Source: Pseudogemmobacter humi (lineage in GTDB: Bacteria; Pseudomonadota; Alphaproteobacteria; Rhodobacterales; Rhodobacteraceae). From it: a stretch of DNA of 48,901 nt. The notes under the pieces are model-generated. The model was not told where the DNA came from. It did not search any database and saw nothing but the letters and a program-made list of their open reading frames with translations. Both the position numbers and the translations under genes were made by a program. Below, piece by piece: positions 1 to 48,901 of the stretch. Numbering within the stretch: position 1 is the first letter of the stretch; each line of letters opens with the position of its first letter. The stretch spans positions 1 to 48,901 of the forward strand of contig NZ_UXAW01000031.1 in the NCBI RefSeq assembly GCF_900609055.1. Direction: 5' to 3'.

Positions 1-660
1 GCGATTGATGAATATTATGCCACTCAGGACGCGACGATCATCGACGCGGGGCTTGCCATGGCTCTTCGGAAGGAAAGGCTTGAGGCGCTCCATCTGGGCT
101 ACGACACGGTGCAGCGGCTTTTCCGCAAGCTGATGGACAAGCGTCAGGCCGAACTTGAACTCGGCCTGACGTCGGAAGGGCGCGGGATCGCGGTCATCGG
201 TGAATCCGGCAGCGGCAAGACCACCGCGATCCAGCGGATACTGCGCCGCCTTGACGCTGCTGATGCCGGGGCTGGCGAACTCCGCTGGATCTCGATCCGG
301 GTGCCGACACCCGCAACCCAGAAGGATCTGGCCAGGGCAATACTGCATGCTCTGGATTTCCAGATCCTGCGCGACACCACGGCATCACGCATGTGGGACC
401 TGGTCAGTTTCCATCTCCATCTGCGGAAATGCTGGCTGATCCATCTCGATGAGGGGCAGGAGCTCGGTGGCCGAGGCTCGGAGATCGAGAAGGCTGCCGT
501 CATCAATGCCTTGAACAGCAGGCAACGCTGGCTCCCCGGGCTTCGCGCGGAGAGCGGCGGGTTCCCATCTCGTCCTCCCTTATCCTACATAGTATGGCAT
601 GATCCGCACCGAACGATGGCATGGAGCGCGATCACTATGAACGATGTTTGGGAGGACTGA
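1..660 (+). pseudogene. TniB-like transposition ATPase, truncated at both ends
   Basis: The frame is open from the first base of the window, so the true start lies upstream; the first in-frame ATG is at 58. The product carries a Walker A motif GESGSGKT (about residue 48 from that ATG) and a Walker B-like stretch LIHLDEGQEL, as in the TniB/AAA ATPases that work with TniA transposases of Tn7/Tn5053-like transposons. Similarity to that family fades near base 530 (after the INALNSRQRW segment), and the last 40 or so codons look like read-through into foreign DNA. IS5-type transposase remains follow directly, so an insertion probably destroyed the 3' half. TniB would load the transposase on target DNA; this copy is not expected to work. 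Confidence 0.7.
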
Positions 661-772
661 AAACTCTACGAGCGTTTGGTCGCGCAATTGATGGCGATCA
701 TTTGTCTACTGAGTTTTGCGTGACCCCGAACGCTGCGGTCGTAGGTGCTATCACGGGTATCAAGCGGCAGAT

Positions 773-1262
773 TGACGCGACCTACCTCAAGGCGCACCGC
801 ACGGCGTCAAGCCTGCGGGCCAAAAAGGGGGGCGCGGGCATCAGATAGGGCGAACCAAAGGTGGCATGAACACCAAGCTGCACGCCGTTGCCGATGCGAA
901 GGGGCGACCGATCAGGTTCTTCATGTCCGCCGGGCAGATCAGCGACTACACCGGCGCAGCGGCGCTGCTGGGTAGCCTGCCAAAGGCGGGATGGCTGCTG
1001 GCCGATAGAGGCTATGATGCCGACTGGTTCAGAGAAACGTTGAAAGATGAGGGGATAAAGGCCTGCATTCCCGGCCGGAAGTCCCGCAAGAAGGCCGTTA
1101 AATATGACAAGCGGCGCTACAAACGGAGATATCATGTTCGGACGTCTGAAGGACTGGTGGCGCATCGCCACGCAATACGACCAGTGCCCGGAAACCTTCT
1201 TCTCCGCGATCATGCTCGCTGCGACAGTCCTCTTCTGGCTGTGAAAATCAATGAGTCTGGAA
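773..1262 (+). mobile_element. IS5-family (IS427-type) insertion sequence remnant
   Basis: Translated pieces match the C-terminal two thirds of an IS427-group transposase: IDATYLKAHRTASSL (first catalytic Asp) from about 773, then IGRTKGGMNTKLHAV, LLADRGYDADWFRE (second Asp) and, near the end, MFGRLKDWWRIATQYDQ with stop at 1241-1243. They lie in three reading frames: one shift near 840 and another with a small deletion near 1127. The N-terminal half is missing; sequence before 773 does not resemble the family. I could not define terminal inverted repeats. The remnant sits between the broken TniB-like gene and the eutH terminator. Confidence 0.8.
866..1243 (+). pseudogene. IS5-family transposase fragment
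   Basis: The open frame from 866 (MNTKLHAV) encodes the DDE core with DRGYDADW and CIPGRKSRKKAVKYDKRRYKRR. It leaves the correct frame near 1127, where about 8-10 bases appear lost. The proper C-terminus (FGRLKDWWRIATQYDQ to VLFWL) follows in another frame and ends at 1243. The catalytic Glu normally found in the segment RIEIMFGRLKDW is lost in the deletion. A dead gene. Confidence 0.75.
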
Positions 1263-1308
1263 CCTAGAGAGTTCTTCCTGGATTGCGTATGAAACGGAGA
1301 GAAATACC

Positions 1309-1345
1309 CCGCAGGCAAAACCAGAAAACAACGTTCTGCCTGCGG
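1309..1345 (-). terminator. Hairpin downstream of eutH
   Basis: Two perfect 9-base arms, CCGCAGGCA and TGCCTGCGG, are separated by 19 bases and start 10 bases beyond the eutH stop codon. Read leftwards, the stem is followed by only a modest T-rich stretch, so it may be a weak intrinsic terminator or an mRNA-stabilising hairpin at the end of the SDR-FAD oxidase-eutH operon. Confidence 0.55.
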
Positions 1346-1354
1346 AGATCGGCT

Positions 1355-2548
1355 TCAGCGAAGCGCCGTCTGTGGCTGTAACTTCGCCCCGGCCAGCATG
1401 GCTGCAAACGAAAAGCCGGCAACTCCACCGATCAGCTTACCCAAAAGCAGGGGCAGGATGATGGTCGGCTGGAAATTGGCCGAAAATGCCAGATGGTCGC
1501 CGAACATGAAGGCACCGCAGACGGCAAAGGCGATAACCAGCACCTTGTCGCGCGGGGGCATGTCCGCAATCAGCCGGAACATCGCGAGGATATTGGCCGA
1601 GGCCGCCAGAAGGCCCGTGGTCCCCGCCGGTGACAGGCCAAGCCATGAGCCGACCGCCGCCATGGGTTTTTGAAGGAAACGGTTCATCAGCCATACCATC
1701 GGAAAGGCGCCGCTCAGCATGATGCCGATATAGCCCGCGATCTCAAGCGCGCGGAACTGATCCTCGGCATCGGCGATGATGGGTGCAAAGCCCCAGCTGC
1801 CGAACGCCCAGGCGAAGAAGCCGGTGAAATACTCAACGATGGAAAAGACCAGCACCAGTGTGATCGCGGCATACATCAGGCGTCCGAAGGTCAGGAACAG
1901 CCGGATCATCAGATCGGGAAGGAACCACAGACAGACTGCCAGCACGACGCAGAACACAGCCAGCGGGGCGAGGTTCAGCATGATCTGCGACACGGTCAGG
2001 GCAAGCGCCTGGGTCGCATCACCCGCGGTGTTCACGTCGGGCCGGATACCCGCTTCCATGCCCATCAGGATCAGGGAAGAGACCAGCACCCCGATCGGGA
2101 TGCTGAGCACCCCGCACATGACGCCAAGGGCCATGTAGTGATGGTCTTTTTTGTCCAGCATCGCCAGACCGACCGGGATCGAAAAGATGATCGTGGCCCC
2201 GGCCATGAAGCCGGTCAGCGACGCGATGATCCAGCCCTCGGGCGATTGCGCCAGTGCGGCGGCCAGTTGATAGCCGCCCATATCCACCGCAATCAGCGAT
2301 GTCGCGGCCATGGCGGGGTCCGCGCCCACCGCAGAAAAGACCGGCCCCAGCGTGGCACTGATCATCGCCGACAGATAGGGAATCGCGGCCATGATCCCGG
2401 CAACCGGGATGAAGATATGGCCGATGGAATGCAGACCGGCGGTGAATTCCTTGCCCAGCGGGCTTTCGCTGTCGATGATCGCGGCAATCGCGCCGATCAC
2501 CGCACAGATCATGATGATATAGATGACATATTGGCCGATATTGGCCAT
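1355..2548 (-). CDS. eutH: EutH-type ethanolamine/amino-alcohol permease
   Basis: A 397-residue, very hydrophobic inner-membrane protein with about ten membrane segments. It matches the EutH family along its length: SLIAVDMGGYQLA near residue 85, then ATIIFSIPVGLAMLDKKDHHYMALGV and a closing AVCGAFMFGDHLAFSANFQPTIILPLLLGKLIGG. EutH moves ethanolamine into the cell in enteric bacteria. Here no ethanolamine ammonia-lyase genes are near; the gene is the last of a leftward operon after an FAD oxidase and an SDR, which suggests a related amino alcohol or polyol as substrate. The ATG start has GGGAG about 8 bases upstream. The family call is firm; the substrate is inference. Confidence 0.85.
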   Translation of the reverse strand: MANIGQYVIYIIMICAVIGAIAAIIDSESPLGKEFTAGLHSIGHIFIPVAGIMAAIPYLSAMISATLGPVFSAVGADPAMAATSLIAVDMGGYQLAAALAQSPEGWIIASLTGFMAGATIIFSIPVGLAMLDKKDHHYMALGVMCGVLSIPIGVLVSSLILMGMEAGIRPDVNTAGDATQALALTVSQIMLNLAPLAVFCVVLAVCLWFLPDLMIRLFLTFGRLMYAAITLVLVFSIVEYFTGFFAWAFGSWGFAPIIADAEDQFRALEIAGYIGIMLSGAFPMVWLMNRFLQKPMAAVGSWLGLSPAGTTGLLAASANILAMFRLIADMPPRDKVLVIAFAVCGAFMFGDHLAFSANFQPTIILPLLLGKLIGGVAGFSFAAMLAGAKLQPQTALR

Positions 2549-2613
2549 GGCATTACTCCCTGTCTGGAGGATGGGCCGGCCGGGATCTTTCGCCCCTTTG
2601 CCGGCGGGTAAGA

Positions 2614-3885
2614 TCAGCGGAAAAGCTGGCTCAGGTGATCGTTCAGATAGAAGCCCTGCGGGTCGAGCTTCCGGCGCAGGGCGCGGAAATCATGGGCGCG
2701 GGGATAGATCGCGCTGACATCTTCGCCGGTCAGGAAGTGCATCTTGCCCCAATGCGGGCGCGCACCGTAACCGCGCAGGATCCTGTCCACCGCGCGCAGA
2801 TAATCCCAGTAATCCACCCCCGGCTGACCCGAGACCGAGACGGTCACGCTTTCCTGTTTGTGGAACGGGCTCATCCAGGCCTCGTCCCCGGCGGTGAAAC
2901 GGTATTCGATGGGGAATTTCGCGTCCGGAAAATCCTCCAGCATGATCTTGCGCACCGCGCGGATGGCATCCTTGCCGTGCTGGCGCGGCACCGCATATTC
3001 CAGCTCATGGAAGTTGGCGACATATTCGATGGGATAGACGTCCGAGCTGTAGGCGACCTTGTCGAATTCGCCCTCGAACGGTTCATCCGTGGTGATGTCC
3101 ATCACCTTCATCTCGCAGACATCGGCGGTGCGTCCGGTCTTTGAGGTGGCCGAGGTGTCGGGCAGGCAATAGAGGTGGCGGCTTTCCTCATACGGGCACC
3201 AGAAGAAGCTGAAATGGCGGTGCTTTTCGGCCAGTTCGTCATGCATCTCCATCGCGGACTCGAAATCCTCGCGCCAGATGCGTTCCTTCAGGCGGTAACT
3301 GTCGGTCAGTTGCAGCGTCATTTCGGAAATCGCGCCCAGAGTTCCCAGCGACACCCGGCCCGCCAGCAGAAGATCCGGCGTGGTTTCATCCACGGTGATG
3401 ACCGAGCCATCCGGCTGCACCAGGCGCATCCCCACGATACAATCGGCCAGCACCGGCAGTTTCGCCCCGGTGCCATGGGTGCCGGTGGTAAAGGCCCCGG
3501 CAATCGCCTGGCTGTCGATATCGCCCTGGTTCAGCATCGAAAGTCCCTCGGCCTTCAGCACCTTCACCAGCTCATTGATGGTGGTGCCCGCCGCCGCCGT
3601 CACCCGCCGCTTTTCGCGGTCGATATGTCTGACACCCTTCATCTGCGACAGCGTCAGATGCAGCCCGTTGGTCAGCGCAACCGGCGTGAAACTATGCCCC
3701 GAGCCGGCGACGCGGACATTCATCCCCTCGCCGGTGGCTTTGGCGATCATGGCGCAAAGCTCATCCTCGCTTTGCGGTGCGCCCCGTGCGGCGCGGATGC
3801 AGGACTGGTTGCCCACCCAATTGCGCCAATGGGCGTGTTCGATACCGAAATCGTTCACATGCATATTGTGGGAAGATGTGGTCAT
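2614..3885 (-). CDS. FAD-linked oxidase of the aldono-lactone/alditol oxidase family
   Basis: A 423-residue cytosolic flavoprotein. The N-terminal half is a PCMH/VAO-type FAD domain: VRVAGSGHSFTPVA near residue 60 contains the His that commonly links FAD covalently, and DIDSQAIAGAFTTGTHGTG is the second FAD loop. The C-terminal half matches the D-arabinono-1,4-lactone oxidase domain and ends with RPHWGKMHF and YLNDHL, typical of L-gulonolactone oxidase, alditol oxidase and relatives. These oxidise a sugar lactone or polyol hydroxyl with O2, releasing H2O2. It lies 28 bases after the SDR and 65 bases before eutH, in one apparent operon. The exact substrate cannot be read from sequence. Confidence 0.8.
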   Translation of the reverse strand: MTTSSHNMHVNDFGIEHAHWRNWVGNQSCIRAARGAPQSEDELCAMIAKATGEGMNVRVAGSGHSFTPVALTNGLHLTLSQMKGVRHIDREKRRVTAAAGTTINELVKVLKAEGLSMLNQGDIDSQAIAGAFTTGTHGTGAKLPVLADCIVGMRLVQPDGSVITVDETTPDLLLAGRVSLGTLGAISEMTLQLTDSYRLKERIWREDFESAMEMHDELAEKHRHFSFFWCPYEESRHLYCLPDTSATSKTGRTADVCEMKVMDITTDEPFEGEFDKVAYSSDVYPIEYVANFHELEYAVPRQHGKDAIRAVRKIMLEDFPDAKFPIEYRFTAGDEAWMSPFHKQESVTVSVSGQPGVDYWDYLRAVDRILRGYGARPHWGKMHFLTGEDVSAIYPRAHDFRALRRKLDPQGFYLNDHLSQLFR

Positions 3886-3913
3886 GGCGGATTTCCCTGT
3901 TGTTTCTTATGGT

Positions 3914-4681
3914 TCAGATCGCCGTGTAGGCGTTGTCGGCGAAGAGATGCGTGCCGTTGACGAAGCTGGCCTCGTCTGACGCAAGGAACAGCGCGGCTGT
4001 GGCGACCTCTTCGGGGCGACACAGCCGCCCCTGGGCTGCGGCAATCGCGGCCTCGGTCACATCGACGCCGTGCTTTTGCAGAAGGTCGATTTCCCGCAAC
4101 CCATGGGCGGTGGCGATGAAGCCCGGGCAGATCGCGTTCGACCGGATGCCCCTGTCGCGGAATTCGACCGCAATGGCGCGGGCGAACATATGGCAGGCAC
4201 CTTTGCTGGTGCAGTAAAGCACCTCCATCGGCGTGCCGACCACGCCCGAGATCGACGAGGTCGAGACGATGGAACCGCCCCCGGCGGCGATCATGCCCGG
4301 CAGCACCGCTTTGGTGACCAGGAACATGCTTTTCACGTTCACCGCCATGATGCGGTCCCATTCCTCTTCCGAGGTTTCAAGGAAGGGGAGCGCCGCCAGG
4401 ATGCCCGCATGGTTCATCAGCACGGTGATCGGGCCAAAGGCGGTCTCGACGGCGGCGACGGCGTCTTTCACCTGCGCCGCGTCCGATACATCGGCGGGGG
4501 CAAAGATCGCGTCGTGCCCCTCGGCGCGCAGCCGTTCGGCCAGGGCCGCGCCCTCGCTGCGTGGCAGATCGACGATGCCGACCTTTGCGCCCTCGCGGGC
4601 AAACAGTTCCGAGGCGGCCAGGCCGCAGCCTCCGGCGCCGCCGGTGATCAGGGCGGTCCGCCCCTCCAGACGTCTGGTCAC
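3914..4681 (-). CDS. Short-chain dehydrogenase/reductase (SDR)
   Basis: A classical SDR of 255 residues if it starts at the GTG at 4681, chosen because AGGAGG stands about 6 bases upstream; an ATG at 4723 gives 14 more residues but lacks such a site. The Rossmann motif TGGAGGCG is at residues 13-20, followed by VDLP (an acidic residue favouring NAD(H)), NHAG, and the catalytic set Ser in STSSISG with YCTSK (Tyr and Lys). The C-terminus FVNGTHLFADNAYTAI resembles the usual FVTGxxLxVDGG end. First gene of the leftward operon with the FAD oxidase and EutH, so it probably oxidises or reduces an intermediate of the same catabolic route. Confidence 0.85.
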   Translation of the reverse strand: MTRRLEGRTALITGGAGGCGLAASELFAREGAKVGIVDLPRSEGAALAERLRAEGHDAIFAPADVSDAAQVKDAVAAVETAFGPITVLMNHAGILAALPFLETSEEEWDRIMAVNVKSMFLVTKAVLPGMIAAGGGSIVSTSSISGVVGTPMEVLYCTSKGACHMFARAIAVEFRDRGIRSNAICPGFIATAHGLREIDLLQKHGVDVTEAAIAAAQGRLCRPEEVATAALFLASDEASFVNGTHLFADNAYTAI

Positions 4682-4837
4682 GCTTCCTCCTTCCCGCGGG
4701 ATATCCGCGAATGCTGTTGGCATTTATCGGGTGTCAGCCCGTGGCCTCATCGGGCGAGGCTCTTGTTGAAACCGAGGTTAGGACGCAAAACTGTCATCAG
4801 ACCATATGGCGAAAGTTATAGGCGGAGCGTGCGAGGT

Positions 4838-5623
4838 ATGAGCCCTGATGAAGCACAGGCCGTTGCCAGTCTGATCGCGGCACAGGGCGAAGCCGGTCCC
4901 GGCCCCGCGCTGGACGCATTGACCCGGCTGACGGCCCCCTTCGATATGAGCTGCGCGTTTGCCTATGGCCCCGGGGGCACCGCGCGGCTGATCCATGACG
5001 GCTACAGCGCCTCCGTCAGTCGCACCGCGCTCAGCCGTTACCTGAAGGGCGGCTTCCTGCTGGATCCGTTCTATGTCGCCTGCACCACCGGCGTTGCCGA
5101 GGGCCTGTGGCGGATGCGTGACATTGCACCGGATGGGTTCTTTGCCTCGGACTTTGCGTCATCACACGAGGTGCATCCCTGCATTTCCCGTGAAGCGGGC
5201 ACCCTGGTCGAAGAGATCGGCTTTGTGGTGCCGCTGGCCCGTGGCGAAGGTGCGGTTTACTCGCTGATGCGGCACCGGAACGGCCTGGCGTTCAGCGCCG
5301 AAGAGTTCCAGGCGCTTGCGGGCCTTGGCGCAATCGTCGCGGCCTGCCTGCGCCGTCTGCCCTGCCAGAATGGCGGACAAGACGTGTCGCCCCCCGCGAC
5401 CGTCGATAATGAACGCGCCTTCGAGAGGGCCTTTGGTGACCGGCTGACACCGACCCAGCTGGCTGTCACCCGCCTTGTCCTGCGCGGCCACAGCAACCTG
5501 TCGATCGCGACGCAGATGGGGATCACCGAAGGAACGGCAAAGCTGCACCGCCACAATATCTATCGCAGACTGAACATCTCCAGCCAGTCCGAGCTGTTCC
5601 AGCTGTTCATCCAGAGAATTTAG
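4838..5623 (+). CDS. LuxR-type HTH regulator
   Basis: The ATG at 4838 gives 261 residues; the open frame runs further upstream but that part is antisense to the SDR gene. The last 65 residues form a LuxR/GerE helix-turn-helix: LTPTQLAVTRLVLRGHSNLSIATQMGITEGTAKLHRHNIYRRL. The N-terminal 180 residues look like a GAF/autoinducer-type sensing domain but I cannot name a ligand. It stands divergent to the SDR-oxidase-eutH operon across a 156-base gap, so it probably controls those genes and perhaps itself. The start has only a weak ribosome site (GCGAGGT close to ATG). Confidence 0.8.
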   Translation: MSPDEAQAVASLIAAQGEAGPGPALDALTRLTAPFDMSCAFAYGPGGTARLIHDGYSASVSRTALSRYLKGGFLLDPFYVACTTGVAEGLWRMRDIAPDGFFASDFASSHEVHPCISREAGTLVEEIGFVVPLARGEGAVYSLMRHRNGLAFSAEEFQALAGLGAIVAACLRRLPCQNGGQDVSPPATVDNERAFERAFGDRLTPTQLAVTRLVLRGHSNLSIATQMGITEGTAKLHRHNIYRRLNISSQSELFQLFIQRI

Positions 5624-6014
5624 TGGCTAAACAATTGCTTGCGAAAAGTGCTCTGCCTCCCAACTCTGGCGCGCCGGATACCGGAGTTTTCCGGCCTGGT
5701 TATGGCGACGGGCTGGCTGGGTCGCGGGGATAATGCAGGGCAATCGGGACGTTGTATCCGATTTATAATGACCCGGCGGAACCTGCTCAGGTTAAGCCGC
5801 TAATCTGAATTCCTTTGCCGGGGTACGCATTGCAAGCGCCTGATGAGGGCGACTGGCGTGCCATGTTGGAAAAGCTCTCCGATGCGCTCTGGCCGCTCTG
5901 CGGACGTCATCCGGGCCTGGCGGTCGCGATCCGCGAGATGGAAGTCATGCCACCGGCTGCAATCCGGGGTTCGCCAAGCGGTCGCACAGTTGCAATCCGA
6001 AGGCTTCCGGCTGG
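5624..6014. other. No intact gene; probable decayed mobile DNA
   Basis: The 391 bases after the LuxR-type gene hold only short open frames with no recognisable product. A small CCGGA-GTTT-TCCGG hairpin near 5680 could end the regulator transcript but lacks a clear T-run. The stretch leads into transposase remains and is probably part of the same decayed element. Confidence 0.4.
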
Positions 6015-6325
6015 AGTCTGACACCTGGTGCAGACAAGGGCTATGATGCAGCAGAGTTCGTGACCGACCTGCGCCAGGCCTGCGTCACTCCATATGTCGC
6101 ACAGAAGTCGCGTTGCTCAGCAATCGACGGGCGCACATCCGGCACAAGGGCTACGCCCTGTCCCTCAGGCACCGCAAACGGATCGAAGAAGCGTTCGGCT
6201 GGGCCAAAACCAACGGAGAGGCCGCCCGAACCGCCTTCCGCGGCATCGAGCGCGCACGGGCGCGCTTCATTATGACACTGGCCGCAGGAAATCTCGCCAG
6301 ACTGCCAAAGCTGCTCGCCGCATGA
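6015..6325 (+). pseudogene. DDE transposase C-terminal fragment (IS5/IS1182-like)
   Basis: From 6015 one frame reads SLTPGADKGYDAAEFVTDLRQACVTPYVAQ and continues to SAIDGRTSG; after a frameshift near 6145 the frame open from 6113 reads HKGYALSLRHRKRIEEAFGWAKT and ends ARLPKLLAA. The blocks GADKGYDA (Asp) and RIEEAFGWAK (Glu) are the second and third parts of the DDE triad of transposases annotated as IS5/IS1182 family. The N-terminal half is missing. Not functional. Confidence 0.7.
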
Positions 6326-6429
6326 ACAAAAAATGGCGAAGCGGCAGCCAAAGCAGATGCGCAAACTCAACTCCTGAGAGAGTATGGAACAATGTTCTCG
6401 GACCGGGACTAAATCAGCACCCTGCTAAA

Positions 6430-6773
6430 CCCCGGCCCATGCCGTGGTCGCCTGGATCGACGCCGCAGGACTGAGCTCCGGCCCTCTGTTCCGGCGCATC
6501 ACCCGACACGATACCCTCGGCAGGAACCGGCTCTCGGCCGCCGGTGTCGCTGAAATCCTGCGGAGGTTGTTGCGCGACGCGGGCCTGCCAGAAGACTTCG
6601 CCTCGCCGCAGGGGCTGCGCTCCGGGTTCTTGCCCCAGGCCGCGCAGGACAGAACCCCGCTGCTGGCCGCGATGAAGCTCTCACTGCACCGCTCTGCACA
6701 GCAGGCGCAGAAATACTATGCCGATGTCGAGATCGCCGAAAACGCCGCGACAGGTCTGTTCGAGAAGCGATAG
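6430..6773 (+). pseudogene. Tyrosine recombinase/integrase C-terminal fragment
   Basis: About 110 codons encode the end of a phage-type integrase: PLFRRITRHDT, then GLRSGFL (catalytic Arg), SLHRSAQQAQKYYADVE (His/Arg box and Tyr). The frame is closed upstream by TAA at 6426, and no N-terminal core-binding domain is present. A GTG at 6444 could start translation but the product would lack the first catalytic Arg and most of the catalytic fold. It marks a lost integrative element. Confidence 0.7.
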
Positions 6774-6817
6774 AGGTCCCGGAGGAACCGAAGCCGCAAG
6801 TTAACCCCCTGGGGCAT

Positions 6818-7213
6818 TCAAGCGAATGGATTCACGATCCGGACCTGCCCTTCAACCTGAAGGCCATCCTGCATGTCCTCTGTCCAAAGAGTCGTGCAAC
6901 CCGCGATCAGTGCGGCGGAAACGATCATCGAATTATAGATCGAGAATCCGTACAGCTCGGCCAGGGCTCGCCCCACCTCATGCGTCTGTGGGGTGAGATC
7001 CTCCACCGAACACAGGGCCCGGACGCCTGTCAGGAAGGCATCCGCCTCTTCCCGGCTGAGACCGGCCTTGCGGTGGCAGTTTACCAGCGCCTCATTCAGC
7101 ACTTGCACACTGATGTGGGGCCGTTGCGCAAGAATCGCCTCGGCGGGGTCCGCCTTTGGGCTGTCGTCCAGAAGGTAGAGAACAACATTTGTATCGGCGA
7201 ATTCAACGCTCAT
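6818..7213 (-). CDS. vapC: VapC-like PIN-domain toxin, one acidic residue changed
   Basis: A 131-residue PIN-domain protein starting at the ATG at 7213, which overlaps the antitoxin gene by 11 bases. PIN ribonucleases of VapBC modules cut tRNA or rRNA using four acidic residues. Asp7 (FADTNV), Glu41 (LNEALV) and Asp113 (TEDMQDG) are in place, but the position usually held by Asp in the block Y-D-x-x-I-V-x-A-A is Asn94 (YNSMIVSAA, codon AAT). A single G-to-A change would explain this. The toxin may be weak or inactive, although the fold is complete. The pair lies among mobile-element remains, a common place for plasmid-type toxin-antitoxin modules. Confidence 0.85.
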   Translation of the reverse strand: MSVEFADTNVVLYLLDDSPKADPAEAILAQRPHISVQVLNEALVNCHRKAGLSREEADAFLTGVRALCSVEDLTPQTHEVGRALAELYGFSIYNSMIVSAALIAGCTTLWTEDMQDGLQVEGQVRIVNPFA

Positions 7214-7430
7214 GCACGTCGTCACGGCTCAATCGCCTGTCAGCTGGCAGCCTGCCCCGCAAGCTGCGCAGACTTTCCAGCACCTCATGTGCACGCAGCT
7301 GGCGCCGAACGATGAACGCCCCGTCGCCTTTCACGAGATCAATCTGATCTCCTTCCTTCAGGCCTGGCTCACGGATGAGTTCCATGGGCAGACGGACGGC
7401 AAGGGAGTTGCCCCATCTCGCAATCTGCAT
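7203..7430 (-). CDS. vapB: VapB/MazE-like AbrB-fold antitoxin
   Basis: A 75-residue protein with an N-terminal SpoVT/AbrB swapped-hairpin DNA-binding domain: MQIARWGNSLAVRLPMELIREPGLKEGDQIDL. The C-terminal tail, rich in Arg and Asp, would bind and block the PIN toxin encoded just downstream. The ATG has AGGTGAG a few bases upstream. Antitoxin first with a short overlap is the standard autoregulated layout, and the AbrB domain probably represses the shared promoter in the 80 bases before 7430. Confidence 0.85.
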   Translation of the reverse strand: MQIARWGNSLAVRLPMELIREPGLKEGDQIDLVKGDGAFIVRRQLRAHEVLESLRSLRGRLPADRRLSRDDVHER

Positions 7431-7509
7431 CTCTCACCTTCGACGTTTGGATATACAATACTGAATGTATATCAATACTCAGGGCAGATGCAGGACTCCT
7501 ATTGCAACG

Positions 7510-8003
7510 CCCGATCAGCACCATGAAGTTGCGACGACAATAGCCTCCCAGACCTTCGACATTCCCTTTGTCGTTGCCCATGCCCTGGCGGCCGTAGCGA
7601 TCCCGGACCAGGGAATGCGACAGGAAGCCGCTGAACAACTCCGCCCGCTTGCGGGTGCCATCCGGCAGGATCTGCGCCACCAAGCACCGGTCATTGTCAT
7701 AGACGATCGACTGAGGGAACGCCCGGAAGAAGGCAAAGGCATGGATGTGGCCGTCCACCCAGGCCTTGGCCACCGCCGCAGGGCAGGCCCGCACATGGCA
7801 GGCGTCGCTGTGCGGCAGGTCCAGCACGAAGAAGGAGGCCTTCTGCTCGACACCGCCAATCCCCACCAGCGCTTCGCCGAAGTCGGCCTGCGCGGGCCCC
7901 GGAGGAAGCGACAGCGGCACGAACACTTCCTGCCCACGCCGTTCCCGCGCCCGGATGTAGTCCTGATGATCGTGTGGCCGCCGGTGAAGCCACGCTCAAC
8001 GGG
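7510..8003 (-). pseudogene. istA: IS21-family IstA transposase fragment
   Basis: Read leftwards, GFTGGHTII begins after an in-frame TAA at 8004-8006, a one-base deletion near 7958 shifts frame, and then EVFVPLSLPPGPAQADFGEALVGI, SIVYDN and GNDKGNVEGLGGYCRRNFMV follow. These are the catalytic core blocks of IS21 IstA (Asp in ADFGEA, Asp in YDN, Glu in VEG). Similarity stops near 7510, just before the vapB promoter region. Both ends of IstA and all of IstB are missing. Confidence 0.8.
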
Positions 8004-8173
8004 TTACTTTCCGGGGGAAATCCCGGGCCAACTCTCAGCGAAAATCAACATCCCGATAGCTGCCCCTGGTGCCGCAGTGATCGTCCCGCCCTGCAGGAAT
8101 CTCCGGCGCAATCGCGCGCAAGGCGGCCCTGCCGGCATCCAGACGCTTTGGCAAGCCTGCCGTCAGCAATGCG

Positions 8174-8722
8174 TCAGGCCCGGCGGCGCAGCCCGTCCAG
8201 AAGCAGGCTTCGGACGATCCTGGCCCTTTCGCTCCGTTCGGAGCGATCGCCCCCGGTGCGCATGGCGCCTGCGATGGCCTGTTGCAGGATCAGGAAAACC
8301 TCGAGTGTCAGATCCTTGCGCAGCAGGCCCGTTTCTATCGAAGGGCGGGCCGCGGCAAGCAGGATCCGGGCAACCTCGCAGCGGTCGGCCCGAAAGCCAT
8401 CGCTTTCACCGCTTTCCTTCTGCACCGCCTCTGCCAGACCGCCGTTCTCAATGTAGAACGACAGCTTCAGGTCAAGCAATTCCTCCAGATCGCCGGGTTC
8501 GCCCTTCTGGGCAGTCGCAAGGCTTCGGATCTGTTCCATCGCACGCTCGAACAGCGCCGAGGCCAGTTCCATCCGGCTGGGGAAGTTGCGCAAAAGCGTG
8601 GTGCGGCCAACTCCCGCCTCGGCCGCGATGTCGGCCATCGCCACATCGAAGCCGCGCTCGGAATAAATCCGGGCGGCAGCATCAAGAACTGCGTTGCGGT
8701 TTCGTAGGGCGTCGGCGCGCAA
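8174..8722 (-). CDS. TetR/AcrR family repressor
   Basis: A TetR-type regulator with an N-terminal helix-turn-helix: AVLDAAARIYSERGFDVAMADIAAEAGVGRTTLLRNFPSRMEL. The rest is an all-helical ligand domain. No ATG is available. TTG at 8722 gives 182 residues starting MRADALRNR, as TetR proteins usually start; a TTG at 8752 gives 192 but would sit on the predicted transcription start. It lies 69-99 bases after soxA on the same strand, with its own promoter-like sequence, so it may be read both with and apart from the sox-like operon. It is the most likely local controller of that operon and of the divergent molybdenum hydroxylase genes. The effector is unknown. Confidence 0.8.
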   Translation of the reverse strand: MRADALRNRNAVLDAAARIYSERGFDVAMADIAAEAGVGRTTLLRNFPSRMELASALFERAMEQIRSLATAQKGEPGDLEELLDLKLSFYIENGGLAEAVQKESGESDGFRADRCEVARILLAAARPSIETGLLRKDLTLEVFLILQQAIAGAMRTGGDRSERSERARIVRSLLLDGLRRRA

Positions 8723-8755
8723 GGTGGGGTTCCGGTGCTGGTTGCAGGTCAACTT

Positions 8756-8784
8756 AGCATAGCCCGCAGTGGTTGGCGATGCAA
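8756..8784 (-). promoter_or_regulatory. Putative promoter of the TetR gene
   Basis: Reading leftwards, TTGCAT (8784-8779) and TATGCT (8761-8756) are 17 bases apart, a fair match to a housekeeping -35/-10 pair. Transcription would begin near 8750, which argues for the TTG at 8722 as the translation start. Confidence 0.4.
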
Positions 8785-8797
8785 AGCGCTATTTCTG

Positions 8798-8821
8798 TTA
8801 CAACATATCGATGAGGCTGAC
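8798..8821 (-). promoter_or_regulatory. Partial copy of the divergent-promoter dyad
   Basis: On the minus strand GTCAGCCTCATC is followed by GTTGTAAC, resembling the site at 12371-12396 (16 of 25 positions by eye). It lies about 14 bases upstream of the predicted tetR -35 box, so simple blocking of polymerase is not obvious. Possible second binding site. Confidence 0.3.
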
Positions 8822-9565
8822 TTAACGACGGACGGCCGGAGATTCGATTGGCAGGCCGTTGCCGCGCGCCCGCAGATACATCTCAAGCTCAACGGCCATT
8901 TGCGATCCCTCGGCCAGCGGCTCGGCCCGTACTGCATCGTTGCACCAGGCGATCATCCTGCCGACCGAGCCCATGTCCTGCCAGAGTTGTCGGTAGATCG
9001 GAAAACCGTTGACCTGTCCCTGGCTGATCACTTCGCCCCGCAGCCGATGGCCCGTCAGATCATCGTGGCAATTGCTGCAGGACAGGTTCAGTTGGCCCCG
9101 GCGCGTATCGAAGTAGAGCCTGCCCCGCTCAATGGCCTCGGCAGCCGGACCATCGGTGCGAACTGATTGCGGGATGCCCCTGGACTGATGCATGACCAGC
9201 GCCGACAACCCCAGCAATTCACGCGAGGAATAGGGCAGGGCAGCCTCGTTCTGGCGCTCCCGGCATTGGTTGATACGCTGCTCCAGCGAAATCACCCGCT
9301 CCAGTTCCGGGTCCCAAAGAGGATAAACGGCACCCACGCCCCGCAGGTTTTCCGGCGCGCCGTGGCAGGACCGGCAACTTCCCTTGTCGGCGGGTGCATC
9401 CCAGAGCCTCTGGCCGAGTTCGACCCAAAGCATGCCGGGATTGGCGAAATCGTCATCCTGCAGGGCACGGGTCTCGGGCAACAGGAAGTCATATCCCGAT
9501 ACCGGGTCGGCCCGCGCCAGCATCGGGACGACACACAGAAGCAGCGCCGCAAGAAGCCGGATCAT
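8822..9565 (-). CDS. soxA: SoxA-like diheme cytochrome c
   Basis: A 247-residue periplasmic protein with a signal peptide (cleaved near ARA-DP, residue 19). It has two haem sites, CRSCH at 64-68 and CSNCH at 163-167, and Cys208 in the conserved RMIAWCNDAVRAEP block, the Cys that becomes a persulfide ligand in known SoxA proteins. SoxA with SoxX couples a sulfur compound oxidatively to the Cys of SoxY. The start overlaps the soxZ stop as ATGA. Last of six leftward genes. All residues needed for SoxAX chemistry seem present, in contrast to the altered SoxY. Confidence 0.9.
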   Translation of the reverse strand: MIRLLAALLLCVVPMLARADPVSGYDFLLPETRALQDDDFANPGMLWVELGQRLWDAPADKGSCRSCHGAPENLRGVGAVYPLWDPELERVISLEQRINQCRERQNEAALPYSSRELLGLSALVMHQSRGIPQSVRTDGPAAEAIERGRLYFDTRRGQLNLSCSNCHDDLTGHRLRGEVISQGQVNGFPIYRQLWQDMGSVGRMIAWCNDAVRAEPLAEGSQMAVELEMYLRARGNGLPIESPAVRR

Positions 9566-9882
9566 TCCACCACCATCTCCTCCTCGGCAGTGGTGATGTC
9601 GCCGTGCTGGTCCATCCAGCGGAACCGCACCGTGCCGGTCGCCTCGGCCCGAAGGGGGAAGGTGAAATAGGGATTGGCCGAGATACCCGGCTCCAGCCGG
9701 ACGAGGATCACCTCTTCGCCGAGGTAGTGGCAGGAGAACTCGGTGATGATGTTCTGGGGGATCAGCGTGCCCTGGGTGGTATAGCTGAAACCGTTGTCCA
9801 TCGGGTGCATTATCATGGTGCGGATCTCGACGATCTCGCCTGGCTTCGCCGTCGGGGGCACGCGGATACGGGTGTTGAACAT
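9562..9882 (-). CDS. soxZ: SoxZ-like sulfur carrier partner
   Basis: A 106-residue immunoglobulin-like beta protein without a signal peptide: MFNTRIRVPPTAKPGEIVEIRTMIMHPMDNGF, then HYLGEEVILVRLEPGISANPYFTF. This agrees in length and motifs with SoxZ, which forms the SoxYZ complex and is exported together with Tat-targeted SoxY. The stop of soxY lies 3 bases upstream and GGGAAGG inside the soxY 3' end is its ribosome site; its own stop overlaps soxA. Confidence 0.9.
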   Translation of the reverse strand: MFNTRIRVPPTAKPGEIVEIRTMIMHPMDNGFSYTTQGTLIPQNIITEFSCHYLGEEVILVRLEPGISANPYFTFPLRAEATGTVRFRWMDQHGDITTAEEEMVVE

Positions 9883-9885
9883 GGC

Positions 9886-10347
9886 TCAATACCTTCCCGG
9901 AAGGGTGGTGCAGGCGCCGACGACGACCCGGACCTCCCGCCTGGCGGTCAACAGGCGGCCGTCCAGATGCTGCGCGACGCAGACGATGGACTGGGTGGCG
10001 GCAAGCCTGATGTTCGTGGTCAGGCTTGCCGCGCAGGCGCGCGGGCCGAAGGCGACCTCGCAGACCACGGGGCGGGGGTTTTCCTCGGCGAAGAGTGCCA
10101 GCCGCGTGATGCGGTCCTCTCCGGTCATCGGGCTTTCGACCAGAACGGTCAGGGGCACCGAATTTCCGGTTTCGGCCAGCGCTGGCAGGTCCAGCGTGAT
10201 CGGCCCCTGGAGCAGCGGGCCCGGGCCGAACAGAGTCGCGATACGATCACGCACTTCCGGGGGCGTGGCCAGCACAGGAAGCGGGACCAATGTCGTAGCC
10301 AGCCCCAGAAGCACATGTCGGCGGGGGATCGTCATTTGCCGTCTCAT
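9886..10347 (-). CDS. soxY: SoxY-like sulfur carrier with atypical C-terminus
   Basis: A 153-residue protein with a Tat-like leader (PRRHVLLGLATTL, cleaved near VLA-TP) and the SoxY beta-sandwich. Known SoxY proteins end in a mobile arm Gly-Gly-Cys-Gly-Gly, whose single Cys carries the sulfur substrate. Here the end reads VRVVVGACTTLPGRY: Cys146 is kept, but only one Gly precedes it, the following Gly pair is Thr-Thr, and seven residues follow the Cys. Three more Cys occur (96, 105, 123), which is unusual. No SoxB gene is in the window. Start ATG overlaps the soxX stop. It may carry a different substrate or dock with a different partner. Confidence 0.85.
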   Translation of the reverse strand: MRRQMTIPRRHVLLGLATTLVPLPVLATPPEVRDRIATLFGPGPLLQGPITLDLPALAETGNSVPLTVLVESPMTGEDRITRLALFAEENPRPVVCEVAFGPRACAASLTTNIRLAATQSIVCVAQHLDGRLLTARREVRVVVGACTTLPGRY

Positions 10348-10736
10348 TTCTGCATTGCCAGCCAGCCGGCAATAGCGTGTATCTCGCCTTCCGTCAGGAT
10401 CGGCTTGCCGCGATAGCGCGGATTCACATCGGTCATTCCCTCGTTTGTACCGTAGGGGGGCATCACCGTCTGCGGATTGAACTTCCGGGCATCAATGATC
10501 CTTGCACGTAATTCGGCCTCTGTCAGCCGCCCGCCGACTCCGGCCAGCGACGGGCCGATATCGCCCTGCGCTTCTTCGGGCAGGCCGATACCCGGGATCA
10601 CATGGCAGATCGAGCAATTGCCCTTGGCGGAATCCCGTATCAGTTCGGCCCCCGATGATTGCTGTGCGAGTGCAGGAGAAAGCGCAGGCCCCGCGCAGAT
10701 CAACCATATAGCTGTGAGGTGATGGTATCGAACCAT
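10344..10736 (-). CDS. soxX: SoxX-like monoheme cytochrome c
   Basis: A 130-residue periplasmic cytochrome with a signal peptide (cleaved near ALA-QQ, residue 24), haem site CSICH at 41-45, and Met92 in QTVMPPYG as probable sixth ligand. SoxX pairs with SoxA and takes electrons when a sulfur compound is joined to SoxY. Its start lies inside the end of the flavoprotein gene (37-base overlap) and its stop overlaps soxY as ATGA, indicating tight translational coupling. Confidence 0.9.
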   Translation of the reverse strand: MVRYHHLTAIWLICAGPALSPALAQQSSGAELIRDSAKGNCSICHVIPGIGLPEEAQGDIGPSLAGVGGRLTEAELRARIIDARKFNPQTVMPPYGTNEGMTDVNPRYRGKPILTEGEIHAIAGWLAMQK

Positions 10737-11956
10737 GATCGGGCATACTCCGCTTCGGCGGCATGGGTTTCCGCGCTTGCACCAAGCGCTGTCGTTCGAC
10801 CTTCGGAAAGCACCAGTGAGACCTTTTCCGGCCCCGGTTCGTAAACATCCGCGATGGAAAAGCCGTAGTCCGGTGCCGTCAGGCTGTAGCAGACGTTCAA
10901 CAGCTTGGCGCCCTGCGGCTCATGGCCCGCAAGCCGTGCAAGGATCGCGCGAGCGCAGGCGCGGGCCTGTCCATTGGCCGAAAAGGCCGATTTGGGCATG
11001 TCGCCCTGCAAGGCTGCATCGCCGAGGATATGGATGCCGGGTGCCACCCGGCTTTCGAAACCCACTGGCTCGACCGGGCACCAGCCGAGGCCATCGTCCA
11101 GCCCGGCATCGGTCAGGATGCGGGCCGCGCGCTGCGGCGGGATGATGTTGGCCACCGCCGCCGTCACATCGTCGAAGCCGGTGGAGATCCGCATCGTTCC
11201 CGCATCCACGGCCATGACCGCGCCCGAGGCGCTGCCCGGAACGCGCTCGATCATGCCGGGATAAAGGCTGGCCCAGGCTTCCTCGAAGAGCGGCTGTTTC
11301 GAGAACGCGTCCTGCGCGTCGAGGACGAGGATCTTCGAGGCCGGTTTGTTCGTCTTGAGGTAGTGCGCGATCAGGCTGATGCGTTCATAGGGGCCGGGCG
11401 GACAGCGGAAGGGCGGCGCGGGGATGCCGACGACGACCAGCCCGCCGTCCTCCATCGCCACCAGCTGCTCGCGCAGGATTTCCGTCTGGCGGCCCGCCTT
11501 CCAGGCGTGGGGGACTTGTTCGGCGGTGGCCGGGGAAAGCCCCTCGATGGCAGCCCAGTCGAACGAGATGCCCGGCGCCAGCACCATGACATCGCCGGTC
11601 AACCGGGTCCCGTCGGCAAGCGAGATACTCCGGGTTTCGGGATCGATTCCGGTTGCTTCCGCCCGGATCAGCCGGACTCCGGCCCGACCGAGCGCCACGA
11701 GGTCGAAGGCGATGCGCTCCATCGGCCACAGCCCGCCCAACACGCCGTTCGAGAAGGGGCAGGTGTGGATCGTCGCATCACGCTCGATCAGCGTGACGCG
11801 CAGCTCGGGGACGCCGGCCAGCAGGCGGGCCACCGTGGCACCGCCAAAGCCCGCACCCAGCACGATCACATGCGCCGCCGTTCCCGCACGCAGCAGCGCG
11901 GGGGCGGCAAGTCCGCCCGCAAGGGTTGCCAGAAACGCGCGGCGGCCGGTATTCAT
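10700..11956 (-). CDS. soxF: Flavocytochrome c sulfide dehydrogenase flavoprotein (SoxF/FccB)
   Basis: A 418-residue Tat-exported flavoprotein (GRRAFLATLAGG leader). It has the FAD motif VIVLGAGFGGATVAR near residue 30, Cys66 in HTCPFSN (the Cys that binds FAD covalently in FccB), Cys185 in PFRCPPGPYER and Cys293 in GWCPVEP (the redox disulfide), and a C-terminal FCSD domain (GFSIADVYEPG). Such enzymes oxidise sulfide or persulfide and pass electrons to a cytochrome c, which is encoded just upstream with an ATGA overlap. In Paracoccus the SoxF homologue accompanies the sox genes. Confidence 0.9.
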   Translation of the reverse strand: MNTGRRAFLATLAGGLAAPALLRAGTAAHVIVLGAGFGGATVARLLAGVPELRVTLIERDATIHTCPFSNGVLGGLWPMERIAFDLVALGRAGVRLIRAEATGIDPETRSISLADGTRLTGDVMVLAPGISFDWAAIEGLSPATAEQVPHAWKAGRQTEILREQLVAMEDGGLVVVGIPAPPFRCPPGPYERISLIAHYLKTNKPASKILVLDAQDAFSKQPLFEEAWASLYPGMIERVPGSASGAVMAVDAGTMRISTGFDDVTAAVANIIPPQRAARILTDAGLDDGLGWCPVEPVGFESRVAPGIHILGDAALQGDMPKSAFSANGQARACARAILARLAGHEPQGAKLLNVCYSLTAPDYGFSIADVYEPGPEKVSLVLSEGRTTALGASAETHAAEAEYARSWFDTITSQLYG

Positions 11957-12276
11957 GGTGACACCCCCGCAAAGTAGTCCGCCAGGGCGGCGATCTCATC
12001 CGTGTCGTAGCCGCGCATCAGCCTTGGCATGATGGTCGAACCGGGGGAGGGAGATCGCAGCGCAAGCATCTTCTGCTGCAACCCGGTCATGTCCTGCCCC
12101 GCCAGTGCCGGTATCCGTCCGCCGCCCCGGCCACCCTCACCATGGCATGAGAAGCAGGCCTCGGCCAATGCCTTGCCATCCGGCAGGGGAGGCTGCACCG
12201 GCCCCGCAAGCACCATGCCGCATGGCAATGACAGCAGCATGACAATGAAAATGCTGGGTTTTCCTGGCTTTATCAA
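11953..12276 (-). CDS. Small cytochrome c, partner of the SoxF-like flavoprotein
   Basis: A 107-residue monoheme cytochrome c if started at TTG 12276, which has GAGGAGG 8 bases upstream; this yields a clean signal peptide (SIFIVMLLSLPCGMVLAG). A longer frame to 12408 exists but its extra residues do not look like protein. The haem site is CFSCH at 41-45, and MPRLMRGYD probably provides the Met ligand. It is the FccA/SoxE-like electron acceptor of the flavoprotein encoded next, though SoxE of Paracoccus is diheme and this one has a single haem. Confidence 0.8.
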   Translation of the reverse strand: MIKPGKPSIFIVMLLSLPCGMVLAGPVQPPLPDGKALAEACFSCHGEGGRGGGRIPALAGQDMTGLQQKMLALRSPSPGSTIMPRLMRGYDTDEIAALADYFAGVSP

Positions 12277-12370
12277 TGAACCGGCCTCCTCGGGGACGGC
12301 AGAGCTTGCTGCACCCGCGAATAACCGGGCCTCTCTGTCCGGAAAAATGGGGCACATTGTCCGTTTAGTC

Positions 12371-12396
12371 TTGTCAGCCTGATCTGTCGCTGTCAA
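12371..12396. promoter_or_regulatory. Dyad in the divergent promoter region, possible TetR operator
   Basis: TTGTCAGC and GCTGTCAA, inverted with one mismatch and 10 bases apart, sit between the sox-like operon and the molybdenum hydroxylase operon. The right arm contains a perfect TTGACA (-35 type) for leftward transcription. Part of it, GTCAGCCTGATC, recurs as GTCAGCCTCATC upstream of the tetR gene (8810-8821 on the minus strand). Consistent with a shared operator; not proven. Confidence 0.45.
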
Positions 12397-12483
12397 CATC
12401 ATCGGCAAGGCGCAGCGCGACCTTGCAGGCCCCCGGCGACGGCCACGTCGTCATGGAACCCACGCTACCCGAGGAGGAGAGCC

Positions 12484-12942
12484 ATGTCGTTCACCCTGAA
12501 CATCAACGGCAACGAGATGGAGGTGGATGCCGCGCCGGAAACCCCGCTTCTCTGGGCCTTGCGCGACCATCTGGGCCTGACCGGCACGAAGTTCGGCTGC
12601 GGCATCGCGCAGTGCGGCGCCTGCACCGTCCATGTCGACGGCGTCGCCACCCGCTCCTGCCAGTTCCCCGTCGAGGCTGCGGTCGGCAGCGAGATCACCA
12701 CGATCGAGGGGCTGGACCCGCAGGGTGGGCATGTCCTGCAGAAGGTCTGGACCGAGATGAACGTGCCGCAATGCGGCTACTGCCAGTCGGGGATGGTCAT
12801 GGCGGTCGCCTCGCTGCTGAAGGATATCCCCGAGCCGACCGATGCGGACATCGATCTCTATGTCGACAACATCTGTCGATGCGGCACCTATCCGCGCGTC
12901 CGCGCTGCGATTCATCGCGCCGCCGAACTGATGAAGGCCTGA
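12484..12942 (+). CDS. iorA: [2Fe-2S] small subunit of a molybdenum hydroxylase
   Basis: A 152-residue protein with two iron-sulfur domains. The plant-ferredoxin cluster uses Cys39, 44, 47 and 59 (FGCGIAQCGACTVHVDG); the second, all-helical cluster uses Cys97, 100, 131 and 133 (CGYCQSGM, CRCGTYPRVR). This is the IorA/XdhA-type subunit that relays electrons from the molybdenum site. A strong GAGGAGAGCC precedes the ATG. It has no signal peptide and presumably crosses the membrane bound to the Tat-exported large subunit encoded 14 bases downstream. The symbol is by family resemblance to isoquinoline 1-oxidoreductase; the substrate is unknown. Confidence 0.85.
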   Translation: MSFTLNINGNEMEVDAAPETPLLWALRDHLGLTGTKFGCGIAQCGACTVHVDGVATRSCQFPVEAAVGSEITTIEGLDPQGGHVLQKVWTEMNVPQCGYCQSGMVMAVASLLKDIPEPTDADIDLYVDNICRCGTYPRVRAAIHRAAELMKA

Positions 12943-12956
12943 GGGGGGAAGCAGAC

Positions 12957-15221
12957 ATGACCGAACGGATCAAGCTCTCCCGCCGTGGTTTCATCACTGC
13001 CGTCGTCGGCGCCGGAGGGGCGCTGGTGATGGGGATCAGCCGTCCGCTGATGGCGGCCACGGCTGGCGCCGAGCCTTGGGAAACGCCCTCGGACGGGACT
13101 GCATTCACCCCCTGGATCAAGATCGACACCGCCGGCAAGGTGACGGTCTATGTCACCCATCCCGACATAGGAAACGGTGTTATCACCCAGTCCTGCGCCT
13201 ATGTTCGCGAAGAGCTCGAATGCCGCTGGGAGGATATCCGCGCCGAATACGCGGCTCCGGAGCGCGATCATGCGATGGGCAGCGCTTATTCCGCAGTGGG
13301 CGGTGCGCTGGCCTATTTTTCGGGCCGTTCGACTTCGGAACCCCGCCGCACCGCCTTCATGACCGCGGCCGCCGGTGCGCGTGAGCGGCTGAAAGCCGCC
13401 GCCGCAGCCGCCTGGGGGGTCGATGCGGGCGAGGTCGCCGTCGCCGAGGGATTGTTGAGCCATGCCGCCTCGGGGCGCTCTGCCCCGTTTGGCGAATTCG
13501 TCCAGGCCGCTTCGCAGGTGGTGCCGGAGGCGGAACCCGCCCCGAAGACGAGAGAGCAATGGACCTTTCTGAACAAGGTCGATCCGGCCAAGATCCAGAT
13601 CCCCGAGATCGTCACCGGCAAGGCCGTCTATGGCATTGATGTCCGTCTGCCGGGCATGGTCTATGCCGCGCTGCGCCAGTCTCCGGTGATGGGCGGCACG
13701 CTGGTCAGCTATGATTTCGAGGCGATCCGAAACATGCCCGGCGTGCGTGCCGTGGTCGAGGTCAGGCCCACCGATCCCGGTGAACCGGACCGGATCAAGT
13801 CTCCGTTCCCGATGGGGGCGGCGATGAACGGCTCGGCCATCGCGGTGATCGCCGATCATTACTGGCAGGCGCGCACGGCGCTGGATGCGCTGCCTGTGGT
13901 CTGGGACGATGGTCCCGGTGCCAAATGGAAGACGACCGGAATGATCGAGGAGGCGGTCATGGCCGCCACCCGGCAACCCGGTGGAACGGTGGAGCTTTCC
14001 GTGGGCGACGTCGAGGCAGAGTTCGCCATGGGCGGCACCATCCTTGAGGCGGAATACATGACGCCTTATTGCGACCAGGTGCAGATGGAGCCGCTGAACT
14101 GCACCGTCATGGTCAGCGACAGTGCCGCCGAGGTCTGGACGCCCTCGCAGCATACCCAGCAGGTCTTTGCCCTGACCGTGCAGGAAACCGGCCTTGCCCC
14201 CGAACAGGTCAAGGTCCACCAGACCTATGTCGGCGGCGGCTTCGGGCGCCGGGTCTTCGGCGACGACAGCCGCATGGCGGTGGGGGTGGCCAAGGGCTAC
14301 AAGGGGGTCCCCGTCCATGTGATCTGGAGCCGGGAGGAATCCGTGCGGCAGGGCCGCTACCGCTCGATCATGGGGGCCTCGATCAAGGCGAAGCTGGGCG
14401 ATGATGGTCTGCCGGTCGCGATGCGCACCCGCATTTCGGGGGGGCCGGGCTATTTCACCATGGGGATCGCCGATACCGTGCTGCCGCTGATCGTGCCCAA
14501 TGTCCAGGTGGAAAGCCAGGTCGTTTCAGACATTCATCTGAAGGTCGGGCCGCTCAGGGGGCCAGGCTACAACTCCACCGTGTTCTTCTATGAGAGCATC
14601 GTGGACGAGATGGCGCGCGCGGCGCAGGAAGACCCGCTGGACTATCGCATCCGTCTTTACGACAGGTGGGAGGACAAGGGCTGGGTCAACATTCTCCGGG
14701 TTCTGAAGGAAAAGTCCGGCTGGGGTCAACCTCTTCCTGCCGGCCACGCGCGCGGCGTCTCGATCGGCAACTGGGGTATGGGCGGGCGGGCGCATCACGG
14801 GACCACGCTGGGCGCAGTCGTCCATGCCGAGGTCACGTCCCATGGTGAGATCAGGGTCCATCGGATCGACGTGGCCTTCGACACCGGGCGGGTGATGAAC
14901 CGCGATGCGGTGCGCGTGCAGTTGGAAGGCGGAACGATCTTCGGCTTGAACCTCGCTCTGAACGAGAAACTGAACATCGAGAACGGCCGCATCGTCGAAG
15001 GCAATTACGACGAATACCCGGTGATCCGCATGGCGGACACGCCCGAGATCCATATCCATTTCGAGGCGCTGACCGACCACGACCGTTATGACGAGATCGG
15101 CGAGCCGCCGGTGGGGCCGGTGGGACCGGCGCTGGCGAATGCGGTTTTCCACATCACCGGCAAGCAGATGCGGACCCAGCCGTTCCGCGAGCATGACCTG
15201 GGACAGGGAGGCGGCGTCTAG
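12957..15221 (+). CDS. iorB: Tat-exported molybdopterin large subunit (isoquinoline oxidoreductase-like)
   Basis: A 754-residue xanthine-oxidase-family subunit. The start at 12957 follows GAGGGGGGAAG and yields a twin-arginine leader LSRRGFITAVVGAGG, so the enzyme works in the periplasm. Family blocks include QVQMEPLNC (about residue 375), YVGGGFGRRVFGDDSR, the cofactor-contact GPLRGPGYN, and near the end IGEPPVGPVGPALANAV with the catalytic Glu. Enzymes of this group hydroxylate N-heterocycles or oxidise aldehydes with water-derived oxygen. Electrons would go through the 2Fe-2S subunit to the triheme cytochrome encoded next. Divergent from the sox-like operon, which hints at a sulfur-containing substrate; that is inference. 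Confidence 0.88.
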   Translation: MTERIKLSRRGFITAVVGAGGALVMGISRPLMAATAGAEPWETPSDGTAFTPWIKIDTAGKVTVYVTHPDIGNGVITQSCAYVREELECRWEDIRAEYAAPERDHAMGSAYSAVGGALAYFSGRSTSEPRRTAFMTAAAGARERLKAAAAAAWGVDAGEVAVAEGLLSHAASGRSAPFGEFVQAASQVVPEAEPAPKTREQWTFLNKVDPAKIQIPEIVTGKAVYGIDVRLPGMVYAALRQSPVMGGTLVSYDFEAIRNMPGVRAVVEVRPTDPGEPDRIKSPFPMGAAMNGSAIAVIADHYWQARTALDALPVVWDDGPGAKWKTTGMIEEAVMAATRQPGGTVELSVGDVEAEFAMGGTILEAEYMTPYCDQVQMEPLNCTVMVSDSAAEVWTPSQHTQQVFALTVQETGLAPEQVKVHQTYVGGGFGRRVFGDDSRMAVGVAKGYKGVPVHVIWSREESVRQGRYRSIMGASIKAKLGDDGLPVAMRTRISGGPGYFTMGIADTVLPLIVPNVQVESQVVSDIHLKVGPLRGPGYNSTVFFYESIVDEMARAAQEDPLDYRIRLYDRWEDKGWVNILRVLKEKSGWGQPLPAGHARGVSIGNWGMGGRAHHGTTLGAVVHAEVTSHGEIRVHRIDVAFDTGRVMNRDAVRVQLEGGTIFGLNLALNEKLNIENGRIVEGNYDEYPVIRMADTPEIHIHFEALTDHDRYDEIGEPPVGPVGPALANAVFHITGKQMRTQPFREHDLGQGGGV

Positions 15222-15245
15222 GACGCCCGCCAGGAGGACCGGATC

Positions 15246-16586
15246 ATGAAAAAGCTGGGAAGATTTCTCGGACGGCTGCTTTTGGCGGCTGCCATTCTGG
15301 CGGGTCTTGCCATCTGGTATGGCACCCGCCTTCCGGGCAGCCCCTTCGATGGCCTGGAGGCAGGACCCGCCCTGCCGGTCGAAACCGGCGAATATGCCGC
15401 GAGGGTCTCGGACTGCGTGGCCTGCCATTCGACCGAGCACGGCCCGCCCTTTGCCGGCGGCCTGCCGATGGGCACGCCGCTGGGAACGATCCATGCCACC
15501 AACATCACGCCCGACCCCGACTATGGGATCGGCACCTACACCCTTGCCGATTTCGACCGTGCGGTGCGCCGCGGCGTCGCGCCCGACGGGCGGCGGCTCT
15601 ATCCGGCGATGCCCTACACATCCTACGCGAAGCTGACGGATGAGGATGTGGCCGCGCTTTACGACTACTTCATGAACCACGTGAAGCCCGTGGCGCAGCC
15701 CAATCCCCAAAACGACATTCCCTGGCCTCTGTCGATCCGCTGGCCGCTGGAGTTCTGGAACCTCGCCCTCGCGCCGACCGGCACCTACCAGCCCGACCCC
15801 GCGCAGGACGGGATGTGGAACCGCGGCGCCTATCTGGTGCAGGCGGGCGGGCATTGCGGCGCCTGCCATACGCCGCGCAACGCCATCATGGCCGAAAAGG
15901 GCTATGACGAAACCGCCCCGGAGTTTCTGGCCGGTGCCTTGCTGGACGGCTGGTATGCGCCATCGCTGCGCGGCGCTTCGGGCAACGGCGTGGGTCGCTG
16001 GACAGAGGAGGAACTGGTGTCCTTCCTCAAGCGCGGACGCAACCGGCATGCGGTGGTCTTCGGCTCGATGATGGAGGCGTTCAACAACTCGACCGCCTTC
16101 ATGACCAACGAGGATCTGGAAGCCATTGCGCACTACCTGAAATCCCTGCCGCGCGCGCCGGAACCCGAGTGGCAGTATGACGGCAGCACCACCGCCGCGC
16201 TGGCAGGCGGCATTTCGGCCGACAGTCGCGGTGCGCAAGTCTATCTGCAGAAGTGCAGCCATTGCCACGGGCGCGACGGCAAGGGGCGCGGTGAATTCGT
16301 GCCACCCCTGGCAGGAGCTTCATCGGTACTGGCCGGGCCCGCGGATTCGGTTGTCAACATCACGCTGAACGGCGCGGGCAGGGTGGTCGCCGGCGGTGTC
16401 CCCGACAGCTACCGCATGCCGCCTTATCGGGTGACCCTGAGCGATCGCGACATCGCAGCCGTCGCCACTTTCGTACGCCAGTCCTGGGGGAATACCGGCG
16501 GCCCGGTCACATCCGAAGAGGTGGCAAGACTGCGGGCTCACACGGATCCATTCAGCGATGCGGTCATACTGCTGCAGATGCGCTGA
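15246..16586 (+). CDS. Membrane-anchored triheme cytochrome c
   Basis: A 446-residue protein with an uncleaved-looking N-terminal membrane segment (residues 9-25) and three haem sites: CVACH 57-61, CGACH 204-208, CSHCH 337-341. This three-domain layout matches the cytochrome subunits of alcohol, gluconate and aldehyde dehydrogenases (AdhB-like), which pass electrons to ubiquinone or a terminal oxidase. It lies 24 bases after the molybdopterin subunit and is the natural electron acceptor of that enzyme. Confidence 0.9.
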   Translation: MKKLGRFLGRLLLAAAILAGLAIWYGTRLPGSPFDGLEAGPALPVETGEYAARVSDCVACHSTEHGPPFAGGLPMGTPLGTIHATNITPDPDYGIGTYTLADFDRAVRRGVAPDGRRLYPAMPYTSYAKLTDEDVAALYDYFMNHVKPVAQPNPQNDIPWPLSIRWPLEFWNLALAPTGTYQPDPAQDGMWNRGAYLVQAGGHCGACHTPRNAIMAEKGYDETAPEFLAGALLDGWYAPSLRGASGNGVGRWTEEELVSFLKRGRNRHAVVFGSMMEAFNNSTAFMTNEDLEAIAHYLKSLPRAPEPEWQYDGSTTAALAGGISADSRGAQVYLQKCSHCHGRDGKGRGEFVPPLAGASSVLAGPADSVVNITLNGAGRVVAGGVPDSYRMPPYRVTLSDRDIAAVATFVRQSWGNTGGPVTSEEVARLRAHTDPFSDAVILLQMR

Positions 16587-16642
16587 TACGGCAGCGGCCC
16601 CTGCGGGGGGGCCGCCGTCCCATCCGCAAGGAAGGATCGCCG

Positions 16643-17653
16643 ATGAAATACACATCCGACCTGCCAGCTGCCGGCATCCATGCCGCGCTGGAAGACCCAT
16701 GGGAGGCTGCGAGGGTTTGGGGGGAAGGCACCGTGATGGCGGTGCTGACCGCGACCCATGGCCCCGCATATCGCAACATCGGCGCCACCATGGCCATTGC
16801 CCCCTGGGGCAGCCATGCCGGGTCAATTACGTCGGGCTGTGTTGAGGCTGACCTGATCCTGCGCGCCGGCCAACTGCGTCGCGACGGCGGTTCACTCCGC
16901 CTGCGCTACGGCGAGGGTTCGCCTTTCTTCGACCTGCGCTTGCCATGTGGCGGCGCGATCGAGGTCCTGCTGCTTTCGCTTTCCGCTTCTGCGCCACTTG
17001 ACGAGCTTGCCGGCGCCCGTGCCGCCCGCCAGCCCGTCGCGTTGGAAATCGGGCCGCAGGATGGGATGCGGATCGTCCCGTTCCGCCCGACGCAGCCCCT
17101 GTCCGACAGGTTCATCCTGGGGTTCCCGCGCCCGCTGCGCTTCGTGGTTTTCGGCGCTGGTCCCGAGGCACTGATTTTTGCCCGGCTTGTTGCTGGCCTT
17201 GGTCACGATCATCTGCTTGTGTCGCACGAGGCAGCCCTGTTGTCGCCCGCGCGGCGGCAGGGGTGCCGATGCCAGCTGATGACCCACCTGTCGGGAATGG
17301 ACGGGATCGACATTGACGAGGCGACCGCAGTCGTCCTCTTCTACCACGACCATGACTACGAACCTGAAATCCTGCGCCGCGTCCTTGGATCGCCCGCCTT
17401 CTACATCGGTGCCCAGGGCAGCGGCGCCACGCAGGCGGCCCGGCTGAGGCGATTGCGTGACGCCGGGGTGGCCGAGGCCGGACTATCGCGGCTGCGGGGA
17501 CCGATCGGCCTGCTGCCATCTTCCCGGGACCCACGGACGCTCGCGGTCTCTGTTCTTGCAGAGATCATCGCCCTTGGCTCGGATCTCGCAAACACGGCAC
17601 CCTTGACCGGGTTCACAGATGCTGCGGAAATGACCGTATGGCAAAGCAGTTGA
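16643..17653 (+). CDS. XdhC-family molybdenum cofactor maturation protein
   Basis: A 336-residue protein with an N-terminal XdhC/CoxI domain (WGEGTVMAVLTATHGPAYRNIGATM, GSHAGSITSGCVEADLI, RLPCGGAIEVLL) and a C-terminal Rossmann-like domain (RFVVFGAGPEALIFARL, then FYIGAQGSGATQAAR and LRGPIGLLPSSRDPRTLAVSVLAEI). XdhC binds molybdenum cofactor and promotes its sulfuration before insertion into xanthine-oxidase-type enzymes. Position as the fourth gene of the molybdenum hydroxylase operon fits a dedicated chaperone and implies the enzyme needs a cyanolysable Mo=S ligand. Confidence 0.88.
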   Translation: MKYTSDLPAAGIHAALEDPWEAARVWGEGTVMAVLTATHGPAYRNIGATMAIAPWGSHAGSITSGCVEADLILRAGQLRRDGGSLRLRYGEGSPFFDLRLPCGGAIEVLLLSLSASAPLDELAGARAARQPVALEIGPQDGMRIVPFRPTQPLSDRFILGFPRPLRFVVFGAGPEALIFARLVAGLGHDHLLVSHEAALLSPARRQGCRCQLMTHLSGMDGIDIDEATAVVLFYHDHDYEPEILRRVLGSPAFYIGAQGSGATQAARLRRLRDAGVAEAGLSRLRGPIGLLPSSRDPRTLAVSVLAEIIALGSDLANTAPLTGFTDAAEMTVWQSS

Positions 17654-17886
17654 GGATCAACATCCCGCCAGATGTCTGACAAGGCCGTCGATATCGGACT
17701 CGATCCTGAGGCCCTCATGCAGGAGTTCCTGTAAAGACCATTCGGATCATGCCCGGTTGAAACCCGGGGCGGTAAGTCAGCGGCTGAACCCGTTCAGTTG
17801 CGGTGACGGCCCCGCGGCTCCCAGGTCCTTAGCGCTTGTCTCGGGAGCCAGGGAGATGTGAGCATGAACCGATACTCATCGTCCTG

Positions 17887-18167
17887 ATGATTGTTCTCGC
17901 GACCCCGGCCGGTGCAGACCTGAAAGATAAGGGCGCCGCCCTGGTGCAGGAGAACTGCGTCCGTTGTCATGGGATTACAGCCGAAGACTGTAGCCTCAGT
18001 CCGCAGGCAATTCCGTTCCGGTTTCCTGGCAGGCTCTACCCGATTGAAAGCCTGGAAGAGGCGCTGGCCGAGGGGATCAAGGTTGCTCATGAAATGCCGG
18101 AATTGTACTCGGGCAGGACGAAGTATTGGCTCTGATCGCTTATCTGGATTCCATACAGATCCGATGA
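17887..18167 (+). pseudogene. Small cytochrome c gene with a one-base frameshift
   Basis: The frame codes for a short leader (LIVLMIVLATPAGA), a haem site CVRCH and the block PIESLEEALAEGIKVAHEMPE, then leaves frame near 18102. After adding one base the sense continues as VLGQDEVLALIAYLDSIQIR with stop at 18165-18167, the normal end of a small cytochrome c. The sense as found stops at 18135. Either a recent inactivating deletion or a base error. The 5' end is also uncertain: ATG AAC at 17865 opens a frame that stops at once. It follows the molybdenum hydroxylase operon by about 230 bases and may once have belonged to it. Confidence 0.65.
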
Positions 18168-18293
18168 TCGAGAGCATGAGGCGCGGCTGCCGTTTCGGCT
18201 CTGGCATTGCGATGGCCCGGATGGATTTCGTAATCAGATGGAACTCGTTTCCTGCGTGGAACCACTGAATGACATATTCCGGCGAAGCCCTTT

Positions 18294-19856
18294 TCAACCT
18301 CCGGGTGCCGGCGATCTGGCACGCCACATGAACCAGGTGGGCACCAGCGCAAGAAGGAATATCCCGAAGACCACCATGAAACCGTCCTGAAACGCCGCGT
18401 TCGAGGACTGGATCACCACGGCCTGCCCGAGGAACGAGGCGGCAGCGGGCATGAGTTGCGTGTCGGGCAGTCCGGAGGTGTGCAGCAGGCCGGAAACCTC
18501 GCGCAAGAGTTCCATTGTCGCGGCGTTGTCGCTGGTCTGCGTTGCAGCGAAGGCGTCGGCGTGCATCACGGTGCGGCGCTCGATGAACACGGTCAGCAGG
18601 TTCACCCCGAAGGCCCCTCCGAGCTGGCGGATGAAGTTCGATGCTCCCGAGCCCTGGCCGAGCAGATGTCGAGGCAGCACCTGGAGCGATCCCGCGGAGA
18701 TCGCCGGGAACACGAGGCCCAGGCCAATGCGCGAGATCACGGTCCACCAGGCGATCGTCCAGAAGGTGGTGTCGATATTGGCCGCCGCCGTCAGCCACGA
18801 GGACCAGGCGAAGATGGTCATGCCGATGCCGATCAGGATTGCGGCGGGGACCCTGTCGGACAGCCGCCCGGCGATGGGAAAGACCAGCAGCATCACGAAG
18901 CCCGAAGGCATCAGCATCAGGCCCGCCTGGGTGGGAGTCATGCCCTGGATCTGCTGGACGAAGACCGGCAGCAGATAGGTGGAGCCGAACAAACCTGCTC
19001 CCATGATGAACGACACCACCGAAGCCGAGGAGAAGGCGAAATTCGCAAAGAGCCGCATGTCGAGCATCGGCCTGTCGCTGTGCATCTCCCAGCCGATGAA
19101 GGCGACCGCCGCGGCAGCGGAGGTGACAAAGCCCAGGAGGATCATGTTGGAATCCCAGCCCAGCCTCTGCGCGTTCGACAGCGTGCTGAGCAGGACGGCA
19201 AGGAAGACTGACAGGATCGCCACGCCGATGAAATCGAAGGGCGGGATCGGTCCGTCCTGCTCGCGGCCGGGCAGGAAGATGTTCGACAGCACGATGGCAA
19301 GGCCGGCGAAGGGCAGGCCCAGGTAGAAGACGAAGCGCCAGTCGAAGGCGTCCATCAGCACGCCGCCGATCCACGGCCCCAGGGCCGGGGCCAGCACGAC
19401 CCCCACGCCGTAAATCCCCATCGCCGCGCCGCGCTTGTCGGGGGGGAAGACCTTGAACAGCATGATCATCGCAAGCGGCTGCACGATGCCCGCCGCCGCA
19501 CCCTGCACGACGCGCGCCAGCGTCAGGACGGTTTCGTTCGGTGCCATTCCGCCGATGACGGAGCCCGCCAGGAAGACGCCCATGGCGGCATTCATGGTCA
19601 GCCGCGTCCCGAAGGCGCGTTCGGCCCAGTCGGCCAGAAGCATCGTGGCCGTCATGGCCGCAAGGAAGCCGGTCGAGATCCACTGCGCCTGAACAGCGCT
19701 GATCCCGAACGCCCCCATGACCGCCGGAATGGCAACGTTCACGATGGTGGTGGACAGGACCACAGAGATCGTCGCGACCATGATTGTGCCGGTCGCATAC
19801 CATTTGTAGGCCGGGCCATGGCGCTGGAAATAACGGTCAATCTGCGACATCGACAT
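18294..19856 (-). CDS. emrB: DHA2-family drug efflux transporter (EmrB-like)
   Basis: A 520-residue major facilitator protein with about 14 membrane segments. Typical blocks: QAQWISTGFLAAMTATMLLADWAERAFGTR (motif A region), LARVVQGAAAGIVQPLAMIMLFKVFPPDKRGAAMGIYGVGVVLAPALGPWIGGVLMDAFDWRFVFYLGLP (motif C, antiporter signature) and FASTFIRQLGG-like SNFIRQLGGAFGVNLL. With EmrA it would drive proton-coupled export across both membranes. Its start overlaps the emrA stop by about 20 bases; MarR, EmrA and EmrB form one leftward operon. Confidence 0.9.
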   Translation of the reverse strand: MSMSQIDRYFQRHGPAYKWYATGTIMVATISVVLSTTIVNVAIPAVMGAFGISAVQAQWISTGFLAAMTATMLLADWAERAFGTRLTMNAAMGVFLAGSVIGGMAPNETVLTLARVVQGAAAGIVQPLAMIMLFKVFPPDKRGAAMGIYGVGVVLAPALGPWIGGVLMDAFDWRFVFYLGLPFAGLAIVLSNIFLPGREQDGPIPPFDFIGVAILSVFLAVLLSTLSNAQRLGWDSNMILLGFVTSAAAAVAFIGWEMHSDRPMLDMRLFANFAFSSASVVSFIMGAGLFGSTYLLPVFVQQIQGMTPTQAGLMLMPSGFVMLLVFPIAGRLSDRVPAAILIGIGMTIFAWSSWLTAAANIDTTFWTIAWWTVISRIGLGLVFPAISAGSLQVLPRHLLGQGSGASNFIRQLGGAFGVNLLTVFIERRTVMHADAFAATQTSDNAATMELLREVSGLLHTSGLPDTQLMPAAASFLGQAVVIQSSNAAFQDGFMVVFGIFLLALVPTWFMWRARSPAPGG

Positions 19857-21003
19857 AGACCTCGACCATCATGCCGGGCCGCAGTTCGATGCCGCTGGCG
19901 TCGATCGACACCCGGATCGGCAGGCGCTGAGTGACCTTGGTGAAGTTGCCCGAGGGGTTCGGACTGGGCAGGAGCGCAAGCTGGCTGGTCGCCGCCCCGC
20001 CCATGCCGATCACCTCGCCGCCGAATGTCCGGCCCGGGAAGGCATCGACGGTGATGCTCGCCTTCGCACCCACGTGGATCCGACCGTAATCGGTCTCCTT
20101 CACGTTGGCGTCAATCCAGACATCATCCGGTGCGTGATACATCACCAGCCGTGTGCCGGGGGTGACATATTCGCCGGTATCGACGAAGGTCGCGTCGATG
20201 ATGCCGTCAAAGGCTGCGGCGATCATGCGAAGCGCCAGGTCGATCTCCTTCAGGCTGCGTTCGGCCTCGATTCCCGTCCGCCCCGCCCGGATCGACTCGG
20301 CCTGAGAGTCCAGGACGGCCATCTGCGTGGCGTCGGCCTCGACGATGGCCAGATTGGCCCGCGCGCTTTCGGATGCGGCGAAAGCGGCCCGTTCCTGTTG
20401 TGTGGCGGCGTCCAGGGCGGCCCGGGCCTCGTCGAGAGACTGCTGCGACAGAACACTTTGCTCGGCAAGCTTCGCCACACGGGTGTAGTGACTCTGCGCA
20501 TTCTTCAGCACGGCAAGCGCGGCTTCATGGTTCGCCTCGGCGGCGGCTATCCCGGCCAGGGCCGCCTCCCTTCGCGCGGTGACCTGCTGCTGCAGCATCT
20601 CCTTTCGTCTTTCGATCTCTGCAAGCTGGGCATCGGTGGCCGCCAGCTTGGCGAGGACGGCTTCGAGTTGTGGGTGCGAAGACTCGCTGTCGATGGCGGC
20701 AAGCATGTCGCCCGCAGCGACGGCATCGCCGACGACGATCGGAAGCGACGTGATGCGCCCTGCGACCTCGCTCGACACGGTGACGACGCTGGCGGCAATC
20801 CGGGCATCGTTGATGTGGACCTGGGTGAGGCGCGCGACCAGCCATGGGGTGGCCAGCCAGGTGACACCAGCCAGGACCGCGGCAAGCACCAGCACTCGCG
20901 TCCATTTCACCCGGCCCCGCCGCGGCGGGGTATCCGGCGTGGCCCCGTCAGGGTTTTCGCCCGCCGTCGGCATGTCTGCCTTGATCTTATCCATTCTCGC
21001 CAT
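19837..21003 (-). CDS. emrA: EmrA/HlyD-type membrane fusion protein
   Basis: A 388-residue periplasmic adaptor: Pro-rich cytosolic tail, one membrane segment (about 34-52), first half of a lipoyl-like barrel (VVTVSSEVAGRITSLPIVVGDAVAAGDMLAAIDS), a long alpha-helical hairpin (about 95-215, rich in Ala, Glu and Gln), the second lipoyl half, then a beta-barrel domain ending in GIELRPGMMVEVYVDVAD. It would link EmrB to an outer-membrane channel. It overlaps marR by 17 bases and emrB by 20. Confidence 0.9.
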   Translation of the reverse strand: MARMDKIKADMPTAGENPDGATPDTPPRRGRVKWTRVLVLAAVLAGVTWLATPWLVARLTQVHINDARIAASVVTVSSEVAGRITSLPIVVGDAVAAGDMLAAIDSESSHPQLEAVLAKLAATDAQLAEIERRKEMLQQQVTARREAALAGIAAAEANHEAALAVLKNAQSHYTRVAKLAEQSVLSQQSLDEARAALDAATQQERAAFAASESARANLAIVEADATQMAVLDSQAESIRAGRTGIEAERSLKEIDLALRMIAAAFDGIIDATFVDTGEYVTPGTRLVMYHAPDDVWIDANVKETDYGRIHVGAKASITVDAFPGRTFGGEVIGMGGAATSQLALLPSPNPSGNFTKVTQRLPIRVSIDASGIELRPGMMVEVYVDVAD

Positions 21004-21442
21004 TGCCCATATTCTCCAGCCGGGTTGCGATCTGGCCGAGCACGCGGGTTGCAGTGCGCAGATCGTCCGGCGAAATCTCCGAAAGAAGATCCTCCCGGCT
21101 GGCGGCCGCGATGGCCTTCATCTGCTCCAGCAAGGGCAGTGCGGCCGCGGTCAGGCGCAGCTTTTTGGCCCGCCGGTCCTCGGCGGAAGGCTGGCGTTCG
21201 ACCAGACCCGCCCTCTCCAGCCCGTCCAGCAGGCGCACCAGCGTCGCCCCCTCGATCCCCAGCGCGCGGGCGAGTTCGATCTGCGTCACTTCCTCGTGCC
21301 GCGAGAGTTCGAGAATCACGCCCCACCGCGCCTGCGACAGCCCGAGGTCACGAAACTGCATGTCGAGCCTGCGCCTCCACTGACGCGAAACCGTCGCCAG
21401 GGCACGAGAGAATGTCTCGGGCAGGTCCGGGGTGCCGTTCAT
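20987..21442 (-). CDS. MarR-family repressor of the efflux operon
   Basis: Starting at ATG 21442, which has GCGAGGAGCG directly upstream, gives 151 residues; a frame to 21469 exists but lacks a ribosome site. The winged helix-turn-helix is clear: LGLSQARWGVILELSRHEEVTQIELARALGIEGATLVRLLDGLERAGLVERQPSAEDRRAKKLRLT. First gene of the marR-emrA-emrB operon, divergent from a uspA gene. It probably binds the AT-rich repeats just upstream and lets go when a drug or phenolic ligand binds. Confidence 0.88.
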   Translation of the reverse strand: MNGTPDLPETFSRALATVSRQWRRRLDMQFRDLGLSQARWGVILELSRHEEVTQIELARALGIEGATLVRLLDGLERAGLVERQPSAEDRRAKKLRLTAAALPLLEQMKAIAAASREDLLSEISPDDLRTATRVLGQIATRLENMGNGENG

Positions 21443-21463
21443 CGCTCCTCGCTTACGATTGCA

Positions 21464-21490
21464 TTGCAAATAATTGTCTTGCTAATTAAT
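21464..21490. promoter_or_regulatory. AT-rich direct repeat upstream of marR
   Basis: TTGCAAATAATT (21464) and TTGCTAATTAAT (21479) are near-identical repeats 15 bases apart, in an otherwise GC-rich stretch between marR and uspA. They are a likely MarR binding region and promoter for one or both genes. Confidence 0.45.
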
Positions 21491-21540
21491 ATGGAGTCAA
21501 TCATCTGGCAAGGGCCAATCCGAACCTTGGGAGCCACCGA

Positions 21541-21999
21541 ATGTATGCGAGGATCCTGCTCTGTTATGACGGCTCGCGCGAAGGCCGGCTGGCGCTGCGC
21601 GAGGGGGCCCGGCTTGCCCAACTCACAGGCGCCGGAGTAACGCTGCTTGCGGTGGTCGAGACCGTCTCGGGGAATGCACTGGCCCAGGGCGCGGATGTCG
21701 GTGCGCTGAGCCACCAGCAGAACGACTTCGAGACGATCCTCGAAGAAGGGCGACAGCGGCTGACGGCCATGGGGCTTTCACCCGAAGTCCGGCTGGAATT
21801 CGGCGACCCGGTCGCAGGCATCGCCCGCGTTGCCGCCGAGACCGGCGCGGAACTTGTTGTCGTCGGGCATCACCGTCACGGCTTCTGGACGCGCTGGCTC
21901 AGCCGCTCGGTTGCCGCGGAACTGGGCGACAAGCTGGGCTGCAGCCTGCTGCTGGCGCAGAAGACTATCGACGATTCACAGCTTTTTCCGAAAGGCTGA
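21541..21999 (+). CDS. Universal stress protein, UspA family
   Basis: A single-domain UspA of 152 residues: RILLCYDGSREGRLALREGARLA at the start and VVVGHHRHGFWTRWLSRSVAAELGDKLGCSLLLA at the end. The latter matches the ATP-binding pattern G-x2-G-x9-G only loosely (GHHRHGFWTRWLSRSVA, with Ser for the final Gly), so nucleotide binding is uncertain. Cytosolic. It is divergent from marR and might respond to the same stress. Confidence 0.85.
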   Translation: MYARILLCYDGSREGRLALREGARLAQLTGAGVTLLAVVETVSGNALAQGADVGALSHQQNDFETILEEGRQRLTAMGLSPEVRLEFGDPVAGIARVAAETGAELVVVGHHRHGFWTRWLSRSVAAELGDKLGCSLLLAQKTIDDSQLFPKG

Positions 22000-22255
22000 G
22001 GGGCGGCGGGTGGATGCGCTGCCCTGGGGATATCATCATTCAAACTTGTTTTGTTTTCAGGAGAGTCCCCGGTCGAAGGCAGGAATCCGCCCGCGGCCTG
22101 GCATCGGCCTGATGCTGTCACCACGCCCCGCGACGTTAAGAGACGCTGCCGGACCGTGCACCCGCCACATCAGTTCATGGCCGGGAGCAGCGTTGATTTC
22201 CGGCCGGTCTGGCGCAAGACTTGCGGCGACACGGGCAGGGCACAGGCGGAGAGCG
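22000..22255. other. Intergenic region without a clear gene
   Basis: The 256 bases between the UspA and AI-2E family genes hold no convincing frame. A short T-rich run (TTGTTTTGTTTTCAGG near 22045) might be a promoter or terminator tail; no strong hairpin precedes it. Confidence 0.35.
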
Positions 22256-23323
22256 ATGACGAGACCGACTGGAGAACAGCGCGAGAGATGGGGCATCGTG
22301 CCCTGGGCGCTCGGGATCATCGTCGCGGCGCTGGTGCTGGTGCTGCTGATCGTCGGTCGGGTGTTCCTGGTGCCGCTGGTCATCGCGCTTTTGTTGTTCA
22401 GCCTCGCAAGCGCGGCGATTGACCGGCTGCGCCGACTGAATATCGGTGGCCGCGCGGTGCCGAACTGGCTGACGAGCCTATTGGCGCTCCTGTTGCTGGG
22501 GCTGGGGCTGGCCGCGCTGTTCGCCGTGCTTTCACTGCAGATCAATATCGCGCTGGCCTCACTGCCGGTTTTCATCGAGCAAAGCCAGACGGTGATCGCG
22601 CGGCTGTTTGGCCTGCTCAGCGACGATCTTGCCTCGGCGCTGATCGAAGCCTTCCGCGACATCAACCTGAACGACTATGTGCGGCTGGCGGCGGGGTCGG
22701 CGGGCAGCCTGCTGGTGACCATTGTGCTGATACTGCTTTATGCCGGGTTCTTCCTGGCTGAGCGTCCCTGGATCGAGGGCAAGATTGCCCTGCTGTTCCC
22801 CGAGCCCGGACGCCGTGCCAGGATCATGGCCATCGCTGGTTCGATGCGGCACAACATCCACCGTTTTCTTGTGCTCAAGACGCTGATCTCGGGGGTGACA
22901 GCGCTGGTGGTCTGGCTGCTGGCGCTGGCCTTCGGGCTGAATTTCGCCGCGTCGATCGCGCTTTTGACCTTCCTGCTGAACTTCATCCCCAATATCGGCT
23001 CGATCCTCGCCACGGCGCTGCCGGTTCTGGTGGCGCTGGTGCAATACGATAGTCTTGCGATGGGGCTCGCGGTGCTGGGTACCATCGGCACGGTCCAGTT
23101 CGTGCTGGGCAATATCCTTGACCCGATGGTGACGGGGAATGGATTGCAGATGTCCTCGCTGGCCATCGTGATCTCGCTGACCTTCTGGGGTGCGATCTGG
23201 GGCATCGTCGGCATGTTTCTGGCGGTACCGATGATGGTGATGGTGCTCATCGTCTGCACCCATGTGCCGCCGTTGCGGCCGGTGGCGGTGTTGCTGTCGA
23301 AATCGGGCGAATTGCCCGAATGA
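22256..23323 (+). CDS. AI-2E family transporter (TqsA/PerM-like membrane protein)
   Basis: A 355-residue membrane protein. The ATG at 22256 follows GGCGGAGAGCG; a longer frame upstream is not protein-like. Three membrane segments lie before residue 95, then a soluble helical stretch, then segments including LLVTIVLILLYAGFFLAERPW and the family signature LNFIPNIGSILATALPVLVALVQY, ending QFVLGNILDPMVTGNGLQMSSLAIVISLTFWGAIWGIVGMFLAVPM. The family includes TqsA and sodium/proton antiporters; substrate cannot be told from sequence. Confidence 0.88.
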   Translation: MTRPTGEQRERWGIVPWALGIIVAALVLVLLIVGRVFLVPLVIALLLFSLASAAIDRLRRLNIGGRAVPNWLTSLLALLLLGLGLAALFAVLSLQINIALASLPVFIEQSQTVIARLFGLLSDDLASALIEAFRDINLNDYVRLAAGSAGSLLVTIVLILLYAGFFLAERPWIEGKIALLFPEPGRRARIMAIAGSMRHNIHRFLVLKTLISGVTALVVWLLALAFGLNFAASIALLTFLLNFIPNIGSILATALPVLVALVQYDSLAMGLAVLGTIGTVQFVLGNILDPMVTGNGLQMSSLAIVISLTFWGAIWGIVGMFLAVPMMVMVLIVCTHVPPLRPVAVLLSKSGELPE

Positions 23324-23610
23324 CGCCCGTGTGGCCCGATGGGAACGAACGGGCGAAGGTCAGTGGCTGAGCATCCGGTGAGGTGGTCCCTTCGCCTGTG
23401 CCGCACTTCGGATTGCCGTGAATTATCGTGGCCTCGTTCTCTGCTCTTCAGCCCTGTCAGGCCTTCTCGGTTCAGTGCCATGGCGGTCATATGGCGATCA
23501 TGCAGAGTGACTTGCCGTCGAGATAGTCAGCGAAGATGCGGTGTATGATTTCGGATTCGTCGACGGTCCGGTGCAATCATGAGACAAGTGTCGCGATGGC
23601 GGAAAATGCG
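23324..23610. other. No recognisable gene
   Basis: These 287 bases hold no credible frame on either strand. A leftward snatch, ADYLDGKSLCMIA, looks protein-like but is too short to assign. Base use is less GC-biased than in neighbouring genes, as in the following scar region. Confidence 0.35.
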
Positions 23611-23950
23611 TCAGTAATCCACCTGCTCAAACCCATAGTTCCCCGCATAGTCCCACCATTCAATGAACACGGCTCTGACCGAGACGCCCCTGCAGCCACG
23701 CTCCCCCATCCCGCCAGCCCCTTGAACGCCTTCGTCTCCTTCAGCCCGCGCCGCGACGATCAGGTCTTCGACCTGCGGGACGCTCATGCCGGACTCGTTA
23801 CCGTCGGACGCCTTCGACCAGGCCATCGTGAGGATCGCGTCCTCCGTTGAGCGACCGCCCCAGTAGCTGGTGAAGAACGGGGTCTTCATCCAGACGTTGC
23901 TCCAATACCCGTCGTTCGGCGCGCGATCGACCGTAATATTGATCCCTGCT
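23611..23950 (-). pseudogene. Peptide/oligopeptide ABC binding protein C-terminal fragment
   Basis: Read leftwards from about 23945: AAGINITVDRAPNDGYWSNVWMKTPFFTSYWGGRSTEDAILTMAWSKASDGNES and VEDLIVAARAEGDE. This is the conserved late region of family 5 extracellular solute-binding proteins (dipeptide/oligopeptide importers). The remainder to the stop at 23611 is out of register, so small indels are likely. The first 350 or so residues are missing; upstream it abuts a piece of a different gene. Confidence 0.6.
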
Positions 23951-23954
23951 GCGC

Positions 23955-24040
23955 GGGACGTGGATGGATTTGTCCTGGGTGTTTCCAGAGCCCGTAACCG
24001 CGCAGGTAATGAAAACGTCTCGTCTCATGTCTAACGGCAT
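23955..24040 (-). pseudogene. BKACE (beta-keto acid cleavage) enzyme N-terminal fragment
   Basis: Leftward from ATG 24040: MPLDMRRDVFITCAVTGSGNTQDKSIHVPRSR, the typical first 30 residues of BKACE/DUF849 enzymes, which cleave beta-keto acids with acetyl-CoA. The match stops near 23955 where the solute-binding-protein fragment begins in another frame. It is therefore a deletion or recombination joint between two catabolic genes. Confidence 0.6.
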
Positions 24041-24210
24041 ACTGTTCTCAGCTCCCTGTGCTCGCAATGGAAATTCTGGCTTTATGAAGATCTCGAATGG
24101 CGTTCCCTGCTCCATCGGGACGCGGAAGATCAGAATGAGCCTGCGCCAGTTCTTTCAGAGCAGTTGCGACCTGTACCCTACTGCACGCACTTTCTCAGGA
24201 ACGGTCCTGG

Positions 24211-24235
24211 TGATCTGCTGCCGGTTTTGTGGACA
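24211..24235 (+). repeat. IS3 left terminal inverted repeat
   Basis: Begins TGATCTGCTGCCGGTTTTG and is the exact reverse complement of 25683-25707. Preceded by the target duplication TGG at 24208-24210. Confidence 0.9.
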
Positions 24236-24273
24236 CGAAGATGAGATCGTGCCCAGGGAACCGGAGAGTGGAT

Positions 24274-24597
24274 ATGACGAGACGGAAGTTCAGCCGCGAG
24301 TTCAAGATCGATGCGGTGAGGCTGGTGACGTATGAGGAGGATCAGGAATTGATCCGGGGGATCAATTCCCCGACGAATGGGGGCGTAGCGATAGCGCAGG
24401 CGGCCCGTGACCTTGCCGTTGCGGCGAGCGTGCTGCGCCGCTGGATGCGGGAACGGACCACAACCCTGGCCACAGCTTTCCCCGGGAACGGGCAGATGCG
24501 GGCCGGTCTGTCCGAGATTTCGGCTCTGAAGAAAGAGGTCGCCTGGCTCCGGGCGGAGCGTGACATGCCTCGAAGAAAGCCGCAGCTTTTTTCGCGC
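24274..24597 (+). pseudogene. IS3 transposase OrfA with an in-frame insertion and 3' frameshift
   Basis: ATG 24274 follows GGAGAGTGGAT. The product begins MTRRKFSREFKIDAVRLVT, the helix-turn-helix of IS3 OrfA, continues QAARDLAVAASVLRRWMRE and GQMRAGLSEISALKKEVAWLRAERD, the leucine-zipper part. Between VRLVT and GVAIAQAARD about 17 residues (YEEDQELIRGINSPTNG) replace the usual two or so; this DNA contains a perfect 11-base inverted repeat at 24345-24369. Near 24568 two extra bases shift the frame, so the OrfA end (normally DILKKAAAFFA) is read as MPRRKPQLF. Confidence 0.8.
24345..24369. repeat. Perfect palindrome inside an insertion in IS3 orfA
   Basis: GGAATTGATCC, three G, then GGATCAATTCC: an 11-base perfect hairpin within the in-frame insertion at about 24331-24380. 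A shorter hairpin of similar sequence, CCGGATC-AGGA-GATCCGG, occurs in another insertion at 25007-25024. Confidence 0.7.
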
Positions 24598-24613
24598 GCG
24601 TTTGAGGCTGATT

Positions 24614-24631
24614 GCGCCATTGGTTCGAGCG
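24614..24631 (-). repeat. Short dispersed repeat, copy 1
   Basis: On the minus strand CGCTCGAACCAATGGCGC; it contains the 15-base core CTCGRACCRRTGGCG. It lies in extra DNA (about 24598-24645) between orfA and orfB of the IS3 element. Its closest relative is copy 3, in opposite orientation, with 17 of 18 bases equal. Confidence 0.75.
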
Positions 24632-25178
24632 ATCTGCCGAAAGAACATGAGGTTCGCCTTCATTGCCAAACAGCGCCACATCTGGCCGGTCAGCTGGCTC
24701 TGTGAAGTTCCTGAGGTTTCGCGGTCCGGCTTTCATGCCTGGCTCAGCCGCCCACCCGGCACCCGCGAGGTCCATGATGCGAAGCGCGTCGCAGCGATCG
24801 GGACGGGCTTCAGGATCAGCAACCGGACCTGTGGCGCCCGCCGCGTCTGGCGCGATGTCCTGGCGGAAGGACTGGCCGTGCGGAGTTCACCGGATCGAAC
24901 GGCTGATGCGGACCGGGGCCTTGCGGGCACGCCCCAGGCGTCGGGGAAAGCCGGGGGATGATGGGGAACGGTCGGTGATCGCTGAGATCGAGCCGGTGAC
25001 CGCCACCGGATCAGGAGATCCGGCGAGGCTCGAGCGGACCTTCCAGGCCGACAGGCCGAACCAGAAGTGGCTGGCCGATTTCGCTGCGCGGACCTTCGGT
25101 TCACCTGCATCTGGACCGCGGAGGGCTGGCTTTACGTCGCAGTCGTGCCGGACCTCTTTTCCCGGCCCTCGTTATGGG

Positions 25179-25196
25179 CCTCGAACCAGTGGCGGC
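25179..25196 (+). repeat. Short dispersed repeat, copy 2
   Basis: CCTCGAACCAGTGGCGGC, core CTCGRACCRRTGGCG, inside an insertion of about 44 bases that interrupts the orfB codons for DLFSR and VGWSM. Downstream TCCATGGCTCGAT is partly shared with copy 4 (CCCATGGCCCG). Confidence 0.75.
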
Positions 25197-25281
25197 TCCA
25201 TGGCTCGATGTGGGCTGGTCCATGAAGGCTGATCGGGATGCCTCACCGGTGATGGACGCGCTGATGATGGCGGTCTGGCGG

Positions 25282-25299
25282 CGCTCGAACCGATGGCGC
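25282..25299 (+). repeat. Short dispersed repeat, copy 3
   Basis: CGCTCGAACCGATGGCGC, core CTCGRACCRRTGGCG, inside a 36-base in-frame insertion in orfB. The insertion is bordered by GGCGGCG on both sides (25277-25283 and 25312-25318), which looks like a duplicated target. Confidence 0.75.
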
Positions 25300-25456
25300 T
25301 GCCCCGCTCAGTGGCGGCGCGGGAAGGCCGACGCTCTCTTGCATCACCCGGACCAGGGATCGCAATATACAAGCGAGCAGTTTCAAAGGCTTCTGGCCGA
25401 CAATGGCATCACCTGCCCGATGAGCCGCGCGGGTAACGTCTGGGATCGGGCCATGG

Positions 25457-25474
25457 GAACGCCACTGGTCCGAG
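25457..25474 (-). repeat. Short dispersed repeat, copy 4
   Basis: On the minus strand CTCGGACCAGTGGCGTTC, core CTCGRACCRRTGGCG, within an insertion of about 42 bases between VWD and SAMESFF of orfB. GCCATGG and CCATGGC flank it as an inverted pair (25450-25456 and 25478-25484 region). Confidence 0.75.
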
Positions 25475-25682
25475 TGACCATGGCGAGGTCCGCGATGGAG
25501 AGCTTCTTCTCAACGCTGAAGACCGAACGGACAGCCATTAAGGTTTATCGCACTCGCAATGAAGCACGTGCCGATGTCTTCGACCACATCGAGCGCTTCG
25601 ACAACCCGCGCAGGAGGCATTCGAAACCGGGATACCTCAGCCCAATGGAGTTCGAGCTCCGTGCTGTGCCAGCTTAACCTGC

Positions 25683-25707
25683 TGTCCACAAAACCGGCAG
25701 CAGATCA
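25683..25707 (-). repeat. IS3 right terminal inverted repeat
   Basis: Exact reverse complement of 24211-24235, ending in CA and followed by TGG at 25708-25710. Confidence 0.9.
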
Positions 25708-26185
25708 TGGCCCCGCCGTTCCTCGGAAAATCCACTTACCAAGGCTGTTCAGATTTCCGCAGCCACTTCTACCCAAGGCCGCCAGTTGATCGAACCCAGA
25801 CCACAAAGTGAGTCGCGCAACCTCATGCGCGAGGCCGGTTCTGCGAAATCCGGCGATTTCAGCATGCCGAAACTGGGGCAGGCTGTAGCGCGGTTCATTT
25901 TTCTGCACCTGCAACGGCACGAGAGGCGTGAAAAGATGAAAAATTGTCCCTTCGGGCGGCGGAGACACATTCTTCTCCTGCGAGGGGCCGAAGCAAAAAA
26001 GGATCTGCCTCCAATCCGGCGGCCATGGAAAAATCCTGCCGTTTCATACCCGGCCGTTCAACCGCCCTCCCGGGGGTTTCGGGCGACGGGGGAAAATCCT
26101 GTTGCTGTGATGAAGTTTTTTGGAATGGCGGCGAAAGAGGCCGCGGATTTATCTCGACACATCAAGTCGGGATTCAGGATTCCAA
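25708..26185. other. Upstream region of the organosulfur locus, no gene seen
   Basis: No credible protein is encoded in these 478 bases; open frames on both strands look random. Two near-identical 12-mers, GGAAAAATCCTG (26027) and GGGAAAATCCTG (26090), lie 63 bases apart, six helical turns, and could be regulator sites before msuE. A T-run with a TTGGAATGGC segment near 26117 gives no convincing sigma-70 or sigma-54 promoter. Confidence 0.4.
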
Positions 26186-26746
26186 ATGTCGCAGCTTCAT
26201 ATCGTCGGCCTCTCCGGCAACATCACCTCGCCCTCGAAAACGCGGGCCCTTGTCGGGACCGCGCTGGACCTGTCAGCCGCCCATCTGAACGCCCGCACCA
26301 GCCTCTTCGAGGTCGCCGATTTCGGCGAGGAGCTTGGCCGGGCGCGCCGTGTCACCGATCTCAGCCCCGGCGGGCAGCAGGCGCTTGAGAGATTGCTCTC
26401 GGCCGATGCGCTGGTGGTTGCGACGCCGGTCTATAAGGGGTCGTATCCCGGCCTCTTCAAACATCTGATCGACCTGATCGACCCCGCCGCGCTGATCCGC
26501 AAGCCGGTGCTGATCGCCGCGACCGGCGGTGGCGAGAAACATGCCCTTGCGGTCGAACACCAGCTGCGTCCGCTTTTTGCCTTCTTCGAGGCGCGCGTCC
26601 TTTCGACCGCCGTCCATGTTTCGGACCGAGACTTCACCGAGGGCCGCCTGACCTCGGAACCCGCCCTGACACGTCTGGCCCGCGCGGTTGAAGAATTTGC
26701 CACCATCTTCCCCGGCTCTGCCCGTGTCCGTGCGGCAGCCGAGTAA
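26186..26746 (+). CDS. msuE: NADPH-dependent FMN reductase (MsuE-like)
   Basis: A 186-residue flavodoxin-like reductase. It matches MsuE along its length: VGLSGNITSPSKTRALVG (phosphate loop), ADALVVATPVYKGSYPGLFKHLIDLIDPAALIRKPVLIAATGGGEKHALAVEHQLRPLFAFFEA. It supplies FMNH2 to the two-component monooxygenases encoded in the rest of the locus (SfnG, SsuD, the NtaA-type enzyme). ATG 26186 has AGGA 7 bases upstream. First gene of a long rightward cluster; sfnG follows after 22 bases. Confidence 0.88.
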   Translation: MSQLHIVGLSGNITSPSKTRALVGTALDLSAAHLNARTSLFEVADFGEELGRARRVTDLSPGGQQALERLLSADALVVATPVYKGSYPGLFKHLIDLIDPAALIRKPVLIAATGGGEKHALAVEHQLRPLFAFFEARVLSTAVHVSDRDFTEGRLTSEPALTRLARAVEEFATIFPGSARVRAAAE

Positions 26747-26768
26747 CCCATTCACAGGGATCATCACC

Positions 26769-27869
26769 ATGTCGACCAGAGATGACGCTTTGAAATTCGC
26801 CTACTGGGTGCCCAATGTTTCCGGCGGCCTGGTGATCTCCAATATCGGGCAACGCACCAGCTGGACGCCGGAATACAACCGCAAACTGGCGCAGATCGCC
26901 GAGAAGGCGGGCTTTGACTATGCGCTGAGCCAGATCCGTTTCACAGCCGGTTACGGCGCCGACAACCAGCATGAATCGGTCTCGTTCAGCCAGGACCTGC
27001 TGGCCCATACCGAGAAGCTGAAGGTGATCGCGGCCCTCTTGCCCGGGCCATGGAACCCGGCGCTGGCGGCCAAGCAGATCGCGACGATCAACCATCTCTC
27101 GAATGGCCGGATCGCGGTCAATGTGGTCTCCGGCTGGTTCCGGGGCGAGTTCGCGGCAATCGGCGAGCACTGGCTGGATCATGACGAACGCTATCGCCGC
27201 TCGGAAGAGTTCATCCGGGCGCTGCGTGGCATCTGGAGCGAGGAAAGCTTCACCTTCCGCGGCGATTTCTACCGTTTCAACGAATACAGCCTGAAGCCGA
27301 AGCCGGTGAACCCGCAGCCCGAGATCTTCCAGGGCGGCTCGTCGCGGGCGGCGCGTGACATGGCGGCGCGGGTCTCGGACTGGTATTTCACCAACGGCAA
27401 CACGCCGGACGGTCTGCGCGCGCAGGTCGAGGATATCCAGACCAAAGCCGCGGCGAACAATCACAAGGTGAAGATCGGCATCAACGCCTTCGCCATCGTG
27501 CGCGAGACCGAGGAAGAGGCGAAAGCCGTCCTTCAGGAGATCATCGACAAGGCCAATCCCGAGGCGGTTGAAGGTTTCGCAGGTCAGGTGAAAAACGCCG
27601 GCAAAGCCAGCCCCGAGGGCGAGGGCAACTGGGCGAAATCCACCTTTGAGGATCTGGTGCAGTATAATGACGGCTTCCGCCCGAACCTGATCGGCACGCC
27701 GCGTCAGGTGGCAGAGCGCATCGTCACGCTGAAAGAGGCGGGCGCGGATCTGGTGCTGCTCGGCTTCCTGCACTTCCAGGAAGAGGTCGAATATTTCGGC
27801 AAACACGTCCTGCCCCTCGTGCGCGAGATCGAGGGCGCGCGGGCGCGTGAAACGGTGGTCGCCGGGTAA
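26769..27869 (+). CDS. sfnG: Dimethylsulfone monooxygenase SfnG
   Basis: A 366-residue luciferase-like flavin monooxygenase. It matches SfnG closely: KFAYWVPNVSGGLVISNIGQRTSW, YNRKLAQIAEKAGFDYALSQIRFTAGYGADNQHESV, LKVIAALLPGPWNPALAAKQIATI, NVVSGWFRGEFAAIGE. SfnG uses FMNH2 and O2 to turn dimethylsulfone into methanesulfinate (and formaldehyde), which can be oxidised to methanesulfonate and desulfonated further. The gene follows the FMN reductase and precedes an ABC transporter that may bring in the substrate. Confidence 0.92.
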   Translation: MSTRDDALKFAYWVPNVSGGLVISNIGQRTSWTPEYNRKLAQIAEKAGFDYALSQIRFTAGYGADNQHESVSFSQDLLAHTEKLKVIAALLPGPWNPALAAKQIATINHLSNGRIAVNVVSGWFRGEFAAIGEHWLDHDERYRRSEEFIRALRGIWSEESFTFRGDFYRFNEYSLKPKPVNPQPEIFQGGSSRAARDMAARVSDWYFTNGNTPDGLRAQVEDIQTKAAANNHKVKIGINAFAIVRETEEEAKAVLQEIIDKANPEAVEGFAGQVKNAGKASPEGEGNWAKSTFEDLVQYNDGFRPNLIGTPRQVAERIVTLKEAGADLVLLGFLHFQEEVEYFGKHVLPLVREIEGARARETVVAG

Positions 27870-27904
27870 GGCAGCCTCCCCTTTTTTCCCTCGCGGAGAC
27901 AGCT

Positions 27905-28804
27905 ATGACAGGCTTGGCCCTGACGGAACCGGCGCTTTTGCCGGAGCGGCGTGCTGTTGCGCCGCAAACGGTATCCGCCGCCACACGGTCTCAGGTGCAA
28001 CCCGTGCAGGGAACGCGCCTTCGGCTGGAGGGGATTTCCCTCGCCTTTGGCGGTATCCGGGCGCTGAAAGACGTGTCCTTCGACATCCGCGAGGGCGAAA
28101 TCCGTGCGGTGATCGGCCCGAACGGGGCGGGGAAATCCTCGCTGGTTAATGTGATCAGCGGGCTCTACCGGGCGGATCGTGGCGTGATCACGCATGGCGG
28201 CGAGAGCTTTGCCCATGTGCCGCCCGCCCGCCTGCCGGGCCTCGGCGTGGCGCGGACCTTCCAGAACCTCGCGCTGTTTCCCGGCCTGACAGTGGCGCAG
28301 AACATCGCTTCGGGGCTGGTGTTCCGCCGCAAGCGCGGGCTGTTTGCGCAACTGCTGTCGCTGCCCAAAGCCAGGGCCGAGACCCGCGAGACGGAGGCCA
28401 GAATACGCGAGATCGCCGGTTTCCTCGGTCTTTCGGAGCATCTGCCGCGTCTTGTGTCCACCCTGCCTTACGGGCTGCAAAAGCAGGTCGAACTGGCCCG
28501 CGCGCTGATTGCCGGGCCGCGCCTTTTGCTGCTGGATGAGCCGATGGCCGGGCTGACGGGTGCCGAAAAGACCGCCATGGCGGCCCATATCCGCGCGGTG
28601 CGTGACCGGCTCGGCCTGTCCGTCATCCTGATCGAGCATGACATCGGCGTGGTCATGGGGCTTTCCGACCGTATCGTGGTGCTCGACCATGGCGAGGTGA
28701 TCGCCGATGGCAGCCCCGACGAGGTCCGCCGTGACCCGGAAGTGATCCGCGCCTATCTCGGCCAGGACGCTGCTGGCGCTACATCGGGGGCGGAGGCCGC
28801 CTGA
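27905..28804 (+). CDS. Branched-chain-type ABC importer ATPase (LivG-like)
   Basis: A 299-residue ATPase with an unusual N-terminal extension of about 38 residues before the conserved [21 protein letters not shown]. Walker [10 protein letters not shown] near 79, Q-loop [19 protein letters not shown], a modified signature [15 protein letters not shown] (instead of LSGGQ), Walker [12 protein letters not shown], and H-loop LIEHDIGVV. LivG proteins energise import of amino acids, amides, urea or aromatic acids. In this context a sulfur-containing or sulfone-like substrate is inferred. Its stop overlaps the permease start as TGATG. Confidence 0.88.
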
Positions 28805-29700
28805 TGGACTGGTTTGAATTCCTCTTCGCGGTCGAGGTCGCGGTGGGCGGTCTGCTGTCAGGCGTCATGTATGCCCTCGTCGCCATCGGTTTCGTGCTGA
28901 TCTACAAGACCTCGGGCGTGCTGAACTTCGCACAAGGGGCGATGGTCCTCTTCGCCGCGCTGACTTTCGTGAGCCTGGTCGAGCGGGAGGTTCCCTTCGC
29001 CCTCGCGCTGGTCGTCACCCTGGTGATCATGGGGCTTCTCGGCCTCGCCATCGAGCGCACCGTTCTGCGGCCGCTGGCCAACCGTTCACCCATGACGCTG
29101 TTCATGGCGACGCTCGGCCTCGCCTGGGTGATCGAGGGCGGCGCGCAACTGATCTGGGGCACCCAGGTCCATGCGCTGGATCTGGGCATCTCGAACGCAC
29201 CATTCGAGATCGGCGGCATCTATATATCGAATTTCGACCTGGTGGCCGCCGCCATCGCACTGGCGCTGGTGATCGTTCTGACCAGCTTCTTCCGCTTCAC
29301 CCGCACCGGCCTTTCGTTCCGCGCGGTGGCGGATGACACTTTCGCCGCCATCGCCATCGGGCTGCGCCTGAACCGTATCCAGGCCGCCGTCTGGACCGCC
29401 GCCGGAGTGGTTGCGCTTGTCGCGGGGCTCCTCTGGGGGGCGCGTCTCGGCGTGCAGTTTTCCCTCTCGCTCGTGGTGCTGAAGGCGCTGCCGGTGCTGG
29501 TTCTGGGCGGGTTCGACTCGATTGCCGGGGCCATCGTTGCCGGCCTCCTGATCGGTGCCTCCGAGAAACTCGCCGAGGTCTATATCGGACCCTTCGTCGG
29601 GGGCGGGATCGAGGGCTGGTTCGCCTATGTCGTGGCGCTTGCCGTGCTGCTGATCCGCCCCCAGGGCCTCTTCGGCCACAAGATCACGGAGAGGTTCTGA
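28804..29700 (+). CDS. Branched-chain-type ABC permease (LivH-like)
   Basis: A 298-residue inner-membrane protein with about eight membrane segments. LivH blocks: GGLLSGVMYALVAIGFVLIYKTSGVLNFAQGAMVLFAA at the start, RFTRTGLSFRAVADDTFAAIAIGLRLNRI (cytosolic coupling helix with Arg) and VLGGFDSIAGAIVAGLLIGASEKL. It pairs with the LivM-like protein encoded 3 bases further on. Substrate unknown. Confidence 0.88.
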   Translation: MDWFEFLFAVEVAVGGLLSGVMYALVAIGFVLIYKTSGVLNFAQGAMVLFAALTFVSLVEREVPFALALVVTLVIMGLLGLAIERTVLRPLANRSPMTLFMATLGLAWVIEGGAQLIWGTQVHALDLGISNAPFEIGGIYISNFDLVAAAIALALVIVLTSFFRFTRTGLSFRAVADDTFAAIAIGLRLNRIQAAVWTAAGVVALVAGLLWGARLGVQFSLSLVVLKALPVLVLGGFDSIAGAIVAGLLIGASEKLAEVYIGPFVGGGIEGWFAYVVALAVLLIRPQGLFGHKITERF

Positions 29701-29703
29701 CCC

Positions 29704-30759
29704 ATGTCCGCAGCTCTTGAGACACCGGCGGCACGTCCTTTCATGGCCGCACAAGGGGCGGCTGTGCTGGTGATCCTTGCCATAGCCTGCCTGCTGGTCC
29801 CGGCTTACGCCTCGGCCTGGACGATCGAAGCGATCCTGCTTCCGTTCCTTGCGTTTTCGCTGGCGGGTCTGGGGCTGAACCTGCTGACGGGCTATGCCGG
29901 TCAGGTTTCTCTGGGTTCGGCGGCCTTCATGGCGGTGGGCGCCTATGCCGCCTATAACTTCCAGCTGCGCCTCGATCTGCCGCTGCCGCTGACCTTCCTG
30001 TTCGCCGCGCTGACGGCGGCGGCGGTCGGCGTGATCTTCGGCCTGCCGAGCCTGCGGCTGAAGGGCTTTTACCTCGCCGTCTCGACGCTGGCGGCGCAGT
30101 TCTTCATCCAGTGGCTGTTCAACAAATTCGGCTGGTTCTCGAATTACAGCCCGTCTGGCGTGATCTCGGCCCCGGTGCTTGGTTTCGCCGGAATCACCTT
30201 TGACACCCGCGAAAGCCGCTATCTGCTGGCGCTCAGCGTGGTGGTGGTGATCACCTTCCTCGTGCACCGTTTCGTCAACGGCCCGGCGCGGATCAACCTG
30301 ATCGCGGTGCGTGACAATGAAACCGCCGCCAGGGTCATCGGCGTTCCGGTCTTGCGCACCAAGCTGACCGCCTTCGCCCTGTCATCGGCAATCATCGGGA
30401 TCGCGGGCGTTTTGTGGTCCTTCACCTATCTCAGGACCATCGAACCCGAGGGCTTCAACCTCGACCGCTCGTTCCAGATCCTTTTCATCGCGATCATCGG
30501 CGGCCTTGCCACCGTGCGCGGTGCCTTTCTTGGCGCGGGGCTGATCGTCGTCTTCCCGCTGCTTTTGTCGCGCGGTTCGGCCTGGATCCTTGATGGCGGG
30601 CTGGACGCCGGGACCGTGCAGCTGACGCAGCGCATCATCCTTGGCGCCACCATCATCATCTTCCTGATCCTGGAGCCGAACGGCCTTTCGGCGATCCTCG
30701 ACCGGATCACCGCCCGCACCAGATCCCTGTTTGCCAAAATCACCAGAGGGCGCGCCTGA
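29704..30759 (+). CDS. Branched-chain-type ABC permease (LivM-like)
   Basis: A 351-residue inner-membrane protein with about nine or ten membrane segments. LivM signatures: GLGLNLLTGYAGQVSLGSAAFMAVGAYAAYN, FYLAVSTLAAQFFIQWLF, NGPARINLIAVRDNETAARVIGVPVLRTKLTAFALSSAIIGIAGVLW and FQILFIAIIGGLATVRGAFLGAGLIV. Third gene of the livGHMKF-like set. Confidence 0.88.
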   Translation: MSAALETPAARPFMAAQGAAVLVILAIACLLVPAYASAWTIEAILLPFLAFSLAGLGLNLLTGYAGQVSLGSAAFMAVGAYAAYNFQLRLDLPLPLTFLFAALTAAAVGVIFGLPSLRLKGFYLAVSTLAAQFFIQWLFNKFGWFSNYSPSGVISAPVLGFAGITFDTRESRYLLALSVVVVITFLVHRFVNGPARINLIAVRDNETAARVIGVPVLRTKLTAFALSSAIIGIAGVLWSFTYLRTIEPEGFNLDRSFQILFIAIIGGLATVRGAFLGAGLIVVFPLLLSRGSAWILDGGLDAGTVQLTQRIILGATIIIFLILEPNGLSAILDRITARTRSLFAKITRGRA

Positions 30760-30796
30760 GCCGCCGCCTTTCCCCCTCTCAAAAACCGGAGCACCC

Positions 30797-32134
30797 ATGT
30801 CCTTCTTCCGTCGCCTCGCGCCCGCGCTTCTCGCGGCCACCATCCTCACCGGCAGCTTCTCGACCGCCCGCGCCGACGAGCAGTTCTTCCCGCTGCAAAG
30901 CTACCGTGTCGGCCCCTATGCCGCTGGCGGCACCGGCTTCTTCGGCGGTTTCATCGACTATCTGACCCTGATCAATGACCGCGATGGCGGGGTGAACGGG
31001 GTGAAACTCACCTGGGCCGAGGGCGAAACCGAATATGAGGTCGAAAAGGGGGTCGAGGTCTATCAGCGCCTGAAATCCACCCCCGGCATCGCGGCCTGGA
31101 ACCCGCTTTCGGTCGGCATCGCCTATGCCATGATCGACGGCGTGACCGAGGATCGCGTGCCGCTGCTGACCGTCAACCATGGCCGCACCGACACCACCGA
31201 TGGCCGGGTCTTTCCTTACGTCTTCCCGCTGCTCCTGAACCCTTATTCGGAAAGCTCGGGCATCGTGAACTACATCGCCTCGAAAGAGGGCGGGGCAGAG
31301 GGGTTGAAGGGCAAGAAGATCGTGGTTCTCTATCACGGCTCGCCCTATGGCAAGGAAACCATCCCGATTTATGAGCTGCTGGCCGAAAAATTCGGCTTCG
31401 AGCTGGTCCAGATCGAGGTGCCGCATCCGGGATCGGAGCAGCAGGCGCAATGGCTGCAAATCCGCCGCGAACGGCCCGATTACGTCGTGCTGCGCGGCTG
31501 GGGCGTGATGAACCCGGTGGCGCTGACCACCGCACAGCGCAACGGCTTCCCGGTTGACAGGATCATCGGCAATGTCTGGTCGAACTCGGAAGAAGACGCG
31601 CTGCCGGCGGGAGATGCGGCCATCGGCTATACCGCGATCACCACCCAGGCCTCGGGCCAGGAATATCCGGTGCTGAAAGAGATCATCTCCGGCGTCTATG
31701 ACCAGGGCAAAGGCAACCTCGCCGACAAGAACCGCATCGGTTCGGTCTACCACAATCTCGGCATCGTCAACGGCATCCTGAATGTCGAAGCGATCCGCAT
31801 CGCCCAGGCCAAATTCGGCAACCGGACGCTGACCGGCGACGAGGTCCGCTGGGGCTTTGAACATCTGCAACTCAGCCCCGAGCGGGTGAAGGAGCTGGGC
31901 GCCGAGGGGCTCTTCCACTCGATCAATGTCACCTGGGACAACCATGAGGGCGAGGGCTACGTCACCTTCCAGCAATGGGACGGCAAGAAGTGGAACGTGG
32001 TCTCCGACTGGATTGCGCCGGACTGGGCTCTGCTGCGCCCGATCATCGAGGCCTCCTCCGAGGCTTATGCCAGGGAAAAGGGCATCGCGATCCGCACCGC
32101 GGCTGATGTCGATACCGTCATCGGCCCGAACTGA
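30797..32134 (+). CDS. Branched-chain-type periplasmic binding protein (LivK-like)
   Basis: A 445-residue binding protein, start at ATG 30797 with GGAG 7 bases upstream, giving a signal peptide (RRLAPALLAATILTGSFSTARA-DE). Mature segments resemble COG0683 proteins: YAAGGTGFFGGFIDYLTLINDRDGGVNGVKLTW, GLKGKKIVVLYHGSPYGKETIPIYELLAEKFGFEL, QAQWLQIRRERPDYVVLRGWGVMNPVALTTAQRNGFP. It sits between the LivM-like permease and the LivF-like ATPase and sets substrate specificity. The surrounding sfn genes suggest a small organosulfur ligand, not shown by sequence. Confidence 0.88.
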   Translation: MSFFRRLAPALLAATILTGSFSTARADEQFFPLQSYRVGPYAAGGTGFFGGFIDYLTLINDRDGGVNGVKLTWAEGETEYEVEKGVEVYQRLKSTPGIAAWNPLSVGIAYAMIDGVTEDRVPLLTVNHGRTDTTDGRVFPYVFPLLLNPYSESSGIVNYIASKEGGAEGLKGKKIVVLYHGSPYGKETIPIYELLAEKFGFELVQIEVPHPGSEQQAQWLQIRRERPDYVVLRGWGVMNPVALTTAQRNGFPVDRIIGNVWSNSEEDALPAGDAAIGYTAITTQASGQEYPVLKEIISGVYDQGKGNLADKNRIGSVYHNLGIVNGILNVEAIRIAQAKFGNRTLTGDEVRWGFEHLQLSPERVKELGAEGLFHSINVTWDNHEGEGYVTFQQWDGKKWNVVSDWIAPDWALLRPIIEASSEAYAREKGIAIRTAADVDTVIGPN

Positions 32135-32189
32135 CCCCGCCTGCGGCTCCGGGGGCTTTCCCGGGGCCGCATTTCCCGAAAGGCCCGCC

Positions 32190-32945
32190 ATGTCTGATAC
32201 GATCCTGCAATTCGACGATGTGTCGGTGCGCTATTCCGGCTCGATCACCGCGCTGAGCGGGGTCAGCCTGACGGTCCGTCAGGGCGAGATCGCAGCCCTT
32301 CTGGGCGGGAATGGCGCGGGAAAAACCACGCTGCTGAAGGCGGCCTCGAACCTGCTTCCGGCCGAGCGCGGCCGCATCACCGGCGGGCGCATCACCTTCC
32401 GCGGCGAAGATGTCACCAGAACCAGCCCCGACGCCCATATCCGTAAGGGCCTCGTGCCGGTGCTGGAGGGGCGGCGGCTGTTCAGGTCGCTGACCATCGA
32501 GGAAAACCTGGTCTCCGGCGCAATCGGGGCCGGCCTGCGCAGCGCCGACATCCGGCGCGGGCTGGAAGAGGTCTACAGCTTCTTCCCCCGCCTGAAAGAG
32601 CGCCGCCAGTCCCGCGCCGGTCTCACCTCGGGCGGCGAGCAGCAGATGGCCGCCATCGGGCGCGGGCTGATGGCCCGCCCGCAGGTCTTCTTGCTGGACG
32701 AGCCTTCCATGGGCCTCGCGCCGCTGGTGGTGGCCGAGATTTTCGAGACCCTCTCGCGGCTCAATCGCGAAACCGGGCTGACCATTCTCGTCGCCGAACA
32801 GAATTCGGCGGTGGCGCTGAAACACGCCGCCCATGCCGTGGTGATCGGGAATGGCCGTTCGACGATCACGGGCCTCGCCGCCGATCTCGCGCAGCGCGAC
32901 GACATCCGCGAGGCCTATCTTGGCGGGGCAAGCGCCCCGGCCTGA
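32190..32945 (+). CDS. Branched-chain-type ABC importer ATPase (LivF-like)
   Basis: A 251-residue ATPase with Walker A GGNGAGKTT, Q-loop GLVPVLEGRRLFRSLTIEENL, signature LTSGGEQQMAAIGRGL, Walker B VFLLDEPSMGLAPLVV and His replaced by Gln in the switch (VAEQNS), as is normal for LivF. Fifth and last subunit gene of the importer. The small ribosome-site signal CCCGAAAGG precedes ATG 32190. Confidence 0.88.
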   Translation: MSDTILQFDDVSVRYSGSITALSGVSLTVRQGEIAALLGGNGAGKTTLLKAASNLLPAERGRITGGRITFRGEDVTRTSPDAHIRKGLVPVLEGRRLFRSLTIEENLVSGAIGAGLRSADIRRGLEEVYSFFPRLKERRQSRAGLTSGGEQQMAAIGRGLMARPQVFLLDEPSMGLAPLVVAEIFETLSRLNRETGLTILVAEQNSAVALKHAAHAVVIGNGRSTITGLAADLAQRDDIREAYLGGASAPA

Positions 32946-32974
32946 GCGAAACACATGAAAACGGAGCCAGGACA

Positions 32975-34201
32975 ATGACCAGACAAGACCGCAGCATCAC
33001 CGCATCGCCCGCCGATCAGGGGGCGCTGAAAGCCCGCTTCGCCCCGCTTTTCGAGCGCATCCGCGAGGGCGCGACCAGGCGTGAGCGCGAACGGATTCTG
33101 CCCTATGAAGAGATCAGGTGGCTGAAGGAATCCGGTTTCACCGCTTTGCGCGTGCCGGTGGAATATGGCGGCTCGGGCGCAAGCCTTGAGCAGTTCTTCG
33201 ATCTGCTGATCGACCTTGCCGCTGCCGATACCAATATCGTCCAGGCGCTGCGCGGCCATTTCGCGCTGGTCGAGGATCGGCTGGTCGCGCCCCGCGCGGT
33301 GGGTGAGGTCTGGCTGAAACGCTTCGGCCAGGGCGAGATCGCGGGCAATGCCTGGTCGGAAGTCGGCAAGGTGAAACTGGGTGACACCGTGACCAGGGTC
33401 ACGCCGGAAGGCGATGCCTACCGCGTCGACGGCGAGAAATACTACTCTACCGGCACGATTTTCGCCGACTGGATCGACACTTACGCGGTCCGCTCGGACA
33501 ATGGCGCCTCGGTTGTGGCGATCCTGAAGGCCGAACAGCCCGGCATCGCCCGCGTCGATGACTGGGCCGGTTTCGGCCAGAAACTGACCGGCACCGGCAC
33601 CACCACCTTCGAGGGCGCGCGGCTGGAGCCGGAGGGCCTCGTGCCCTTCGAGACCCGCTTCCGTTATCAGACAGCCTTTTATCAGCTGGTGCTGGATGCG
33701 GTTCTCTCGGGGGCCGCGCTGGCCGCGGTCCAGGACGTGGCGGAGAAGGTCGCACAGCGCAAACGCGGCTTCTCGCATGGCTCTGGCACGGTGGTGCGCA
33801 AGGATCCGCAGGTGCTCCAGGTGGTCGGCCGCGCCCGCGCCTTCGCCTTCGCTGCCCGCGCCGCCACAATTGAGGCCGCCCGCGCCGCCGACCGCGCTTA
33901 TGAAACCTCGCAAGGGGATGACAAAGCCGCCGATGACGCCGCGAATATCGCAGCGGAACTCGCCTCGGCCGAGGCGCAGGTCGCGGCGGCAGAGCTTGCG
34001 CTCCGCGCCACATCGGACCTTTTCGGCGCGCTGAGTGCGTCTGCCACCGACAGCGCGCTTGCGCTGGACCGTTACTGGCGCAATGCCCGCACGGCGGCAA
34101 ACCACAATCCGCTGATCTACAAAGAGCGCATCCTCGGCGATCACGCGGTCAATAGCACCGAGCCGGTCTATGTCTGGCAGATCGGCGCGGTTGAAAGCTG
34201 A
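32975..34201 (+). CDS. Acyl-CoA-dehydrogenase-like flavin monooxygenase (SfnC/DszC type)
   Basis: A 408-residue protein with the three-domain acyl-CoA dehydrogenase fold: N-terminal helices (LPYEEIRWLKESGFTALRVPVEYGGSGAS), a beta domain (GNAWSEVGKVKLGDT, GEKYYSTGTIFADWIDTYA), and a C-terminal helical bundle (ALDRYWRNARTAANHNPLIYKERILGDHAVN). The C-terminal His/Arg pattern is that of DszC, SfnC and related FMNH2-dependent monooxygenases rather than true acyl-CoA dehydrogenases; the usual catalytic Glu block is not evident. It probably oxygenates a sulfide, sulfoxide or sulfinate intermediate, using FMNH2 from MsuE. Confidence 0.8.
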   Translation: MTRQDRSITASPADQGALKARFAPLFERIREGATRRERERILPYEEIRWLKESGFTALRVPVEYGGSGASLEQFFDLLIDLAAADTNIVQALRGHFALVEDRLVAPRAVGEVWLKRFGQGEIAGNAWSEVGKVKLGDTVTRVTPEGDAYRVDGEKYYSTGTIFADWIDTYAVRSDNGASVVAILKAEQPGIARVDDWAGFGQKLTGTGTTTFEGARLEPEGLVPFETRFRYQTAFYQLVLDAVLSGAALAAVQDVAEKVAQRKRGFSHGSGTVVRKDPQVLQVVGRARAFAFAARAATIEAARAADRAYETSQGDDKAADDAANIAAELASAEAQVAAAELALRATSDLFGALSASATDSALALDRYWRNARTAANHNPLIYKERILGDHAVNSTEPVYVWQIGAVES

Positions 34202-34344
34202 GACCGATATGCTGCGGGGCAGGAGAAGACTTCCCGCCCCGCAGAGTTGGAATGCCGCTTCCGCACAGGGGCGGATGTTCGGATCCTGTTCCTGCGCCCT
34301 GGTCTGTCCTGCCGGAAAATCAACCTCGTCGCGAAAGTCTCCCC

Positions 34345-35367
34345 ATGTCTGCATTTCTCCGTGACGGCCTCTCGCGCCGCAGCCTTCTGAAAACCGGCGC
34401 GGCGGCGGCGGGGCTTGGTGCCATCGGTATCGCCACCGGCCAGAGCGTGCGCCATGCGATGGCGGGCAATCTGACGAAGATCAAACTGGAATGGACCGAG
34501 GTCGCCGCCTGCCACGCGCCGATCGGCTTCGCGCTGGAAAAGGGTATTTTCCAGAAGCACGGTCTTGATGTCGAGCTGTTCTACCAGGGCGCCAGTGGCC
34601 AGACGCTGATCCAGGCCCTGGCGACGCGCAAGGCCGAGGCGGGCCCCGGTCTGCTTTACGACTGGCTGAAACCGATCGAGCAGGGCTTTGACGTAAAGCT
34701 CTTTGCCGGCTCGCATGGCGGCTGCCAGAGCATCCTGACGCCCCAGGACAGCGGCATCAGGACGCTGACCGATCTGAAGAGCAAAACCATCGGCACCTTT
34801 GATGTGATGTCTCCCTCGCGCGTTGCCTTCTCGGTCTCGCTGAAGAAAGCCGGGCTGGATCCGGAACGCGATGTGACATGGAAGGTCTTCCCCTTCGATC
34901 TGGTGGCCCAGGCTGTGCTGCGCGGCGAGGCGGATGCGCTGGCGCATATGGATCCCTGGGCATATGGCTGGGAAAAGGAGCATAAGTTCCACCGTGTGGC
35001 CGATACCCAGACCGATAGTTTCCAGGACCGCGTCTGCTGTGTCCTTGGCGTGAATGGCGACTATTACGCGGCCAATCAGGACGCTTTGAAACGGGTCGCC
35101 GCCGCCAATCTGGAGGTCCATCAATATACTGCCGCGCATCCCGATGAGGTGGCGCAATGGTATTTCGACACGCTCCGCCCGGGCATGTCGGTTGAGACCC
35201 TGACCGAGGTTCTGGGATCGTTTACCTATCACGAACACTGGTTCGGGGACAAATTGCGCGACGAGGTGAAGCGCGGCTATGAGGATCTGAAGCTGACCGG
35301 CGTCGCCGATGCCTCGACCGACCCGGAAGAGATCGCAAGCCGCATCACCATCGACATCTTCGCCTGA
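34345..35367 (+). CDS. Sulfonate/taurine-type ABC binding protein, Tat-exported
   Basis: A 340-residue NrtA/SsuA-type binding protein. The start at 34345 gives a twin-arginine leader LSRRSLLKTGAAAAGLGAIG; a frame running further upstream lacks such support. The mature part begins KIKLEWTEVAACHAPIGFALEKGIFQKHGLDVELFYQGASGQTLIQALATRKAEAG, a standard start for this family. It is followed 4 bases on by a permease and then an ATPase gene. Ligand is presumably an alkanesulfonate or related compound. Confidence 0.85.
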   Translation: MSAFLRDGLSRRSLLKTGAAAAGLGAIGIATGQSVRHAMAGNLTKIKLEWTEVAACHAPIGFALEKGIFQKHGLDVELFYQGASGQTLIQALATRKAEAGPGLLYDWLKPIEQGFDVKLFAGSHGGCQSILTPQDSGIRTLTDLKSKTIGTFDVMSPSRVAFSVSLKKAGLDPERDVTWKVFPFDLVAQAVLRGEADALAHMDPWAYGWEKEHKFHRVADTQTDSFQDRVCCVLGVNGDYYAANQDALKRVAAANLEVHQYTAAHPDEVAQWYFDTLRPGMSVETLTEVLGSFTYHEHWFGDKLRDEVKRGYEDLKLTGVADASTDPEEIASRITIDIFA

Positions 35368-35371
35368 TCAG

Positions 35372-36355
35372 ATGAGTGACACGCTTGAAACCGGGCGGGG
35401 GCATTATGCCTTTGCCGAAAGCCAATTCCACCTGTGGCGCGACGGGCTTTTCGCGGCATTTGCCTGGGGGGCGACCTCGGCGGTTACCTGGTTCCTGCCG
35501 GATGTGATCCAATGGGGCGCGACCGGGACTTTCGCCATCCTGACCGGGATCATCGCGCTGTTCTTCCTCGTGTTGGCAGTGCTGCCCCGGCAGCGCCATG
35601 CGACATTGAGCCATTACGGCCCCTGGTTCATCGTTCTGGGCCTGTGGCTGCTGGTCTGGGAGGTGACGACCGCCAAGCTCGGCTGGTTGCCGAAACCCTT
35701 CTTCTCGCCGCCGCAGGGCCTGTTGCATGTCTATCTGTCGAACTGGGACCGGCTGCTGATCTGCATCGCCTATACCGGCAGGCTCTGGGGGCTTGGGTTC
35801 TTCATCGGGATTTCGGCCGGGTTTCTGGCGGGCGTCGGGCTTGGCTGGTCGAAGCGTTTTGCCTATTGGGGAATGCCGCTTCTGAAACTGATCGGGCCTG
35901 TTCCCGCAAGCGCCTGGATTCCCTGCGCGTTCTTCATCTTCCCCTCGACCTTCCAGGCCTCGGTCTTTCTCGTCGCGCTGGCCTCGGGCATTCCGGTCGC
36001 GATCCTGACCGCCTCGGGCATCGCGCAGGTGAACCGCTCTTTCTATGACGTGGCGCGGACGCTGGGAGCAGCGAACCGCTGGCAGGTCACAAAAATCGCC
36101 ATTCCCGCTGCGCTTCCGAATGTCTTTGTCGGCCTCTTCATGGGGCTTTACTACAGCTTCGCCGTACTGGTCGTGGCCGAGATGCTGGGCGCGAAATTCG
36201 GGCTGGGCTGGTATTTGCAGTTCAACACCGCATATTCGGCCTATGCCAATGTCTATGCCGGGCTGCTGATCATGGCGCTGCTTTGCGCGGGGCTGGTGAA
36301 GCTGCTGTTCAGCATCCGGGACCGGCTTCTGGGCTGGCAGAAAGGGATCCTCTGA
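35372..36355 (+). CDS. Sulfonate/taurine-type ABC permease
   Basis: A 327-residue permease with an N-terminal extension of about 100 residues carrying two extra membrane segments, then the SsuC/TauC-type core: WEVTTAKLGWLPKPFFSPP, GRLWGLGFFIGISAGFLAGVGLGW and the EAA loop DVARTLGAANRWQVTKIAIPAALPNVFVGLFMGLYYSFAVLVVAEMLGAKFGLGW. It overlaps the ATPase gene as TGATG. The extra membrane segments make it longer than common SsuC (about 260). Confidence 0.85.
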   Translation: MSDTLETGRGHYAFAESQFHLWRDGLFAAFAWGATSAVTWFLPDVIQWGATGTFAILTGIIALFFLVLAVLPRQRHATLSHYGPWFIVLGLWLLVWEVTTAKLGWLPKPFFSPPQGLLHVYLSNWDRLLICIAYTGRLWGLGFFIGISAGFLAGVGLGWSKRFAYWGMPLLKLIGPVPASAWIPCAFFIFPSTFQASVFLVALASGIPVAILTASGIAQVNRSFYDVARTLGAANRWQVTKIAIPAALPNVFVGLFMGLYYSFAVLVVAEMLGAKFGLGWYLQFNTAYSAYANVYAGLLIMALLCAGLVKLLFSIRDRLLGWQKGIL

Positions 36356-37122
36356 TGCCCGCTGTCACGCCGCTTGGGCTGAGCTTTGACCATGTCTCAC
36401 ATGGCTATGATATCCGGGGCGAGGTGCTTCCGGTCCTTGATGATGTCAGCCTGACCATCGCGCCGGGTGAGTTTGTGGCGCTGCTTGGCCCTTCGGGCTG
36501 CGGCAAGTCCACACTGCTGCGCCTTGCCGCCGGGCTGGAACTGCCGTTGCGCGGCCGAACGGAAGCCAGCGGCCAGCCGATCACCGGCCCCGGTCCTGAC
36601 CGCATCCTCGTCTTCCAGGAGGCGACGCTTTTCCCCTGGCGTACCGTGCGCGGCAATGTCGAGGCCGGCCCCGAAGCGCGCGGCGAACTGCCCGGCAAGG
36701 CGCCCCGCGTTGATGAGGCGCTGCGCCTTGTCGGGCTGGAGAATTTTGGCGAGGCCTTCCCGCATCAGCTTTCGGGAGGCATGGCGCAGCGGGCGGCGAT
36801 TGCGCGGGCGCTGGTCAATGATCCGCGTCTGCTGCTGCTGGATGAGCCGCTCGGCAAACTTGACAGTCTGACCCGGCTGAACCTGCAAAAAGACCTGATC
36901 CGCCTCTGGCAGGATCGCGGTTTCACCGCCCTTCTGGTGACGCATGATGTCGAAGAGGCGCTGTTGCTCGCGGATCGCGTGATCCTTTTCTCACCGCGCC
37001 CGGCCCGGATCATTGAGGAGGTGCAGGTTGCCCGCCCGCATCCGCGCCGCCGCGATGATCCGCAGCTGATCGCGCTGCGCTCGCATCTTCTCGCGGCGCT
37101 TGGGGTGCTTGAAGATGTCTGA
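36355..37122 (+). CDS. Sulfonate/taurine-type ABC ATPase
   Basis: A 255-residue SsuB/TauB-type ATPase: Walker A GPSGCGKST, Q-loop ILVFQEATLFPWRTVRGNV, signature LSGGMAQRAAIARAL, Walker B LLLLDEPLGKLDSLTRLNLQ and H-loop VTHDVEEAL. Energises the binding protein-permease pair encoded just upstream. The end overlaps the small membrane protein gene by 8 bases. Confidence 0.88.
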   Translation: MPAVTPLGLSFDHVSHGYDIRGEVLPVLDDVSLTIAPGEFVALLGPSGCGKSTLLRLAAGLELPLRGRTEASGQPITGPGPDRILVFQEATLFPWRTVRGNVEAGPEARGELPGKAPRVDEALRLVGLENFGEAFPHQLSGGMAQRAAIARALVNDPRLLLLDEPLGKLDSLTRLNLQKDLIRLWQDRGFTALLVTHDVEEALLLADRVILFSPRPARIIEEVQVARPHPRRRDDPQLIALRSHLLAALGVLEDV

Positions 37123-37429
37123 GGGCAGGGAAATTCGCCCCGGACTGATCCTTGTGGCAGGCGCCGGGCTGGTCGTGCTCGCCCTGGCCTGGTGGTATGT
37201 GATCTTTGGAAATATCGTCGCCGAGGGCTATGGCAGCTACCTCCAGGCCGGACCCTGCCTTTGGGGAAGTTCGGGCTATACCTGCCAGTTGATGCTCTCG
37301 CTCTGCACGCTGGATTACTGGCTGATTCCAAAGAATTATCGCCCCGAACTCTTTCAGGCGGGTGCCGTGCTGCTGGTCGCCGGTATTCTCCTTGCCGCCC
37401 TGGTGCGAGGACGGGGCCGCTCTGAATGA
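37115..37429 (+). CDS. Small two-helix membrane protein of unknown function
   Basis: A 104-residue protein I do not recognise. Two membrane segments (about 10-30 and 80-98) flank a 45-residue loop with three Cys and many aromatics: GYGSYLQAGPCLWGSSGYTCQLMLSLCTLDYW. The loop may lie in the periplasm and could form a disulfide or bind a ligand. The gene overlaps the ATPase gene by 8 bases and the following fragment by 4, so it is co-translated with the sulfonate-type importer and may be an accessory transporter subunit. It is a real gene by frame, overlap and composition, but the function is open. Confidence 0.65.
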   Translation: MSEGREIRPGLILVAGAGLVVLALAWWYVIFGNIVAEGYGSYLQAGPCLWGSSGYTCQLMLSLCTLDYWLIPKNYRPELFQAGAVLLVAGILLAALVRGRGRSE

Positions 37430-37644
37430 GGCAGCGGGATCATGTGCTGAACATGCGTCATATCGGTCATTCCGAGGCCGGCGGGCGCGGCGACGGAATG
37501 CAGATCATGGACCATCGCGGCTATGGCTATCCGGGGCATCCTTTCTCGGGCGGCTTTTCGGTCTTCGATCTGTGCGACCCGAAAAAACCCGGTGAAGCGC
37601 GGTTTTTCCCGGCGCCAGCCAATACAGGGAACCTGCATCTGTAA
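37426..37644 (+). pseudogene. LVIVD/selenium-binding-like protein, cut by a nonsense codon
   Basis: The frame reads MRHIGHSEAGGRGDGMQIMDHRGYGYPGHPFSGGFSVFDLCDPKKPGEARFFPAPANTGNLHL then TAA at 37642. Beyond the stop, in the same frame, the sense continues THDELLLALNAFDLVNETFPI. Relatives read Gln at that point (NIHLQTHD), so a CAA-to-TAA change has ended the gene. The family forms beta-propellers with LVIVD-type repeats; only the first blade or two remain, since the aldo/keto reductase gene starts at 37769. It overlaps the upstream membrane-protein gene as ATGA. Confidence 0.6.
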
Positions 37645-37768
37645 ACCCATGACGAATTGTTGCTGGCGCTGAATGCCTTTGACCTCGTCAACGAGACCTT
37701 TCCGATTATTCTGCCGGGATCGGGATCGTGGAATATACCGGCTGATCCCCTTCGCGCCAAAGGACGAC

Positions 37769-38818
37769 ATGACATATTTTCCCGCACCCGACCGCTATGA
37801 CAACAACCGCGCGAAATACCGCTATACCGGGCGCAGCGGCTTGCAGCTGCCGGCGCTTTCGCTGGGGCTCTGGCATAATTTCGGCGACACAACCCCGCTG
37901 GAGACGCAGCGCGAGATCATCTTCACGGCCTTTGACAATGGCATCACCCATTTCGATCTCGCGAATAACTATGGTCCGCCCTACGGCTCGGCCGAGGTGA
38001 ATTTCGGCCGTATCCTGCGCGAGGATCTGGCCGCCCATCGCGATGAGCTGATCATCGCAACCAAGGCGGGCTGGGATATGTGGCCAGGGCCTTACGGCCA
38101 GGGCGGCGGCTCGCGCAAATATATGCTGGCAAGCCTTGATCAGAGCCTGAAGCGGCTGGGGCTCGACTATGTCGATATCTTCTATTCGCATCGCTTCGAC
38201 GCAAAGACCCCACTTGAGGAAACGGCGGATGCGCTGGCAACGGCGGTGAAACAGGGCAAGGCGCTTTATGTCGGCGTCTCCTCCTATTCCGGCGCAAAAA
38301 CCCGCGAGATCACCGCGCTTCTGCGCGCGCGCCAGGTGCCGCTGCTGATCAACCAGCCGTCCTACAATCTCTTCAACCGCTGGATTGAGAAGGATCTTCT
38401 GGACGCCGCCGAGGAAACCGGCAGCGGCATCATCGCCTTCACCGCGCTGGCCCAGGGCTTGCTGACCGGCAAATATCTGAACGGCATTCCCGGGGATGCC
38501 CGCATCAACCGCGCGGGCGGCGGCTCGTTGCGGCCCGATCATCTGAGCGAGGAGAACCTGGCGCGCGCCCGCGCCCTCAACGAGATCGCGAAGCGGCGCG
38601 GCCAGAGCCTTGCTCAGCTGGCGCTGGCCTGGGTTCTGCGCGATCCGCGTGTGACCTCGACCCTGATCGGGGCCTCTTCCGCAGCCCAGGTGAAAGAGAA
38701 TGTCGCCACGCTGGAGAACCTGTCCTTCAGCCCCGAAGAACTGGCCGGGATCGACCGTTATGCGCTCGAAGGCGGCGTGAATCTCTGGGACAAGCCCTCG
38801 CATGATCAGGCGGTCTGA
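37769..38818 (+). CDS. yghZ: Aldo/keto reductase (YghZ/GlyR-like)
   Basis: A 349-residue NADPH-dependent reductase closely resembling E. coli YghZ (L-glyceraldehyde 3-phosphate reductase): YRYTGRSGLQLPALSLGLWHNFGDTTPLE, ITHFDLANNYGPPYGSAEVNFGRILREDLAAHRDELIIATKAGWDMWPGPYGQGGGSRKYMLASLDQSLKRLGLDYVDIFYSHR. The catalytic Asp, Tyr, Lys and His are in FDLANNYG, ATKAGW and SHRFD. In this setting it may reduce aldehydes released by desulfonation of sulfonates; inference. AGGACG lies 5 bases before ATG 37769. Confidence 0.85.
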   Translation: MTYFPAPDRYDNNRAKYRYTGRSGLQLPALSLGLWHNFGDTTPLETQREIIFTAFDNGITHFDLANNYGPPYGSAEVNFGRILREDLAAHRDELIIATKAGWDMWPGPYGQGGGSRKYMLASLDQSLKRLGLDYVDIFYSHRFDAKTPLEETADALATAVKQGKALYVGVSSYSGAKTREITALLRARQVPLLINQPSYNLFNRWIEKDLLDAAEETGSGIIAFTALAQGLLTGKYLNGIPGDARINRAGGGSLRPDHLSEENLARARALNEIAKRRGQSLAQLALAWVLRDPRVTSTLIGASSAAQVKENVATLENLSFSPEELAGIDRYALEGGVNLWDKPSHDQAV

Positions 38819-39044
38819 GGGTGAAATCACACCCCTTGCACGTTGGGGAAAAACTCCACCGTGCGAGGTCTGATCAGAGAAGAAACCTGCCGCAGCGCCC
38901 GCCGGAAAAGAACGCACCCGGCTTGTTGAAATGCCTGATTCCTGCGACTTTTTCCAGGTCTGAAATCAGTAACAACCATTTTGATTCAGTGACTTGATCC
39001 GGGGGTTCCTTCCCCGGCTGCGGTCGGCTGCGAAAGGAAAGCCC
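38819..39044. promoter_or_regulatory. Probable sfnB promoter region
   Basis: These 226 bases separate the aldo/keto reductase from sfnB. They contain an imperfect hairpin near 38840-38872 (GCACG and CGTGC arms) and an AT-richer stretch with CTGAAATCAG followed by TGATTCAG about 12 bases later, near 38960-38990, a possible regulator dyad. No clear -35/-10 pair was found. Confidence 0.35.
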
Positions 39045-40313
39045 ATGGGATCCCTGCCTGAGACCCAAATCGACTATACCATTCATCCAAGGGTCAACTC
39101 CGACGATCCCGTCCCGCCGCGCCCGCGTCCCGCTCAGCCGCCGTATCTTCTGAAAGACGATGCCGATGCGATCCGCGTCGCGACCGAACTGGCGGCAGAG
39201 CTGGCAAAAGACGCCGCCCTGCGCGACCGCGAGGGGCTGCTGCCTTTGCGCGAACTGGATCTCTATTCGCAAAGCGGGATCTGGTCGATCATCGTGCCGA
39301 AGGAATATGGCGGGCCGGGCCTCTCTTACGCCACGCTGGCGAAGGTGATCGACATCGTTGCCTCGGGAGACCCGGCGGTGACACAGATCGCGCAGAACCA
39401 CCTGGCCATTCTCGGGCTGATCGACATCGACGCCACCGACGCCGAAAAGCGGGAAGTTTTCGGCTGGGCATTGCAGGGTCTGCGTTTCGGCAATGCTTTC
39501 TCGGAATTCGGCGGCAAGAATGTCGTCGATTTCAAGACCCGCGTCACCTTCGAGGGCGATGAGGCGGTGGCGAACGGCGAAAAATTCTACACCACCGGCG
39601 CGCTGCTGTCGCATATCGTGCCGATTGTCTCGGTCGGCGATGATGGCGTCTATCTGGTCTTCGCCGACCGCGAGACACCCGGCATCACCATCACCAATAA
39701 CTGGTCGAGCTTTGGCCAGCGCACCACGGCATCGGGTTCGGTCCGGCTGGAGAATGTCCGCGTTCCCAAAGCTCGCGCGGTGAAACTTCAGGATGTGTCG
39801 CAGGTGCCGACCGTGCAGGGGCCGATCTCGCAGATCATCCAGGCCGCGATCGATGCCGGGATTGCCCGCAACGCGATTGACGAAACGATCCGCTTTGTGA
39901 CCACCCAAAGCCGGCCCTGGATCGACAGCGGCAAGGAAACCGCCGGTGAAGACCCCTATACCATCGCGGCGATCGGCGATCTGAAGATCCGCCTCCATGC
40001 TGCCGAGGCGCTGCTGGATATCGCGGGCCGCGCCATCGACAGGGGCCTGGCCGAGCCGACGCTTGCCAATGTATCGGATGCGACGCTGAAAACCGCCGAG
40101 GCCAAGGTGCTCTCCACCCAGGTTGCGATTGACGCGACGAACAAGCTCTTTGAACTGGGCGGCACCCGCTCGACGCTCGCGCAGCATGCGCTGGACCGGC
40201 ACTGGCGCAATGCCCGCACCCATACGTTGCATGATCCGGTGCGCTGGAAGTTCTACCATGTCGGCAACTACTATCTGAACGGCATCCATCCGCCGCGCCA
40301 TCCGTGGAGCTGA
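39045..40313 (+). CDS. sfnB: SfnB-family sulfur acquisition oxidoreductase
   Basis: A 422-residue acyl-CoA-dehydrogenase-fold flavoprotein of the SfnB type: DREGLLPLRELDLYSQSGIWSIIVPKEYGGPGLSYATLAKVI, QIAQNHLAILGLI, GLRFGNAFSEFGGKNVVDFKTRVT, GEKFYTTGALLSHIVPIVSV, SSFGQRTTASGSVRLENVRVP, GPISQIIQAAIDAGIARNAIDETIRFV and HPWS at the end. SfnB genes appear in sulfur-starvation loci for dimethylsulfone and methionine-derived sulfur, but their exact reaction is unsettled. ATG 39045 follows AAAGGAAAGCCC. A strong terminator follows 25 bases after the stop. Confidence 0.88.
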   Translation: MGSLPETQIDYTIHPRVNSDDPVPPRPRPAQPPYLLKDDADAIRVATELAAELAKDAALRDREGLLPLRELDLYSQSGIWSIIVPKEYGGPGLSYATLAKVIDIVASGDPAVTQIAQNHLAILGLIDIDATDAEKREVFGWALQGLRFGNAFSEFGGKNVVDFKTRVTFEGDEAVANGEKFYTTGALLSHIVPIVSVGDDGVYLVFADRETPGITITNNWSSFGQRTTASGSVRLENVRVPKARAVKLQDVSQVPTVQGPISQIIQAAIDAGIARNAIDETIRFVTTQSRPWIDSGKETAGEDPYTIAAIGDLKIRLHAAEALLDIAGRAIDRGLAEPTLANVSDATLKTAEAKVLSTQVAIDATNKLFELGGTRSTLAQHALDRHWRNARTHTLHDPVRWKFYHVGNYYLNGIHPPRHPWS

Positions 40314-40337
40314 TCGCGCACGGCTTCCACACAAAGC

Positions 40338-40367
40338 AAAACGCCCCGGAGGTATCCGGGGCGTTTT
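40338..40367. terminator. Bidirectional intrinsic terminator
   Basis: AAAACGCCCCGGA, loop GGTA, TCCGGGGCGTTTT: a perfect 13-base stem with A and T tails on both sides. It ends transcription of sfnB from the left and of the leftward ssuD-flavoprotein operon from the right. Confidence 0.92.
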
Positions 40368-40386
40368 CTGTTGCCGGGGGCTGATG

Positions 40387-41808
40387 TCAGACCCGGGCCG
40401 GAGCCTTCGCCAGCAGTGCTGCGATCTTTTCGGCCCAGGCGGTGACTTCCGGCACGCCCATCAGTTCGCCCACCGCCGCCCGTGCCAATGGGCCTGCGAT
40501 ATAGAGATCCGGCTGCACTTTGTCTGAGGCGTCAATCGCCTGGCCCTCTGCGGTCGCCGCTATGCCGAGCGACAACGCATCGGCTTTGATCAGCCCCTGA
40601 CGCGCCAGATCGGCATAGAAGGGGTTCGATTTCGTGACCGCCCCATGGGCCGGGCCGGTCGCAAGGATCACCCGATCTGCTGCGAAATCCGCCTCGCCGC
40701 CCCGGCGCAGCCGAAGCGTGAAGCGCAGCCGGTCACCTGCGCGCGCGGCGCGGATGATGCGGCCCGCAATGGCCTCCACCTGGCCCGAGGCTTCGGCGGC
40801 AAGCAGGCTCGCATGGGTCTGGGGCGCGATGCGGAAACGGTGGATGTCCCAGAGCCCGCGCAGATGCCGCACGAGCCGGCGACGCTCATTCAGCGGCAAG
40901 GCGGCCCAGATCAGCGGACCCTGGCTGCGCAGACGGTCGAAGACCGGGTGCCAGGTCAGCCCGTCAGCCGCCGCAATCGCCAGCTCGGCCCGGATACGGC
41001 GCAACAGACCAGCGGCCGTCACCGCCGGGTCAATCGTGAAATCGGCGCTGGCTTCCGCCTGCTCCGGCCCATGCGGCTGCGACCGCCGCCCCGAGCGCGA
41101 CAAAAGCCGCACCCGCCCCTGATGCCCGCGCCGCACAAGGCTGGCCACGATATCCGCGCCGGTCAGGCCGGAGCCGAGGATTACCACCTCTTCCGCCGCC
41201 CCGACCCCGTCCAGCGCGCCGGGCGCATAGGCGTCGGCAATCAACCCCGCATCACCGGCAAGCGCCGCAAGCTCTTGCGGCAGCCCGGGCGCGGGATGGC
41301 TCGCGGCCAGCACCAGATCGCTCGCGGTGAGCGGGCGACCATCTTCCAGCCGGATCCGCCAGACACCGCCTTCGCGGCTGGCAGAGCGCGCGCGGCTTTG
41401 CAGATGGGTGATGCGGCCGGTCGCGAGATACGGTTGCAGATGCGCGAAGACATAGGCGCCGAACACCGCGCGCGGCGTGAAGATCGCGCCGGTTTCCGTC
41501 ACCGCGTCATCCGGGAACTGCGGCGCCGCGCCAGAGGCCAGCCAGCGCGCATAGTGATCTGGCTCGGAGATATCGAGCGTCATCCTCACATGCGGGACGT
41601 TCAGCCGGTGATCCGGGTCCGGCGTGGAATAGGCGAGACCGCGCCCCGGCTCGGCCCTCGGCTCGATCAGGGTGATGCGCGGGCCGCTCTCGCCGGTGTT
41701 TTTCGCCAGATGCCAGGCCACCGCCGCCCCCGAAAGGCCGCCTCCGACGATCACGACATGGCGGTTTTCATGCGAACCTGAGGCAATGACGGGACGATGT
41801 TCGGTCAT
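40387..41808 (-). CDS. FAD/NAD(P)-binding oxidoreductase
   Basis: A 473-residue flavoprotein. FAD motif HVVIVGGGLSGAAVAWHLA near residue 18, then PGRGLAYSTPDPDHRLNVPHVRM, a block typical of the FAD-NAD(P)-binding proteins (NAD_binding_9) related to ornithine monooxygenases, and a second Rossmann motif VVILGSGLTGADIVASLVRRGHQGRV near 210. A late block LYIAGPLARAAVGELMGVPEVTAWA completes the FAD site. The gene lies 13 bases after ssuD in a two-gene operon. It may reduce or oxygenate a sulfur substrate or act as a flavin-dependent partner of SsuD; the reaction is unknown. Confidence 0.75.
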   Translation of the reverse strand: MTEHRPVIASGSHENRHVVIVGGGLSGAAVAWHLAKNTGESGPRITLIEPRAEPGRGLAYSTPDPDHRLNVPHVRMTLDISEPDHYARWLASGAAPQFPDDAVTETGAIFTPRAVFGAYVFAHLQPYLATGRITHLQSRARSASREGGVWRIRLEDGRPLTASDLVLAASHPAPGLPQELAALAGDAGLIADAYAPGALDGVGAAEEVVILGSGLTGADIVASLVRRGHQGRVRLLSRSGRRSQPHGPEQAEASADFTIDPAVTAAGLLRRIRAELAIAAADGLTWHPVFDRLRSQGPLIWAALPLNERRRLVRHLRGLWDIHRFRIAPQTHASLLAAEASGQVEAIAGRIIRAARAGDRLRFTLRLRRGGEADFAADRVILATGPAHGAVTKSNPFYADLARQGLIKADALSLGIAATAEGQAIDASDKVQPDLYIAGPLARAAVGELMGVPEVTAWAEKIAALLAKAPARV

Positions 41809-41821
41809 GCTCTGCGTCCCC

Positions 41822-43003
41822 TCAGCTGGCCGAGGCGCTGGCGCGGATGTCGAAGGCTCCGCCGGTCTGGGCACTGCGCTCGGTCACCGCGGTCTTGCCC
41901 AGAAGCGGGAAGACCAGCTCGGCGAAACGGATCGCCTCCTCCAGATGCGGATAGCCCGAGAGCACGAAAGTATCGACGCCAAGCGCCTGATACTCGCGCA
42001 GCCGGTCAACGATCTGCTGCGGATTGCCGACCAGCGCCGTGCCCGCGCCGCCCCTGACCAGACCGACCCCGGCCCAGAGGTTCGGCCCGACCACCAGCCT
42101 GTCGCGCCGCCCGCCATGCAGCGCCTGCATCCGCGCCTGACCATGGCTGTCCATTTTCGTCATATTGGCCTGCGACGCCGCGATATCCTCATCCGAGAGA
42201 TGCGAGATCAGCCGGTCGGCATCGGCCCAGGCCTCCGCCTCGGTCTCCCTCGCGATCACATGCAGCCGCACTCCGAACCGGACCGAGCGGCCATGTTTCG
42301 CAGCCCGCGCCCGCACATCGGCGATCTTCTCCGCCACCGCCCCGGGCGGCTCGCCCCAGGTCAGATAGGCATCGATATGCTTCCCGGCCAGCTCATGCGC
42401 GGCGGGCGAAGAGCCTCCGAAATACAAGGGCGGATAGGGGCGTTGCACCGGCGGATGGAAGTTGCGGGCATTCTCGACGCTGAGATGCTTGCCTTTGAAC
42501 GTCACGGCGGCATCGGTGGCGAGGATGCGGCGCCAGACCGTCAGGAACTCATCCGCCGCCTCATAGCGTTCATCATGTTTCAGAAAGACCCCATCGGCGG
42601 CCAGTTCGGTCGCGTCGCCACCGGGAACGACGTTCAGCAAAAGCCTGCCGCCAAGCGCCTGATCCAGCGTCGCCGCCTGGCGCGCGGATGCGGTCGGCCC
42701 CATGATCGAGGTGCGCAAAGCCACCAGAAGTTTGATCCGCCGGGTCTCGGCGATCAGGCTTGCCGCCGTCACCCAGGGGTCCTGGCAGCTCGCCCCGGTA
42801 GGGATCAGCAGCCCGTCATAGCCCAGCCGGTCCGCCGTCACCGCGATCTGGCGGATATAGGCATTGTCGGGCGCACGGCTGAAATCCGAGGTGCCGAGAT
42901 AGCGCGTATCGCCCGAGGTCGGCAGGAACCAGAAGATCTCCGGCGCGGCGCTGCCTGCCGAAGCTGCCCCGCTGGTGGCGGTTTCAAAACTCGGATGGCT
43001 CAT
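41822..43003 (-). CDS. ssuD: FMNH2-dependent alkanesulfonate monooxygenase (SsuD), copy 1
   Basis: A 393-residue luciferase-like enzyme: [55 protein letters not shown] (with the conserved active-site Cys), [103 protein letters not shown]. SsuD releases sulfite and an aldehyde from alkanesulfonates. ATG 43003 follows CCAGGAAACCGCAG. Leftward, divergent from the NtaA-type gene; a second SsuD is at 47523. Confidence 0.9.
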
Positions 43004-43485
43004 CTGCGGTTTCCTGGGTCAGTGTCGGGGTGGATCAAGGATTTCAGGCCGCAAGCGGCCAGTCCTCTGGTGGCGATTTATAGGATCCCTGCCGGGTCTG
43101 CGGCCATTCCAAAGGCCCTTGCCTCTCTGCAAGACGCCGCATCTTCGTGCGGGCAGGCAGAGAAAATTTATCTCTTACGCTATCCGGCACGGCGATTCCC
43201 GCGGCCTTGGCCGGATTGCGCCCGGTGGCCGAATTTGCCTGCGGCCCCCCGCTGCCGCAGGACAAGGCGGACATGAAATTATTTGTTTTTCAGTATGATA
43301 GGTTGCAGGGCTGAACCCTGATCGGAAAATCAGCTCTGCAATGGCCTGCCTGACAGCAGCATCCTTCTCTTTGCCGCCCGGGCTTTGGAATCGCCACTGA
43401 CGGGTTTGCGGGGGTAATCACGGCACAACGTATCGTGTTTTCGGGCACCCCCCCGATCCGGCCATCCGACAAGAGTGAGAGCGTC
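43004..43485. promoter_or_regulatory. Divergent promoter region of ssuD and the NtaA-type operon
   Basis: These 482 bases have no convincing gene. Two AT-rich islands stand out: a near-perfect 17-base dyad AGAGAAAATTTATCTCT at 43159-43175, and ATTATTTGTTTTTCAGTATG around 43275-43295 with a -10-like TATGAT. They probably carry the promoters and the site for a sulfur-starvation regulator. Confidence 0.45.
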
Positions 43486-44889
43486 ATGACCCGTCAGATC
43501 CGCTTCAACGCCTTCGACATGAATTGCGTGGGGCACCAGTCGCCGGGCCTCTGGGCGCATCCGGCCGACAGATCGGTGAAATACAAGGATCTGGATTACT
43601 GGCAGGATCTGGCCCGCACCCTGGAGCGCGGCATTTTCGATGGCATCTTCATCGCTGATGTGATCGGCTATTACGATGTCTTCAACGGGAATAACGAGGG
43701 CGCTATCCGCAATGGCGCGCAGATCCCGGTCAATGATCCGTTGCAACTCGCCGCGCCCATCGCGCTGGCGACCGAGCATCTGGGGATCGGTATCACCGCC
43801 TCCACCAGCTTCGAGCATCCCTATACTTTCGCCCGCCGCATCGCCACCGCCGACCACCATACGAAGGGGCGCGTCGGCTGGAATATCGTGACCTCCTACC
43901 TTGAGAGCGGCGCGAAGAACATCGGCCAGGGCGGGCTTCAGCGTCATGACAACCGCTATGAGATCGCCGAGGAATATCTCGAAGTCCTCTACAAGCTGCT
44001 GGAAGGCAGCTGGGAGGAGGGCGCGGTTGTCCGCGACACCGAAGGCCGCGTCTTCGCCGATCCGGCAAAGGTGCATGAGATCGGCCATAAGGGCAAATTC
44101 TTCGAGGTGCCGGGCTATGGGCTGACCGAACCCTCGCCGCAGCGCACGCCGCTGATCTACCAGGCCGGGGCCTCGGGCGCCGGTAAGGCCTTCGCGGCGC
44201 GCCATGCCGAATGCGTCTTCGTGGCCGCCCCGACGAAAGCGCTGCTGAAATCCTATGTGATTGACATCCGCGCCCGGGCGGCGGCGGAGGGGCGCGACCC
44301 AAAAAAGCTCTATATCTACACGCTGATCACCATCATCACCGATGAGACCGAAGAGAAGGCCGAGGCGAAACTGAAGGATTACAGCGGCTATTCGTCCTAT
44401 GAAGGCTCGCTCGTCTTCATGTCGGGCTGGAGCGGGCTGGATTTCGGCCAGTATCAGCCGGGTGACGTGATCAAAAAGGTCGAAACCAACGCGATCCATT
44501 CGATGCTGGAGAACCTCGCCGGCAAGGACAAGGTCTGGACGGTGGATGAGCTGGCGCAGTTCGGCGGCATCGGCGGGCTTGGCCCGGTCTTCACCGGATC
44601 GCCCGAACAGATAGCGGATACGTTGCAGGACTGGGTCGCGGAAACCGATGTCGACGGGTTCAACATCGCCTATGCGATCACGCCCGGCAGCTTTGAGGAT
44701 GTGGTCAACCTGATCGTGCCGGAGCTGCAAAAGCGCGGCGCTTATCCGACCGGATATACCCCCGGCACGCTGCGCGAGAAGTTGTTCGGCGCCGGTCCCT
44801 GGCTGCCGCAAAACCACCCGGCCGGGCAGTATCGCGATATCGAGGCCTGGAAACGCGCCGAACTGGCCGCCAGAAGCGCCGCAGAATGA
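43486..44889 (+). CDS. NtaA/SnaA/DmoA-family FMNH2-dependent monooxygenase
   Basis: A 467-residue long-form luciferase-like enzyme: MTRQIRFNAFDMNCVGHQSPGLWAHPADRS, YWQDLARTLERGIFDGIFIADVIGYYDVFNG, ITASTSFEHPYTFARRIATADHHTKGRVGWNIVTSYLESGAKN, LIYQAGASGAGKAFAARHAECVFVA, GPVFTGSPEQIADTLQDW, GFNIAYAITPGSFEDVVNLIVPELQKRG. The group includes nitrilotriacetate, DBT-sulfone (DszA) and dimethylsulfide (DmoA) monooxygenases. With MetNIQ-like genes downstream (4-base overlap), a thioether or similar organosulfur substrate is likely. Uses FMNH2 from a separate reductase such as MsuE. Confidence 0.88.
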   Translation: MTRQIRFNAFDMNCVGHQSPGLWAHPADRSVKYKDLDYWQDLARTLERGIFDGIFIADVIGYYDVFNGNNEGAIRNGAQIPVNDPLQLAAPIALATEHLGIGITASTSFEHPYTFARRIATADHHTKGRVGWNIVTSYLESGAKNIGQGGLQRHDNRYEIAEEYLEVLYKLLEGSWEEGAVVRDTEGRVFADPAKVHEIGHKGKFFEVPGYGLTEPSPQRTPLIYQAGASGAGKAFAARHAECVFVAAPTKALLKSYVIDIRARAAAEGRDPKKLYIYTLITIITDETEEKAEAKLKDYSGYSSYEGSLVFMSGWSGLDFGQYQPGDVIKKVETNAIHSMLENLAGKDKVWTVDELAQFGGIGGLGPVFTGSPEQIADTLQDWVAETDVDGFNIAYAITPGSFEDVVNLIVPELQKRGAYPTGYTPGTLREKLFGAGPWLPQNHPAGQYRDIEAWKRAELAARSAAE

Positions 44890-45947
44890 TCCGTCTGCAG
44901 GCCATCACCAAGAGCTTCGCGCCAAAGCGGGGCGCGCCGCCGGTATTGCACGGGATCGACCTCTCGGTCGGCAAGGGCGAGATTTTCGGCATCATCGGTG
45001 CCTCCGGCGCGGGCAAATCGACGCTGGTTCGGCTGATCAACCTGCTGGAGCGGCCCACATCGGGCGAGGTTTTCATCGACGATCAGCGCATCACCGATGC
45101 GAAAGGTGCGGAATTGCACGAGTTGCGCCGCTCTATCGGCATGGTGTTCCAGCATTTCAACCTGTTGAGCGGGCGCACGGTGGCCGGCAACGTCGCCTGG
45201 CCGCTGGAGCTGGCAGGTCGGCTGACCAGGGCAGAGATCGCGGCAAAGGTAACGGCATTGCTGGCCCGCGTGGGTCTGGCCGATCACGCGCAGAAATATC
45301 CGCGCCAGCTCTCGGGCGGGCAGAAGCAGCGGGTCGGCATCGCCCGGGCGCTGGCCAATGACCCGAAAGTCCTGCTCTGCGATGAGGCGACAAGCGCGCT
45401 GGATCCGCAGACGACCGGCCAGGTGCTCGACCTCTTGCAGGAGATCAACCTGGAGCTTGGCGTCACCATCGTGATGATCACCCATGAGATGGACGTGATC
45501 CGCCGCGCCTGCGACCGGGTTGCGGTGCTGGAGAAGGGCCGCGTGGTCGAGGAAGGACCGGTCGCGGCCGTCTTTCTGCATCCCTCGCATCCCGTCACCC
45601 GCGCCCTGGTGCGCGAGGCCGAGGGCGATGGGCCTCTGGAGACGGGGGGCATCATCGGCCAGCATTTGCGTCTGACCTTCACCGGCGAGGGTGCGCATAA
45701 GCCGGTTCTGGGCGGTATCGCCCGCGATTACGGCGTCGATTTCGCGATCCTTGGCGGCCGCGTCGGCCATATCCGCCGCAATCCTTATGCGCAGTTTTCG
45801 ATCTCGCTCACCGGCGGCAATGGCCTCGGCGCGGTGGCCGCCCTGCAAGCGGCGGGCGTCGCCGTCGAGGTCATCGGGGGGGCCGCCGCGGCCAGCTTGC
45901 CGACCGGGATTGCGACCCGCCCGGAAAGGCATCTCCATGTGGTTTGA
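44886..45947 (+). CDS. metN: MetN-type ABC ATPase with NIL domain
   Basis: A 353-residue ATPase: Walker A GASGAGKST, Q-loop GMVFQHFNLLSGRTVAGNVAWPLEL, signature LSGGQKQRVGIARAL, Walker B VLLCDEATSALDPQTT and H-loop ITHEMDVI. The C-terminal 80 residues match the NIL regulatory domain, which in MetN binds methionine and closes the importer. The overlap with the monooxygenase gene (ATGA) shows it was recruited to that enzyme, so the substrate may be a methionine-like thioether or other organosulfur compound. Confidence 0.9.
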   Translation: MIRLQAITKSFAPKRGAPPVLHGIDLSVGKGEIFGIIGASGAGKSTLVRLINLLERPTSGEVFIDDQRITDAKGAELHELRRSIGMVFQHFNLLSGRTVAGNVAWPLELAGRLTRAEIAAKVTALLARVGLADHAQKYPRQLSGGQKQRVGIARALANDPKVLLCDEATSALDPQTTGQVLDLLQEINLELGVTIVMITHEMDVIRRACDRVAVLEKGRVVEEGPVAAVFLHPSHPVTRALVREAEGDGPLETGGIIGQHLRLTFTGEGAHKPVLGGIARDYGVDFAILGGRVGHIRRNPYAQFSISLTGGNGLGAVAALQAAGVAVEVIGGAAAASLPTGIATRPERHLHVV

Positions 45948-46596
45948 CCGTATCAACTGGCCCGATATCGGCACCGCGCTGAGCCAGACCCTCTCCATGG
46001 TCAGCGTCTCGCTGGTGCTGACGGTGCTGATCGGGCTGCCTCTGGGCATTTTGCTGTTTGTCACCGGCAAGGGCCAGCCCTTCGCGCGGCCGCTGGGCTA
46101 TGGCGTATTGTCCTTCGTGCTGAATATCATCCGCTCGGTCCCCTTCATCATCCTTCTGATCGTGCTGATGCCGGTCACGGTGCTGATCACCGGCACCTCG
46201 CTGGGGATCCGCGGCGTGATCTTCCCGCTGGTGGTCGGCACCTCGCCCTTCTTCGCGCGCCTCGTGGAGACAGCCTTGCGCGAGGTGGATCGCGGCGTGA
46301 TCGAGGCAAGCCTCGCCATGGGGGCCTCTCCGGTCCAGACCATCTTCCGCGCCGTGCTGCCCGAGGCCCTGCCCGGGCTGATCGCTGCGGTCACCGTCAC
46401 CGCGATCGTGCTGGTCGATTACACCGCGATGTCGGGTGCGATCGGCGGCGGGGGTCTCGGCGATCTGGCGATCCGCTACGGCTATCACCGCTTCCAGACC
46501 GAGATCATGCTGGTCTGTGTCGTGGTCCTCATCTTGCTGGTGCAACTGATCCAGGCCTCGGGGAACAGCCTGGTTTCCCATTTCTCGCGCCGCTGA
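45937..46596 (+). CDS. metI: MetI-type ABC permease
   Basis: A 219-residue permease with five membrane segments: ALSQTLSMVSVSLVLTVLIGLPLGILLFVT, LNIIRSVPFIILLIVLMPVTVLITGTSLG, the coupling loop VDRGVIEASLAMGASPVQTIFRAVLPEALPGLIAAVTVTAIVLVDYTAMSGAIGGGGLGDLAIRYGY. Typical MetI length and motifs. It overlaps metN by 11 bases. Confidence 0.9.
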   Translation: MWFDRINWPDIGTALSQTLSMVSVSLVLTVLIGLPLGILLFVTGKGQPFARPLGYGVLSFVLNIIRSVPFIILLIVLMPVTVLITGTSLGIRGVIFPLVVGTSPFFARLVETALREVDRGVIEASLAMGASPVQTIFRAVLPEALPGLIAAVTVTAIVLVDYTAMSGAIGGGGLGDLAIRYGYHRFQTEIMLVCVVVLILLVQLIQASGNSLVSHFSRR

Positions 46597-46625
46597 ACCC
46601 CCTTTTCACGTCAAAGGACTGACCC

Positions 46626-47438
46626 ATGTCGAAACTGAAATCCCTCGCGCTGGCGGCGGCCGCTGCCCTTGGCCTCGGCACTGTCGCACAGGCCCAGGAA
46701 AAGCTGGTGATCGGCGCGACCGCGATCCCGCATGCCGAGATTCTCGAATTCGTGAAACCCCTTGTCGCGAAAGAGGGTATCGACCTCGATATCCGCGTCT
46801 TCACCGATTACATCCAGCCCAATGCGCAGCTGGTCTCGGGCGAGCTTGACGGCAATTACTACCAGTATCGCCCCTTCCTGAATGAATGGAACCGCGAGCG
46901 GGGCGACAATCTGACCGTCATCGTGCCGGTCCATATCGAGCCCTATGTCGCCTATTCGACCAAAATCGCCTCGCTTGACGAGCTGAAGGATGGTGCAAAA
47001 GTCGCGATCCCCAATGACCCCGTGAATGGCGGGCGCGGGCTTTTGCTCCTGCAACAGCTGGGCCTGATCGAGCTCGGGGCGTTCAAAACCCTGACCTCGC
47101 CCGATGATCCGCTGCCAGGCATCAAGGACATCACCGCGAACCCGAAAAACCTCGACATCGTCGAGCTGGAATCTGCGCTCCTGCCGCGCGCGCTGAACGA
47201 GGTCGATCTGGGGGCGCTGAACGGCAATTACGTCTTCGAGGCCGGCCTCGACATCAACAAGGCGCTGTTCATCGACAATGGCCAGGACGGCCACAACGTC
47301 TGGAGCGAATATCTGGTCACCCGCCCGGGCGATACCGAGGACCCGCGCATCAAAATCCTCGCAAGGGCGCTGAATTCGGAAGAAACCCGCCAGTTCATTC
47401 TGGACCGCTACAAGGGCCAGATCTTCCCCGCTTTCTGA
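46626..47438 (+). CDS. metQ: MetQ-type periplasmic binding protein
   Basis: A 270-residue NlpA/MetQ protein: LVIGATAIPHAEILEFVKPLVAKEGIDLDIRVFTDYIQPNAQLVSGELDGNYYQYRPFLNEWN, then VAIPNDPVNGGRGLLLLQQLGLIEL. The leader (LKSLALAAAAALGLGTVAQA-QE) has no lipobox Cys, so it seems a freely soluble periplasmic protein rather than the usual lipoprotein. AAAGGACTGACCC precedes ATG 46626. It gives the MetNI transporter its specificity, methionine or a related organosulfur compound. Confidence 0.88.
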   Translation: MSKLKSLALAAAAALGLGTVAQAQEKLVIGATAIPHAEILEFVKPLVAKEGIDLDIRVFTDYIQPNAQLVSGELDGNYYQYRPFLNEWNRERGDNLTVIVPVHIEPYVAYSTKIASLDELKDGAKVAIPNDPVNGGRGLLLLQQLGLIELGAFKTLTSPDDPLPGIKDITANPKNLDIVELESALLPRALNEVDLGALNGNYVFEAGLDINKALFIDNGQDGHNVWSEYLVTRPGDTEDPRIKILARALNSEETRQFILDRYKGQIFPAF

Positions 47439-47455
47439 GCCGCGGCCTCACCGCG

Positions 47456-47489
47456 ATCTCCTGCCGCGACACTGCGGCGGGGGATTTTT
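47456..47489 (+). terminator. Intrinsic terminator after metQ
   Basis: ATCTCCTGCCGC and GCGGCGGGGGAT pair over 12 positions (two as G-U) around a 6-base loop, and the stem is followed by TTTT. It lies 18 bases beyond the metQ stop and would separate metQ from the second ssuD gene, at least partly. Confidence 0.7.
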
Positions 47490-47522
47490 CTGTCCCGAAC
47501 ATCCCTCAGCCCGGACCACGCC

Positions 47523-48686
47523 ATGCCCGCTTCCGACAAACCGCTGGATTTCCTCTGGTTCATCCCCTCATCGGGGGATGGTGCCTATCTCGGCAGCGAT
47601 CTGCGCGCCCGCCCCGGTGACCCGGATTACTTCCGCCAGATCGCCCGCGCGGCGGATCGGCTGGGCTATTCCGGCGTGCTGATCCCGACCTCCGTCGCCT
47701 GCGAGGAAAGTTTCATCCTCGCCGCCGATCTTGCCGCCCATACCGAGCGGCTGAAATTTCTGGTGGCGGTGCGTCCCGGCACTGCCTCGCCCGCCTATTA
47801 TGCCCGGCTGGCCTCGACGCTGGACCGGCTGTCACGCGGGCGGCTTCTCCTGAATATCGTGGTCGGCGGTAATGCGCAGGAGCTGGCGGGGGACGGCATC
47901 TTCCTGCCGCATGACGAACGCTACACCCATGCGCGCGAATTTTTCGACGTGTTCAACAGCCTGCTGGAAACCGGCGAGGCGCATCTCGACGGAACTCATA
48001 TCAGGGCCCATCACGCGAAGCTGGGCCTGCCACCCTTTCAGAAGCCGCGCCCGCCCTTGTATTTCGGGAGCTCGTCCGATGCCGCGCATGATTTCGCCGG
48101 CGATTATGTCGAGAAATACCTGACCTGGGGTGAGCCGCCCGCCCTGGTCGCCGAAAAGATCGAAGCCGTGCGCAGGGCCGCGCGCGCGAAAGGCCGCGAG
48201 GTTTCCTTCGGTATCCGCCTGCATTTCATCCTGCGTGAGACGGATGAGGAAGCCTGGGCCGCCGCCGACCGCCTGATCTCGCATCTCTCGGATGAGACCA
48301 TCTCGCAGGCACAAGAGGTGCAGAAGAACCAGTCGGATTCGGTTGGCCAGGAACGGATGCGCCGCCTTCATGAGGGTCGCCGCGACCGACTGGAGGTCTC
48401 ACCGAACCTCTGGGCGGGGGTTGGCCTTGTCCGCTCGGGCGCGGGCACGGCGCTGGTCGGCTCTCCGGCGACAGTCGCCGCAAGGCTGCGCGAATACCAG
48501 GAGATCGGCATCGATACCGTGATCGCCTCCGGCTACCCGCATCTCGAAGAGGCCTATACCGTGGCCGAGCTTCTCTTCCCCGAGATCGGACTGAAACCCG
48601 CAGTCCCTCCGCTGCGCCCCTCGTTCGGGGCAGCACAGGTGTTTGGCGGCGGCGGCCATGGTGGCAATATGAAAACCGGAACGTGA
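47523..48686 (+). CDS. ssuD: FMNH2-dependent alkanesulfonate monooxygenase (SsuD), copy 2
   Basis: A 387-residue SsuD-type enzyme: [183 protein letters not shown]. Clearly paralogous to the protein encoded at 41822-43003, with differences through the substrate pocket region, so a different sulfonate range is likely. The C-terminus [10 protein letters not shown] is longer and Gly/His-rich. Follows the metQ terminator; it may have its own promoter or depend on read-through. Confidence 0.9.
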
Positions 48687-48829
48687 ATGACCTTTCTGCA
48701 CATTGTCCGATAAATCGGTTGTGTCGCGAATTTTGCTACCGGGCTTCCGCCGGCTGTGTCGCGGGAGTTCCCGGCCTGCGCTGTGAGTTTCTTTGTCTTC
48801 GCGGCTGACCCGGGACTGAAAGGCACTCC
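48687..48829. other. Short intergenic region
   Basis: Two copies of TGTGTCGCG (about 48720 and 48755) 35 bases apart are the only pattern seen; no gene or strong terminator. Confidence 0.3.
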
Positions 48830-48901
48830 ATGCTGCAAACCGCTTTGCTTTACGTCATCACGGCCACGGTCTTTCTGGGGCTGGACATGGTGGGCATCCG
48901 C
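48830..48901 (+). CDS. DUF2177-like membrane protein, 5' end only
   Basis: ATG 48830, preceded by GAAAGGCACTCC, begins MLQTALLYVITATVFLGLDMVGIR and runs off the window. The first membrane segment with FLGLD is typical of the small DUF2177 integral membrane proteins of unknown function. Only 24 residues can be seen. Confidence 0.6.
   Translation, partial: MLQTALLYVITATVFLGLDMVGIR

Follow-up and report, generated by a model that had tools for sequence, protein, structure and literature searches.

The 48.9-kb window considered here, the whole stretch of DNA that was analysed, is contig C78 of a draft genome of 4.47 Mb in 143 contigs, and it raises the question of what has riddled one of its insertion sequences (IS) with short extra pieces. 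Small palindromic repeats are common in bacteria, and for many of them we know of neither a mobiliser nor a target rule. The element in question is a degenerate IS3-family copy on the forward strand (24211-25707; 1497 bp), delimited by perfect 25-bp terminal inverted repeats (24211-24235 and 25683-25707) that were found by a BLAST self-match of the ends and a sequence check, and recognized by alignments and by the Pfam HTH_Tnp_1 and rve-type domains in its frames. It was aligned with relatives from named plasmid records (P. yeei, P. aminophilus, P. seriniphilus, Ancylobacter and Bradyrhizobium), with copies from four genomes of the host genus (G004, G010, G001 and G012), and with two partial copies of the host genome itself (C23 and C84). 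At the DNA level, 1255 bp of the P. yeei copy match the window IS3, and 1242 bp of the G004 copy align to 1498 query bases. The initial annotation, made from the sequence alone, had proposed at least six extra pieces representing a small palindromic element that inserts repeatedly, and had called for alignment with intact relatives and a search of the genome. Both bear the proposal out. The alignments contain insert-sized gaps at seven places where a relative covers the site and is empty (about 45, 39, 36-37, 20, 38, 36 and 39 bp for inserts 1 to 7), and copies occur elsewhere in the genome and in relatives, the full unit also in other genera. Five of the seven pieces belong to one hairpin family (family A), one belongs to a second (family B), and a 20-bp piece lies outside both.

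Insert 1 (24331-24379, minus strand) is a family B hairpin, CATTCGTCGGGGAATTGATCC CCC GGATCAATTCCTGATCCTCCTCATA, assigned from the other members of its family and from the 45-bp gap in relatives, the gap itself spanning 24327-24371. The family A copies were scored with a covariance model trained on 34 copies, two of which come from the window (24986-25030 and 25444-25490). Insert 2 (24600-24644, minus), a hairpin with the core CTCGAACCAATGGCG, lies outside the training set and scores 30.6 bits (E 2e-5), while insert 3 (24986-25030, minus), with the mutated core CCTGATCCGGTGGCG, is a training member that was also found by an ends-only pattern and scores 47.7 bits. Insert 4 (25083-25102, plus) is the 20-bp piece, evident as a gap in the relatives covering its place; it gives no match to the family A model and resembles neither family. 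Inserts 5 (25165-25210, plus; 58.6 bits, E 1.3e-12) and 6 (25272-25313, plus; a degenerate hairpin with the core CTCGAACCGATGGCG; 25.1 bits, E 5e-4) are both outside the training set, and insert 7 (25444-25490, minus; 55.7 bits), a training member, adjoins the SAMESFF motif. The four cores that the annotation had reported are present, at 24615-24629 (minus), 25180-25194 (plus), 25284-25298 (plus) and 25460-25474 (minus). It had also likened the pieces near 24345 and 25007 to one another; both are indeed hairpins, but the latter is family A with a mutated core and the former is family B, a second family dispersed in related genomes, so that the notion of a single repeat family does not hold. 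Beyond these five copies, the rest of the window has no match to the family A model at E <= 0.01. Further transposase-like stretches of the window, at 1-1300, 5851-6500 and 7151-7800, are among the DNA free of family A matches.

The occupancy of these places differs among IS3 copies. Inserts 1 and 2 are common to the window IS3, C23 and C84, and the G001 copy is also filled at inserts 2, 3 and 7 and has a family B piece close to where insert 5 lies in the window. The site of insert 7 is filled in G010 as well, and empty in C84, G004 and P. yeei, with a net difference of +39 from G004. The G004, G010 and P. yeei copies lack insert 6; C84 is uninformative there owing to deletion of the left flank, and it lacks the region of inserts 3 to 5. 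Inserts 4, 5 and 6 were not found in any compared IS3 copy that covers their places. Because inserts 2, 3 and 7 are common to copies from other species, part of the load appears to be inherited; as far as the alignments tell, the window IS3 combines insertions passed down with its lineage and insertions of its own, and recombination among IS copies may contribute to this patchwork.

Family A measures about 44 bp and consists of CCTC-GCC and a stem arm, the 15-nt core CYYGAACCRRTGGCG, and a second stem arm followed by GGC-TCGAT; the covarying stem begins GCC/GGC and encloses the conserved core. With no more than one mismatch, the core occurs 47 times in the host genome against 8 occurrences of the reversed pattern, and in most genuine-looking copies it lies between two mutually pairing arms that differ from copy to copy. 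Across a catalogue of 123 loci, some of which are chance matches to the core or repeats of a site, an element's own arms pair with a mean of -12.8 kcal/mol, as against -7.5 kcal/mol (sd 0.23) when arms are swapped, and none of 2000 shuffles was as low. At the 5′ tag CCTC predominates (C 40, C 41, T 48 and C 52 of the 52 with letters), although these counts cover only those sites, 53 of 66, at which CCTCGCC and GGCTCGAT could be anchored, and are thus biased towards CCTC. The 3′ tail is TCGAT, its last two positions being A in 42 and T in 38 of 53. When the ends alone were used as the query (CTCGCCN{22,34}GGCTCGAT), hairpin copies bearing the same or a near core were recovered among many unrelated matches, which argues that the core is conserved and not an artefact of its use as bait.

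Two main forms of family A are recognized, a transposase-type form (CCTC-GCC ... GGC-TCGAT) and an intergenic form flanked by a GC-rich hairpin on one side and a GGGATATTTNNNGACAGAAAATGA-like tail on the other. The stem covaries in both. In the transposase-type form the covariation score is 0.440 against 0.164 when shuffled, with a maximum of 0.129 for slid alignments (34 copies, from 36 listed rows), and in the intergenic form it is 0.470 against 0.160, with a slid maximum of 0.197 (31 copies, from 33 listed rows). In the 34-copy set, shuffles are exceeded by the paired percentage, by the cells that change on both sides and by the covariation score, whereas two-sided changes affect 5 stem positions, no more than in shuffles (mean 5.3). 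The left arm also pairs with its own core in an element-specific manner (-12.8 versus -11.5), and a second fold of the left arm with the core is possible. As the preferred fold in place of pairing with the right arm, this competing hairpin was rejected, as it covaries weakly (0.097 against 0.083 shuffled, with 8 of 500 shuffles as high).

Tails of the GGGATATTTNNNGACAGAAAATGA type are themselves dispersed throughout the host genome (G000), with 101 matches at up to one mismatch where the reversed control gives 0; they often face each other in pairs some 40 bp apart (for example L014:1906-1971 and L061:1155-1223), and intergenic family A hairpins lie directly upstream of them. In a third arrangement, seen at L009:2056, L011:2062 and L012:2004, the core with GATGCAGG/CCTGCATC-type arms sits in the loop of a GGGGG-CCCCC hairpin that is followed by a similar tail.

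The second family is built differently. Family B hairpins read CGTC-G, a stem arm of 10-11 bp, a loop of three, the opposing arm and TGATCCTCCTC, and their stems differ among copies yet pair. There are 32 matches in nine of the 13 genomes of the genus, and all three in the host genome belong to this IS3. Sixteen of 18 distinct sequences lie in transposase-like DNA, a share that is biased upward because the loci were partly fetched via nearby family A.

Family A is dispersed well beyond the window. Under stricter filters, its covariance model matches 26 of 60 genomes at E <= 0.05, comprising 12 of 13 genomes of the genus (the host included), 14 of 23 from other genera of the family, and none of 24 from other families of the class. 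The exact sequence CTCGAACCRRTGGCG is present in 21 of the 60 genomes, the host again included, and a 43-nt query matched 24 plasmid records, all from Rhodobacterales genera by name. A scan of one genome per species gave at least 116 stretches with family A; among the 80 titles listed for these, 74 name Rhodobacterales, and the remaining six are metagenome-assembled genomes that bear other or vague names. A second riddled IS3, with four family A copies on one strand, occurs in another genus of the family (L208:1501-2323, in G034). In one genome of the set, G007, four separate stretches of IS3 sequence (L180, L181, L182 and L183) contain one and the same family A element, and three of the four yield the same neighbouring translation. 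These repeats in G007 suggest that filled IS copies multiply with family A as a passenger.

Filled and empty sites can be paired in IS3, IS5, IS110 and IS21, and the manner of insertion can be read from 19 pairs. The net gain is narrow, falling between +36 and +42 bp in 17 pairs and between +37 and +39 in 13, with a mode of 38; the two remaining pairs (net 27 and 56) look misplaced and were retained in the counts. In the cleanest pair, L161 and L230, the flanks are about 94% and 100% identical and the net gain is +38, which can be read as 44 bases replacing six. More generally, about six bases of the target seem to be exchanged for the element. Classical transposition, with its duplicated target, was rejected, as no consistent duplication is seen among the 19 pairs; the TGGCGGCGC that flanks one window insert, taken by the initial annotation as a possible duplication, is thus no rule. 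Nor do the pairs uphold the in-frame habit it had suggested by analogy with Rickettsia. Net lengths are a multiple of three in eight of 19, close to the expected one third, +38 being the commonest, and selection for reading frame was rejected on this count. A contrary case is L208, where two family A copies apparently lie in phase within an open frame of 249 codons whose rve domains are preserved.

One target, in IS5, is known from several genera. Its empty form is approximately TTGATSCC-GGTGCT-GTCGAYCAG, the first base of the six being variable; as a target, the site can be written TTGATGCC-GGTGCT-GTCGA. Filled copies keep both sides and have the element in place of GGTGCT or a near form; the right junction is alike among them and the left varies by about one base. 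If the six bases are indeed lost, even an exact excision would fail to bring them back, and empty copies would not be reversals. Some sites adjoin conserved transposase motifs (for example LIDSTG, HSDQGSQ and SAMESFF), and the right flanks favour T at +2 (31/53) and A at +8 (32/53). The same two positions recur in a second, overlapping set (30/70 each), and the preference is weaker after related right flanks are merged (16/41 and 15/41).

Family A resides in transposase-like DNA. When about 300 bp on either side of each site were compared by BLAST with 28 transposase-type and 38 other proteins, a transposase matched the flanks of 49 of 66 merged sites of the transposase-type form and the other proteins matched none of the 66, as against four and nine, respectively, of 183 background tiles from the same genome. 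Among 37 intergenic-type sites one matches a transposase (L050, probably misclassified) and one another protein. The wider scan, among the matches listed, comprises 122 elements in 116 stretches, or 71 sites after merging. Here, again among the matches listed, transposases match 49 of 71 sites against 38 of 838 tiles taken from the same stretches at least 1 kb from an element, and other proteins match none of the 71 against 48 of the 838. When one frame from each of the 22 unmatched sites was searched, Pfam added 11 (two of them below the Pfam cut-off) and NCBIfam, with 10 peptides, a further three IS481 fragments, below that model's whole-protein cut-off. Among the matches listed, 63 of 71 sites are therefore transposase-like, although these additions were made for sites only and the like-with-like comparison is 49/71 versus 38/838. 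The remaining eight include fragments resembling a chemotaxis protein, a phage capsid and, weakly, MarR. The 66-site and 71-site sets overlap in some genomes, and sites are partly dependent, since several can lie in a single IS copy and only the similarity of left flanks was used for merging. The families matched include IS3, IS5, IS21, IS66, IS110, IS1182, IS481 and a Mutator-type transposase, among others.

It is likely that this residence reflects a choice of target, beyond survival alone. The opposing explanation is that family A comprises ordinary REP- or RPE-like palindromes that insert anywhere, the bias arising because copies elsewhere are purged while IS genes are dispensable and numerous. 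IS genes do tolerate breakage, and a few family A copies adjoin other genes, namely the chemotaxis, phage capsid and MarR-like fragments. Intragenic units are, moreover, already known in REP and RPE families (PMC3733652). Intergenic DNA is tolerant as well, yet only the one intergenic-type site of 37 matches a transposase, against 49 of 66 for the other form; the two forms also differ in their ends, and one IS5 site has apparently received the element repeatedly, at junctions that are almost the same. We accordingly consider purging alone to be unlikely as the source of the bias.

The history of that IS5 site also bears on a more conservative account, in which each IS lineage received one ancient insertion that was then inherited, or spread with the IS or by gene conversion, with little or no fresh insertion. 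Such an account would explain why inserts 2, 3 and 7 are common to copies across species and why several genomes hold repeated filled IS copies, as with the fourfold element of G007. On a flank tree of 21 of 25 IS5 rows (L291, a doubtful row, and L344, L368 and L297 having been dropped), filled and empty copies are however interleaved, requiring at least five changes (four to six in bootstraps), of which strongly supported branches alone force two. Grouping all filled copies together is rejected (p-AU 0.0037), although the filled copies are partly clustered, with 36 of 500 shuffles as low. On this tree the site has been reused, and inserts 4, 5 and 6 of the window are absent from all compared copies that cover them. 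Recombination between IS copies could mimic part of both patterns; even so, inheritance with little fresh insertion appears improbable as a full account.

We regard it as highly improbable that family A functions as an RNA hairpin, for instance in termination or processing, and has reached IS genes only as a by-product. The position of intergenic copies between a GC-rich hairpin and the dispersed tail, together with the conserved loop and covarying stem, would suit such a role. At the 21 sites where both flanks match one transposase, however, the element lies opposite to the frame in 13 and along it in eight, and Rfam covariance models at gathering thresholds give no match to the element in the window or five loci, the only match in these six sources being a tRNA in L008, away from the element. 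Furthermore, copies in IS genes alter the length of the sequence, for which a process of insertion is needed. The idea that the extra pieces are ordinary coding sequence, or duplicates that arose locally within the window IS3, is refuted by the empty intact relatives and by the presence of the core and the full unit at other places of the genome and in further genera, and it retains practically no probability.

Family A is therefore best described, and probably so, as a non-autonomous mobile hairpin that replaces about six bases, prefers transposase genes, reuses sites and rides with the IS that it enters. Its conserved parts are the 15-nt loop core and the two ends, CCTC-GCC and GGC-TCGAT, while the stem varies freely in sequence and keeps its pairing. 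Conserved ends and core around a free but paired stem look like the recognition elements of an enzyme that reads structure, as is the case for hairpins moved by single-strand transposases. An enzyme acting in trans might thus recognize the hairpin through its core and ends, perhaps as a single strand, and insertion would swap out about six bases of the target, preferentially in the transposase genes of many IS families, with some sites hit repeatedly. Copying of the host IS would carry the hairpin along as a passenger. The IS3 of the window would then be a dead copy that gathered five family A hairpins, one family B hairpin and one further piece. With regard to the mobiliser, no Y1/RAYT transposase (PF01797, E <= 0.001) was found in the 13 genomes of the genus, mostly drafts, as against five positives among 14 control genomes, and mobilization by a RAYT gene of the genus was rejected on this basis. 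We infer, as the simplest case, a trans-acting recombinase of a non-Y1 kind.

Taken further, family A may be a hyperparasite of IS or a weapon of the host against them. A hairpin of about 44 bp, moved by some enzyme to preferred sites in transposase genes, would swap about six bases such that precise undoing is precluded, would often break the frame, and would ride on IS that are themselves mobilized in trans. This extension is tentative, and we think it doubtful. If the preference for transposases is real and goes beyond survival, it would represent a natural brake on IS that is smaller than any transposon gene, and a recombinase not yet described may stand behind it. Both mobility and target choice are testable in family A, given its sharp boundaries, its covarying stem, the small spread of its net gain, its recurrent sites and its narrow host range.

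Several known systems resemble family A in part. The small dispersed repeats of cyanobacteria are very small mobile repeats with hairpin potential; they differ from family A in phylum and in sequence. Searches of the PubMed Central open subset yielded no paper that we recognized as describing family A, and a passage of PMC12306157 names no relevant genera. MITEPye1 of Paracoccus yeei is likewise non-autonomous, forms a stem-loop and occurs in the same bacterial family, but it is described with IS1182-like terminal repeats and target duplications (PMC11578231), whereas family A follows no duplication rule. The GTAG REP/REPIN elements share with family A the character of a non-autonomous hairpin with a short tag (PMC3733652). 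Unlike those mobilized with RAYT, family A has no GTAG tag, and no Y1 transposase was found in the 13 genomes of the genus.

Rickettsia palindromic elements are also palindromes inserted within genes and are thought to be mobile, and they are described as lying in frame within likely functional genes (PMC3733652). In contrast, family A has no excess of in-frame lengths, 13 of its 19 net gains being +37 to +39. The closest superfamily is that of the CGTC-tagged REPs (BMC Genomics 2013, PMC3733652), short palindromes of which many are found in alpha-proteobacteria. As that source describes them, they have an unpaired 5′ tag, CGTC with the variants TGTC and CCTC, include intragenic units and have no known dedicated transposase; its main text nowhere mentions Rhodobacter, Paracoccus, Roseobacter or Ruegeria. 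Family A is similarly a short palindrome with a CCTC tag and intragenic units. The CGTC-tagged units, however, have a stem of 8-9 bp with AT first, a loop of 4-5 and a tail that is mostly CCA (PMC3733652), whereas family A has a conserved loop of at least 15 nt, a stem that begins GCC/GGC and the tail TCGAT. Finally, the associations of the CGTC-tagged units with transposases are described as few and fortuitous (PMC3733652), whereas family A sits in transposase genes.
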